NCBI RefSeq assembly: GCF_963675165.1 | Contig: NC_087382.1 | Location: 124,001-188,000 of the forward strand | From: Halichondria panicea | Taxonomy: Eukaryota; Porifera; Demospongiae; Suberitida; Halichondriidae | Direction: 5' to 3' | DNA: 64,000 nt | Shown: positions 1 to 64,000 of the stretch, in pieces | Layout of the letters: the number at the start of each line of letters is the position of its first letter | Numbering within the stretch: position 1 is the stretch's first letter | Program-made: the position numbers and the translations under genes | Notes under the pieces: generated by a model | Seen by the model: the letters and a program-made list of their open reading frames with translations, nothing else | Told to the model about the DNA's origin: nothing | The model's database searches: none

Positions 1-897
1 TTGTATTAGAACAACGAAAATTGCCCAAAAGAGTGTCCGGGTAATTAGAAGTGTCCGATAAATTAGAAGATATACGGTACATGATTTTCTAAGGCACACT
101 ATCACCAAGAAAATCTGTATCAAAACCATTGTTTAATTAATTCCACTACCTGGTAGAGTTGATCAGGTTTTTCTAGTCCTCTGCTGGTGATGGTTGGGTC
201 ACTCACTTTCTGGACCCTGACAGTGACAAGGAACAACCTTCTGATGCAGACTCTTGACTTGTACTATTTTGATAAATTAATAAGTCACAGTACGCATGCC
301 CAGCTGCAGGAAACTTAGATATCTGAAGGTGTGGTCTCCTCTAATCAGTATAAAAGCTCTTCTTCTAGGCTCAGCTCCAAGCTATCCAGTAAGTTCCAGT
401 AGTTAATGTTAAGCTTAAGGTGGTGCTTGCTTGCTATACTCTATATCTAGTATCTAGTTAGCTCTGTACTAGAATGCTATAGCTATTGCTAGCTGCAAGA
501 GTGAGAAAGGAGCGGCAAGGCTCTGCTGATGCAGCCAGTAATTTAGACTTGGACTTTTGGCATTGATCGTTTTTAACAACAATCATAGTAGATTATTACC
601 CATCACTCCTTGAGTTTCCCTGTGATTTTGGATTCATGCAGCAAATGTAAAAATGTTCATCCCATGATAATTATAATCAGACAGTGTATTGCTAATAGCT
701 ATAGTAGTTATGTTGCATGGCTACTGTTAAATTTTCAATTATGCGGGCTGTGTTGGAGCTATGCACACACTGTAGGTACCAGCACATGCGCATTGAGCTG
801 CTCTTTCACATGGTATTTTCATTGTGCTGCCTCGAGGTACCCTTCATACAATATTGTCGAAAGAAAAGTGATATAAATTGCTACAAGATCTTTGTAG
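1..897. other. upstream non-coding stretch
   Basis: No convincing coding sequence is seen here. The open stretches at 610-902 are short, lack family similarity and have no splice context. A TATA-like box lies at 349-356, and a splice acceptor ends at 897, where the first likely exon begins. Exons between the TATA box and 897 may exist but cannot be fixed. Confidence 0.4.
349..356 (+). promoter_or_regulatory. TATA-like box
   Basis: TATAAAAG is followed by a C/T-rich stretch about 15-30 bases downstream. It sits upstream of the death-fold gene model starting at 898 and could be its core promoter. This rests on motif and position only. Confidence 0.3.
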
Positions 898-3426
898 GAT
901 AATCTTAGCGAGGCTCTAGTGCAGCTAGACAGTGAGGATATCGATGCCTATGGCCTTGTTGAGTTAGAGGGGAGTGACTGGGACCATAGCCAGATAGGAA
1001 GCTACTCCTCAGAGTTCAAGCTAGAAAATAAAGAGCCTGAAGAGCCAGAGGAAGAAGCTCATGAAACTCTTGAGACGGACCAAGTTCCTGGACCAGGTAA
1101 GTAACTATAGAGTAGCATCTGTAGTGTTCCTAGCTTCACTATAAGTTTGTTTAGGCTAGTTACATCAGCAGTGGACATCATGAGCCACCATTGAACTTGT
1201 AAACCTGTGTGTAGGTGAAGAAAACGTTTCCCGGGAAAAGAGCATCTGCCGATACGACCTCATAGACAAGTTTCTGCAGATCCTGATTGAACAATGTCAC
1301 CGTGAGAACATTGAGAACACTTATTTAGTGCCTTTAGTCACTTTGTGCCTTCATATCATACAATATTGTTTGTGTACATAATTGTGAATGTTTGTAAACA
1401 ATCGCTAATTAGTTGGGGGTGGTCTGTTGCTAGGTAACGATGATGGTGTCAAGATACCCCCGGGGTCTGGGCTACCTGTAGGAAATAGTTACGAGTGATT
1501 TTTCAATATTATTGTTCATGAGATACGAATTTTTAAAGAAAAATATGTATTTCTGTTTTAATTAAAGCTGGGAAAGGGGAAAGGGTTAACATCATTTTAA
1601 GTGCTTCAATTAATTTTAGTGTACGACATAGGTTGACCTTTTGTTAATCGGTCGCTAATGAGTTACTCCCGTATTGCATTCCTGCAGCATGACATGATTT
1701 TTGTGTTGACTTAGCAGGTATTTTAATCACCGTCAGCACTATTTTACTCTTCTTTGTGTTTATCTCTTCTCTTCTAGTCTATCAATCTACTAGTGTTACA
1801 TTTAGACAGGAGCCATAGAAAGCGCAACAAACCCTTGCACTGTAAGTTTATAGCTAATTTCTTCAACTATGACTTGCTATCAGCTACATAAGCACCACTA
1901 TAATATTTGTGGCGCAGTCAACACAAACAACTAGAGTAGACTACCTAAAAAAAGGTCATCACTTTTCATCAGCAGTAAGCATGCGCAGTAGATGGCCCTG
2001 CCCACATTTCCATTGAACATTTCCATTGTGCCTGTGGGAAGTCTTTCACCATTGACCACGTTTTTACTTGCCCGAAAGGTGGGTTCCCCATACTCAGACA
2101 TAATGAAATTTGAGACCTTACAGCTAACCTACTAACCAAGGTTTGCCAAGATGTAAGCGTCGAACCCCCCCTACAACCCCTGACAGGAGAGATGCTCTCA
2201 GGTGCTTCCTCTATCAGCCAGGATGGGGCCCGGCTAGACATTGCTGCGAGTGGGTGCTGGGGAGGTCGCCACAAGAAAACGTACTTCGACGTCAGGGTGT
2301 TTAACCCTCATGCCCCTCCCTCCTTGCTACAAAATGGGATAACCATTATATACCACACTGGCATGGATTCGTTGCAGACTTTGCTTCTCTTTATTAAGAT
2401 CAGCTATCAGATGCATCAGAGGCACACGGTCAAGATGCGGACACGCTCTGAAATCGCCTGAGTCTCTTGTATTAGTTAGAGCTGAGTCAGGTAATTAACC
2501 CAACTCAGTTCTAATTGTACATGTACAACAATGTTACAGTAGCGTTACAATCATTATTTTTACTACTTGTTTTACTCGTATACAGGTTTACTGTTTAATT
2601 GTTTGTGCTTTCAGTTCATTATTATAAAAAAACAAAAACATTTCCATTGAATGACATCATTCTAGTAACTACGCATGCAGTACAGTGCAGAATAGATTGA
2701 CAGATCAAGATGATTCAAGCTGAGTTAGAGTTGATGAAGTACAAAAGGGGGGGGCGGGGGCTCTAGCCCCATGATCCCCCCTCTGCCTACGCCACTGGTC
2801 CCAAGGGTGACCGGATTAACGAGAGTCAGTCTACTTACTTTTGTCACTGCATGTGTTTAGCCGTTAAGAGAACAGAGAAGCTACACCTTGCTATACTTTT
2901 GTACAGTACTAAATCTACATTGCCAAAAAAGGCGACTTATATCTATAAGACATGCATTGTCCATGCATAAAAGGACGATTGCGTGGCTACATACCATTAA
3001 GTTATATGTACAATGTCAAAAATCAAAGTTTGAATGTATAGAGGCGCATAAATATTCATGCATTTGTACACAAGATGGTTGCTGTTATTGAATCTCTGCA
3101 TTCTTTATACAGCTAATGAAACCTTCCCGTCCGCTGATTCCTCAAATTTGTCAATGGAAACACTAAAGAGAGAAACTAAAGTCACTGACGAACAGCTTGA
3201 TACAAGTGTAGAAGAAGTAGACCTCCCAAAATTATCCTCATATTTTGACAACACGGATGACTATGTTGAAATGCTGGGGCTCTCACCGGGACAGCAAACT
3301 GATGTAATTGAAGAGAAGGCTAGAACAGCCATGAATCGTACACAGGCTGGAATAAAGTTGGCTCTGAAATACTGGCTGAACACATTGCCAGCAATTGCCA
3401 TTGTATTTTGGACACTATTGTTCTAG
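898..3426 (+). CDS. three-exon gene with C-terminal death-like fold (5' end unresolved)
   Basis: The proposed exons are 898-1096, 1215-1301 and 3113-3426. Exon 1 follows the acceptor TTTGTAG, is strongly acidic (EEPEEEAHETLETD) and ends at a GTAAGT donor in phase 1. Exon 2 begins after GTGTAG, contains RYDLIDKFLQILIEQCH and ends at GTGAGA in phase 1. The last exon follows TTTATACAG, is also phase 1 and stays open to TAG at 3424-3426, so the three join in frame. Its middle (LPKLSSYF, DYVEMLGLSPGQQTDV, ALKYWL) has the helix spacing of a death domain: a pair of helices around LGLS and a final helix with the L..W pattern. A hydrophobic end (LPAIAIVFWTLLF) could be a tail anchor. No start codon is assigned. 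Exons 1-2 and exon 3 may belong to different genes, because the 1.8-kb intron between them holds transposon debris. Death-fold proteins act as adaptors in apoptosis and innate signalling; the partner is unknown. Confidence 0.4.
1985..2345 (+). pseudogene. fragment of RLE-type non-LTR retrotransposon (3' end of ORF)
   Basis: Read on the plus strand, this matches the C-terminal endonuclease part of the intact element at 54374-57514: the zinc-finger half (H..C, then RHNEI), LQPLTGEMLSGAS, then DGARLDIAA and FDVRVFNPHAP. An in-frame TGA follows RHNEI, and no reverse transcriptase part is present, so it is a dead 5'-truncated copy. It lies in the proposed long intron of the death-fold gene. Confidence 0.75.
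2746..2798. mobile_element. possible hAT-like element end
   Basis: A G-run and C-run tract ends in CCTCTGCCTACGCCACTG. The reverse complement, CAGTGGCGTAGGCAGAGG, resembles the terminal repeats of many hAT MITEs. The partner end was not found, so this may be a truncated end. Confidence 0.3.
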
Positions 3427-3639
3427 CATCCTGTCTAAATATTTGTTCTATTTATATGAAAATTCAAATATTACTCAATCATTTTAACTACTGCGGAAAT
3501 AAATGCTACTATAGACTATTGTAGTGCGTGCGCAAGATCTTCGCTGAACTAGCTACGTTCACTGCACTGGTGCTGGTGAGTAATATTATTGTTTACCTGT
3601 TGGTTGAGCTCATGTAGACTTCTGTGGTAGATTCTATCC

Positions 3640-3773
3640 TGTGGCAGATCTCTCTAGTCACTGTTACAGGCCGGTACAAGTAATAACAAAATACTGAGCA
3701 TGCAGTACTGCCAGCTCAGTATTTTGTTATTACTTTTACCGGCCTGTAACAGTGACTAGAGAGATCTACCACA
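3640..3773. repeat. hairpin, 60-bp inverted arms
   Basis: The arms 3640-3699 and 3714-3773 are reverse complements with few mismatches, separated by a 14-base loop. The element is MITE-like, but no target duplication is evident. It lies between the death-fold gene and the minus-strand gene at 3845. Nothing else is seen in 3427-3844. Confidence 0.8.
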
Positions 3774-3844
3774 GTAAATAATTATATAGAACAGTACAGT
3801 ATAGTAGTCAGTTCTCAGTCATATTCTTCTCAGTCCTGTTCTAG

Positions 3845-4372
3845 TTACAACACTTTTACTAAATTAAATTTAACTTTCTTTCTTGGCTCTTTGTTGTCCG
3901 CTTCTTTTGTGCTTTCTTCTTTTGTTTTTTTGGCTCTAAATCCTAGCAACGTGTAGTCTGGATTTAAAACTTCTGACACCTGGACATCGTATGTTTGGCT
4001 GAGCCTCACAACTTTCTTTAAATAGTTCTGGGCCTTTTTCTGAGACCCCATCGGAAAATAATGTGTTCCAGTATCATCTGCTGTTGTAAAATAAAATTGT
4101 TTTCCCTCAGTTCCCATCTTTACTAGCGACCCAATAGGAAAGGAGTTCCTGTGGTGCCTGATCTCTCGTAAGTCGGAGTCGATGTAGTACGGGTACGGGT
4201 GGAAGTGGCAGCAATTTCCCATCTCAATTCTTTCTCTGTTCTTTTTTGTATAGTAATTTACTGATTCACATGACAGTAATAGCATGCAATCAATGGTAGT
4301 AAAGTGTGTCAAATGAATAGAGATAAAATCTTTATGGTCACTAATTATTAATCTTCCAGCAGACCTGTTCAT
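3845..4372 (-). CDS. hypothetical protein, head to head with chromodomain gene
   Basis: An open frame of 175 codons ends at 3845. I do not recognise the family. The C-terminal 125 residues, starting at an internal Met (MGNCCHFHPYPYY), look like a compact domain with many aromatic residues, followed by a lysine/glutamate-rich stretch (AKKTKEESTKEADNKEP) and a basic tail. The first 50 residues are less protein-like and may be an intron or UTR, so the internal Met is an alternative start. Only 15 bp separate the ATG from the start of the chromodomain gene on the other strand, which suggests a shared bidirectional promoter or an antisense overlap of 5' ends. Confidence 0.5.
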   Translation of the reverse strand: MNRSAGRLIISDHKDFISIHLTHFTTIDCMLLLSCESVNYYTKKNRERIEMGNCCHFHPYPYYIDSDLREIRHHRNSFPIGSLVKMGTEGKQFYFTTADDTGTHYFPMGSQKKAQNYLKKVVRLSQTYDVQVSEVLNPDYTLLGFRAKKTKEESTKEADNKEPRKKVKFNLVKVL

Positions 4373-4387
4373 GCAGATCGACCTGTT

Positions 4388-5212
4388 ATGGACTCGTCAA
4401 AGAGGCAACGACCTGAGAAAGGATACTATTCCTACCTCCATAATATAAGCTCGGCTGACATGGACTTATCTAGCATGCGGGAAGCACGAGATGTGAGAAC
4501 CACTCTGAGCTGTAAGTCTGATGACAGTCTGCCAGAAGGGGTCTTCCTTGTTGAGAGGATAATTCATCATCGACTAACTAAGGTACGTAACATTTTATGA
4601 TATATAGCCCTATACGATTGATTCTATTTCTAGGGGAAAACGGAGTATTTGGTAAAGTGGGCTGGTTACTCATTGGAACAGTCTTCATGGGTCGCTAAGG
4701 AAGATGTGACTATCTCTACTATCCAGTAAGATTATTAAGTATGGCATGGCAGTGCACTGTGTATTACTATAATTATATCTGCACATTTCCCCCCTTTCAG
4801 ATCATACAATACACCACAAGCACCACATACCGAGCTTATAAGCGACGCAACAAGAAGATTTGTTCTGTCCATTCAATGTAGTTTAAATTTAGGTACTGTA
4901 AAATCCTGTAATTTAACTATAGATTTCCGGCTAGATGTATTTCGTTACCTATTTAAAGATCGAGGAACCCAAATGACCCGCGGAAAGCTCCAACTTCAAC
5001 AAACTGATTTTAACGATGAATATTTTATAGGTAGTTGGTATATTTTGTATGATAGATATGGCAATGGCTGCACAGTAGATTTTCCTATTGTAGTATGTCC
5101 TAGAATTAAGTATGGACCGAAAACATATAGAAATAGCAATGGTGAAATGTTAGAGTCACCTAGACTACTATCTGAAATTGTATGTGTAAATCTGGTGAAA
5201 AAACGTTGTTGA
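4388..5212 (+). CDS. three-exon chromodomain protein
   Basis: The exons are 4388-4582, 4634-4725 and 4801-5212; all junctions have GT-AG borders and keep frame, giving 232 aa. The chromodomain spans the first intron at about residues 52-88: FLVERIIHHRLTK in exon 1, then GKTEYLVKWAGYS and SSWVAKEDV in exon 2. The aromatic residues around YLVKWAGY that form the methyl-lysine cage in HP1/Polycomb-type chromodomains are present. The third exon encodes about 136 residues that I cannot assign. The role is likely binding of methylated histone tails or a targeting module. Chromodomains are also common in retroelement integrases, but no integrase, reverse transcriptase or terminal repeat is seen nearby, so a host gene is preferred. 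Confidence 0.7.
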
Positions 5213-5500
5213 TCATTGTTAATTGTTAATTGTTAATGCATGCATGGCCCAACCTGAGCAGCCAATACGCACTATGTGACTCATAACTAACTGCTTCAGG
5301 CCAATTCTCTACCATAATGCTTTTAATGACTCTCAAACAAATGGCTGGGTCAACACGCATCCCGACTTACAGCTAACCTTGTCAGCCTTCCATTAGAGAG
5401 CACGGATTTGCCTACAATTATACATAGACTATGTCATAGTTAAAGCTAGCACCAGATTTAAACATGAACGAATGAATGTAAGACATAATTAGTCACATAG
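5213..5500. other. intergenic, no feature seen
   Basis: This is the spacer between the chromodomain gene and the stop of the minus-strand kinase gene. It is AT-rich, with a short TTAATTGTTAA tandem near 5217. No coding signal is seen. Confidence 0.5.
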
Positions 5501-6626
5501 TCATTCAACATTAAGAGAAATGGTTTCTAAGCTAGGACGGTCATGAGCATGATAAGAAAGACATTCCTTAATTACATGGGCAAGTTCAGTTGACTTAATT
5601 ACAATGGAGTTCATCTTCTTCATTATTCTACCTAATGAGTATATATCGCTCTGTGTGCTCTGTAAAACAAGCCCATCGCGGAGGTCTGGAGCTACTTGAG
5701 TGTGTTCTTTTATGTAAATAACTTTCTGTTCCTCGGTCAGGCAGTACTTCTTAGCATGCTTTTCTTTACATGCCTTTCCAAAATCCACAATACATGGCCG
5801 GATACATTCTAACAAAGTAGTCCCTAATACTACGTTGTCTACTTTAAGATCATTGTGAAGAATACTCAGCTTGTGCATGTATGATAGACCATCACAATTT
5901 GGATCAGTATTTGCATCCATGTCTTAGGGCTTAATTTAATTTCGTTAGTCGAATACAAGGCAGAATATAATGAAACTTGTTGCTGCTTCACGCTTACATT
6001 AGACATTACTAAAGCTCTCCTGGTGGAACAAATACCAAAACAGTGTGGTATATAAGGGCTGGAATTTAATGTAAGTAATATACTGGCTTCATGCCTAATC
6101 GATTCGATTGAGGAGTCGGAAGTAAATGTTTTGACACAGACGTCAAAACACTCTTTAAAAATCATACGAGAGCATGTTCCAAACCGACCATTTCCTATAT
6201 GAACATCACCACCCCCATCTGCTAAACATTTCTCACTTATCTCTGGAACTACAGTAACTCCTCGCATAATATCAGCATTCGTACACATTCTTGGAGTTGC
6301 CTTGGGTAGACTGATTGCACTCGTCTTCATGGCTGCTGTTAGTAACTTTAGTGGTCGTTGGTGACTGCAGGATGTTCCCAGAGTTCCTGTCCGTAATTGC
6401 TTAGCTCGATACACGTTGAGTTCCCTGTATGAACAATATTATTTACTGGCTGTTAATCAGCAACTTACAGTTTATAATCTATTGCCTTCTTCTTCCAATT
6501 CTGAACATTTTTCTCGGCACATTCAAGGCTCTTCTTCTCCATACACAGCTGCTTGCCAATTTTGTCAACTCTAGCTTTTCGATTGAGCCTCTTGAGCTTG
6601 GATCTTGAGAATGTCTGGTCAGCCAT
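5501..6626 (-). pseudogene. protein kinase, two exons, one frameshift
   Basis: Exon 1 is 6626-6469 (MADQTFSRSKLKRLNRKAR..., charged and probably helical) and exon 2 is 6424-5501; they join in frame across a GT-AG intron. The kinase fold is nearly complete: glycine loop IGNGRFGTC, lysine in CVKTF, glutamate in HEASIL, catalytic loop HNDLKVDN (Asn replaces the usual Arg of HRD), DFG in VDFGKA, VAPDL in place of APE, and DIYSLG. Near 5897 the frame shifts: IL.QIV is in one frame and DGLSYMH in the next, consistent with one missing base. About 360 aa would be expected. Either the gene is a recent pseudogene or the base is an assembly error. Substrate and pathway are unknown. Confidence 0.7.
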
Positions 6627-6840
6627 TTTGTAATAAGTCTAAGAGAACCAGAGGTCGCAAAATACCCGCCATAATGCATCTGAGAAGTGTTATCATGCTA
6701 TTGAATGAGTACTGTGGTTAATTTAGTGGGTGATAACACCGCAGCCTATTCACCCGCCCACTCATATTGACATGGCTAATTAATTTTGTTACATAACAGC
6801 TCAAGGGACCTTTTGTTCCATTATCCCGGGCCTCCTAGCT

Positions 6841-9420
6841 ATGGCAGTAAACAAGCAGTCCAGAAGAGCAGAGAGCCTGTCCATCACCATCTCAAATTCA
6901 GCAAAGAAGTACTCTGACTTCAGCCACACAGAACCACAAGTACAGCCAAACTTCTCTCTCTCTATTCCTATCGAGTTGCTGCATCATTGGTACATGAACA
7001 AGAAGGCAGAAGAGACATTCATTAGCTTAGTTAATAGCATGGTAACAATAGTTAAACTAGCACAAAGCGATCGTCTGGAGAAAAGGCTTGCAGAACAAGC
7101 TAGCAAGGTAGCAAGAAGGATACGGGGGCTAAAAGGAAGAAGGAGGTATGCCGTACTTGCTGGAGAATACAACCTCTTCGTGCTTGATGGAGAAGCAGAA
7201 TCGTATTCTGAAATTGAGCAGCAACTATCCACTGAATCTCCACAGCCAACAACAATCCCCGAAACAAGTAGACCTACCACAGCACACATCAACAAAGGCA
7301 AAAAAGTTCACGAGGTATCACCACGACAGGTAAAACGAAAGCTAGCACACTGTAAGAGCTCTGCAGAGCAAGCGCTTTGGTTTTGTGAATCATTCGGTCT
7401 TCAGCCAGAATCTTTAGAGCTACGCAAACAGACAGGATCTCCCATCAAATTCAATTTTTTATCTAGCCCATCTCACAAGCCACAACATCAAACGCCAGCT
7501 CTTTCACCAAACGATTCTGCGAGGGTACAGCAAGCTCTTTATGTACTTGACAGGTTTGCTGTGAGTGACGAAGCTTATCATGAATTGAGCGTCGCATCTG
7601 ATTTACCACCACTGTACCGAATCAAGGATGCTCGCCTCTCAATTAACAACTCTCTCGACATCCGACATCTCGAAGGTCCTTATCCTGGTGCTTATAGACC
7701 ACCGAAAGCTGCAATCCAGGAAGAGCTAGCTAAGATCGTAAGTAAAGAAGAAATTATACATTATTATTATGGATTATTATTTTAGGTTCATTCAGGGAAA
7801 GCTATCACCCAACCAGTAAAAGTAAAACTCAGTGGTGACGGAGCCAGATTCACAAGATCATCCAATATCATACTTCTCTCATTTGCATTTCCAGAAATTC
7901 AAGACAATGTTTTATCAGGCATGGGTAAGCTTAACAATAAAAATATTAAACGAGAAAGTGGTGAAAATATTTTTATATTGACATTCATACAGGCAATCAT
8001 ACTTTTGCTGGCCTAAAAGCCGAAGAGTCGTATGAAACAATTAGTTCAGGACTATCTGAGGTATTGAAGGAGTTGAACGACATCTTTTCACACCCACTAC
8101 TCACTGTTGATGAAACAGAGTACCGCCTTGAGTTTTTCCTGGGTAGTGATTACAAGGTGAGAATGTATAGTTAATTACTGACTATAAAAATTGCATTATT
8201 AGTTTCTTTTACTGAGTATGGGCCTCAACAAAGCAACCTCTATGTACGCTTGTGTCTGGTGTACCATCAAGAAGGATGAAAGGTATATCTATAATTATTA
8301 TATGCTTAAACCTAGCTTCCCCATTTGCCGCTATAGGTGGGATATGTCAAAGGATAGGGCTGACTACACCGTAACAAATGCAAGAACATTGAGTTCCCTA
8401 CAAGCAAAAGGCGCACTTCCCAGCAGTAAACCAGCAAGTGTACGACTAGGATCAATTACAACACCACTACTGAACATAGAGCCAGACCATATAATACCCG
8501 ATGAGCTACACCTACTCCTACGTATAGCTGACGTTTTAACAAGAAATCTCATTCTAGAGATAGTGGCATCTGCTAAACAAGACAGACAAGGAAACGCACA
8601 TATACTCACTCACCTACAAACACTACAGACGATCGTTAAAGACTGTGGTATCACGTTCAGGGTATGGGAAGCAAGGGGTCCAGATGGCAAAGCTTCTGGA
8701 CATTACGAATGGACATCACTGCAGGGGAACGACACCAAGAAGTTTCTGGAACGTCTCCCAGTGAGGTTTGCTGACCTACTGAAGGAAGAAATTCAAGCTA
8801 AAATGGCCCAACTTTGGACAGTGAGTACTAATTAAATTTCCCTTCGCATTTTACAAACATAATTATTTATATGGTCTGGCTCTATAGGAATTTCTCTCTT
8901 TGTATAAGATGGTTTCTAGCTGGACTCCACCTCCCAGTGAAGTGGTTGAGCAAAAGGTATAGTGTTAGTTTACTAGTAGGGAGAACCATTGTATCTAATT
9001 TACTATAATCTATCATGATAGGCGAAAGACTGGATAAGGCTTTTCTTGAGCTTGAAGCACAAGTGTCAAGGGTTTCAGGAAAAGAATATTACGCCCTATA
9101 TGCACACACTGGTCTTTCACTTCCCTTACTTTATTTCAAAATACGGAAATGTCAAGATGTTTAGTGGACAAGGTGAGTTCGAGTGTAAAGAGATAACATT
9201 TTAATCACCTTTTTCTCTAGGGGTGGAGAAAAATAATGATGACGCCAAGAGACACTACTTCTCCAGTAATCTGCATGACCCAGTGGGGGAGGTTCTGAAA
9301 GCTGAAGCGAGAATAGACGAGACATCACAATTTAAGCGAAAGAAACGAAAGTACATACGAAAAACTCCATTAGATTTAGTAGACATGAACAAACAGCCAC
9401 GACTTGACTCTGAATCATGA
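6841..9420 (+). CDS. eight-exon transposase-like protein (DDE/RNase H-like candidate)
   Basis: The exons are 6841-7737, 7786-7924, 7993-8156, 8203-8282, 8337-8820, 8888-8956, 9022-9172 and 9221-9420. All junctions are GT-AG and in frame, giving 727 aa. The first 250 residues are charged and variable. The conserved part matches a repetitive gene family of sponges and cnidarians that I recognise only by motif: LSGDGA (D317), FFLGSDYK (D398), CVWC (417-420), PDHIIPDELHL (478-486), TPYMHTLVFHFPYF and FSGQGVEKNNDD (E664). D317, D398 and E664, with a CxxC/H insertion between the second D and the E, fit the layout of hAT/KDZ-type DDE transposases; this is inference. A basic tail KRKKRKYIRK may be a nuclear signal. 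No terminal inverted repeats are seen around it, so it may be domesticated. It is divergently arranged with the kinase, 214 bp apart. Confidence 0.75.
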
Positions 9421-10100
9421 TTAATTCTACCCAACATAATAATATAGTATACTATATATCCTGATAGATTGTACACATTTACTATCTTCAAGTAAATGAC
9501 TGCTAGCCTATACTTACTTGCAGCCATATACACTCACTTTACATTGCTGGTACATTGCGATTAATGGGGAATTCCCCAAATTAGTGGCTCTACGCAGCTC
9601 TTGGGTATGTGTAGATAATGCGATACGTCATTGATAATTGTGGATTTTTTGACAAAACTGGACACATTTTGGAACCGCTTAGTCCACTTTATATCGAGCA
9701 GCAGCCGCTTTAAGCAGCAGAGTAGGCCGTATATTTTTGCTGGCAATCGGCAAAAATGAAAATATATGTGTAAGAATGCCGCAAATCAAACACAAAAATA
9801 CAAAATAATCAAATTTTACAATACAATACACGAGACAAGCGCTGAAACATTGATCAACAAAAGCAGTTAGGGAACTTATACAAGCTGGCTGGCTAGCTTC
9901 TTGTGGGATTCCAAGGTTAGCTAAGGTGTATTTCTTCTTCTTTGTATCGGCAAATCAACTGAAAGTAGCTCCCTACAAGGGAAAAAGGGAAGCATAGCCT
10001 TTGGTCTCATAAGAACACATATAAAATCATACCGTAATATACAGAAAATTACTAACTGATTTACTGACATATTTTAATTGGTGTCCAGTCATTGCTGGCA
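9421..10100. other. intergenic region before NLR gene
   Basis: This is AT-rich spacer. The minus-strand open frame near 9561-9746 has no recognisable domain. The NLR promoter must lie here, but no clear TATA box is seen. Confidence 0.4.
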
Positions 10101-13100
10101 ATGAGAGTTCTTGCAGAGGGCACCTTCAGAGCTCTTCTACTTATCTTACTCTCCCTGGACAAAGGAGATGTTGCTATCAATGTGGCACAGTACTTGTCAG
10201 CCAAAGGTGAGTATAATTTAGCTACTAACACAGTCACGCAGGTGGATACAAAGTGCTAATAAGTATATGGGCTACCGTGTATATATTTCGAGAGTATAAT
10301 ATAAACGTTCCCTAAATGACCGTTAGAAGATTTTCACGGAATAGCTGCCTTTTTGCTGCATGCAATTGAATTCGTGAGAATAACTGTTCGCGGTACTTAA
10401 TCAGCGTAAATCACAAACATTTATACCCTTAAAGTATATACCCGCTATATACGGTGTATTACATTGTTATATTTAAGGAACGATACTATTTAGCCATGAA
10501 GTAAATGTTAATTATCTTCATTAAAACATGTTTACAGATTCTTCTACCACACATTCTGAGCTGGCTGTGTTGAAGATCAATACTGAAGAACCCATGAGTA
10601 AGCTGGCATTACCTATTATCTGATGTATGACTCATATATACCGTAGCTAATGCAATACATTATACTCAGTTACCATCTCTACATGCAGGTATTCCTGCTA
10701 CAGGTAATGATCGAATTATCGCCGACCTAATTGCAGAAATCGACATCCTGGAAACAAATTTCCAAGAGCTGACTAAAGAAGCCCTCAAAAGACTCAAGCA
10801 ATCTGGTGTTAGTGTAGACGATTTCTATGCCAATATATCAAGTATGAAACTATCGTTGAAATATCTGGCTGGAAAATACGTTCAGGAATGCTTTAAGAAA
10901 ATGGAAACACTCGCAAAGGTTTGGGGCAAACTAAATCATTTCTGGGATTTCTTCAACTATGAGCTCTTCCAACATGTGGTTCGAGTCATGTTCACTGAAG
11001 CAGACGATCCTTTGCTGAGCAAACTAGCCGATTATGAGAATGAGATGGATGGATTCTTGTCTTCAACAAAACTTTGTGACTACTTTAAAGTGTGGCCGTG
11101 TACCATTGACAATCCCCAAGCAAAGGAAGTTGGAGAACTTAAGAAAGTTGTAGTCAGAGTAAATAAAAGCTGGGACAATTGCACGCTGCGTGACATTAAA
11201 AACATCTCCAGCACTTTTGCACAAGGATTTTTCTTGCCACGTGAATTATTGCTAGTAGCTGGTGTTGGTAAGAGCAGTGTGTCCATCCTCTGGTCCGTTC
11301 CTCCTTCTCTGGCCAGCTCAATAGAGGAACAGGTAAAACAAGGAAAAAATGACTTTTTAGCAGACAATGGCTTTCTATCCATCACCATTGATGGTGTCCA
11401 GATCTACCTCCTCACTCCAGTGAGGCAGGCCTCTCTGCAACTGATGAGAATGTACACATCCAGACATTCAACCAATAACCTGCTGCAACCTTACAAATTA
11501 GCTCTAATCACAAGAGAAGAATTCAATTTTCTTGAACTGGACGAATACATGAAGCGAACACTGCGAGGAGACAAAGATGATGTCCACTACAAGAAATCTC
11601 CCACTACTCTCAGCACTCTTGGATATCTTCCCGATGGCTCCCCTGCTCGACTGGTCCTAGTGGAGGGAGCTCCTGGTGTTGGCAAAACAACATTCAGTCT
11701 CGAGGCTTGTATCAAGTGGGCCAACAAAAAGCTGCTTAAAGACACTGCGATACTCTTCCTATTGCCACTGAGAGACTTCAACATTCAGAACATAAACAAT
11801 ATCCATGAATTAGTAGCCCTTATCAATTCTGGAGACAAATCACTAGTAGAAGAGCTTGAGGCCAACAAAGGTGAAGGTACGGCCTTCTGGTTGGATGGCT
11901 GGGATGAGATTGCATCTATCCTTGATGACCAATCAAGCTTCTTCGAGAAACTTGTGTCTGGAGAAATCCTACCCAAAGCTAGAGTGATTGTGACAAGTCG
12001 ACCCTGGGCCACTGACTACATCAAGAAACGACAACCATCACAACACATTGAGATTGTAGCGTCTGTCCAAGACCAGATCGATTGGCTGATAGAGCTGAAG
12101 AAAAAATCTCTGCCAAAGACTTCTACCCTCCTAGAGCAGTTCTTGAAATATTTGAATGATATCCCTGCTATCAAAGGCCACATGCACACCCCCTTAGCTA
12201 CCAGTATCACCTTGTTGGTCTACCAGTGGTTCCAAGAGTCAAGCTCTGCCTTACCAACAACAGTGACCCAGCTGTACACTGCCTACACTTGCTTCTGTAT
12301 CCATGGGTACCTGGCCCAGCACCCTCACTTTGGTCCCAAACTATGGAATAGCAACAAGTTTAGCGTTCTTTCTGAGCCTTTAAAATCATTCTTTTATAGC
12401 CTTTCTGGAGTTGGTTTGCATGGTCTACTTGATCAGCTACCGCGACTGGTGTTTCCTGATCTTCCCGATAATCTCAGAATGGAGACTCTGGGGCTGATGC
12501 AGACAGTGGACCCTCTATACACCAGTAGTGAGAAGTCTGCTGTAGTTAGCTATCACTTCAACCACCTGACACTCCAAGAGTATCTAGCTGCGTTTTCACT
12601 CTCACAGATGAGCGATGAAGAAAGAAGTGCGATTGTTGAGAGGTGTGTAAATGATGGCCACTTCACCGAGGTCCTGAGGTTTCTCAGTGGACTGACCAAA
12701 TCCTCTCCCATCCTCAGAGATTATATGAGAAGAATGATCGATTCAGGGGAAGACAAATACATGTTGAACGTATTTCACTGGCTGTTTGAGGGAGGTGACA
12801 AAGCTTTCGTTGCTGACATCCTTAGAGAGAGGGAAATGACTGTTCGCTCATACTACTTCTGGTCTGCTCTTGACTGTTTTATGACTGGCTACTGCATTGC
12901 TCGATCCAACTGTGTATGGGATATTAATTTCACTTTCTCCCACATGGGAGATGAGAAGATGACTCAGTTTTTTCAAGCACTGTGCAGTGTCGACGGAGAG
13001 CAAGGAAATGCTTCCATCAAATCAATACGCTTTGGCGCTAATGATCTCACCTCACTCAGCCTCCGATACATGCAAGACATCCCTGCTACCTTCTTACGCC

Positions 13101-14023
13101 ACCTGAAGAGACTTGATGTATCCAACAACAATCTTGACAGTACTGCTGTGGATCACATTGCCAAGACCATCCCTCACATGCCTCAACTGGAAGAGCTTGA
13201 TCTGAGCGGCAATGATACCATCCAAAGAGGAGTTGCTGCATTACTTTTATCAGCCCTCTGTAACCACAAAGCTTTGAAGGTGTTGAATTTGTCTGAGACT
13301 GATATCGCTGAAAATGATTGTGAACAATTAGCTCGACTCTTGTGTTCTAGTAAGTGTCTTGAATCGTTGGATGTCATTAATAACTCTCTCTCTTCTGACA
13401 GTGTCTGCATTCTGTTCAAAGGACTACAACAAAACAGCTCTCTGAAAAAACTGGACATGACAGGGGCTAGTATTTCCTTGGAGGCCATGAAGACTCTTAG
13501 TGCTTACCTTGGAGACAATGACAAGTGTAAGTTGGAGTCACTGGATCTGATGGGCTGTGCCATTTCTTCAGAATCAGCGATTGAGCTAGCACACGGACTC
13601 AGTCGAAACTGTTCAGTGAAGGAACTGAATTTGCTTAAGAATCCTATTGGAGACAGTGGAGTGACTGCCCTCGGTAGAACACTAGAAACAAACAAAATAA
13701 TCACTGAACTCAGGTTATACAGCTGTTCCATCACTACCATTGGAGGAGCAGCACTGGCATCATCTCTGATGGCCAACTCAACAATAGAGGAGCTGTACAT
13801 TAGCCGCAATTCATTAGGAGGTGAAGCCATTCAAAAATTTGCAGAGCTAATACAACACAACAAAACACTCAAGAAACTAGATATTAGCGATGTTGACTCA
13901 TTAACTCAATCCGATATTGATACCCTTCTCTACAGTTTAACAAACAATCAAACACTGGAAAAGCTGACACTGCCAGAAAAGTTTAGAGTCGAGGACACTG
14001 ACAACAGAGTAGGGTGGTTTTAA
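10101..14023 (+). CDS. NLR protein: NACHT domain plus leucine-rich repeats
   Basis: The exons are 10101-10206, 10538-10597 and 10689-14023, joined in frame, giving 1166 aa. Residues 1-36 are hydrophobic (TFRALLLILLSLDKGDVA). Residues 108-300 hold an all-alpha domain (VWGKLNHFWDFFNYELF, KLCDYFKVWP) that I associate with sponge death-domain proteins. NACHT follows: Walker A GAPGVGKT near 382, Walker B FWLDGWDE near 454, sensor VIVTSRPW near 487, then a winged-helix/superhelical part containing YHFNHLTLQEYLAAF. From about 860 to 1150 there are RI-type leucine-rich repeats (LEELDLSGN, LKVLNLSETDI, VKELNLLKNPI, LKKLDISDV). The last exon carries nearly everything in one uninterrupted frame. Such proteins are cytosolic sensors that oligomerise on ligand binding. 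A TA-flanked MITE sits in intron 1. The small 5' exons rest on splice signals and phase only. Confidence 0.88.
10275..10454. mobile_element. MITE, TA-flanked CCGTATAGCGGG family (copy 1)
   Basis: Terminal inverted repeats begin CCGTGTATATATTTCG and end in TATATACCCGCTATATACGG. The inner ends are TATAA and TTTATACCC. It lies in intron 1 of the NLR gene and is the most diverged of three copies (others at 28585 and 52712). The left flank is TA; the right flank is TG. Confidence 0.7.
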
Positions 14024-14359
14024 GTTTTTTGTGTTTCGTATGGCATTCACAATAATAATAATCTTATATACGTCAAGAGTCAGTGTCACTACTGTAAAAT
14101 AATGAACAAGTATCATACATGCATGTATGCAAGTAGCCTCGATTCAAGGCCGATTAAAATACGTATTTTAATCGGCCTTGAATCGAGGCTAGTATGCAAG
14201 TATAGAGTGTCTCAGACTAGTACTGTGTTAGTGTGTAGATCTACATGCATGCATGCATTTCATATGTATAGTTTTAGGAAAGCTGATACTATAATTATTT
14301 GGTAGACTATATACGACACACGCTGCTATTCACGATTGAAGTACAATTTAATATTATAG
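14024..14359. other. spacer between NLR gene and transposon chain
   Basis: It holds a 58-bp palindromic MITE (14134-14191). The last 60 bases (CACGCTGCTATTCAC, GAAGTACAA) weakly match the lipase intergenic repeat at 51755-51785, suggesting that the lipase intergenic unit originally began here. No coding signal is seen. Confidence 0.4.
14125..14200. mobile_element. palindromic MITE with 9-bp target duplication
   Basis: A 58-bp perfect palindrome (14134-14191; ends TAGCCTCGAT and ATCGAGGCTA, centre ACGT) is flanked on both sides by GTATGCAAG (14125-14133 and 14192-14200). The ends match a second, 97-bp copy at 33426-33522. A 9-bp duplication is typical of Mutator-like elements, so a MULE-mobilised MITE is likely. 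Confidence 0.85.
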
Positions 14360-14363
14360 CCAG

Positions 14364-15501
14364 TGTCATAAAATTTTGGGTCCCCGGGCCTAGAATGTTA
14401 ACAGTTAAGCCCCCCAGGGGGTCCAAACTGTTAACATTCTAGGCCCCCCACTGCGAGATTAGGCCCCCCTCTTCTGGAAGTCAAAGAGATATAATAATAT
14501 AGTAAGGTTAGCTCTATTTTATAGTTGACAAAGCATCAAAGAGACTGCATGCATGCAAAGACTCTGTATCAAAGTAGCAAAAGTGTTTGCATTATTATTC
14601 TATCATGGAATTCAAAGTGAAGGAAGATTTACCTTTCAAGTTACTCATGCTTTACCTATAAGAGTTAAATGCTTTGATGCAGCTCTGCAATGTTGGATCT
14701 GGCTGTAAGACAATCGATGATGTTGTTGCATAGCTATCGCCATATTTGCAACTTCGTGCTTACTTTCTCAGCCAAATTTCAGGACAAAAAGTATAAAGCA
14801 CACAATTTCAGTGCAAAGACAACAATTCATATCTTCCTCCATGTTTTCCTATACATAGAAGATGTAAATTGTTGTGGGGATGCTCCAATAGCATCACTGG
14901 CTCAGCTCTCAAGTAATGTGGAATCATAGATAGAAGTCAAGAGAGAAACTGTTGTATCATGGTGGAATCACAATAGCAGTTTCCTTTCGGGACAAGGGTA
15001 ATCTTGGACAGCCCTGACCAATTCGGGACAGTTGGCACCTATGTGCTTCGTACTGCATGAGGCCTGATTCATATAGAATGACATGGGCAGTGTGATGGCT
15101 GTGGACCAGTGGTATACTACTGTACATGCATGAAATGTGTATGTGTGCATTCAGTAACTGGCACTGCATAGACTGTGAAGACCATAGAAGACTGTATTGG
15201 TGTATTTTGAGAATGCACTGTCACATAATGTTACCGCTGTTGCGCTGTGTGTACTAGTATACACATTGCAGTCAACACAATTCCACCAACCTTATGATAC
15301 TGGAATACCATACTACATTATGTTCTGGTGGTTCAATTTCAATGCTTTTATGAAGCTCTATAAAATAGCACAATCAACCCCCACATTATGAGCAACAAAA
15401 TGTCAGAAAAAGACCAGGACTGTTAATGGGGGGCCTAAAATGTTAAAATTCTAGGCCCGGGGGGCCCCAATCTCATGGGGGGGGCCTAAAATTTTATGAC
15501 A
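14364..15501. mobile_element. element A, non-autonomous Ginger-like (1138 bp)
   Basis: The ends are TGTCATAAAATTTTGGGTCC and GGCCTAAAATTTTATGACA, the same type as C and D. Subterminal G/C-rich blocks contain CCTAGAATGTTAAC with its inverse. Flanks are CCAG (14360-14363) and CCGG (15502-15505). The interior 14480-15420 shares nothing obvious with D and has no recognisable protein; its short open frames are treated as chance. Confidence 0.8.
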
Positions 15502-15505
15502 CCGG

Positions 15506-16636
15506 TGTGTAGAAGTGATATGGGGCTCCCCCCCATTTCAGTGCCCCCGGGCCCTAAAACGCTAGCGATTTGGGGCCCCCCCACGGCCCTATTTCACTAT
15601 CGCGTTGAGGCCCCTCCAGGAATATGGGGCCCCCACTTATAACTTGCAGTGTAGATGGTATCTATATGCTTGTAGCCTCAGCCTCATGGTCTAAGTAAAT
15701 CTAGATGTCCCTTGCTGATTAGATCTTGCACAGTACTTACTCATAATTAGCTCTCTTGCTGACTAAGTGCAGAGTTTAATAACACCATGACTTGCAGGTG
15801 CTATTGGCTAATGTTAGGCTAGCTATACCAGAGCGGAAGATGTAGATCTATCCTCAATACTTTAACTGAACCCGAGAAAGTTGTTATGCCCCTGTTATCA
15901 GTTACGGAATAAATTACTGTTCCTTTAACTGGCTCTGTTCGTTAGATAATAAGAGATCATAGAGGGAAACACATGCATGCACACACAGAACATGCATGCA
16001 GAGTGAGACATACATTACTGTCATAGGAACAAAGACGAGCAGGGCCTCTTCACAACACAAGTAAACCATAGAGCCTTGCTCTACGTACATAGGGCTGAGA
16101 TAGAGGTAATAAAACACACATGGAAGAAAGAACAAGTGTGTCCACAGGTGGCTGACTACCATGCATCCTCCACAATTTCTTGCTCTTTGATTTGCAGTTT
16201 ATTCTCAACTTTGCCAGGAAAAGTTCTTGATAACAAAGTGCATGGGCTGCGGCTGCTGCTTGTATTCTCAGTAGTATATGCTCAGCCTATATGAATGCAT
16301 GCATGCATGCATGCATGTGCTGTGTATACAATGGCTATGTGCTGCCACACTGTAACGCAGGCCTTATTTTACATAATTATGGCTGCCTTATACTGTTATC
16401 GTCAGTGACCAAGCAGCACAGATTATAGGCTAGTAATATATTCTGTATTGGAGTTTAAATCTACATAAACATTATAGCCATTGATTCTCAACTCAACCTC
16501 CTATTACTGTTGTGCTGGCTTGACTCCACTGCTCAGAATAGACTTCTCTAGGGGGGGCCCTATAATCACTAAGGGGGCGTATACCGCTAGTGCAATGGGG
16601 CCCCCCCTTACACCCCAAATCGCTAGCGTTTTAGGC
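15506..16636. mobile_element. element B', left part (Ginger-like, non-autonomous)
   Basis: The left end is TGTGTAGAAGTGATATGGGG; a subterminal GCCCTAAAACGCTAGCGATT is mirrored at 16612-16636 as AATCGCTAGCGTTTTAGG. The right tip was displaced by insertion of C, D and E and is found at 26381-26420. The reunited length would be about 1.17 kb. The interior 15660-16540 has no recognised coding sequence but a GCATGC microsatellite near 16293. Confidence 0.8.
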
Positions 16637-16819
16637 CCGGTGTCATAAAATTTTAGGCCCCCCATGAGATTGGGCCCCCCCCGGGCCTAGAATTTTAAAA
16701 TTCTGGGCCCCCTCTTAAAAGTTTAGGCCCCCCTATTAAAAGTATCTCAGCGGTTATTATGATGCATCTCAAAACTTGAACAAGTACAACAACAGAAAAA
16801 CTAGCTATCTATTTGCAGT

Positions 16820-18084
16820 CTATTTGCAGTCTTTACAGTACCAGTCACTGAATGGAGCTTTCTTTATACGTGCACACTTCATGTGGTACCACCTGTCGCA
16901 GCCATCACACTGCACCATGTCGTTCCACGAGTCAGGCCTTATGCACTGGTAGCACGAAGCTACTACAGATACCCACACTATCTCACTTCGAGGGGTCTCC
17001 TGCCTTGATTTTGGGAACCTTGATAGTTTCTTCTTTTCAAAGCACCTTACCAAATGCCGTCTGAGTTTTTGCTGGTCCAGTGTCAGCGTGTTTAAAGAGT
17101 CTCCAACTAAGAGGTGGTATGCCCATGCAATAGCAAATAAGCCACAGTCATATGACTTTGTTGTTGTTGGACAGGCGGACACTCTGCCAGTAAACCAATT
17201 TCTTGACGTTGTGGTGGACTAAGTGTGGGATGGTAGAGCTGTAGTAGTTGATTTTCTACAGATCTAGGAAATTCCTTAGTGCCTGTCTGCAGGCTGTCAT
17301 ACACATAGACACTGCCTTCAATACAACTTGTCAGGATCCAGTGATGACGTTCTGGCACAAACAGTATATGCACTCCTAATATATAATAAAAAGAATTGTT
17401 TCATAATCTTGAGACAGTTACATAACTCACCTTGAACCCTCGTGCGCTTGTCCAAATCAATTGGGCGAAAACCAAGACGAAACTGCACTTTAAGTGACGA
17501 TTGCAACCCAGATGTTTTGAAGAATTGGCCACTTAAAAGCATCATTGCAGCATCCACATGCTTGTCAGACAGCATGCCTGTTGGGGCGAGTAGTATTTGT
17601 TTGACCAGGCCAGTAATACTTGGCTGTGATCATGCCCAATGTTCTGTTGACTCCCATATGACTTGGATCATGGATTGCTCCTATAATCCTTTTCCTCTGC
17701 TCCTTGTCTTCCACAACAAGCCTCTTCTCATCACCTTTTTTGAAAATGTAATACTGCATGTAACAGTATGTAGACACAAATATATAGTGATAACTATATG
17801 TATAATATCTAGGTAATTTATGGCTGGCAACTGTCTCTTACGGTAGATCCAACATAGTACAATTCTCCATCCACTGCATCAAAGCATTTAACTCTCTGCC
17901 TCAGGGAACGCTTGTCTTCTTTACTAAAGGATGAAGGGTACTCGTTCCTGCTTATGAGAGCATGAATAACTTCAAAGGTAAATCTTCCTTCACTTTTGGA
18001 TTCCATGGTAGATTTAGTAACATGCCTGCTAACATATTTGCTACTTTTATACACTCTCTGACAGGATCTGAGGTGAGGGTTCAC
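16820..18084 (-). pseudogene. Ulp1-PHD remnant plus first integrase exons in element C
   Basis: Minus-strand exons correspond to those of D: 18084-17854 (RVKCFDAVDGELYYVGST), then zinc-binding HDPSHMGV (17777-17600) fused by the deletion to the Ulp1 start MLSDKHVDAAM, then 17369-16820 with ERHHW, VYDS and the PHD finger. One base is missing just before the catalytic SYDCGLFA (plus-strand TGACTTTGTTG against TGACTCTTGTTG in D), which breaks the frame. The phase at exon end 17854 (ACC then GTAAG) is intact here, unlike in D. Confidence 0.75.
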
Positions 18085-18250
18085 AGATAACTAATAGCTA
18101 GAAGTCATAGTGTCATAACACTCCCTTTGCTTTGTCCATTAGTATCATGCATAGATAAGTCAGCTAATAGCCAGAAGTCATAGTGTCATAGCACTCCCTT
18201 TGCTTTGTCCATTAGTATCATGCAGCATAGATAAGTCAGCTAATAAGCGC
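18085..18250. repeat. about 75-bp tandem repeat in element C (2 copies)
   Basis: The unit contains CAGCTAATAGCCAGAAGTCA and CACTCCCTTTGCTTTGTCC. Two copies are present in C, against about three in D at 21380-21545. The copy-number difference between sister elements marks it as a slippage-prone subterminal repeat. Confidence 0.65.
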
Positions 18251-18609
18251 TTTTTGTTCCTGCAGAAAAGAGGGGGGCCTAATCTCACAGTGGGGGGCCT
18301 AGAATGTTAACAGTTTGGACCCCCTGGGGGGCCTAAACTGTTAACATTCTAGGCCCGGGGGGCCCAAAATTTTAAAATTCTAGGCCCGGGGGGGCCTAAA
18401 CATGGGGGGGCCCAAAATTTTATGACACCGGTGTCATAAAATTTTGGGCCCCCCATGAGATTGGGCCCCCCCGGGCCTAGAATTTTAAAATTTTAGGCCC
18501 CCTCTTAAAAGTTTAGGCCCCCCTATTAAAAGTATCTCAGCGGTTATTATGATGCATCTCAAAACTTGAACAAGTACAACAACAGAAAAACTAGCTATCT
18601 ATTTGCAGT

Positions 18610-21372
18610 CTATTTGCAGTCTTTACAGTGCCAGTCACTGAATGGAGCTTTCTTTATACATGCACACTTCATGTGGTACCACCTGTCGCAGCCATCACAC
18701 TGCACCATGTCGTTCCACGAGTCAGGCCTTATGCACTGGTAGCACGAAGCTACTACAGATACCCACACTATCTCACTTCGAGGGGTCTCCTGCCTTGATT
18801 TTGGGAACCTTGATAGTTTCTTCTTTTCAAAGCACCTTACCAAATGCCGTCTGAGTTTTTGCTGGTCCAGTGTCAGCGTGTTTAAAGAGTCTCCAACTAA
18901 GAGGTGGTATGCCCATGCAATAGCAAATAGGCCACAGTCATATGACTCTTGTTGTTGTTGGACAGGTGGACACTCTGCCAGTAAACCAATTTCTTGACGT
19001 TGTGGTGGACTAAGTGTGGGATGGTAGAGCTGGAGTAGTTGATTTTCTACAGATCTAGGAAATTCCTTAGTGCCTGTCTGCAGGCTGTCATACACATAGA
19101 CACTGCCTTCAATACAACTTGTCAGGATCCAGTGATGACGTTCTGGCACAAACAGTATCTGCACTCCTAATATATAATAAAAAGAATTGTTTCATAATCT
19201 TGAGACAGTTTACATAACTCACCTTGAACCCTCGTGCGCTTGTCCAAATCAATTGGGCGAAAACCAAGACGAAACTGCACTTTAAGTGGCCAATTGCAAT
19301 GATACTTTTAAGTGATGATTGCAACCCAGATGTTTTGGAGAATTGGCCACTTAAAAGTATCATTGCAGCATCCACATGCTTGTCAGACAGCATGCCTGTT
19401 GGGGTGAGTAGTATCTCTCTGTCATGTGCCGTGAGAGAGAGCTCATTGACCCACTGTACTTCGGTCTATGATAAGGTAAGAATAGTACAGTAAAGGTACA
19501 GTAACAGACAAAAGATAATTGATTGAGACACAACACTCACCTTCTTGAAAACATCCTTACTCTTACATTTGTTTGACTTAGGGTCTCTCTTTGGTGGCTG
19601 TGGGTCGTCTCTCTCTGGTGGCTGTGGGTCCTCTTTCTTTGGGTCGTCTTTCTTTGGTGGCTGTTGGTCGTCTTTCTTTGGTGGCTGTTGGTCGTCTCTC
19701 CGATCGCCTTCTGGTGGCTGTTTATTGTCTCTAGACAAGCTCCTTTCATTAAACAACTTCAGCCGACAGACATTCGCCTTCTTTTTGAGTATTTGACCAG
19801 AAAGGTTTTTTAGCTCATATAAGCCCTTACCTATATATACATATATAATTATATATAGTGCATGTGAATTCATTTTAGCTGTATAACATACAGGCTGTAT
19901 TACCTAAATCTCGGTTGATGAAATATGGACCTAGCCATCTTGAGTCCAGTTTTCCTCCCTTCCTCTGCTTTTGAGCAGTATTCTCCAGCAAAACCTTCAT
20001 ACCCACGCTAAGTGTGCTGACTTGCTGGTGTTTTCTGTCATACGTTTCTTTTTGTTTGCCTTGTGCTGACTTGATGTTGGCTTCAGCTGTTGTGAACACT
20101 TCTTCACGGCTCTTCAAAAGATGCTCAATAACTTCTTCTGGGGTTCTTTCTTCAGGCTGACCGGGCAGTAGCTCACTATCAATCGGCAAACGCATCTCAG
20201 CTTGGAAGAGCATGAAGTAAGGAGAATGCTTAATTGATGCCTGACGCGATGCCCTATATCCCATGAGAATCGTGTTGATCTTCTTGTCCCAGTTATCTTG
20301 GTTGTCATTCACAGTCTTAGCCAAACACCTATAGAAAGAGTCTGGTTAAACCGCTCAGTTAATCCATTTGTCTGAGGGTGGTAAGCGCTAGTGATTCTAT
20401 GCTGGGTGTTGGTTTTCTGGTACAACTGGGCTGAGAGTGAGTTGACGAATTCCCGACCCTGGTCAGTGATGATGACTTCTGCACAGCCCATTCTGCACAT
20501 AACCTATTAAGAGAGATTGATTTGCTGTAAATGATGTGCATAATAATTATTGCTATAGTGCACTTACAGAATAAAGGAATTTAGCTACTCCATGTGCTGT
20601 CTTGTCTGGTAGTGGGGCTGCTTCCGCCCACTTACTGAAATAGTCGGTGAGCGTTATGACATACTTGTTGCCCCTGGGTGTCTCTGTCAGAGGGCCAATC
20701 AAATCCATCCCAACTGTATGCCAAACCTTTGGTGTCACTGGTATTGGGTGGAGAGTCGATGCTGGTTTTAGTAGTCTAGGATTGGTACACTGGCACTTGG
20801 TACATGTTTTCACCTATAAGAAATAAGTAGATCATGCAAATACACTAAAAGCAATACTATTATAGTAAATTCCGGCTTCACTTACATATTCTTTGACTTC
20901 ATTTGTTTGACCAGGCCAGTAATACTTGGCTGTGATCATGTCCAATGTTCTGTTGACCCCCATATGACTTGGATCATGGATTGCTCCTATAATCCTTTTC
21001 CTCTGCTCCTTGTCTTCCACAACAAGCCTCTTCTCATCACCTTTTTTGAAAATGTAATACTGCATGTAACAGTATGTAGACACAAATATATAGCGATAAC
21101 TATTATGTATAATATCTAGGTCTCTTACGGGTAGATCCAACATAGTACAATTCTCCATCCACTGTATCAAAGCATTTAACTCTCCGCCTCAGGGAACGCT
21201 TGTCTTCTTTACTAAAGGATGAAGGGTACTCGTTCCTGCTTATGAGAGCATGAATAACTTCAAAGGTAAATCTTCCTTCACTTTTGGATTCCATGGTAGA
21301 TTTAGTAACATGCCTGCTAACATATTTGCTACTTTTATACACTCTCTGACAGGATCTGAGGTGAGGGTTCAC
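18610..21372 (-). pseudogene. Ginger-type transposase: integrase + Ulp1 protease + PHD finger
   Basis: Likely exons on the minus strand are 21372-21129, 21059-20886, 20813-20568, 20503-19904, 19830-19541, 19465-19223 and about 19168-18610. Domains in order: zinc-binding HDPSHMGV...CTKCQC; integrase core with GMDLIGPL (Asp), ITDQGREFV (Asp) and HPQTNGLTERFN (Glu); the chromodomain-like tail GLYELKNLSGQIL; a proline-rich linker of QPPKKDD repeats; Ulp1/C48 protease with ERHHW, VYDS and SYDCGLFA as the H-D-C triad; and PHD finger CYQC...CDGCDRWYHMKC...CKDC. Breaks: an extra C at the end of exon 1, a frameshift after QTLS near 20335, and a 26-base insertion near 19290. The integrase would cut and join DNA; the protease and PHD may process the protein or target chromatin. 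Confidence 0.8.
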
Positions 21373-21379
21373 AGATAAC

Positions 21380-21545
21380 TAATAGCTAGAAGTCATAGTG
21401 TCATAGCACTCCCTTTGCTTTGTCCATTAGTATCATGCATAGATATGTCAGCTAATAGCCAGAAGTCATAGTGTCATAGCACTCCCTTTGCTTTGTCCAT
21501 TAGGTCTAGTATCATGCATAGATAAGTCAGCTAATAGCCAGAAGT
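21380..21545. repeat. about 75-bp tandem repeat in element D (3 copies)
   Basis: Three near-identical copies contain AGAAGTCATAGTGTCATAGC and CTTTGCTTTGTCCATTAG. The matching block in element C has two. Confidence 0.7.
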
Positions 21546-21725
21546 CATAGTAAGTCCGTAAGCGCTTTTTGTTCCTGCAGAAAAGAGGGGGCCTAGAATG
21601 TTAACAGTTTGGACCCCCTGGGGGGCCTAAACTGTTAACATTCTAGGCCCGGGGGTCCCAAAATTTTAAAATTCTAGGCCCGGGGGGGCCTAAACATGGG
21701 GGGGCCCAAAATTTTATGACACCGT

Positions 21726-21890
21726 TGTCATAGGAATGAATGACTCCCCTAAATAATGACTCCCGGTCACTCCTACCTAGTCACCAGTGACTCCCGGTCA
21801 CTCACGCCTAGGAATAAATGACTCCCCCGGTCACTGACTCCTAGCCATGAATGACTCCCCCCTGGAAAAAATGACTCCCCCGAAATTTAT
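21726..21890. repeat. subterminal ATGACTCCCC repeats
   Basis: Around seven variants of ATGACTCCC(C/G) occur within 165 bases after the left tip of E, several linked by GGTCACT. The right end has inverted GGGGAGTCA motifs at 26309-26364. Subterminal arrays of this kind often bind transposase; this is inference. Confidence 0.6.
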
Positions 21891-22006
21891 ATACGAACAC
21901 TGATCCATAGAGCTAAAGAGACTTCAGGGGCTATACTAAGTACATCCTCAAAACCTGTCACAGTGTGACTATACAATCAAGCTCAAGACTGTTATTGCAT
22001 GCATGC

Positions 22007-22735
22007 TACAGTGCATCCAGTCTAAAGAGTAGAATACCAAAAATGTGTGAGTAGTTGTACTTAAATGTAAATATCTTATGATTGGAACATTTTTAAGAAA
22101 ATCTGCTGATACCATTGTGTAGGCGAATGAATAAGCTACAACATATCCAAAATTGTTTCCATGACAACATAAGGTGGTGGGTTTGTGGTGATTAATAAAA
22201 CAGTACCCAATTGTTATAGTGGGTAATCGGTTAGGGAGAGAAAAGGCCAACGGTTTCCGGCTAAGGTTTGGAACTTTGTCACAACATCTATAGATAGTTT
22301 GGCTATCTTATGAAAGATTTGATGTTACTTAAATATCTACACATCCTCCGCAGTGCTCAAAATTGCTAGTTTTTAGTGCCGTTTCGGTTAGGGAGAGATT
22401 TGAAGAAAATCTCATGGCTAAGGTCTAAAAATTACATGGAGTAAGCTTGAATAAATTGTCTAACTTTTGATAAGAAAAATTTTTCCGAAAATACTTTAGT
22501 TGCAGAGATAATTGATGTTACGTACCTTTTTTTACGATCACCCCCATTATCTCCTAAAATTATTTCCCACTACAACAACTTCTGGGGAAATATTTTTGAA
22601 TCATGTTGTAGCTTATTCTTTTACCTATACAATGGTATCAGCAGAATTTCTTAGAAATGTTCCAATCTTGAGATACATCTAAGTACAACTACTCACCAAT
22701 TTTTGTATTCTACTCTCTAGACTGGATGCACTGTA
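22007..22735. repeat. foldback repeat inside element E
   Basis: The arms 22007-22144 and 22603-22735 are imperfect reverse complements (ends TACAGTGCATCCAG and CTGGATGCACTGTA), with about 460 bases between. It is non-coding and may be a nested foldback element. The rest of 21900-23079 shows no coding signal. Confidence 0.7.
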
Positions 22736-23767
22736 TCTGTGAGAGACCTGTTTAATACAAATGTTATATAGATCTAGTTTAAATGTATAACGTATTGATT
22801 ATAATTACAGCTGTTCCTTACTGTAAACTGGTTCAGTCTAGCTACGCTATCAGTTAGTACCTATAGTACTTATAGTTATACTACATTGTACACTCTGTTC
22901 ACATTTTCACATGTCTCACGGTCGTCACTGTAAAGCAAAACTTATAATACAACAACATCCATCAAAATAACTTATATTAAATAGATCTACAGTGCATGAA
23001 AACAAACAAAACAACAGTGCAAATTAACAGTGTATAAACAAAAACAGCTAGTGGAAGATAACGAAATGCTAAAAAAATTCTATCTAGATCTACAAGTAGG
23101 ACAAAACCAATCTCCAAGTGGAGATAATTTAATACGAACACATTTATAATGATACCACACATTACACGTATCGCACTGGACCATTTCATCATAACAGTCA
23201 GGGCGGAGACAAGGGCAGTATATCGTAATTACTATACTGGAAAATCTTTCTAGTCTCTTGCGGCTACTAACATCTTTTGACTTTGGAAATCTTCTGAGTT
23301 TCTCATTTTCAAAGCAACGCACAAGATGTGGCCTCATTTTGTCTTCATTTAGGGTGATGGTATCCAGATTGTCTCCTTGCAATGCGTGGTATGCAGCGGC
23401 AATTGCAAACAAACCACAGTTGTTACTGCCACTGCTCTGCTGTTGAATGGAGGCCACAGACAGTAACAGCCCATTGTGCGCTATTAAAGGCTTATACATC
23501 TGTGCGATTTGCAGCTCAGCACTTGGCTCCAGGTCTTTCCCATATTGGAAGCAGCTATCAAAGAGGAAAAGTTCCCCCTTGATGAGTGCTGTCGCAATCC
23601 AGTGATGCCTCTCTGTTACAAAGAATATCTGCACGGCTGTATAGGATATAATTAGAATTATTATGTACATGTATATACCAATACTATAATAATACTTTAA
23701 GTAGAAATTATACCTGTGGCTTCACTACTAGTGACTGCAGGAAAGGACATCTTCTGAACCAGAAGAG

Positions 23768-23918
23768 TACACAGTAAAAACAGATATGTTATAATAGCAT
23801 AAAACATCTCAAATAAAATGCATCATTTGAAATTTAATAGAAATGACATAAATTTCTGTCATTTTAACACTAAAATACGATGATGCATCCCATATAACAT
23901 ATGTGTTTTTGCTGTGTA
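23768..23918. mobile_element. MITE with CACAGTAAAAACA ends (copy 1)
   Basis: The ends are TACACAGTAAAAACAGATAT and, reversed, TACACAGCAAAAACACATAT, 151 bp in all. It splits the Ulp1 exon of element E between the coding for QFPNIKGCYS and the following LVQKMSF. A sister copy is at 34642-34780. Confidence 0.75.
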
Positions 23919-24238
23919 GAGTAGCAGCCTTTAATATTTGGAAATTGCATTCTCATTAGTTTGTGGGCAGCATACATATGACGGTCAGAAAGCATCCCGC
24001 TCTCAGCAAGAACTACATCCTTGTCTCCCGTCCTCAGGTCCAAATCCTTCACCCATGCAGTAGCTTGAATTCTGTCGAATGTGCACACAATAATTATAAT
24101 GAACGGTATAGTGTGCACATATTAATAATAATTGTAATTAACGATAGCTCCTGTTAACAAGTATATATAACTATATACCTTTCTTGTTACAGACTGAGTA
24201 GTCCTTTGCTTCTTCAAAGGTGGCTCCATAGAGGATGC

Positions 24239-24432
24239 AGTCTTAACGTGAGAGAAGGGGGCGTCTCGCTTGCGAGAGGAGTGAGCATCTGGCTTGTGAG
24301 AGGAGGGGACGTCTGGCTTGTGAGAGGAGGGAGCGGCTGGCTTGTGAGAGGAGGGGACGTCTGGCTTGTGAGAGGAGGGAGCGTCTGGCTTGTGAGAGGA
24401 GGGGGCGTCTGGCTTGTGAGAATAGGGAAAAT
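24239..24432 (-). repeat. 24-bp coding minisatellite in element E
   Basis: About eight tandem copies of a 24-base unit encode (S/P)LTSQTLPP-like octapeptides on the minus strand. Copies differ by a few bases. It lies in the linker between integrase and Ulp1, the same place where D has its QPPKKDD repeats. Confidence 0.8.
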
Positions 24433-26380
24433 CACAATTTTTTCCCCACAGCTTCTAAAAATGGAGTGCATAATTATAAAGAAACATTAAATTAATATCG
24501 TAAAGAGAAATGTAATGTAATTATAATTAGCTTCAAAATCTAGAGACACATGCATTATACCTTGCTTGGGTCTTTCACAGGAGTACTCGTCAAAGAAGGG
24601 TTTAACTGATCGAGAGATTCATCGTGATGGTTGTCTGATAATTCGGAAGGATCCGAGAGAGAACTATGTTGATCCAAGAGAGGTTTTTCGGAGTCTGGGC
24701 CATGGTAATGCTTTAACCGCTGTTGGTTAACAGCCTTTTTTAGGGTCTTTCCAGTCTTAGGGTTGGCAATCTTAAAGACTCCCTTGTCCAAGCACTCCAC
24801 CACCCTTGTCTCCCTTCTTACATTCCCTGGCTGAATTCCTCAGCCAGACCAAACTCCCAGTCTTAAACACCTATATAATTAGAAAAATGACATGGCTATG
24901 ACATTAAACGAGTAATGAAAATAGCCATAGTACGCTCATACAATGATATAGCCTGCTCACCCTCTTGTCTGCATGCTTCCGATCATAGTACATCTTGTCC
25001 TTTTCTTGGGCATTGTCAATGTTCTTCTTGGCTTTGCTGTGGATATCATCCTTTAACTTTGTAACAGCTCGAGCGTGGGTCATAATGGCACTAATATCCC
25101 AGCTCTGCTCAAGTTCACCCTCGCTGCCTAACTCCAGTTGAATAGGGAGTACAGGTTTCCTGCATGTGGAACGTTATAATAATTATGCATGCATGCCAGA
25201 TTATCATGTAATTATTATAATAATTATATGAACAACTCACCGACAGAACATCAACTCGAAAGGTGAATACTTCGTTGCCTTTTGCTTACTCGTCCTATAA
25301 GCAAAGAGAATAGCGGGCAAGTGGTAGTCCCAGTCGGTCTGTGAGTCATTCACATTGTTTGAAGTGTTTGATTGAAACGTTCAGTTCGCCCGTTGGTTTG
25401 TGGGTGGTATAAGCTGAAGTGACCCTGTGCTCTGTTCCAGTGAATCGAAAAAGCTCTGTGTTGACCTGATTAACAAACTCACGGCCTTGGTCCGATATCA
25501 ACACCTCACAAAACCCAAACCTGCGTGCAGGTATAACCATCGTCATTAAATACGTGTTATTATAATTATGTGTAGAGATGCATGTGATTACAATTTCGCA
25601 CACATGCATAGCTTACCGACAAAACAAGTTGTACAGGAACATTAATTGCCACTCCAAATGCAGTTTTGTCAGGGAGTGGGGCTGCTTCAGCCCATTTGCT
25701 AAAATAATCGACCAATGTTACCACATATTTGCTGCCATTGGGTGTAATCGGCAAAGGTCCTATCAAGTCTATGCCAACCTATAAAGTGAATTACATAATT
25801 ATAATTAATATATGATTGTGCTCAAAACAAATCTGTCATTATAATTATTATGCAATGCCATTATAGTATATATATACCTGATGCCAGATTTTGGGTTGTA
25901 CAGATATCGGATGGAGTTTGGCATTTGTCTTTACAAATGCTGGGTTCATTCTCTGGCACTGGCTGCAGTTCTTTACATACTCTCGGATATCCTCCACCAT
26001 CAACTTCCAGTAGAATCTAGAACATATCTTGTCTATAGTTCTATCTCTTCCAAAGTGGCCACCAGCTGTTCCTGCATGCATGCATCCATTGGTATAATAT
26101 AGATTACAACATTTATAGGTCTACATTCCAGCTGTCACTTGCTGTCTACTACAGGATGAACACTTGCTTCATTGCTACCTTGCTACTACTAACCTTGCTC
26201 TTCATCCTGCATGGCTCTTCATTCTCTACTATGTCTATGAGGAGTGCATGAATGTACTCTTGCTACTGATGGCAACAGGTCAACATTGGCGGGAACAAAC
26301 ATGCGCATAGGGGAGTCATTTACTCCTGGGGGAGTCACCCATACCTTAGGCCGGGGAGTCGTTCATTCCTCTGACACCGG

Positions 26381-26420
26381 GGGCCCCAAAATATGGGGGG
26401 GGGCCCATATCGCTTCTACA
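26381..26420. mobile_element. element B', displaced right tip
   Basis: Reverse complement begins TGTAGAAGCGATATGGGCCC, matching the left tip of B' at 15506. It is preceded by CCGG (26377-26380) and followed by CCGG (26421-26424). Together with 15506-16636 it completes B'. Confidence 0.85.
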
Positions 26421-26424
26421 CCGG

Positions 26425-26941
26425 TAAAGTAGAAGACGATAAATGTTGAGTTGACATTGACAATTGTCAGCTTATAGAGCTTACTCCTTTGCCTTCTTAA
26501 CTATAGCTACCACTGGAAGCGCTCATATCGAGACTATTACTATAGATCTACTGGAACATGTTAACTACCAAGAGAATGTTGCATGGACCCTAGCTAGATC
26601 TAGCTAGGAGACCAACGATGTCATCAGCTGTTGTCAAGTTTTGGAAAGAGATTTGTAGGCAAGTTGATTGATAAAAGACACGCAGGGACAGCCGAAGCAC
26701 TGCTGTACACAGCTCTCCAACTTCTATACTGCATGCAAAAGCTAGCCCCTCACACCGACAGTTACAGTATAGGTATATGTATGATTAAAGGCGATTAGGT
26801 TTGCTATACCAGCTAGGGTGATGGAGTGGGATAGAAGGAAGCATTTAACATAGGATTGCCTACTGTAGTCTGTGTATGTGAAAACAGTATTATTTTTCAG
26901 TTTCATAAGTTTTACAATCAAATACTGAGACTATTGAAAAT
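26425..26941. repeat. lipase upstream unit, right of the chain
   Basis: It begins TAAAGTAGAAGACGATA and continues GAGTTGACATTGACAATTGTC. It matches the intergenic unit R1 of the lipase array (TAAAATAGAAGAACAATAC at 29984 and 33125). It is presumably 5' flank and promoter of L1. Confidence 0.6.
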
Positions 26942-27524
26942 ATGAGGCAGCTGCTAATGTTGGTGGTGTGTGTTGCTGTGGTGATACTATTGAGCAATGT
27001 GAGGGTACCCCATCACCCATTCAGTAAGTAAATTAAAGTTACTTCATAGTTTGTAGTTTAACTCAGTCTCTTATTCTGCAATCTATACTATAACTGTACA
27101 TGTCAAATCAGTGTTAAACGTGGATGTATATTCCCGTACAGTTCCCGGGATAATGGGCCCTCAGCTTGAAGTGAAGGACAACAAGCCAAGATCTGTATGC
27201 TAAACTCACCACAAGCTATGGATTGATCCTGTTCAGATTCTTCTCTAAACTCACTGCGCAAAAAAAAAATTACCGTAAGGATAATTATAATTATTAAAGT
27301 AGTCTATAACTATATCCACATTGATTGCACTGAGATGAAAACTTCATGGATAAAATTTAATGAAGACCGACAACTATTACACTCTCATAAGCTCATGTTC
27401 CGGGATTCGGCGATACTAATGGTTGAATACATGGCTACAGGTTTGGTAAATTTGGCGCCTTATTTACACGATGCGAAATACTTTGTAAATCGAGGCTATA
27501 AAAGAGGAAAAAAAGTGCATCCTA

Positions 27525-28465
27525 AAGAATGTGTACAGAAACATTTAATTGACAGTACAATATCTTCAGAATCTATGTTGTGTGTACTAACAAGTTTGCT
27601 CCATAAAGTTACAACGTGTGCATTGGAAGAATGGGTATACTGGCACATTGATTGATGTTCGAAGTCTAATATTGGAGAGACCATTATAACTTAACGGCTA
27701 TTGTGCAACCTCTCTTCTTTCAACTGGTGGATTGGGAAAGTCTATCATGTCATGTAACATTTTGTACAGTGACACATTCTTGCAATTAATCTTCTTGTCT
27801 CTAGAGTATAAGACCAGATGCTGACAGTATATAGTTCTTCCTTCTCCTACTATCTCAGACACATGCACACTCTCATGGCAAATCTCTGTACTTTTTCTAG
27901 ATTTTCTATATAGTGAGTACTCCATACTTCTGAAGCATATTTCATATGTGGCCTCACAAAGCTCTTATATATTGTGTTGGGTGCATGCATTGGTTTTGAG
28001 AACCCCCGATAACAGTTTTCTTGTTTTGTTACAAATGGCAGTTACTGTAATAATTATGTGGGTGCCAGGTGAGATCATCTGTCATTCAGATAATGTGAGT
28101 CCCATGCAGATACTTGTAATTTGGAACCTGTTGCAGTAAGGTTCGTTCCATTTAATGGAGGCAACAATATAATAATATGAGCGTGAGGTATTTTTGGAGA
28201 CGAACATATAAACTTGCATTTTGTCACATTAAATTGAAGTAGCCTGGAATTCATGAAGGTTGAAACAGCATTTACATCGTCATGTAGACTTGATGACTCT
28301 ATACAGGGCCATATCATCGGCAAACATGTTGAGTCCTGTGAAATAACTTCTGTTACTTACATAGTTAATATAAGAGATGAATAGTAGCCTGGGGGCCTAA
28401 GACCGAGCCCTGAGGAACTCCAGAAAACTCGTAGACTAGTTGAAGTGCATCCGTCTATTTCAATT
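27525..28465 (-). mobile_element. 5'-truncated LINE fragment (CR1/jockey-like RT)
   Basis: On the minus strand, VYEFSGVPQGSVLGP (28436-28390), FADDMALYRVI (28328-28296) and a C-terminal stretch (27925-27698, FPNPPVERRE) are typical of the reverse transcriptase and downstream region of CR1/jockey-type LINEs. Stops and frame changes are frequent. It interrupts exon 3 of L1; lipase sequence resumes with CTTTATGACTAGAGATTGGC. The tetra-to-decanucleotide AAGTGCATCC occurs near both borders and may be the target duplication. Confidence 0.75.
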
Positions 28466-28584
28466 AACAAATCCTTTATGACTAGAGATTGGCTGCAGGT
28501 AATTTTAACAATAGCTTTGACTACATGCAATAATTATTTAAATTAAGTCAACTAGATCTAGCTCATTTTCAATATTGGATATTA

Positions 28585-28790
28585 CCGTATAGCGGGTAAT
28601 TTTCGGGGGACAAAATATTCGTGGTTCAGCAATATTGAGACATTTCGTGGGTAATATTTTCGTGGTTGGAGCTTGCACTGCAGGTAAAGGTAGGCAAGGT
28701 CGCTTCATTCGTGGGTAAAATATTCGTGGTCAGACCTCCAACCACGAAAACCACGAATATTTTGCTCCACGAAAATTACACGCTATACGG
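28585..28790. mobile_element. MITE, CCGTATAGCGGG family (copy 2)
   Basis: The ends are CCGTATAGCGGGTAATTTTC and its partial inverse ending CACGCTATACGG; TA lies on both sides. Internal ATTCGTGGT motifs repeat. It is inserted in the third intron of L1, just before the acceptor of exon 4. Confidence 0.85.
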
Positions 28791-29859
28791 TATACATCTC
28801 ACACTTTTCAGACGAACTTGAGAAGAAAAGATACTTTCATCGTCTCAAGTCGATGATTGAAAGACATGTACAAAACCAACGGCAATAAGGTGACCCTGGT
28901 CGTACACAGTATATAGGTGGTCTCGTTTCCCTGCACTTTCTGACTGGCTTCAGTGGGATTGACCAAGCGTGGAAGGACAAGTACCAAGTACATCCATGCG
29001 TATACGTTACACTGTCAGCTGCTTGGTCCGGAGGTGCTAGTGCATTGCAAACAGTTATATCTGGGATACACAATACACATGGTTTCTTACTATTTGCAAA
29101 TGATTATAATTATTAGTGACTTCGTTGTTCCAATTGTTCGTACACTAGAAAGTGTCCCTTGGCTCTTTCCGAAAACTTCTGTTTTTGGAAATGAAGTATT
29201 CGTTTCGACACCATCTAAGAATTATGCGGCTAGTGACTATGAAAATCTCTTTGGAAACATTGGCTACACAAATGGCTACCTATTCTTTCAAGGAGTGCAA
29301 GCACTTGTCACTGATTTTCCAGCTCCGAATGTATCAACGTACTGTTACTATGGCGTTGGTGTAAACACTCCGGAAAAGCTCTTGTACGAAAAAGATTTTC
29401 AATCTGGTGTGAACACAATTGGTTTGACTCCCACTACTATTTTTAGTGATGGAGATGGTACGGTGAACATCGAGAGCTCAAGGGTATGTCACGGGTGGTC
29501 AAGCATGAAACCACAATATAATTTCTTCCAAAAAGCATACAATGAGGTTGATCATTTAAATATTATCAAGGATGAGCACGTTGAATGACATCGCTGGAGT
29601 ACCTTGAAAAAGGAAAAGCTTTTGGGAGAGACTTTTTGGATAATAGATTTGTGGAATTCAAATTAGTTATACATGTACGTACCTAGTTTGTTAACATTAG
29701 AAGTTTAGAACTTAACCCGAAACGATCAACACGGATGCAAAATTATGCGAATTGTTTATGGCATCAAGCAAAAAGCATGCTTTTATTTAGTGATTAGTTG
29801 TGATATTTTTTCCTGATGTATATTTTCTCTGTAAACTGTAAAAATATCGTACACTAGAA

Positions 29860-30600
29860 AGTGTACATTTATAGGTTAGAAGCTATTACTATAAGTATTT
29901 TGCTTGATTTGGTACCACACACTGTTACAAGTGAAGTGCAAGCTAGTGTGCTTCTTGTTATCATCATTTGTCAGCTTTTAGATGGTAAAATAGAAGAACA
30001 ATACTGCTGAGTTGACATACAATTGTTAGCCTTGAGGCTTATTCCCTTTTGCCTTATTAACTAGATCGCCATATCAAAACGCTCGCTCGGTATCATACGC
30101 ACAAAAATACTCAAGCACATCATCAAGAGATCTATAACTGGAAGAGCTCATATCATTATCGGGACTTACCAACCACTGGATCATGTTAACTACCAAAAGA
30201 AGCATGTTGTACTAATATAACAGTTACTATGCTTTAACAAAACACGTAAGTTATTTTCCATATAGCATGCTCAGATCAAAAACTCTCTATAGGCAAAACA
30301 AACACCTTTTGCTAATGAGGGAAAAATTGCAATAGAGAGGGAAAGTGTGATAGAGGGACTATTATTCAACCGTTTACCTGCTGTAGTGAATGATTCTCAC
30401 TATAAAATATCAATGTTGCTACCTCGCCGGATTCACATGCAGATTTCTGCAACCATGCAGCTGTCACCCACTGACTGTGTCAATTTTGGCCCCCTTCTCC
30501 CCATTGGACTAATTAACCACATGCGGATATTCTACAACAAATATTCTACTCGTAGACCGATGTATATATAGTCTATCCTGGTTTGTCAGCATAAATTATA
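29860..30600. repeat. intergenic unit R1 (copy 1)
   Basis: This non-coding unit runs from ATAGGTTAGAAGC to TTCTACAACAAATATTC. Closely similar copies are at 33005-33790 and 51725-52380, and partly at 26425-26600. It carries the target (AGCATGCTCAGATC at 30266-30279) that is empty here but occupied by a palindromic MITE in copy 2. Confidence 0.85.
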
Positions 30601-30682
30601 TACGAATTGTAAAGCAAACAAGAGTAATTGTCAGCTATACTGTTAATTGTCCTCCATCACTACAAGTGTGCATTTTAAATTA

Positions 30683-32296
30683 CTAATAGTTGCCAACCCT
30701 AGCAGCAATAGCAATGATGATAACAAGAGATGTACTCACAGTAGTGATCGGGAGAGAACCACCTGTAACGTCAGCTGAAACTCCAACAATGCCCGAAATT
30801 TTCGAAAGAACAGCACTATTCTCTATCATACCTACATGAGACACACCGTTGAATGTCATTGTATTGAATGGACTCGGCATGGTCCTCCATTTCAAGCAAA
30901 TCTCCGAGCTTTATAAATTAACAGTACCATCGCCATCTCCAAAGGTGTTTGTAGGAATGCCAGGAGTATCACGGAGACAAAATTGTTTGCATATGTCATT
31001 GTCTCCACTGTTCTACGACCAACTCCATAAAAGCAGTAGGTGGGAACATTTGGAGCAGGAAAATTTGAAAGAATTCCTTTAAGCATTTGAAATCCACTAG
31101 TGTAGCCAATATCAGTAAACAGCTCTTCATAATCCTGAGCACTGTACTTTCGAGCAGGCGTGGAAACCAGTGTCATATTCCCCCAGATTGATTCCCTAGG
31201 TAACATCCAGATGCTTGCCTCCATAGAGCGTATGATTGGTAAGAAGAATCGGTCGAAATAACGACAGAAAAAACATGTACTACCAAAAGGAGATTCCCCT
31301 GAAATTATTGCTTATAGGTCTACATTTCTCCTGACCAAGCACCAGAAAGAGTTACCCAGGATTTTATATAAGTATCTTTCCATTGCTGAGTAACACGTGC
31401 AAATTGTGTTAGAAAGTACAACGACACAGGACCACCCATGCTGTGAGCAACTAGTGTGACTCTGCTGTTTCCATTTTGCACGTAATATCCTGCACAAGCT
31501 TCATTAACTTCCTGTAGTAGCCATTTCTCTCTAAGTTATCTGTAGAAAAATAAGTAAAAGCCTTATAATTATTTGGAAAGAGATTGAGGCATGTTTCAGC
31601 TAAAACTCGACTCATGATCACCAGCTGCAAGTCTCCAGTCATACGGAGCAGCATGAATGCTCATTCCCTCGACGTAGCCCCTTTTAAGAAAGTACTGCAC
31701 AAAGTCGTTCATGTAGGGTATACTAATAATGTCATTTGTGTTTATCCATTGTACTGTTTTCGTTTCCCCAAACCCAGGCACACTTACTGTAACCCCCTCA
31801 ACGCTTCTATACGAGTTTCTTGGTGCTTCGAACGTCAACCTATAATTAGCGTATGCCATGCAATTATGACTGGGTAAGCAGAGATCATTCCCACAAACAA
31901 TTACTTCTTACATGAACAGCTACAGACATCACTTACTTGAGCTCCCTTGAAAAGCAAGGTAATCGTAGAGGATCGACCCACAAACCCACTGTTTCATCCA
32001 AGGTATTGCACAGTGACACAATATCTGTATCTCTCACATCTAACTGGGAGCCTGTCAGACAAGGAACTGTCAAGAAGAAACAGTAGCTGTTAAACATCAT
32101 GCATGCATGCATGCCATCATTATTACTACAAACTTTTTGACTGTATGCGGTGCATGCTTGCATGGTGTATACACAGGTCTGCTATTAACTTACTGATGAG
32201 AATTGGTGATAAAGATGCTTGTGAACAAGCAGGTTGAATGCCAATGAGGCCTGCTAGAACAAGCGCTAGCACTACGGGTTGAAGGATGCTCCTCAT
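30683..32296 (-). pseudogene. L2: group XV phospholipase A2-like pseudogene, inverted
   Basis: The exons are 32296-32194 (signal peptide MRSILQPVVLALVLAGLIG), 32066-31937 (VPCLTGSQLDVRD), 31839-31622 (VPGFGETKTVQW, AAPYDWRLAAG; 218 nt as in L8) and 31539-30683. The last exon has a frame break before VTLVAHSMGGPVSL, a stop after WSGEM near 31345, one base missing at CTCCGTGATACT, and TAA after DGDGTVNL near 30915. The C-terminus is hydrophobic (SLVIIIAIAA), unlike the basic tails of L8/L9. It is a diverged subfamily and the only copy on the minus strand. Confidence 0.8.
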
Positions 32297-32380
32297 AATG
32301 AAACTATTCAGTATAGTCTACCAGCATACACTATAATTATACAGACTAACTGCTTCTTTGCCGTTCACTGCTTTATATAT

Positions 32381-32998
32381 CCTAGATCTGCCACTGATTA
32401 TTTATAGTCTGTTACCTAATCCACTATGCACCGGATCCTTTAGAACGTGGCACATCTTTGCAAGATTCTACAGGGTTTGGTTTTTAATCTACTTCTCTCT
32501 TGAGGCTGCATGGAGATAAGGTTGTTCAAATAATCAGAAGCGATACATACTCTAGATTGGCAACATTATTTTGGTTATTTGACAGTATTCTTTAGATCGC
32601 TCTTTGACAAGCAACCAACTGCACCGTGGCAAAACACAATATCACTGCAGCGACTTGTTTCATTCATTGAAGAATTTATTACTTGATAGTCTTATACACA
32701 CGCTAGCTCAGTGACATTATACATACGATAGAAAGTACCCCCTAACCTCCCTATAAGGCTATAACCTTATCTATAGGTAAGTCCCTCAGTGTACTGTGCA
32801 TAACCCACTGACTAGTATAATTTATATATGTACAAGATGCTGAGCGCAAAAACATTTCCTTTCTGAGCTTTCTCTTACAGGAAAGCCACACATGTATCCA
32901 TGATCGGACCTTAGTCCTACAATGGAACATTGCTAAATAAAATCAGGTAAGTCCCTCAATTATAGTTCATGTGTGTGAGATCAATGTCAGGAAAAGGA
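32381..32998. repeat. intergenic unit R2 (copy 1)
   Basis: A non-coding stretch from ATCTGCCACTGATTATTTAT to ATGTCAGGAAAAGG is repeated with few changes at 52988-53648. It follows the 5' end of L2 and may include its promoter. Confidence 0.8.
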
Positions 32999-33004
32999 GA
33001 AAGT

Positions 33005-33815
33005 GTAAATTTATAGGTTAGAAGCTATTACTATAAGTATTTTGCTTGATTTGGTACCACACACTGTTACAAGTGAAGTGCAAGCTAGTGTGCTTCTCGT
33101 TATCATCATTTTTCAGCTTTTAGATGGTAGAATAGAAGAACAATACTGCTGAGTTGACATTGACAATTGTTAGCCTTGAGGTTTATTCCTTTTTGCCGTA
33201 TTAACTAAATCGCCATATCAAAACGCTCGCTCGGTATCATACGCACAAAAATACTCAAGCACATCATCAAGAGATCTATAACTGGAAGAGCTCATATCAT
33301 TATCGGGACTGTTACCAACCACTAGATCATGTTAACTACCAAAAGAAGCATGTTGTACTAATATAACAGTTACTATGCTTTAACAAAACACGTAAGTTAT
33401 TTTCCATATATAGCATGCTCAGATCCCTCGATCCCAGGCCGAGTTTTCGCTTTTATAACGGTTAGGCGAACAACTACGCCTAACCGTTATAAAAGCGAAA
33501 ACTCGGCCTGGGATCGAAGCTAGCTCAGATCAAAAACTCTCTAATAGGCAAAACAAACACCTTTTGCTAACGAGGGAGGGAAAGTGTGATAGAGGGACTA
33601 TTATTACCTGCTGAATGATTCTCACTATAAAATATAAATTTTGCTACCTCGCCGGATTCACATGCAGATTTCTGCAACCATGCAGCTGTCACCCACTGAC
33701 TGTGTCAATTTTGGCCCCCTTTTCCCCATTGGACTAATTAACCACATGCGGATATTCTACAACAAATATTCTAATCGTAGATGTATACATGTATACTCAG
33801 TCTATTCTGATTTGT
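33005..33815. repeat. intergenic unit R1 (copy 2, with MITE)
   Basis: It matches copy 1 (29860-30600) but carries a 97-bp palindromic insertion at 33426-33522. Confidence 0.85.
33417..33531. mobile_element. palindromic MITE, 9-bp target duplication proven by empty sites
   Basis: The 97-bp insert 33426-33522 has arms starting CCTCGATCCCAGGCCGAG around the loop AACAACTA. GCTCAGATC stands on both sides (33417-33425, 33523-33531). In the R1 copies at 30271-30279 and 52109-52117 the same locus has a single GCTCAGATC followed by AAAAACTCTC. The ends match the 58-bp palindrome at 14134. Confidence 0.95.
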
Positions 33816-33899
33816 CAGCATAAATTATATACGAATTGTAAAGCAAACAAGAGTAATTGTCAGCTATACTGTTAATTGTCCTCCATCACTACAAGTATG

Positions 33900-34280
33900 C
33901 ATTTTAAATTACTAATAGTTGCCAACCCTAGCAGCAATAGCAATGATGATAACAAGAGATGTACTCACAGTAGTAATCGGGAGAGAACCACCTGTAACGT
34001 CAGCTGAAACTCCAACAATGCCCGAAATTTTCGAAAGAACAGCACTGTTCTCCACCTACTGCTTTTATGGAGTTGGTCGTAGAACAGTGGAGACAATGAC
34101 ATATGCAAACAATTTTGTCTCCGGTAATACTCCTGGCATTCCTACAAACACCTTTGGAGATGGCGATGGTACTGTTAATTTGAAAAGCTCGGAGATTTGC
34201 TTGAAATGGAGGACCATGCCGAGTCCATTCAATACAATGACATTCAACGGTGTGTCTCATGTAGGTATGGTAGTCATTTT
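33900..34280 (+). pseudogene. L3: inverted-junction fragment of the L2-type lipase
   Basis: Bases 33900-34043 repeat the 3' end of L2 in its minus orientation. At 34043/34044 the sequence flips: 34044-34280 encode on the plus strand the equivalent of 31045-30845 (TYCFYGVGRRTVETMTY, DGDGTVNLKSSEICLKW, NGVSHVGM). So two lipase 3' pieces meet head to head. No other exons are present. It preserves the unbroken NLKSS that is a stop in L2. Confidence 0.8.
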
Positions 34281-34641
34281 GCTGTGCAGGCAGAATCACA
34301 TGGAGGGAAGAGTAGGAAATGATGACCATGCATGATTGTGTTGCTATAAAGGGTGACAAAAGTCTAGCTGCTGCATCGATTAGTAGAGCCTTGCAGCTCT
34401 CTTCTCACTTCTTGCAGCTACCAATATAATAGCTAACATTCTAGTGCAGAGCCATGCATCTATACTATAGTGGCAATTAACACTCCATGCATGGACACAT
34501 TTGGCTACGCACTCTTCTGAAAAGGCTGCAATGGCATTCCAAGTAAGCAAAACTAGTCTCATTATTTTGCAAATCCACGAAATGACATAAACACACTACC
34601 GTGTTATACGGCGTATACCTCGCTTGCGCATTCGCACTAGC

Positions 34642-34780
34642 TACACAGCAAAAATACTGAGATGTATCATCATCGTATTTTAGTGTTAAAATGACAGAAA
34701 TGTATGTCATTTCTACCTTAAATTTCAAAAGATGCGTTTCATGTTTTATGTTACTATAACGAATGTGTTTTTACTGTGTA
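34642..34780. mobile_element. MITE with CACAGTAAAAACA ends (copy 2)
   Basis: The ends are TACACAGCAAAAATACTGAG and, reversed, TACACAGTAAAAACACATTC; an internal GACAGAAATGTATGTC is shared with the copy at 23768. TAGC stands on both sides. The rest of 34281-34877 has no coding signal. Confidence 0.7.
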
Positions 34781-34877
34781 TAGCTGTAACAGAGTATTAG
34801 TTACTAGCAATAGTAAATTGTAATGTCTGCACATGCAACTAATTCTAAACTGACTCCAACAATAACATTATTTGCAG

Positions 34878-35656
34878 ACGAATTGGAAAAAAGACATTAT
34901 TATGGGAAACAAAAAAGTTTAATTGAATACACATACAAAAAGAACGACGAAACCAAGATGACCCTGATGGCACATAGCATGGGTGGTCTCGTTTCCCTGC
35001 ACTTTCTGACTGGCATCAGTGAGATTACCCGAGAATGGAAGGACAAGTATATCCATTGTTTCATCCCATTGGCAGGTGCTTGGGACGGAGGTGTATCTGC
35101 TTTGCAACTAGTGATTTCAGGGCATCACAATATTCCAAAATTCTTTCCATTTAAGAATATTCTGGGTGAATTCATTGTTCCAACTGTCAGGACATTCGAG
35201 AGCACCCCCTTTCTGATACCATCACATGCGAAAGGAGTTCTAGTAAAAACTCCCACTCAACAATACAGAGTAGATAACCTTAACAAATTGTTTAAGGATA
35301 TTGGCTACAATAACGGATTCAATTTCTACAGGAGAGTGCAATCATCCAAACTGAGAACCGAGTATCCAGCGCCTAACGTTCCAACTTATGCTTTCTACGG
35401 TGTTGGCGTAGACACTCCTGAAGAGCTCAAATATTCTAAAGATTTTAGCACCGATTTGAAAACGATTTAACTCAGCCCAAAAATTAAGTACGGAGATGGT
35501 GACGGAACTGTCAATGCCTTCAGCTCTCGTATATGCCTCGAAACATTTTCTAAAATGAAATGCTTCAAGTCCAAGGAAGTTGTTAGAGTGAATCACATGA
35601 ATATAATATCTGATCATAACGTGCTATCGGCTATTGCGAAGGGAGTTGTTAAATAA
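34878..35656 (+). pseudogene. L4: last-exon-only lipase with one stop
   Basis: An acceptor TTTGCAG precedes DELEKRHYYGKQ. The whole of family exon 4 is open (MAHSMGGLVSLHF, GAWDGGVSALQ, YPAPNVPTYAFYGVGV) except one TAA at 35468-35470, after which the same frame continues (YGDGDGTVN, VNHMNII) to TAA at 35654. Nucleophile Ser, Asp and His motifs are all kept. Exons 1-3 are not found upstream. It is a diverged paralogue that may have died recently. Confidence 0.75.
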
Positions 35657-36090
35657 GGGAGTGATTGAATACAACAGATTCCGTTGCAGACTGTAGAACT
35701 GTGTAGAATAGAACTTTAATTATTACCTTGTAGCAGAAATCCATTTTATTGTGCATGATGTAATTACTTGTATTAGTTGTTAGAATGACAGAGGCGCACA
35801 CGTAACAGCGGGATGGAATAATGTTTTTCAGGAATATACCTCCATTTTGACAATAAGAAACCATATGTTTCACTGTTTAGAATCATTTTGTTGCAATGAA
35901 ACGTGTTATAATGGTCATCAATTCATAGAGTACTGCATGTTTGCATGGAATGCATGCCTGCTAACTAATTACCATTCAATTAGGGGTGCATCAGATTGAT
36001 AATACGCACAAAGGAACGAAGGGGAAGGTTGCGATGTTAATCATTCGCTATCAAAAACAGAAAACAACAGTCCATCAGTGATACAACCTA
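35657..36090. other. intergenic, no feature seen
   Basis: AT-rich spacer between L4 and L5 without coding signal. Confidence 0.4.
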
Positions 36091-36645
36091 TGATTTCAGG
36101 TTACCAGTTGATTCTAAAAATGGCCAGACACGTCTCCAATCTTAGTTTGTTGTTCGCTTTGCTTGCTCGGTCGCTGGAAAGTGTATACCATGGCTTTTTC
36201 CGACACCTTCTTCTGTGTTCAAAAACAAAGTTCTTGTATCCACCCCCAACAAAGATTACACAGCTAACAGTTATTTGGCAAACAACATCTCAATACCTAC
36301 AAAAGAGTGCAAAAATTACTCCCGGACTATCCTGTCCCCAACCTTCTAACCTATTGCTACTATGGTGTCGGAATGCCCACGGTAACGAAAATTACTTACA
36401 AATCGGGATTTTAACGGTGATGGTAACCCAATTAAACACGAATCAGCTACACTAAAACGAGATGAGAATGGTGACGGTACAGCTTGGAGGTGTGCATACC
36501 ATAAATGGTCAGCGATGGCTCTAAAGTACCATTTTGGTTGAGCATAAAGCTATATCATTGAAAACGAACATATGATTAAAAAAATTGCTGCTCTCACTGC
36601 AGGTGCAAAAAAACCAATGTTTTCATACAAGAAGTGTTTGTTTTA
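36090..36645 (+). pseudogene. L5: heavily decayed lipase fragment
   Basis: Pieces of exon 4 are recognisable in changing frames: ARSLESV, STPNKDYTA-like codons around 36238-36262, TYCYYGVGMPT-like codons near 36350-36380 and GDGTA near 36470. Exons 1-3 and the HSMGG region are absent. It shares unusual wording (GTCGGGATGCCCACGGTAAC) with L7, so L5 and L7 form a subfamily. Confidence 0.6.
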
Positions 36646-37394
36646 AATATGTAGTTACGGCCGGTGGGTTTGGACAAAAAGTACTGTAAGTTAGCAATTC
36701 CTATAATAGCAGAAGACTGACTCAATGAATACATTCATTCTATATTGACATTCTTTGCCGTGAATTAGTGCATGTAATTGGCACACAGCAAAAATTACTA
36801 ATATACAGATGCATGTGAGATAACAATACTACCAATGCTATTTTGTTTATGCCTACTGCGTCTACTGACCACAACGGCGGTATATGGACTTTAGGGGATA
36901 GAACTAAGAGAGCATGCACCTAATTGGAGAGAGCATGCCGCTGAGCTAATACATGCATGTGCAGTTAATCGGTACTGGCCACAAGGCTAGAGAGATAGCC
37001 ATAAGGGCACCTTGAATAAAAATCATAGCCACAACTTCCCACAAGGGCTAAAGGGTACCTTGAAAAAACGTCATAACCACAATTAAGGGCACCTTAAAGT
37101 TATTTCAAAAGGTGCCCTTGTGGTATTATTATAGTAATAATTAACCGTAATAATAACCACAATTAAGGGCAATATGGATAAAATGGCTTCTACGTGGCAA
37201 GATTGCTCTGAAAAATTAGGCTTCATTGACCCATCCATCACATGCATATTCTTAAATAGTAGTTTTAAAAACTAGCTAAGAAATAGATCTATGCTATTTT
37301 CTGTTTTAGTCTATATGTCTCTGTTTGTGTTATTATACACACATTCCCATATTGTGATAGTATTGAAGTTAGTTTAATAGTTACAACTATAATT
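36646..37394. other. spacer with small inverted repeats
   Basis: It contains AAGGGCACCTT motifs around 37000-37130, in direct and inverted orientation (AAGGTGCCCTTGTGG at 37110). No coding signal. The promoter of L6 should lie in the last 150 bases. Confidence 0.4.
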
Positions 37395-39311
37395 ATGATG
37401 CAGCTGCTAACGCTGGTAGTGATCAGTGTTGCTGTGGTGATACTACTCGAGCAATGTGAGGCTACCCCATCACCCATTGTCCTCAGTAAGTGAAATACAC
37501 GTTTTGTGTGCACAATAATGATGGTATGTGTCTGATAGATAGGGTACTTCATTACAGCCATCGATATATAGGTGTGCAAATCTGATCTATAAGAGATTGG
37601 GTCTTTCTTTTTTCCACTCGTAAAAATCCAAATTTTTCACATCTTTAGTTCCGGGTGTGATGGGTTCCCAACTCCAAGTTAAGAATCAGACCTCGAGTAA
37701 ATTGTGTTCCACTGGTCGCAAATACAAGGAGCTATGGATATCTCCATTACGAGTCACCCTCTACAATATCTGTGCCAAGAGAGAGCTGCCGTGAGTTCCG
37801 CATGCAGCTATAGTGGCATTTAAATAGCTAATAGCTCTGAATTAAGTGGTAGTTAATCAGATGACACCATACAAGCTATAGAGTCTTAATTATTGCGTTT
37901 GTAACGAATTGCATGCACATGCTCATGCACTCGTTGCGTGTTTTTCATTTGCAAAAACTCGCAATTTACAATTGAAAGAACGTATACCTTGTATTCAAAA
38001 CACGGTATGCACAGGGCAAATTTACTGACTATATGATATTGTATGGTAGGAGCAATATGTAACAGTTGTTTGTTTTAAGTGTTATGATGCGTTTGTTGTA
38101 CATCTATTTTAACAGATTGAGATACGACGCAAACACCAACTCCTACCACAACAATACTAAAGTGGAGATCCATGTTCCTGGATTTGGCGGGACATCGAGT
38201 GTGGAATATCTCAACCCTGGATGGATAAATACACTCCCTTATTTTCACGACACGGTGAAATACTTTGTCGATCGAGGCTACAAAAGAGGAAAACTATTCG
38301 AGGGGCTCCTTATGACTGGAGATTGGCTGCAGGTGAGAAATTGAAATATTGTTTTCAGTGAGAGGGTAATTTCACGTAAAACTGATACTGAAGAAACCTC
38401 CAGCTATAACTATGCTATTATATGTGTTGAGGTAACCTCGTTATTCAATATCCTCACAGACGAGCTTGAGAAGAGAGGGTATTTCAATCGTCTCAAATCG
38501 ATGATTGAAGACATGTACAAAACTAACGGCAATACCAAGGTGACCCTGGTCGTACACAGTATGGGTGGTCTCGTTTCCCTGCACTTTCTGACTGGCTTCA
38601 GTGGGATTAACCAAGCATGCATGGAAGGATAAGTACATCCATGCGTACGTTACATTGTCAGCTGCTTGGTCTGGTGGTGCAGCGACTGTTCAAAGTGTCA
38701 TATCTGGTTACCATGGTGTTCCTGACTTGCTGTTATTTGCGTACGATTTGATCAGCAACTTTATTGTTCCGATTAGTCGTACATTCAAGAGTATTCCTTG
38801 GTTGTTTCCGAAGCCCTCAGTGTTTGGCAATGTTGCTTTTATATCAACACCGTCCAAAACATACTCGGCTAACAATTATGAACAGCTGTTTCGTGACATC
38901 AATGCTCCAAATATCTATCGAGCTTTTCAAGGCGTGCAAGGTCTAGTATCAGACTACCCTGCTCCCAATGTACCAACGTACTGTTTCTATGGAGTTGGTG
39001 TACCTACCCCGGAAAAATTCACCTATTCAAAAGATCTGACACCTAGCAATGCTATTGGCTTGCGACCAGTTGTTAAAAACGGTGACGGGGACGGATCAGT
39101 AAACACTATTAGCTCTAGGGTATGTCACAGGTGGTCAAGTATGCCTTCCAAATATTCGTTTCGGTACAAGACCTTCAGCAAAGTAAATCATGCCAAGATT
39201 GTGTCAAACAGCAAAGTTCTCGGAGACATTGGTGCAATAATTGGGGCACCTCCAAAACGTAAAAAGCGTATTTGGATGATGATTTCTAGAACTGAAAGAC
39301 GTGCAGAATGA
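37395..39311 (+). pseudogene. L6: group XV phospholipase A2-like gene with two frameshifts
   Basis: The exons are 37395-37485 (signal peptide MMQLLTLVVISVAVVILLEQ), 37649-37790, 38116-38332 and 38460-39311. It is nearly identical to L8. Exon 3 lacks one base (GGAAAACTATTC against GGAAAGACTATTC) and is 217 nt rather than 218. Exon 4 has a 4-base duplication, GCATGCATGG for GCATGG, after GINQA. The rest, with VVHSMGGLVSL, DGDGSVN and VNHAKIV, is intact; the C-terminus is PPKRKKRIWMM. Confidence 0.85.
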
Positions 39312-39589
39312 GGATAAGAATGTCAATACTGTAGATACTCTGTATGATTGTGGTGATGATAACAGATTGGTACCCACAAGGGCTGTGTGTGATTTGAGTA
39401 GTTTATCAAATATAGGAAACGTCTACCCCAACAGAGATAATAAAACCATGTGAATGCATGGTACACACAGTTCAGCTTGCATGGATTGGGCTTCTATTCG
39501 CAAACAGCTTCTCTCATTGTGCATGCATGCATGCAGAATATCACACAATTATGCTATTCTTATAGTGTGCTTTTTCATGATCAAAACGG
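39312..39589. other. intergenic, no feature seen
   Basis: Spacer with GCATGC microsatellite-like runs near 39520. No coding signal. Confidence 0.4.
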
Positions 39590-40390
39590 TGACACAGCAT
39601 GGGGGGGGGGGCGTTTCACTCTATTTTCTAACTGCCTATAATGGTATCGACCAAGCCAGAAAGGACAAATACATCCATGCATACATCACACTGGGGGCTG
39701 CATGGCTTCTGTACCAGCTAATAATTTTCAGGTTATCCCAGCTCCGACCTTAGTTTCATTTGTCGCCTTGCTCGGTCGCTGCATGGAAAGTGTACCTTCT
39801 GTGTTCAAAGTAAGGTTCTCGTATCAACCCCCAACAAAAATTACAGAGCTAATGATTATGTTATTTGGCAAACAGCCAAATGTCTACTTCAACTACTAAG
39901 AGTGCAACAATTACTCCAGAACTATCCCGCTCCCAACATTCCAACCTGTTGCTACTATGGTGTCGGGATGCCCACGGTAACGAGAATCGACTACATGTAC
40001 AAAAAAACTAAATAATAGTTAGACACTGTGTCTAACTCATTTAGATACTAGTGCGCATGCGCAAACCGCTTGACTACAATACAATTACTTGACAACGGAA
40101 TACTAGGTATACTAAGTAAATTTGCAGGTATACTAAGTCCCATAGTATACCTGCTCTGAGGCACTTTTCCCATGTACTTCCCATGTAGATCTTATCAACT
40201 AGTGTCTAAGGCATGAATAATAATAATTAATCAGCTACACTATAGAATGAGATGAGTATGTACAGTTAAAAACGAAAGCTCGGAAGTGTGCATTAAATGG
40301 TCAGCGATGGCCTTAAAGTACCATTTTGATAACAAATCACAGCTTAACAGCTCATTGCGGTCAGACATCAAAGGAGTGTAGGGGCTGTTG
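39590..40390 (+). pseudogene. L7: decayed lipase fragment
   Basis: Parts of exon 4 remain: a G-run where HSMGG should be (39600-39615), YFLTAYNGIDQARKDKYIHAY (39620-39690, in frame), LLGRCMESVPS (near 39770) and CYYGVGMPTVT (near 39950). Frames change and exons 1-3 are missing. It is most like L5. Confidence 0.6.
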
Positions 40391-41488
40391 TAAATAAATA
40401 TAAATTTGCGGTATCAACTATCCTGCATGTTTTGTTTTTTTTACGAAGGAATGCGAAATGACTGAGGCTATTACATCATGGCAATGAGGCTAGCATTCAC
40501 ATATCTATAATGAGGCCCTGATATATAAATTATGCTTTTTTCCCACCCATTATTAACCCGAGGCACGTGGGCGGCCACGGGTTATAGTAGTCGTTTGGTT
40601 TGTTAACCCGAGGCGCATGGGCGGCCACGGGTTATAGTAGTCGTTTGGTTTGTTTGTGACAGGTGAATCTACTCACCTGGATGCCACAGCACTGCGTTTA
40701 CAGCATGGATAGCCTTCATACAACAAGTTATTAATTTTAATAGTGGAAGAATTTCATGTTAAACCTTCGTTGTCAAATAAAAACGAGCAAAAGCTAAGAA
40801 GCTTGTGACTGGGTATGCTTACCTGGATGCTCTAGCACTGCGTTTACAGCATGGGTAGCCTCCACACAACAAGTCAGTACTTCTAATAGTGGCAGCTTTC
40901 GGTGTTAAAGCTTCGTTGTCTAATAAAAGCGAGCAAAATGTAGCTTGAACAGAACTTGCACATGCGTTACTTATAACTGAAGTGATCCTGTACCAGGTCC
41001 AGAAACAATGGAACAGGGTCACTAAAGTAGAAAGCTGTATATACCAGGAACAATGGAACAAGGTCACTAAAGTAGAAAGCTATATATACCAGGAACAATG
41101 GAACAGGGTCACTAAAGTAGAAAGCTTGCTTTTTAGCTGACTGGGATCCATGCAGGACCTGGAGCCATATTTCTCTGAGACTCCAGGCTTCTTTGCTGTG
41201 ATCCTAATCCACAGTGCATATATCTATAGTACTACTACCTGTTCTCAAATGTTTGAGCATGCCTCCAGTCTGGTTTAGTTTTATTGCTCCTGAGTTGCTG
41301 TGCAAGTCAGTCTTCTGGTTTCTTTATAATCATGTCACCAGCCGAGGGTTTGCACTTTAGTGCTCTAGTTCTATTCTTTAATTCTTGAAAAATGTGCCTA
41401 TTATTCTCATAAAAAATCCGATTATTCTCATAAAAATCTGATTATTACCAATAACAAAGTTAAGACGTATAATTATATAAACACAACA
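40391..41488. repeat. intergenic block of local tandem repeats
   Basis: Three sets of repeats are seen: a two-copy unit with GGGCGGCCACGGGTTATAG at 40553-40655; a diverged two-copy unit of about 140 bp (40668-40800 and 40815-40940, containing CTGCGTTTACAGCATGG); and three copies of about 45 bp at 41000-41128 containing AGGAACAATGGAACAGGGTC. No coding signal. Confidence 0.7.
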
Positions 41489-42078
41489 CAGGGCCGTAAG
41501 AACCAGGGGGGCTGGGGGGCAACTGCCCCCCCCCCCACTCTGGTTTTCAGACAGTAAAATGGGGTGGGGCTCCTCTGCGGAGTCCAGCAGATCACAGTCC
41601 TGATAATTATTTTAGTCTGGTTAAATGCATGTGGTTTGTTGCAACAACACTGTACAGTAACTAATGTAAGTTGATCCACATGCAGCTGAAATTTATATAG
41701 CTAGAGCTCACTATGGCACAAGGAGTATATTCATTCTTTTTTCTCTTCAGTATACCTCAGCCTGCTCACGATGAAGAAGGTAGGCAAACTAAGACCTTAT
41801 TTCTTACGAAGCTCGCCCAGTGTCTATTCTTACTTTATATACACAAGTCGCTATAACTGATTTGCTTGACTTTGAAGCAGTTGCTCGTGACTTTGCTTCC
41901 ACTAACACACGTCAAATAAACTATTTTGCTATAGCTCACATGCAGATTATGTAAATAGTTCGCCTCCGGCGGGATGGGAGGGGAAATTTCCCCCTCCCGG
42001 ACCCACCCCCTGTGTCGCAAGGAGAGGGTCCATTTCTTTTTCTGCCCCCCCCACCTAAAAAATCTTCTTACGGCCCTG
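41489..42078. mobile_element. non-autonomous element with CAGGGCCGTAAGAA ends
   Basis: The ends CAGGGCCGTAAGAA and TTCTTACGGCCCTG are perfect 14-bp inverses, followed inward by G-rich and C-rich runs. CAGGG-type ends are usual for hAT elements. An 8-bp target duplication could not be confirmed. It is 590 bp with no recognisable protein. Confidence 0.65.
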
Positions 42079-43154
42079 CAGCACACATGCAACTGATCAA
42101 GATATAATTAATGTATCATGATTCTGTATTTTCTCGCTGACTTGAAATATTCCGACACTCAAAATTAAAAGAAGGGCGGCTGATTCATGACACCTTTAGC
42201 CTTTTTACCATGAGAACATCCTTATGCAAAACTTAATGTAATGATCTTTACCAAAAATAGACATTGATGCCTTGAGACACCTACTATGCTAAAATTATTC
42301 CGAGCATAATTTCTCAGGGCCTATCTACAATTATGTTTCAATATCTCCAATATCACTGCACTTGGCTATAAATTATAGGACACAATCATGCACACAGTAT
42401 TCAGTATAGCTAATGTTTTGTGATATGAATTGTTGGATATTACAACTGTTTGCATTTATTGTACACAATCAGGTCACTACCAATAATTATTACTGGCACT
42501 TACTATATAACTCCTGAATCATAAACTAAGGTACAAGGCCTATGACTGACCCACTCCCACATTTTGGATAGTAGCACACTTTGTCAACCAATTAAGAAAG
42601 TGATTCTGTTCCATTGGTATACACTGCCATGCATGCATGTATAGGTTTGGTCAGCATTTACTTATCGCAAGTATCATGGAAGAGCAGTCCTCGGTATAAC
42701 TAGGAGATAACATGGCTCATCTGTTTGGAGGTAATCATATACGTGTGCTATATATTTATGTTCACAGTAATTGTGTATACATGCACCGTATACATTACAC
42801 CAAGAAAAACAACATTCTCGTTTAGTTGGCAATAGCTTCCTAAGCTTCCTGAAGCATGTCAACCAGCTTGTGCTTCAATGACAGACAGTGTGTTGTAAAA
42901 GTAAATAAACTTCCTGAGCTGAAACTTTTACACTAGCGTATGCATCTTGTACAAAGTATGCAAAACTATACTGAATGCTACAGATCTATAATTAGCAATA
43001 GGTTCTTGAAAACTATTTATACTCTACTTGCCTGTGGTATATGCAGTTATTTTCACAGCTTACAGATCCGTCTGTTATATTAGTCTGTGTATAAACAGTA
43101 TCAGTTTCATAAGTTTTTCAGTTTCTGGTTTACAATCGGATAGTTGAAGCAATA
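42079..43154. other. intergenic and 5' flank of L8
   Basis: AT-rich spacer without coding signal. The last 80 bases (TTTCATAAGTTTTTCAGTTT and TACAATCGGATAG) resemble the flank of L1 at 26895-26930, suggesting a conserved promoter/5' UTR. Confidence 0.4.
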
Positions 43155-45666
43155 ATGCAGCTGCTAACGTTGGTGGTGTGTGTTGCTGTGGTGATACTAC
43201 TCGAGCAATGTGAGGCTACCCCATCACCCATTGTCCTCAGTAAGTGAATTGGTTCACATGTCTAAGAAGCTTAATAATTACGTGTATTTGAGTGTAACAT
43301 ACTTATCCATATTTAGAATGTAAAAATCTAATGATTTTGTCTTTCTACTTGAGAGAACCTAATTTCCCCACAATGTGCATGATCTTTAGTTCCGGGTGTG
43401 ATGGGTTCCCAACTCCAAGTTAAGGATCAGACCTCGAGTACATTGTGTTCCACTGGTCGCAAATACAAGGAGCTATGGATATCTCCATTACGAGTCACCC
43501 TCTACAATATCTGTGCCAAGAGAGAGCTGCCGTAAGTAATGGCAATGCAGCTTATAGTAGTACAGCTAACGCTTTACGTAATAGAAATTTGCTTGTAGTT
43601 ATGTTATAGTTAGAAAATGGGCATGAGGTATCTATGTGTTATAGTGTCCCAAAGCTCGAGGAATGAGGGACACTATAACTATAGATACCAAATGCACATG
43701 TTCTAACTGATTTAGATCCCAAAACCTATTGGCTACTAGAAATGCACTAGCTTAGCAACAGTCAACCTATATAAACAGCCAACCTAGCAACTGCATCATT
43801 AAACTAATAGTTGGCATCTCTGTGTCTCTAACTAAATCTGTATATTCAAGTGAACCCTGTTCCTCCACCTCAGTTTGATCATAGATAGATGGGACAAAAT
43901 TATAGTCTTAGCTCCACCCACAAAACGGAAACATCCAGCTCCTCCCCCCCAGTTTTGCAGCAAACAAGCCCAGCACACTTACCAAGAAACGAGCGGCTCG
44001 TACTACTCTCACAAAGCGAAAGGAAGACACTTAAGCTATAATTTGCAGCAAGCAAGCCCAGCAAACGAGCGGCTCCTATACTACTCTTGAACAAAGTGAA
44101 AGAAACTGTAGGAAGAAGCCAAAGCTAGAATCCCAACACTTCCATACATCCAGCTCCTCCCCTGCATGCAGCTTTGCAGCAAAAAAGCACAGCACACTCC
44201 CCAAAAATGAGCGTCTCCTACAAATACTCTCGAACAAAGCCAAAAAAAGAAAGTAGAGCTTCTCTCTTTCATTCTAGTTCTGTTATTATATTACTAGACA
44301 AAGCATCTAGCTACAATAATTTTTATGTTATCATTGCAAAATGATTGTACATTGTATTGTAGGTACAATGTTGTAGTTTGGAGCCCAGAGCAATCTATAG
44401 TACTGGTACTATATAGCTCATAGTTCCCTGCTAAATACACTCAAATGGGATCTAATAGTCAGTAACATCACTATATAAAAGTGTTAGCATGTCTATTTAA
44501 CAGATTGAGATACGACGCAAACACTAACTCCTACCACAACAATACTAAAGTGAAGATCCATGTTCCTGGATTTGGTGGGACATCGAGTGTGGAATATCTC
44601 AACCCTGGATGGATAAATACACTCCCGTATTTTCACGACACGGTGGAATACTTTGTTGATCGAGGCTACAAAAGAGGAAAGACTATTCGAGGGGCTCCTT
44701 ATGACTGGAGATTGGCTGCAGGTGCGAAATCCAAATAAAATAAAAGCAGGAGAGGGTAATTTTGTGTAAAGCTTATAAGAAATCTCCTATAGCTATACTA
44801 TTTATTATGTGTTTGAAGTAACCTCGTTATTCATTACCCTCACAGATGAACTTGAGAAGAGAGGATACTTCCATCGTCTCAAGACGATGATTGAAGACAT
44901 GTACAAAACCAACGGTAATACCAAGGTGACCCTGGTCGTACACAGTATGGGTGGTCTCGTATCCCTTCACTTTCTGACTGGCTTCAGTGGGATTAACCAA
45001 GCATGGAAGGATAAGTACATCCATGCGTACGTTACATTGTCAGCTGCTTGGTCTGGTGGTGCAGCGACTGTTCAAAGTGTCATATCTGGTTACCATGGTA
45101 TTCCTGACTTGCTGTTATTTGCGTACGATTTGATCAGCGACTTTATTGTTCCGATTGGTCGTACATTCGAGAGTCTTCCTTGGTTGTTTCCGAAGCCCTC
45201 AGTGTTTGGCAATGTTGCTTTTATATCAACACCGTCCAAAACATACTCAGCTAACAATTATGAACAGCTGTTTCGTGACATCAATGCTCCAAATGTTTAT
45301 CGGGCTTTTCAAGGCGTGCAAGGTTTAGTATCGGATTACCCCGCTCCCAATGTACCAACATACTGTTTCTATGGAGTTGGTGTACCTACCCCGGAAAAAT
45401 TCACCTATTCAAAAGATCTGACACCTAGTAATGCTATTGGCTTACGACCAGTTGTTAAGAACGGAGACGGAGACGGATCAGTAAACACTATTAGCTCTAG
45501 GGTATGTCACAGGTGGTCAAGTATGCCTTCCAAATATTCGTTCCGGTACAAGGCCTTCAACAAAGTAAATCACGCCAAGATTGTGTCTAACAGCAAAGTT
45601 CTCGGAGACATTGGTGCAATAGTTGGGGCACCTCCAAAACGTAAAAGTTGGTGGGCCAAAAGATAA
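43155..45666 (+). CDS. L8: secreted group XV phospholipase A2/LCAT-like lipase, intact
   Basis: The exons are 43155-43239, 43390-43531, 44504-44721 and 44846-45666; all phases fit, giving 421 aa. Signal peptide: MQLLTLVVCVAVVILLEQCEA. Then PGVMGSQLQV (the conserved start of the LCAT domain), VPGFGGTSSVEYL, RGYKRGKTIRGAPYDWRLAAG (the oxyanion/lid region of group XV PLA2), VVHSMGGLVSLHF with the nucleophile Ser182, DGDGSVN with Asp358 and VNHAKIV with His391. Human group XV PLA2 and LCAT are about 410-440 aa, so the length fits. It likely hydrolyses or transacylates phospholipids in lysosome or outside the cell. The basic tail PPKRKSWWAKR is unusual for the family. L6 is its frameshifted near-twin. 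Confidence 0.9.
43609..43707. repeat. imperfect hairpin in intron 2 of L8
   Basis: The arms 43609-43650 and 43666-43707 are inverse copies with some mismatches (core TTATAGTGTCCC and GGGACACTATAA). It is MITE-like. Confidence 0.65.
43905..44235. repeat. three imperfect tandem repeats in intron 2 of L8
   Basis: Units of roughly 90-130 bases share TTTGCAGCAAACAAGCCCAG, GAGCGGCTC and ACTACTCT(C/T). They are diverged and non-coding. Confidence 0.5.
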
Positions 45667-46590
45667 ATTTTGTAGTATAATTATAGAAAAGAAGAATGAC
45701 AATTTAATGCTGTAAAATTGTGAGAATGTACGCATAGTGATCGATTTTAGTTGTCTAGCAAATAGTAAACAGTCTAGTAGTGATTATTACCATGCTTATA
45801 CAAACAGAAATGAACCATGTTGAAACATTGAAATGAACCTTGAAGAACCATTGTTCATTGCTATTAATCATCACATTATACCGTTATATCTGAGGCAATG
45901 ATCATCCCATCCCAAACGTCCGTTCACGGAGGTATTTCATATCCATGTAATTTATGCAGTATTAATCATCACATTCTGTAACCTAGCTGTTTATGTGATC
46001 AATAATTGGCAGGAAATGGAAACTATAGTGGAAACCACTTCTTAAAAAGGGATCAATTACCAACTTTGAGTTTTGAAGATTTCCACTGATGTGCAGATAT
46101 TCTGTATAGGATACCGTAGAATGTTTTCAGTAGTAAATATCTCTCAGAATATACAGTACTGATTGGATTACTAACTATTAACCGTTGTTTACAAATGGAA
46201 AACTTATAGTTTCATATTTCCGACCTCCACTAAGTCTTGTATCCAGTGACATTCACTTCAGCTATATAGGACTATCAGTTTTCTTTAGGGACACAAATTA
46301 AGTATCAGCCAGTATGGTTACAAAATAGAAAGGCTACAGATTCAAGTTGCTTTGCACGGACACTGCAAAGGATATCAGTATATAGCGGTAAACATCTGAG
46401 AGAACTATGACCATTGCTTACAAACAGAACACCTATGCATGAGCATTCCTATAATCATCACTTGTATTAATTGGCATCCAGTCAGGCATCATTCCAGGTG
46501 AGTCTGGTTCTCAATAAACACAACAATGATGAGAACTGTATAGTACTCACACGCAAAAAGAGAGGCCGATTATTGCATGGGTCAACTTTT
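45667..46590. other. intergenic, no feature seen
   Basis: Spacer between L8 and the lectin-like gene, AT-rich. A short open stretch around 46471-46500 ends at CAGGTGAGT and could be a 5' exon, but its first codon is TTG and it was not accepted. Confidence 0.35.
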
Positions 46591-46598
46591 TATAAAAG
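46591..46598 (+). promoter_or_regulatory. TATA box of lectin-like gene
   Basis: TATAAAAG lies about 30 bases before the start of the open lectin frame (46617 onwards), the expected distance to a transcription start. Confidence 0.45.
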
Positions 46599-46628
46599 CA
46601 AGCTCTCAGAGCATAAATTTATTCGCAG

Positions 46629-47600
46629 CTTCAATCAAGCAACACTGCAAGCTCAAGTATCATTTCAAGTTCTCCTTCGATTACGGCCAACGAGCTTTTC
46701 CTCAATTCCCTAGTTAATCAATTCCTTGACGTTGAGTCACACGTTGTTGCCGGTGTCCGCATTGTTCTTCGTCCAAAAGACCGTTGCTTCGGCGATCAAA
46801 CCCAACATTGGGCATTAGAAGATGCTGGATGCGGGTACCATTACATCAGGCATGCTGCTTCACAGGACTTGTATCTTACAGTACGAGATGGCCTCCGAAA
46901 CTGCGGTAATGGTCTTATCCTCGGAACGCGAGGCTGCCATGCTGCTGGGCAAAAATTCAAGATGGAGTGCGGCTTGATTATCACTGATCTATCGCAACCC
47001 TACATTCCAGAGATTGTGCTTGAGGCTGGACAAGCTTGCTCTTCTGGATACGTCTTCATTAACGCTAAAATGAGCTGGGGCTCGCAGGCCGAAGCTCAAA
47101 AGTGGAACCGTGTTGATATTCCAGCACCTGTTATACCCGAGAACCCAACATGTCATATTCAGAGTGATGCTAGAGTGGTCAGTGTTGCTACCAACATGTT
47201 CCTTGATGTTGAGTCAAATGCATGCGAGAATGTTCGTGTTGTCCTTCGTTACAAGGATCAATGCTTCGCCGATCGCACTCAGCACTGGATTTTTGAGAGT
47301 GCTGGGTGTGGGTACTACTACTTTAGGCATGCAATGTCTAGCAATCTCTACCTAACTGTGAGGGGAGGACTACCAAACTGTGGAAACGGTCTTGTTCTGG
47401 CCACAAAGAATTGCCAGGGTGGAGGGCAGCGTTTCAAGTTCGAGCGAGGTCTCATTGTAACGGACCTTCATCAACCATGCTTTCCCACTATTTGCTTGGA
47501 AGCTGGTCAAGCTTGCGCTACTGGCTTTGTTTTTATCAATGCAGAGATGACACAAGGCCCTCAAGTTGCCTACCAACAGTGGGGGACACAAGCTGCCTAA
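46629..47600 (+). CDS. two-repeat beta-trefoil (ricin-B-like) lectin, no ATG
   Basis: The frame is open from 46617 to TAA at 47598-47600. Two homologous repeats, about 46700-47075 and 47150-47585, share FLDVES, RIVLRPKD/RVVLRYKD, TQHW, AGCGY, IRHA/FRHA, YLTVR, NCGNGL, QKF/QRF, LEAGQAC and VFINA. TQHW and the final QQW/QKW resemble the QxW motif of ricin-B-type beta-trefoils, and two trefoils would make about 300 aa. Sugar binding is inferred from fold only. No in-frame ATG precedes the first repeat. A likely ancestral start reads ACG (46683-46685, in ATTACGGCC), or an upstream exon joins at the acceptor ending 46628. No signal peptide is visible. It stands between two lipase genes on the same strand. 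Confidence 0.6.
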   Translation, partial: LQSSNTASSSIISSSPSITANELFLNSLVNQFLDVESHVVAGVRIVLRPKDRCFGDQTQHWALEDAGCGYHYIRHAASQDLYLTVRDGLRNCGNGLILGTRGCHAAGQKFKMECGLIITDLSQPYIPEIVLEAGQACSSGYVFINAKMSWGSQAEAQKWNRVDIPAPVIPENPTCHIQSDARVVSVATNMFLDVESNACENVRVVLRYKDQCFADRTQHWIFESAGCGYYYFRHAMSSNLYLTVRGGLPNCGNGLVLATKNCQGGGQRFKFERGLIVTDLHQPCFPTICLEAGQACATGFVFINAEMTQGPQVAYQQWGTQAA

Positions 47601-49624
47601 ACCGAAACTCATTATGGCAGATTAGCTGAAATATTATACACAGAACAGAGAGAATTAGATCTAGATCTATATAGCTATATATACAGACCTTTAAATGTTA
47701 CCAGTGCTGCCATGCAAGTGAGTTTGCACGCATGCAATAATAATTATGAGTTGGATTCACTATACAATGTACATGCATGCAGACTCTATATAATTATTAT
47801 AATACATAACTCAGGTGCATGGGCACGCAGGTTATAAGTTTAGGCACTGTATACTCTCAAATGCATGAGGAGGAACCATGCATGTGTTCTCTTAGAAATT
47901 CCTGTAAGTTTTGCTACAAGATGTTAGTTGGGTGTTTCCTTGCCAATCTCCATTAATTAAGGCAATGCCCAACTAGCATAATTCATGACATGCATGCATG
48001 CATGGATCTTGTGTTTCAGTATCTAATTTCCTAGTGCATGCATGAGGGTATATGTATGTAGACTATACAAAGACATGCATGTTGGGTCTTGGGTGCCTAA
48101 ACAGCAAATTGAATTGGCACCATTTTTTATCCTGTTTAAGGCTTATACCCATCTATCAATATTAACTTTCCACGCATATGCACACTTTCCATACAAAATT
48201 CAATGTTTAGATAGGCGAGCTAATTAGTTTTTTTGTTAGTACTCGAGTAAATCCCAACAGTAAGATGTTAGTATAATTATACTCACCTACCTTCTAGGCG
48301 TTTAACATCAGACTCAGTCAGTAATGGTTGTTTCCACGATCTCAAAAGAGGAGAGCTGCATGAGGATGGAATTTGATGCATGTTGAGGAATATCATAATT
48401 TAACCCTTTTCCCGCTTTAGCCGACTATAGTTGGCAAGGCTACCAATAAAGTTTAAAAAATCATTGTGCACGCTGTGTTGGAGTTAAACTTAGATATCTA
48501 TATAATTATGCGGTAGATGTTATAAACAAATATTCACTTTTAATTAAAGCAAGGAGAGGGTGTAAACATCCTTGTTATTATCAGTCTAGATAGAAACAGG
48601 AGTTTGGAAGATACTGCACCTTTGGCAGATCAGACTGGGTGATAGATGATATTCATATATGATCTATAATGAGAAATCTTTCCTGCACCTTTCCTTGATT
48701 AGACACACTGGCATAGATCATCACATTCATCTGTGCAAATTAGATGAGTAACTATAGGTGCTATAGGTCCTTTAATTGACAAAAAGACAACTGTGTAATG
48801 ATGCATGGATGTATATCTGTATAGCCTCAGGCAACTGTGCATGTAAGTGTTCTTCAACTGATGATGAAAGATTATAACTTTATATAGAGAACCCAATACA
48901 AGCAGAAAATCAATTGACTATTGTAGGAGGATTCAGTGACCCCCGTCACTGAATCCTAGGCTCAGATAACCCTATACCCTAAACCTAACCCTGACCCTAA
49001 CTCTAACCCAGTGTGGTATAGGTTCTAGGCTACGGAACTCTCACTGAAATGGGGGATCACGGAATCCTGCGACACTATGTTTTCGCAAGAGTGTTCACCT
49101 GATTGTGACAATCAAGGATATAATTATGCTAACATGAAAAGATTATGCTAACATGAAAGTGAATAACCTAAAATGAACTGGACTAGATCTAGTAGCAGGT
49201 CAGACTACAATGTACAGATCTATAGATCTAGCTACTTACCGCAGTGTCTACAAAGCAATTTGTTATACATTCAAAATGTATATTTCTATATGGCTATTTG
49301 GCAACTAAGAGACACATGCATTCATTTGCTCACCACTTGCTGTTCAATTTAAATGACATGCATTGTGTGCAATATTGAATGCGCAATGCATTGTACCAAG
49401 GTAAACTGCTATAGTTATTCCTGAAACCTTTAGCTTGTGACTTGTTTTTGTAGCCGGGTATGTGGTAACAAGATAAACAACTGTAGTTAGCAATAACAAT
49501 ACAATTATAGTTTCAAGAAGCTATACACACTTTCATACAATCAGTTGTTCGTTTGTTTTAAACTTTGTGCATGTCTTAATCTTCAGCTTCATGTAAGTTT
49601 CATCAGTTGCAATCGATAGTTGAA
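47601..49624. other. intergenic between lectin-like gene and L9
   Basis: AT-rich with GCATGC microsatellite runs (47990-48002, 49754-49771 just inside L9). Apart from the 153-bp element at 48922-49074 nothing is recognised. The final 60 bases (GTTTCATCAGTTGCAATCGA) resemble the other lipase 5' flanks. Confidence 0.4.
48922..49074. mobile_element. 153-bp TGT...ACA mini-element with telomere-like tract
   Basis: The ends are TGTAGGAGGATTCAGTGACC and, reversed, TGTCGCAGGATTCCGTGATC. CTAT stands on both sides (48918-48921, 49075-49078). The left end forms a hairpin (AGGATTCAGTGAC/GTCACTGAATCCT). The middle, 48970-49010, is a run of CCCTAA-like repeats (CCCTATACCCTAAACCTAAC). Ends and 4-bp duplication match the Ginger-like group of the window, and the end resembles that of element E. 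Confidence 0.75.
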
Positions 49625-51481
49625 ATGATGAGGCAGCTGCTAACGCTGGTGGTGTGTGTTGCTGTGGTGATACTACTCGAGCAATGTGATGCTACTCCAT
49701 CACCCATTGTCCTCAGTAAGTGAACTTCATCCTGAACATAATTAACTAATTGCATGCATGCATGCATGCATGTCAAAATCAGTGTTATACAATAGCATGT
49801 GTCTTCCCGTACAGTTCCTGGAATAATGGGCTCTCGGCTTGAAGTGAAGGACAACGAACCAAGATCTCTATGCTCCACTCGCCACAAGTACAAGAAGCTG
49901 TGGATTAATCCTCTTCGAATTCTTCGTCGGAACTACTGCGCAAAAAGAGAATTACCGTAAGTATAATCTAAGTAGTATAGATCTAGAGATCATGCAGTTC
50001 TCTCTATTCTAATGACAGTTTGATTGTCAATGCTACATTTAGACGCTTATAGTGTAGCACAGATTAGTGGGACCATGTATGTGTGTGTTAAAATTAGTCA
50101 TGCAGTTCGATTGTATTAATTAAGGATTGGCTGCACATGCATGTATATAGCTAGTATAGTTACCAAAAAAACATTTTTTATGAGTTTCGTGTTATTGAGT
50201 GTATTGCATGACTGTGTGCTTTGATTACAGCTGCATGCATAAAATGAAGACTGAGAACTAGGAACTCAGTAGAAGACTGAGAACTATGACACTCAGTATT
50301 AATTTTAGTCACATATAGCTATTCCATGTAGATTCTTATGCACTCTCACTCTATCATGTTTCTAGGTTGCTTTACGATGCAAGTACCAACTCGTTCCATA
50401 ACAACACTAACGTCAAGATCCATGTTCCGGGATTTGGCAATACAAACGGTGTTGAATACTTGACTACAGGCTTGTTGCCTTACTTACACGAGGCGGTGGA
50501 ATACTTTGTAGATCGAGGCTACAAAAGAGGAAAGACAATACGTGCTGCTCCTTATGACTGGAGATTGGCTGCAGGTAAATTTTTAACAATAGTTTTGACT
50601 ATAAACTGAGTCACCTTAGCTCAGCTACATTATTACATATCACCGTCACAGATGAGCTTGAGAAGAGAGGATACTTCCATCGTCTCAAGTCGATGATTGA
50701 AGACATGTACGAAACCAACGGCAATACAAAGGTGACCCTGGTCGTACACAGTATGGGTGGTCTCGTTTCCCTGCACTTTCTGACTGGCTTCAGTGGGATT
50801 AACCAAGCATGGAAGGACAAGTACATCCATGCGTACGTTACACTGTCAGCTGCTTGGTCCGGAGGTGCTAGTGCATTGCAAACAGTTATATCTGGGATAC
50901 ACAATACACATGGTTTCTTACTATTTGCAAATGATTATATTAGTGACTTCGTTGTTCCAATTGTTCGTACACTAGAAAGTGTCCCTTGGCTCTTTCCGAA
51001 AACTTCTGTTTTTGGAAATGAAGTATTCGTTTCAACACCATCTAAGAATTACACGGCTAGTGACTATGAAAATCTCTTTGGAAACATTGGCTACACAAAT
51101 GGCTACCTATTCTTTCAAGGAGTGCAAGCACTTGTCACTGATTTTCCTGCTCCGAATGTATCAACATACTGTTACTATGGCGTTGGTGTGAACACTCCAA
51201 AAAAGCTCTCGTACGAAAAAGATTTTCGATCTGGTGTGAACACAATTGGTTTGACTCCCACTACTATTTTTAGTGATGGAGATGGTACAGTGAACATTGA
51301 GAGCTCAAGGGTATGTCACGGGTGGTCAAGCATGAAACCACAATATAATTTCTCCCACAAAGCGTACAATGAGGTTGATCATTTGAATATTATCAAGGAT
51401 GAGCACGTTTTGAATGACATCGCTAGAATAGTTGGAGCACCTCGAAAAAGGAAGAGCTTTTGGGAGAGACTTTTTGGATAA
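49625..51481 (+). CDS. L9: secreted group XV phospholipase A2/LCAT-like lipase, intact
   Basis: The exons are 49625-49715, 49815-49956, 50366-50574 and 50652-51481, all in phase, giving 423 aa. Signal peptide: MMRQLLTLVVCVAVVILLEQ, with cleavage likely near CDA/TPS. Then IPGIMGSRLEVKD, cysteine pair around LCSTRHKY and NYCAKRELP, VPGFGNTNGVEYL, APYDWRLAAG, VVHSMGGLVSL (Ser181), DGDGTVN (Asp358) and VDHLNII (His391). The full catalytic triad of the LCAT/group XV PLA2 family is present. Tail: PRKRKSFWERLFG. A second ATG at 49628 is possible. Exon 4 is nearly identical to pseudogene L1, exon 3 is 9 nt shorter than in L8. Same intron positions as L8. Confidence 0.92.
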
Positions 51482-51724
51482 TAGATTTGTGGAATTCAAA
51501 TTAGTTATACCTATCATATTAGTTTGTTAGCATTAGAAGTTTAGAACTTAACCCAAAACGATCAGCACGGATGCATAATTATACGAATTGTTTATGGCAT
51601 CAAGCAAAAAGCATGCTTTAATTAATTGTGATATTTTTTCCTGATGTATATTTTCTCTGTAAACTGTAAAAATATCAAGCAAGTATAATAGATACATGCA
51701 AGTGTAGTGTCTTGGCACAGTGTA

Positions 51725-52380
51725 TTACTATAAGTATTTTGCTTGATTTGGTAGGACGCGCTGCCATTTACAAGTGAAGCGCAAGCTATAGTGTGCTTCT
51801 TGTTATCATCATTTGTCAGCTTTGAATAGAAGAACAATACTGCTGAGTTGACATTGACAATTGTTAGCCTTAAGGCTTATTCCCTTTTGCCTTATTAACT
51901 AGATCGCCATATCAAAACGCTCGCTCGGTATCATACGCACAAAAATACTCAAGCACATCATCAAGAGATCTATAACTGGAAGAGCTCATATCATTATCGG
52001 GACTGTTACCAACCACTGGATCATGTTAACTACCAAAAGAAGCGTGTTGTACTAATATAACAGTTACTATGCTTTAACAAAACACGTAAGTTATTTTCCA
52101 TATAGCATGCTCAGATCAAAAACTCTCTATTAAAATTAATAGGCAAAACAAACACCTTTTGCTAACGAGGGAAAAATTGCAATAGAGAGGGAAAGTGTGA
52201 TAGAGGGACTATTATTTAACCGTTTACTTGCTGAATGATTCTAAAATATCAATTTTGCTACCTCGCCGGATTCACATGCAGATTTCTGCAGCCATGCAGC
52301 TGTCACCCACTGACAGTGTCAATTTTGGCCCCCTTTTCCCCATTGGACTAATTAACCACATGCGGATATTCTACAAAAAC
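51725..52380. repeat. intergenic unit R1 (copy 3)
   Basis: It follows L9 just as copy 1 follows L1. It has an empty target for the palindromic MITE (GCTCAGATC once, near 52109). The match stops near TTCTACAA at 52377. The rest up to 52710 shows only a short stretch of CAGGA-rich repeats (52390-52560). Confidence 0.85.
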
Positions 52381-52711
52381 CAAATTTCCTGAGATGTACA
52401 GGACAGGGCGGGGCGCAATTTCCTGCACCTATCCTGAAGTTTTGCAGGATAGGTGTATACGGAAGTCTATAGGAAATTGTCCCCTATACTGCTACAGGAC
52501 GGGTCAGGAAATGTGATGTTCTTCGAGAAAAGTGCAGGATTTCAGGCCTGCAACTGTAGCAGGAAATTTAACTTTTCGTCCAGTGTTGGGTTCAATTGAA
52601 CCCTCCTCTCAGACAGAAAAGTGAGTGGGAGGTTTAAGCAACTAAACGTCTTTCTAGCTTTCACATGCATTTATCACTTGTTCGGTTGTTTTAGGCTAAT
52701 CGGGCTAGGTA

Positions 52712-52906
52712 CCGTATAGCGGGTATTTTCGAGGGTATAAACTTCGCGGAATCACCATTAGAATTTTCGCGGAATATATGTAGCACCCTTTCTGCAGCAT
52801 GCATGCATGTGATATTAAATTCGTGAGTATAAATGTTCATGGTAAATGCTTAAAGCAAAAACCACGAAGATTTTTATACCCTCGAAATATATACCCGCTA
52901 TAATGG
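52712..52906. mobile_element. MITE, CCGTATAGCGGG family (copy 3)
   Basis: Ends CCGTATAGCGGGTATTTTCG and CGAAATATATACCCGCTATA, with TA on both sides (52710-52711, 52907-52908). Internal motifs TTCGCGGAAT and TTCGTGAGTATAAA match copy 1. Confidence 0.85.
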
Positions 52907-52987
52907 TATGGGCTAAGATAGTTACATGGGTATAGCCAAAAGGGGGCGTGGTCCCAAAGCGGCTCTAGAACCGCTTTTCAAGAATCC

Positions 52988-53648
52988 TAGATCTGCCACT
53001 GATTATTTATAGTCTGTTACCTAATAAACATAATCCAATATGCACCGGAGCCTTTAGAACGTGGCACATCTTTGCAAGATTCTACAGGGTTTGGTTTTTC
53101 GCAATCTATTTTTCTCTTGAGGCTGCATGGAGATAAGGTTGTTCAAATAATCAGAAGCGATACATACTCTAGATTGGCAACATTATTTTGGTTATTTGAC
53201 AGTATTCTTTATTGATCGCTCTTTGACAAGCAACCAACTGCACCGCGGCAAAACACAATATTACTGCAGCGACTTGTTTCATTCTTGAAGAATTTATTAC
53301 TTGATAGTCGAGAAGAGTTGAACTTGAAATATAATTATAGCTATAACCCTTGGCTTTTATACACACGTTAGCTCAGTGACATTATACGTACGACATAAAA
53401 AGTACTGCCCCTAACCTCCCTATAAGGCTATAACCTTATCTGTAGGTATAAGTCCCTCAGTGTACTGTACATACTAAATATGTACAAGATGCTGAGCGCA
53501 AAAACATTTCCTTTTTGAGTTTTCTCTTACAGGAAAGCCACACATGTATCCATGATCGGACCTTAGTCCTACAATGGAACATTGCTAAATAAAATCAGGT
53601 AAGTCCCTCAATTACAGTTCATGTGTGTGATCAATGTCAGGAAAAGGA
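52988..53648. repeat. intergenic unit R2 (copy 2)
   Basis: Same sequence as 32381-32998 with small indels. Together with R1 copy 3 it frames the place where an L2-like gene would be expected but is missing. The remaining spacer to 53856 is AT-rich and empty. Confidence 0.8.
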
Positions 53649-53856
53649 TCTGCCTGCGCCACCTAGACGGAAGGAAAAGTGCCTATACACAAGCAGGAAA
53701 TAAAAACAAGCAAACCATAATAGATCTACTGTATAATAATTATAAACACTATAATTTATAGACAATTAAGATTTCCGTGTTTGTAATGGCTATAGTGCAT
53801 GAACTTTTTATGAACAATGCATAACGATTAAAATAATAATTGTGATATGACTATTA

Positions 53857-54150
53857 GGCCATTGTTAGTTGCATACTTGTTTCAGGTCAACCTTCCTCCC
53901 CAGTTTTGAGGTCAAAGTCCTTTTTTTTGGCTGACATTGCATTATTTTACCATGTGCCATGTTGCAAGTTGCGTTGTGCACCAAAAAGCCAGTGCGTAAA
54001 TTGTTCAGACTCCGTCCTTTTGTGTCCGATTTTTGTCAGTTAAAAGAAACAGGATATGACGGCATCAAATAATGGGATAATGAATAATGAAGGCCTCCCT
54101 CCCTCATCGGGGTCGAGCTAGTATTCTCAAGTATGCAACTAACAGTGGCC
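53857..54150. mobile_element. MITE with GGCCATTGTTAGTTGCATAC ends, TTA-flanked
   Basis: The left end GGCCATTGTTAGTTGCATAC is mirrored by GTATGCAACTAACAGTGGCC on the right, 294 bp apart. TTA precedes and follows it (53854-53856, 54151-54153, allowing one base of alignment play). A 3-bp TTA/TAA duplication is typical of PIF/Harbinger elements. Confidence 0.65.
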
Positions 54151-54250
54151 TTATTAGTGTACTCTTGCTATTATGCTTTCACTTGTATACATGCATCAAA
54201 CTGATCTGATGTGGTCTATACTATTCAGTGTTTAACAACCATGTTACAAT

Positions 54251-57200
54251 GATTTTTTTTTTTTTTTTTTTTTTCATAGCTCTCCCATCTCGGGGCTAAG
54301 AAGAATTACATGTACAAAAGAATAATAATAATAACGAGGAATCATGCAGGCAAATAAGTCATGTGTAGTTAGTTCATGGGTGTGGTGGGACCAGGGACTC
54401 GCTTGTCACTAGGTCAATAGGGGGCTGTCTGGTGGCGTGCCCTTGGCTTGATCGGGCCCCCCTAATGCACATGATGGCTGATCTGAGGAGAGAGAAGGAC
54501 AGCCTGCATCTGATCCATCCCATGGTGGTGCTGTAGGGCTGATCCCATTTTGTTGACAGGAGAGACGCCAATCTCTTGTAGGTGGAGGTAGCGGCACGCC
54601 CAAGGCCCCCAGTACTTGACAGGATGAGGGGAGTGAAGGTCGAGTTTTCTACATCTCTGATTCGTTGGTCATAGGCTCTCTTCTTTATGTTTTCGTGCTT
54701 GCGGTAGGTTGTGGATAGTTGCGGTTGCCTGTTTGAGGGAGCGTACGGGTTGAACACCCTAACATCAAAAAATGCTCTCTCAAACCTGCTTCCCCAAAAA
54801 TCATCTGCTGCCACGTCTAATCTGGCACCATCTTGTGTGTTGGCAGATGCACCTGACAGAATTTCGCCGGTGATGGGTTGTAGATGTGGTTCTATGGCGA
54901 CATTGTGGCAAACTTCTGACATGAGGTTGGCCGTGAAGTCTTTGATCTCGTTATGCCTTATGGAGGGATAGCCACCTTTGGCACATGATAACGCGTGTTC
55001 CACTGAGAAGTTGGTGCCACAAGCGCATGTGATTGGGGTGCCATTGGGTTGCCACCCATATCTGAGTGCTAGTGCGTCTCTGAAGGCACCTTTGTGCAGT
55101 GCTAGGCCAAATTCTTCCACAGGTAGTACTGTTAACCAGTTTGAGGCTCCCTTTTCCTGGGATAAGATCATAGCTCGTTGGAGGTTAGGTGGTAGGTTTG
55201 ACTTGAGCTGGTCTGCAGAAGTGACGTTTAGCTCCCTTTTTCTTTTTTTGACCTCTAACTTTGCTGTAAACTGCTCTGTGAAAGCCTCGTGTGTATAGTC
55301 CAGGCTTCCGTTTAGTATGAGGTTGTAGAGGGGCGCAGGGATTTGTTTGGAGGCAGAGTAGGCCGAGTCTGACAGAGTTGTTGGGTTGATGACCCCTATT
55401 CCACCTAGCCTAGCTGGAAGTTCCAGCAGGTCCCTTTCTGTGTCATTGGGGGCTGCTCTTCCACACAGGGCTGGGAGTAATTTTGTCCTTATGATGTCTT
55501 CCAGTGGTTGTAACAGTGGGCCAATGTTTGGGGTGGTTCTCGCTAGGTATGTCCATTTACCTACAATGCCGTGGGTGAAAGCGGCATAAGCGGCTTGAGG
55601 GTGGGTGTTCGCAATGATCGACAATTTTTTCAGTTCCTCTGACCAGGTCTGCACTTTATCTCTGACGAATGACTCTGTGAATTCCTGGCTTCCAAGAGGG
55701 GATCCTAAGTGTGATTTCCCAATTGTGGTGATGTTGATCTGTGTGTCTTCGAAAGTTGTTTGGGCTTCTGAGAGTTGGCTGGCTTTTACTATCAGATGAG
55801 TTTTAGAGGCGTTGACCATGTATCCATAGGCAGGGCCAATATTGGTCAGCTCCTCCCACCATCTGTGAAGAGCAGGGATGTCACTAGTGGCAGCAGCGTC
55901 ATCAGCGTACCATGCCTGGGTGACTTCTACGGACTGGTTAACTCTGTCCATTAGGGGTTTCAGGGCGATGGCGTACATGGGCATTGCCAATGGGTCACCC
56001 TGGGTGGTGCCTTCCTGGGATAACAGAGTGGATCCATCGACAAACAGTTCCGTATCCTGGCGGTAAGTACTAATGAGAATGGTTGAAATGGATGGACAGA
56101 GGACCCTAACATTTCTAAGTGCCGTCTGGCGGTTTAGAGAGTTGAATGCATTGCTAGCATCGACCAAAAGTACCGCGTTTTCTTCTTTAGAATTAAATGC
56201 GAGGTTCATAGCATGGACTGCAGCCTCAGTACCAGCCGTTTGGCCTGCACAAAGTTGGGTAGAGCCAGCAGCGTCTTGGATATCATCACTTGTGACTGTG
56301 AGTACGGCCTTGGCAACGATTCTGCGAACTGTCTCGCAAATTCCGATAGGTCGCACACCTGGGTTCTTGTTGAGAGCTATTAAACGACAGGCCAAGAGTG
56401 GACTGAGTCCTTCAGGGTCGACGAAGGTCGTGCAGATCTTTCTGGTTAGAAGGGCTAATGAATGGCAAATATCATCGGAGGCAGACTTAAAGGAGGTACA
56501 TATCCTCCTCCATCCATGTGCGTCAATCCCTGAAGGCCCGGCTGCTCCTTTAGTGCGTAGGGCTGCTGAGCGTATGGTCTTCCCATCGATGCTGTCAAAA
56601 ATAATAGGGTGGATGGCTGGTGGATCTTTCACCTTATCCACGAGGGTGGTTGGGTCCACTGGTTGGCCTGAGGGGTGTTTAGATTTCAGAATGTCCAGGA
56701 CGGATTGTGACTCGTCACCGTGCGAGAGAGCGGTATCGCTCAAGTGCAGAACACCCCCTCTACTTCCTTCAGAGATGAGTCTCAGGGCCGCCTTTGTGTT
56801 CCCTTTCAACATTAAGTTTGAAAAAGCACGAGCGAGCTGGTCTGGTTCTTCTTGGGGTCTCTTCCTTGATCCTAACCGCTGCTGAATGGTCCTGCCTTCT
56901 AGCAGGAGGTTGTCGAAGTCCCCTGCCTTCCATGTTTTTAGGCGTCTCTCTAGGCAGGTAGTGTGATCACGGGATTTGGAGGAGCGACTTGGTTTCTGTA
57001 AGAGCAGGATGCTCATCGTGGTAACTGCTTTTAGGGCGACTGATTCCAGTGCTGAGCCCTCTGTATAGCTTCTGAAAAGGCGAGATAGTTCGCTTACAAA
57101 GCTTTTGCCGGCCTTTCCCGATGGAACAGAGAATATGTTTCTCTTCCAGTGTACCACTTCTGAGTAAGTCTTGTTTAGTTGCTGGGTGAAGGACTCAGGG

Positions 57201-57650
57201 TCAATCTCCCCCCAGATGAACTGTGGTTCAGCCATTGGGTCGTAGTTGGGGAGTGTGGTAGGCTCGAATGGGAGAGAGTTGCTTGGCAGGTTACTTGAGT
57301 CATCTTGGGAATCATCTTCACTATCCTCGATTCTGGAGCCGTTGGGGGAAGGTGGTTGAGGAGGTGGATTTTCATGGTCTGGTGGGTCGGGTGGGTCAGA
57401 ATTTTCGCACTTTCCCAGACGAAGGGGGAGACAATTGGTACACGATCTTTCCAGTTTGGCGCATTGGCAGTTCCTGCATTTACCGGTTCGATTGCAATGA
57501 CAGCAGCAAGGCATTTTGGTTGAGTTTGAGTGCGTCAAATATTATGTCCTTGTACTCTGTTCTCTCTCGAACCTTTGGTCAGTTACCATCAATGAAGCTT
57601 TGGTCTAATTGTTCAATTGTATAGCTTCTACTCTTTGGAGTAGGCCAAAA
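54251..57650 (-). mobile_element. non-LTR retrotransposon with single ORF
   Basis: A minus-strand element; the T-run at 54250-54274 is its poly(A) tail on the plus strand and marks the 3' end. The 5' end is placed roughly at 57600-57670, before the 777-bp direct repeat. The ORF is uninterrupted, so it may be a recent insertion. A dead relative is at 1985-2345. Confidence 0.8.
54374..57514 (-). CDS. retrotransposon protein: CXC zinc cluster, reverse transcriptase, restriction-like endonuclease
   Basis: The first ATG is at 57514, giving 1046 aa; the frame is open 24 bases further up but with no ATG. Residues 3-35 form a cysteine cluster (CCCHCNRTGKCRNCQC, CTNCLP) like MSL2/tesmin CXC domains. 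Reverse transcriptase motifs: NPGVRPIGICE, LLVDASNAFNS near 450, EGTTQGDPLAMPMYA near 500 and YADDAA near 536. Near 830-845 is CACGTNFSVEHALSC (C-C-H-C finger), then RHNEI, DGARLDVAADDF near 897 and FFDVRVFNP near 914, the order of a restriction-like endonuclease as in R2-type elements. It copies its RNA at a nicked target. The clade is tentative. The long plus-strand frame at 56073-56885 is its antisense shadow. Confidence 0.88.
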   Translation of the reverse strand: MPCCCHCNRTGKCRNCQCAKLERSCTNCLPLRLGKCENSDPPDPPDHENPPPQPPSPNGSRIEDSEDDSQDDSSNLPSNSLPFEPTTLPNYDPMAEPQFIWGEIDPESFTQQLNKTYSEVVHWKRNIFSVPSGKAGKSFVSELSRLFRSYTEGSALESVALKAVTTMSILLLQKPSRSSKSRDHTTCLERRLKTWKAGDFDNLLLEGRTIQQRLGSRKRPQEEPDQLARAFSNLMLKGNTKAALRLISEGSRGGVLHLSDTALSHGDESQSVLDILKSKHPSGQPVDPTTLVDKVKDPPAIHPIIFDSIDGKTIRSAALRTKGAAGPSGIDAHGWRRICTSFKSASDDICHSLALLTRKICTTFVDPEGLSPLLACRLIALNKNPGVRPIGICETVRRIVAKAVLTVTSDDIQDAAGSTQLCAGQTAGTEAAVHAMNLAFNSKEENAVLLVDASNAFNSLNRQTALRNVRVLCPSISTILISTYRQDTELFVDGSTLLSQEGTTQGDPLAMPMYAIALKPLMDRVNQSVEVTQAWYADDAAATSDIPALHRWWEELTNIGPAYGYMVNASKTHLIVKASQLSEAQTTFEDTQINITTIGKSHLGSPLGSQEFTESFVRDKVQTWSEELKKLSIIANTHPQAAYAAFTHGIVGKWTYLARTTPNIGPLLQPLEDIIRTKLLPALCGRAAPNDTERDLLELPARLGGIGVINPTTLSDSAYSASKQIPAPLYNLILNGSLDYTHEAFTEQFTAKLEVKKRKRELNVTSADQLKSNLPPNLQRAMILSQEKGASNWLTVLPVEEFGLALHKGAFRDALALRYGWQPNGTPITCACGTNFSVEHALSCAKGGYPSIRHNEIKDFTANLMSEVCHNVAIEPHLQPITGEILSGASANTQDGARLDVAADDFWGSRFERAFFDVRVFNPYAPSNRQPQLSTTYRKHENIKKRAYDQRIRDVENSTFTPLILSSTGGLGRAATSTYKRLASLLSTKWDQPYSTTMGWIRCRLSFSLLRSAIMCIRGARSSQGHATRQPPIDLVTSESLVPPHP

Positions 57651-57674
57651 GATAAAGTAAATTGGGGCTACTAT

Positions 57675-58451
57675 TCTTTTGAATAGGCCAACAGAAAAAA
57701 TAAAAACAAAACAAAAAATAAAAAATAAATAATAATAAAAAATAAGAAGATAACCTCTCCCACTCAGTCTCAGTCTCAGTCTCTCAGCAGCAGCTTTCAG
57801 TCTCTCAGTTTCTCAGCAGTCTCTTTCAGGTCTCTTTCAGCAATCTCTTGGTCTCTCAGGTTTCTCAGCAGTCTCAGCAGTCTCTCAGGTCTCTCAGCTC
57901 AGCAATCTCAATCTCTCAGTTAATCTCTCAATCTCTCAATCTCTCAGTCTCTCAGTCTCTCAGTCTCTCAGCAGTCTTTCTCAGCAACAGTCTTTCTCTT
58001 TCTCTTCAAGAGAAATAGGGACGGGGTGAATGATAAGTTTACGTACGCACGGGTAGTCTGCCAAGATAACTTTAATTAGTTACAATGATATTGGGTTCAC
58101 TTTGGTGCTCAGCATAATTATTATATTTATGTGAGAAGAGATATTAAATTACACTAAGAATTCCTTGGAATGCCAGTTATTATACTGACTGCTTCCTAAG
58201 AAAGGCTCACATTTGAAAGACAAGCATTTACAGTATATAAGTCTGGACCAATCAGGGAGTGGCTTAGTTGCGAGTCTAGCTTTTCCCTTGGCTTCTCTTG
58301 CCACCACTATATAATTATACCGGCACCTTTCCCTTTATACTTTCAATAGTTATAATATAAAGCTGCAATAACTATAGTTGTATAGATATTAACATAATAA
58401 TAAACAGGTATGAATTTCATAGACCTTAGAAATACCGTAGGCTATATATAC
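57675..58451. repeat. 777-bp direct repeat, copy 1
   Basis: Bases 57675-58451 and 59808-60584 have equal length and appear identical on reading (TCTTTTGAATAGGCC to GGCTATATATAC). Each contains an A-rich start, a CTCAG-rich low-complexity tract and a non-coding AT-rich part. It does not begin TG or end CA, so it is not an obvious LTR. Confidence 0.9.
57766..58006. repeat. CTCAGTCT low-complexity tract
   Basis: About 240 bases of TCTCAG/CAGTCTCT variations, repeated exactly in the second copy at 59899-60139. Confidence 0.85.
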
Positions 58452-59280
58452 GTGTTTAGCAATATTTCAATTATTTTGACTCATGTTCAAACTGTTCTAT
58501 CTCTGCAGGGAAAGGCCACATCAAGGAACTGGCTAGACAGATAGTTTATTTAGCCTTTTCTCTCTTTGTATCTCTCATTTCATAATCCATGAACATTTTG
58601 ATGAATGAATATTGTCATTTTAAAAATTGCACTATTTCGACATTTCACCGCTCTTTGTCTGACTGACTAAGTAAGTAAGTAAGTAAGTAAGTGAGTAAGT
58701 AAGTAAGTAAGTAAGTTTCTTGCCCAGCATTTGCTCCAAGTACAGCCATCTCCAGGACATTCTGCACAGGGTTTCCAAACGACTACAACCTGGGTTACAA
58801 AGCGCTTCTTCAGATTTGCGATTGCTTCCACGAGGCAGATGACCTCTCAGCCTCTATTTCTCTTACCTAGACAATTCCGCCATCTTTAATGACTCACAGC
58901 AATTGCGTTGTGGCCAATTAATAATAGATAGGCGTGGCTAATAAACCGTGCGCCTAACTTGAATCAGTGCAGCAGTGCTTTTCCAGAGCCTGAGGTGTTG
59001 CTTTTAATCACACTGTTCAGCTCTAGCTCCCTTTCTCTGACAGGCATGCTATATGCACTGGCTAGATATCATGCTCTTAAAATTGCTGTCATTTAATACT
59101 GATACAAATTCAACATATCAAGCAATAATTATTACTCATTACTATAATTATTAGTCCAGAGATATTCGAGAAGATATCTGATTAGTCCTGTCTTCTCTTC
59201 TTGAACTTCTGTACTGCCTCTTGACGTTCCACTTATGCATGTCATGATACGTAAACTATACTGAAAAAGAAAGGGAATCC
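58452..59280. other. spacer between the 777-bp repeats
   Basis: It contains a tetranucleotide run of TAAG units at 58668-58716. No protein family was recognised. Confidence 0.5.
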
Positions 59281-59809
59281 GACTATAAAAACATTTGCAA
59301 TGTGAAAAATTGCTAGGATTGGCCAGGGGAACAACAAAAAAGCGTGGAAACAAGAAATCAGACGAGAGCATAACTCCAATCCGTTACAACGTCATGAACA
59401 TGTACAATACATAGTATATTAAATAATAGACTGTGTTCCAGATCCACCACATCATTCCATGCAGGTCACCAGTACGGTCCGTGCATGCATGTTATACTAC
59501 GCATGGATGGACTGTGTGTATACCTGTGCTCAACACTGCATGTATTAGGAACATCAATTCATCACAAATCATCATGATTATGTGCCCGCACATTCCAAAA
59601 TGGATAAATATATAGGGATTGGTCATCACTCCACCAGTAAAAATTGCGTGGCATATTGGCTGGGAAAACATGGGAAAACTACCAGTACATGTGATTGACG
59701 TTGTAACGGATTGGAGTTATGCTCTCGTCTGATTTCTTGTTTCCACGCTTTTTTGTGGTTCCCCTGGCCAATCCTAGCAATTTTTCACATTGCAAATGTT
59801 TTTATAGTC
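59281..59809. repeat. inverted repeat with 114-bp arms
   Basis: The arms 59281-59394 and 59696-59809 differ at only one position by eye (ACAACAAAAAAGC against ACCACAAAAAAGC in the same sense). The loop is 301 bases, without a recognised gene. The right arm ends where the second 777-bp copy begins (overlap of two bases). MITE-like, but no target duplication is apparent. Confidence 0.9.
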
Positions 59810-60584
59810 TTTTGAATAGGCCAACAGAAAAAATAAAAACAAAACAAAAAATAAAAAATAAATAATAATAAAAAATAAGAAGATAACCTCTCCCACTCAG
59901 TCTCAGTCTCAGTCTCTCAGCAGCAGCTTTCAGTCTCTCAGTTTCTCAGCAGTCTCTTTCAGGTCTCTTTCAGCAATCTCTTGGTCTCTCAGGTTTCTCA
60001 GCAGTCTCAGCAGTCTCTCAGGTCTCTCAGCTCAGCAATCTCAATCTCTCAGTTAATCTCTCAATCTCTCAATCTCTCAGTCTCTCAGTCTCTCAGTCTC
60101 TCAGCAGTCTTTCTCAGCAACAGTCTTTCTCTTTCTCTTCAAGAGAAATAGGGACGGGGTGAATGATAAGTTTACGTACGCACGGGTAGTCTGCCAAGAT
60201 AACTTTAATTAGTTACAATGATATTGGGTTCACTTTGGTGCTCAGCATAATTATTATATTTATGTGAGAAGAGATATTAAATTACACTAAGAATTCCTTG
60301 GAATGCCAGTTATTATACTGACTGCTTCCTAAGAAAGGCTCACATTTGAAAGACAAGCATTTACAGTATATAAGTCTGGACCAATCAGGGAGTGGCTTAG
60401 TTGCGAGTCTAGCTTTTCCCTTGGCTTCTCTTGCCACCACTATATAATTATACCGGCACCTTTCCCTTTATACTTTCAATAGTTATAATATAAAGCTGCA
60501 ATAACTATAGTTGTATAGATATTAACATAATAATAAACAGGTATGAATTTCATAGACCTTAGAAATACCGTAGGCTATATATAC
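59808..60584. repeat. 777-bp direct repeat, copy 2
   Basis: See copy 1 at 57675. It begins directly at the end of the inverted repeat. Beyond 60584 the sequence (to 60830) has two GCATGCCCCCC-containing short repeats near 60660 and 60695 and no gene. Confidence 0.9.
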
Positions 60585-60830
60585 ACACTACCAAACAAGG
60601 TCAGTCTGTTTTACCGGTTAACTAGCTATAGCTTCATACAATTTTCTTTACGTACTTTGCATGCCCCCCCTCGAAATTTTATTTACGTACTCTGCATGCC
60701 CCCCTCAATTCCTCGTAGGTCGGTACCCATGTGAAATACATAGACCGTATTGACACACATATGACATTGTACAGTGAATTCAAAAGTACAAACAAAAATT
60801 AATATGAAAACACAAACTTAACAATAAATT

Positions 60831-63800
60831 TCAGTTACTGTGAAGTTTCTGAAGAGTTTCTGCACTAGTGCTCAGTGGGTGTGCATTCCCCTTCACTTTT
60901 TCCAGATCCACCCACGCATAACCATGACCACCCGCACTAGGAGTTTCCTCCATCACGGACGCATCAAACGACGCCGGCTTGGGTAGGGGTTTCGGTCGCT
61001 TCATAAAAGCAGCTGTTGTGAGAGTAGAATCGCGAATCTTTTGCTCAATACTCTGAGAAGACCTGTCACCTCCGGAAACATTGATGTAACTGTGTCTCTT
61101 TGCCGAGTCTTGATCCAGTACGTTACCATGGGAACGGGTACGGTTTCTGTACGGGAAAGTAATGATGGTGTAATTTTGAATTTTGTCAACTTGAGTAAAT
61201 GTATAATTTATACTGAAATTGTGCAAAAAATACTACATAATACACTTAGCCTTAATAAGTAATTTTGTCACCTTGAAGTATTTAGTGTGAACTCACTTTA
61301 GCTCTAATGACACAGTGGCATCCTGCGGACTCCCACACGCTATCTTCACAATATCCTTCTGTGGTATTGCCACGCCCTCTTCCAAGGTCACATGATCAGA
61401 TTGCCCATCAGCATCGGCCTCCTGCTCACTGAAGACATTGCTCAGACTAGACACCGGCAAATTTTTAACTTTTTCTATTTGCTTTGAACGTTTTGGGCTG
61501 AATCCATCCATATCCAAACTTGATTCTGAGTTCAGTCGAGTGTAATTTGCAGGATTAACTGTGTCGTACTGTGCGTCTTGCACAAGGTCATGTGATATGT
61601 TTCCGTACTCCGCTGTCGGTTCGCTTTGAAGTGGGTTACCGTTACTGGACGATAGACTAGGATTAGGCGTGTCGTATAAAAGTTGAGATCGATTTATTTT
61701 TACGGCAGACATCACTTGATATTCCTCACTCTGATTGGTTGATTGGGTATCGGCTCCGGGTATGCCCTGAGGCTCAGTGGCCGAAAATTTCTGACGTGTG
61801 TCACGACTAGTAACGATTACATATTCATCAGCCACTAAGAACGAGCTCTCGTTTGGAATAGAACTTCCAAGAACGTCCATCCCATTCGCTTTCTGAAATT
61901 CAGTTCCGTCGAGAAGATCTGCTTCGGAACGTGGTCTAGCGGGTCTGGTATTAGGCATCTGAATATCGTACTTGTCCAGTGAAGTACCTCTGTCTCGTCT
62001 GTGAGATGGGGGACTAGCGGATGATAGCTTGCTTCGTGGGGGTAGGGTCATTGTGTTAAAACTATTGGGGTTAACTTCAGCTGGCCCACAGTATTCATAA
62101 CCATCTCGCGCTAATTCTCTCTGCTTCTGAATCTGAGATCCCATTCGGGACGAGAGTTGATCGTATTGTTCAGAACCGGACTTTGGTTCCTGCGAAGACA
62201 AACTGGGTAGAGGAACAGAACTGTTTTGATTCGCATTGCCCCCTAGTTGCGATCGGCGTGGAATGTAATTTGCCGGGATCTCAGCGTACAAATTATCGCC
62301 TGTAGACAACTCTCGATTTTGTTCAATATCCACGTACATATTGTGTTCGTTGGTAATTGCCGGAGTGCTAATGTGAGAATTCATTCCATTTGGGTTGATC
62401 CTTCTAGTGAACAAAGACTCTGCACTTCTTGCTGGGCGGAGTTTGTGTAGCCTCGGGGGGGTTCCCCCATCGGTAGAATTGGTGTCGTGTATTTTACCGC
62501 TGCTTCCACGTCTTGGAGGTATGTTATAGAGATTTGATGGATTCAGGTCAGGCATAGTTGCTCTAGGCATATTGTAAAGGTCCTCCTGCTGCGGCTGGGC
62601 ACTTGTTGCTACGTTGCCATAGAATGTATCAACTTCCAGACGGTTCCCATTGACTGATTTTGGAGAACTGTACAATTGTTCTTCAGGTTTATTCATATGC
62701 TTGGGGGAGTCGTACGTTTCTGTTCCGTTCCTTGCGTGTGGAATTGGGACAGGTTTGTTCACGTGCTTGGGGGAGTCATAGGTTTCTGTTCCATTCCTTG
62801 AGTATGGAATCGGGACCTTGTATGTCTGGCTGGCTGGTGTTGGCTGGTGATAATAGCCATTGTCGTTTCGTGGGTCATTATGAGGTCTTGGAATGCCATA
62901 TTCGGAGTTCGACATTGGTTTTGGAACGTGATAATGGGAATTAAACATCCTATCATCGGCACTACGCTGTTTCACAAGTCTGTTTGGGGGCAAATCATAC
63001 GTTTCGGGGGCAATCAACGGTGGAGAAATAACTTTTTCTGTTTGTGACCGTTTGAGTTTATTATCGGGTGACCTTCGACCTCTGATTGTGGGCGAGTTAT
63101 TGATAAAAATTTCACCGTCTTCGTCAACCGAGTGGAGGTGATGTAATGTGGGTGTGGTTTCACCAGGGGTGCCAGACCTTGATCGTAGTAGAGGAGAGTT
63201 GCGCGATCCAAAGTCTAGATTGGTTGTGTCCGGTTCATCGATTATCGGGTCAGGTTGAGGGGAGGTGGGCACCTGAAGAGAGAGAAAAGAAACAATAAAT
63301 GTAGGCTTCTTGGAATGTCATGTATGTATCAGGGTGGGATCAATCACAGTCATGCACTGTAAGGAGCGTAGTACAAATGGTTCCGTATAATTAACAAAAG
63401 ATAGTCCCCTAATGTACATAGGCAAACACCAACGCTTATTATTTAACCATCAAATGCAATACATGCATGTACGGTATAATTATACATAGCTCTAAAACTT
63501 CACCTGTTCGCCTTCCTCTTGACTCAGTGTGATGTGATCATAGCGAGACTTATTCCCGCTCTCTTTAGGGACAGAATATGTTCCTTCACTGGGTGGAGAG
63601 AGGAGGGCTGGCTTGGGGGGCAAATGCGGCCTGGGGGATAAAAACAAATATGAGAGCATAGTTTGGATGCATGGTATAAAATTTAAGGTATATCAACCAA
63701 TCAAGGTAGAGATTAGGAAAAGAGGTGCGAGGTGATATTAGCACACAGCTATGAAGAATGTCAATGTATATAGACTATCAAAAAAGTTTGGCTGTCGTGT

Positions 63801-64000
63801 AGCTCTAGATACCTTTGTGTACAAAATAAAATTATTGACACTATTTCTAATGATATTCATGTACAGCACCCACACAAGCTACAATAACGCACTATATATA
63901 GAATAACTTACGGATCAACAGCTGTTCCCTCTTCTAGTGGTGGTGGGCTCGGACCTTTGACCCCACTTGGCTTTGGTTTGAGGTGTGGTCTCCCTGTTTG
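60831..64000 (-). CDS. YxxP-rich docking protein, GAB/DOS-like (3' part)
   Basis: Minus-strand exons are 64000-63912 (continuing out of the window), 63630-63504, 63272-61297 and 61146-60831; phases agree, giving about 834 visible residues. The protein is low-complexity, proline/serine-rich, with many tyrosine motifs: ETYDLPPN, YGIPRP, YKVPIP, two copies of GTETYDSPKH, LYNMPRA, LYNIPPR, YVDIEQ, YAEIPA, YDTPNP, YINVSG. Proline-rich PHLPPKPALL and KPLPKP could bind SH3 domains; YDLP/YDSP types suit Crk/Nck-type SH2 domains. The end, GYAWVDLEKVKG, resembles the Y-x-x-V-D end of GAB/DOS and IRS-like adaptors. A PH domain, if any, lies outside the window. It probably links receptor tyrosine kinases to downstream effectors at the membrane. 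Cas-family scaffold is the main alternative. Confidence 0.7.

Follow-up and report, generated by a model that had tools for sequence, protein, structure and literature searches.

Ginger1 transposons, whose integrases are related to those of Gypsy retrotransposons, were described in 2010 as having TGT...ACA ends and a specificity for CCGG, or CCGT/ACGG, with 4-bp duplication of the target, and as combining an H2C2 domain and an integrase core with Ulp1 and PHD additions, alongside non-autonomous copies (Bao 2010, PMC2836005). The same ends, duplications, H2C2 domain, Ulp1 and PHD additions and non-autonomous copies, along with sub-threshold traces of an integrase core, are found at the locus analyzed here, which lies in a window of 64,000 nucleotides of the Halichondria panicea genome (contig NC_087382.1). 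In Hydra, 12 Ginger1 families are described (PMC2836005). The words "nested" and "tandem" are absent from the main text of PMC2836005, so that paper does not report chaining in those terms.

The IS30 element of Escherichia coli likewise has a dual target choice, either a preferred sequence or a position beside its own inverted repeats, but it is a bacterial copy-out-paste-in element that leaves 2 bp between joined ends (PMC9333248), whereas here the spacing is 4 bp, different families join, and the mechanism is deduced from genome sequence alone. In guayule and rice, SaTar non-autonomous MULEs form clusters of intact elements joined by their preferred target through adjacent insertion, and these arrays mix unrelated elements, as is the case here (PMC5907723); pineapple mMITEs form clusters in the same way (PMC8449440). 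Both are Mutator-type and differ by their microsatellite target, with 9–10 bp duplications outside it (PMC5907723, PMC8449440), whereas our elements use one CCGG as target and are also nested within terminal repeats. Plant LTR retrotransposons, whose integrases are related to those of Ginger1 (PMC2836005), also nest non-randomly, but this takes place chiefly in 3' UTRs, LTRs are not commonly targeted, and the abstract makes no mention of an exact tip-to-tip spacer (PMC6911290). The closest parallels are the targeting of its own ends by IS30 and the SaTar plant arrays. P-element self-insertion has been studied as well, as has nesting in Dictyostelium. No report of Ginger1 arrays was found, judging from titles and abstract openings and with most subscription papers outside reach, and for this group a strong attraction to ends already in place does not seem to have been described before.

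A chain of five elements with Ginger1 features

The chain formed by elements A, B', C, D and E at 14360–26424 (table 1) was verified base for base. The original prediction described exact 4-bp spacers throughout: all borders match, but the gap from A to B' measures 4 bp if counted up to the first TGT and 6 bp up to the usual family-B tip, TGTAGAAG, which is preceded here by an extra TG, so that the end reads TGTGT. The other structural claims held, namely that the C-D-E block occupies a CCGG of the right repeat of B', that the intact left repeat has the matching CCGG, that the right tip of B' is displaced beyond E, and that several terminal-repeat families take part: f1 (A, C, and D), B (B'), and E (E). 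Copies of A at 88–95% identity across most of its length are present genome-wide.

Table 1. Elements, target copies and transposase remains of the chain (positions in the window)
Feature	Position	Strand	Basis or remark
Left target copy of A, CCAG	14360..14363	.	Sequence; one change from CCGG; right copy is CCGG
Element A, 1138 bp, non-autonomous, family f1 (tips TGTCATAAAATTTT...)	14364..15501	.	
CCGG common to A and B'	15502..15505	.	Sequence
Element B', left part, family B	15506..16636	.	Usual tip at 15508
Unoccupied CCGG in left terminal repeat of B'	15547..15550	.	Counterpart of occupied right-repeat site
CCGG in right terminal repeat of B'	16637..16640	.	Left target copy of C-D-E block
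Element C, 1787 bp, family f1	16641..18427	.	Shorter relative of D
CCGG common to C and D	18428..18431	.	
Element D, 3290 bp, family f1	18432..21721	-	Putative Ginger1-type transposase remains
Ulp1 protease (Peptidase_C48) and PHD finger of D transposase	18613..19191	-	Both above Pfam cut-off
D C-terminal integrase stretch, GPY/F-like WLGPYF	19878..20345	-	By eye in translation; no Pfam match
D integrase core (DDE) pieces	20312..20813	-	rve, rve_3 below cut-off; motifs by eye
D H2C2 zinc-binding domain, YPYY-like stretch upstream	20835..21378	-	Integrase_H2C2 E 2.6e-12; YPYY-like by eye
CCGT common to D and E	21722..21725	.	
Element E, 4651 bp, family E	21726..26376	-	Broken, putative Ginger1-type transposase
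PHD finger of E transposase	23083..23721	-	E 1e-8, above cut-off
E integrase core and H2C2 pieces	25349..26120	-	H2C2 E 3.9e-18; rve below cut-off
CCGG right of E	26377..26380	.	Right target copy of C-D-E block
Displaced right tip of B'	26381..26420	.	
CCGG right of B'	26421..26424	.	

Protein domains were searched by a Pfam scan of ten open frames, each taken separately, two of which gave no match. The coding parts of D and E are broken. The H2C2 domain of Gypsy-like integrases scored above cut-off in both elements, while rve or rve_3 matches, found in three of the ten frames, all fell under the curated cut-off, a weak DDE core. In D, the GPY/F-like and YPYY-like stretches were read by eye; the frame of the first gave no Pfam match and that of the second only a sub-cut-off match to an unrelated model; in E, the YPYY motif was not located, and the scan of its open frames called no Ulp1 domain. 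The usual tips, TGTCA (families f1, E, and X) and TGTAG (B), conform to the TGTNR termini of Ginger1. Ginger1 terminal inverted repeats span about 40–270 bp, and the ends here carry long GC-rich repeats. We regard these families as probable Ginger1-type transposons, with transposase remains in D and E.

CCGG targets and 4-bp junctions across the genome

The elements target CCGG and duplicate it. The strong preference for CCGG that had been predicted is evident genome-wide, as CCGG adjoins 301 of 400 listed tips from four families (f1, E, B, and X); random 4-bp targets, the outcome named beforehand as contradicting the prediction, are not what the tips show. That insertion recreates CCGG at both tips is borne out by 88 of 109 paired elements of families f1, E, and B with identical 4-bp flanks, including the asymmetric pairs CCGT/CCGT and ACGG/ACGG. 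To this extent the prediction restates what has been published for Ginger1 (PMC2836005). Palindromic flanks beyond CCGG were rejected as the cause (left/right agreement 115, against 116.7 for shuffled partners; 53 pairs).

We then defined a candidate junction as an ACA exactly 4 bp ahead of one of the 400 listed tips, and obtained 28 distinct sites in the genome (40 rows). Twenty, of which 17 lie outside the window, were confirmed by a recognized tip on both sides, although in three (L021, L035, and L055) one tip is short or damaged. Five others (L026, L028, L038, L039, and L040) have an unrecognized partner tip, and L036 was discarded because the nearest B-like tip is 11 bp off; two E-family candidates (C2:2185859 and C16:4684008) lie outside this inspected set. 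The count of element pairs at exactly 4 bp, proposed as a check of the original prediction, thus yields junctions that recur at separate loci. Family X was spotted as the f1 partner in two junctions, so its inclusion is not neutral; 16 of the 20 remain without it. As a spacing control on 358 f1, E, and B tips, ends in TGACA or CTACA occurred 30 times at gap 4 against 8 times at all other gaps together, whereas the looser ACA alone gave 36 at gap 4 against 36 over nine other gaps, the largest being gap 7 with 14.

Families mix in these junctions: 15 of the 20 join different families, and the pairing fits random mixing (P 0.70). CCGGs internal to terminal repeats are occupied in a further form of nesting, in 13 cases (6 in B, 4 in E, and 3 in f1). 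The f1 repeats contain several CCGGs, yet account for just those 3 of 13 insertions.

Over-use of sites at existing ends

The number of junctions is much larger than renewal of the target predicts. With a genome total of about 124,000 CCGGs, extrapolated from 74 sites in 78.5 kb of 20 hand-picked places, 0.27 junctions are expected if CCGGs are chosen uniformly and 0.67 if flank preference is included, against 20 found. Element counts from tip patterns are lower bounds, which makes the expected number rough, but doubling the number of elements brings it only to 2.7. The suggestion that CCGG renewal alone builds the arrays therefore fails, being about 30-fold too weak, and something besides renewal must favor sites at tips. 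Per site, tips are used about seven times as often as CCGGs up to 2.5 kb outside (12 vs. 4 events, 95% CI 2.1–30), and, taken as a count, insertion beside existing ends exceeds the general-target rate, as in an IS30-like mode.

Part of this excess reflects general closeness, because non-touching outside neighbors are also above expectation (4, or 5 with A-B', vs. 0.63). Pairs closer than 10 kb number 47 against 4.9 expected, although junctions, nestings, and a duplicated stretch of C1 contribute to this count. At larger distances clustering is near uniform, with 11 pairs against 9.9 at 10–30 kb and 40 against 34.5 at 30–100 kb, which weakens the case for broad regional hot zones at 10–100 kb.

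Very probably, these arrays arose step by step through insertion at duplicated CCGGs, with existing ends, or the loci that hold them, additionally favored whatever the family. Ginger1-type elements, presumably moving by cut-and-paste, would insert at CCGG (sometimes CCGT or ACGG), which is thereby duplicated; any of these families could then supply a later element that uses the CCGG at the tip of the earlier one or, alternatively, a CCGG inside its terminal repeat, so that arrays would extend by one insertion per step, each leaving a single 4-bp spacer, in an order that is inferred. The extra preference would most likely come either from a transposase drawn to ends regardless of family or from lasting accessibility of the site.

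Competing explanations and implications

A serious possibility, although short of an even chance, is that pre-existing hot CCGGs, set apart by chromatin, methylation, or flanking sequence, were struck twice, the first insertion creating no attraction. The random mixing of families is what such a site-level cause predicts, and the excess of non-touching neighbors fits it too. Moreover, large differences between sites do exist, since 15 of the 400 listed tips (8 f1 and 7 B) lie next to a dispersed repeat with a GTACCGGTAC core. However, this repeat agrees with the preferred flanks (factor 17 for f1 and 231 for B), whereas the flanks of tips do not (0.4–2.1 per side); CCGGs within terminal repeats are occupied at several loci, and the near uniformity at 10–100 kb also speaks against hot sites. 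The GTACCGGTAC-core repeat is unlike the elements of the window, and 190 unoccupied matches to it were counted.

Family-specific tethering, in which each transposase binds the terminal repeats of its own element and pulls that element to resident relatives, appears improbable. It agrees with the occupation of terminal repeats as well as tips, but junctions within a family show no excess (5 observed vs. 6.4 expected, although 20 junctions give little power), and same-family attraction is weakened accordingly. Tethering of this kind would still be viable if all families shared one transposase.

It is very unlikely that the chains were duplicated or moved as composite units, with no separate insertions: C and D are indeed close relatives in tandem, but most junctions join different families, and the compared junctions do not appear to be copied from a single event. 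Among 18 confirmed junctions (those of loci L021–L040 and the window's three, L055 and L056 being outside this comparison), two-sided alignment never extends beyond 136 bp for any pair, and the f1 members of the closest pair, L027 and the window's D-E (94% over 136 bp and 97% over 274 bp), differ in length (about 1.36 vs. 3.29 kb). Assembly artefact or chance is scarcely credible, for although the bare decamer ACACCGGTGT, rejected as a chain counter, is not enriched (63 genome occurrences, many by chance, vs. 284 for its reversed control), that control lacks CpG and sets an unfair expectation, and each of the 20 junctions, which lie at separate loci, is flanked on either side by a recognized element end.

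Within the preferred reading of stepwise insertion with an extra preference, we tentatively propose two target modes like those of IS30, a doubtful possibility: an element would insert either at a CCGG site or, by family-blind docking on resident ends, at the CCGG beside or inside them. If a eukaryotic element lands on its relatives' ends, 4 bp away, target capture could be read out simply, by counting. End targeting would explain mixed-family arrays that have no microsatellite target, and it predicts the sites of new insertions. If two-mode targeting is true, every insertion would make new docking sites, and arrays would grow by self-attraction beyond target renewal.

Structure and identity of the chained elements

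Re-reading the window sequence returned the order and spacers of A, B′, C, D and E, the five chained TGT...ACA elements, exactly as in the original prediction, with the C-D-E block inside one CCGG of the right terminal repeat of B′ (TTTTAGGC-CCGG on the left, CCGG-GGGCCCC on the right), the displaced tail of B′ beyond it, and the same CCGG unoccupied in the left repeat. Two spacers are not CCGG, CCAG to the left of A and CCGT between D and E; because their partner copies are CCGG, we infer that they changed after insertion. Together with the TGT...ACA ends and the CCGG duplications, the domains of D and E make up, judged from sequence, the Ginger1 plan described in PMC2836005, where target duplications are given as CCGG (75%) and CCGT/ACGG (24%). 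Matches to a DDE core in D and E, whose frames were scanned one by one, were all below the cut-off. C is related to D but shorter, and A and B′, little over 1 kb, are taken as non-autonomous from length. The inverted repeats within E may be a small nested foldback element.

Features of the window, junctions and occupied terminal-repeat sites (L numbers, fetched genomic loci; Cn:position, contig and coordinate)
Feature	Location	Details
Short palindrome near A	window 14134-14191	TAGCCTCGATTCAAGG arms
Similar palindrome	L039 403-454	flanked by two CCGG sites, next to B-type tips
Unoccupied CCGG, B′ left repeat	window 15547	
Repeats in D frame	window 19583-19724	~24 bp; PPKKDDQQ-like repeated stretches
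Inverted repeats in E	window 22007-22735	arms of 39 nt (92% complementary) and 73 nt (89%)
Repeats in E frame	window 24224-24452	~24 bp; SHKPDAPS-like repeated stretches
Resumed B′ tail	window 26381	
Piece separate from array	window 34641-34780	140 nt, 82% like E interior (2043-2194)
Dispersed-repeat copy	window 44340-44460	core ACTGGT, not ACCGGT
Integrase_H2C2	D and E, minus strand	broken frames; 2.6e-12 (D), 3.9e-18 (E)
PHD	D and E, minus strand	broken frames; 2.4e-6 (D), 1e-8 (E)
Ulp1/Peptidase_C48	D, minus strand	broken frame; 3.5e-6
Junctions (20)	three in window; L021-L025, L027, L029 (two), L030-L035, L037, L055, L056	one side weaker at L021, L035, L055
Occupied CCGG, B repeats (6)	window, C12:2165423, C5:3564336, C5:4969249, C7:3229751, C14:4745087	
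Occupied CCGG, E repeats (4)	L057-L060	
Occupied CCGG, f1 repeats (3)	L063, L064, C1:2418098	

Targets across the genome

The genome scanned (131 Mb, 39 contigs) includes the window as G000:C6:124001-188000. It yielded 400 tips, or outermost element ends, listed with their flanks: 225 of family f1 (A, C and D), 61 of E, 72 of B (B′) and 42 of X, a family first met as a junction partner in L024 and L032. The f1 tips were exact matches; some E, B and X tips had one mismatch. The predicted preference for CCGG is borne out by 301 of the 400 tips (f1 187/225, E 24/61, B 49/72, X 41/42; with each distinct flank entered once, 132/170, 23/60, 40/63 and 37/38). Target duplication also holds: where the two tips of an element could be paired (109 elements; 79 f1, 21 E, 9 B), the 4-bp flanks are identical in 88; these include CCGT/CCGT and ACGG/ACGG pairs, which make evident a duplication that CCGG alone could not reveal. 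Outside the core, flank preference is mild for f1 and strong for B (TACCGGTA), and no palindromy past the core was found between left and right flanks. In C1 at 1.31-2.46 Mb, f1 tips have identical or near-identical flanks many times over, so this stretch looks repeatedly duplicated.

A dispersed repeat bearing CTATAGTACCGGTACTATAG adjoins 15 of the 400 tips (8 f1, 7 B), and the flanks fetched for 14 of them (L041-L054) are its two sides; a few may represent a single copied insertion, for example L041 and L044. With up to 3 mismatches allowed, 190 matches are unoccupied. The repeat's flanks fit the preferred sequence, which can therefore explain much of this hot site; flanks at element tips show no such fit. 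The window copy has no match to the window's elements, and its core indicates that CCGG was lost there.

Excess of junctions and its possible causes

ACA stands exactly 4 bp ahead of 40 of the 400 tips (f1 24, E 5, B 7, X 4), at 28 distinct sites, two of them unfetched E sites. Twenty have a recognised end on both sides and are counted as junctions, that is, two tips with a single 4-bp spacer; the partner end is unrecognised at five (L026, L028, L038, L039, L040), and L036 was rejected. Both sides are listed tips at 12 junctions, A-B′ being left out because the left tip of B′ has an extra TG relative to other B tips. X was discovered via junctions, and 16 of the 20 are left without it. In spacing controls with f1, E and B tips, TGACA or CTACA ends occurred 30 times at gap 4 vs. 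8 at the other gaps combined; for the bare ACA the counts were 36 vs. 36.

The original prediction held that each insertion recreates CCGG beside its own tip. As a sufficient cause of chains this renewal fails, since it predicts fewer than one junction: with 255 elements (copies with identical flank entered once) and ~124,000 CCGGs, extrapolated from 74 sites in 78.5 kb, random CCGG choice gives 0.27, and flank preference 0.67, against 20 observed. With twice the element number the expectation is 2.7, and the P value of finding at least 20 is 1e-11. Among L021-L040 and the three window junctions, which hold all junctions except L055 and L056, no two loci could be aligned on both sides over a stretch longer than 136 bp; L027 and D-E come closest, and the compared junctions thus do not look like copies.

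Either something else makes these loci hot, or resident ends attract insertions regardless of family. Element clustering is near uniform at 10-100 kb. Pairs within 10 kb number 47 vs. 4.9 expected, with junctions, nestings and a duplicated C1 stretch all counted, and there are 5 outside neighbours within 2.5 kb (the window A-B′ junction among them) vs. 0.63, which indicates some general closeness. Per site, tips are ahead of outside CCGGs within 2.5 kb 7-fold (12 vs. 4, CI 2.1-30). CCGGs within terminal repeats are also used, with L061 and L062 as uncertain cases; the B site is used most and the f1 sites little, so the ends are not equal. Family pairing is consistent with random mixing (5 same-family vs. 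6.4 expected, P 0.70), which, with 20 junctions only, speaks against family-specific tethering.

Family-blind attraction to ends would resemble IS30, described as inserting at hot spots or beside its own inverted repeats (PMC9333248). Mixed-family arrays formed by adjacent insertion are described for SaTar elements (PMC5907723), and similar clusters for pineapple mMITEs (PMC8449440), but both have microsatellite targets. That the arrays of H. panicea were built by repeated insertion at duplicated CCGG is well supported.
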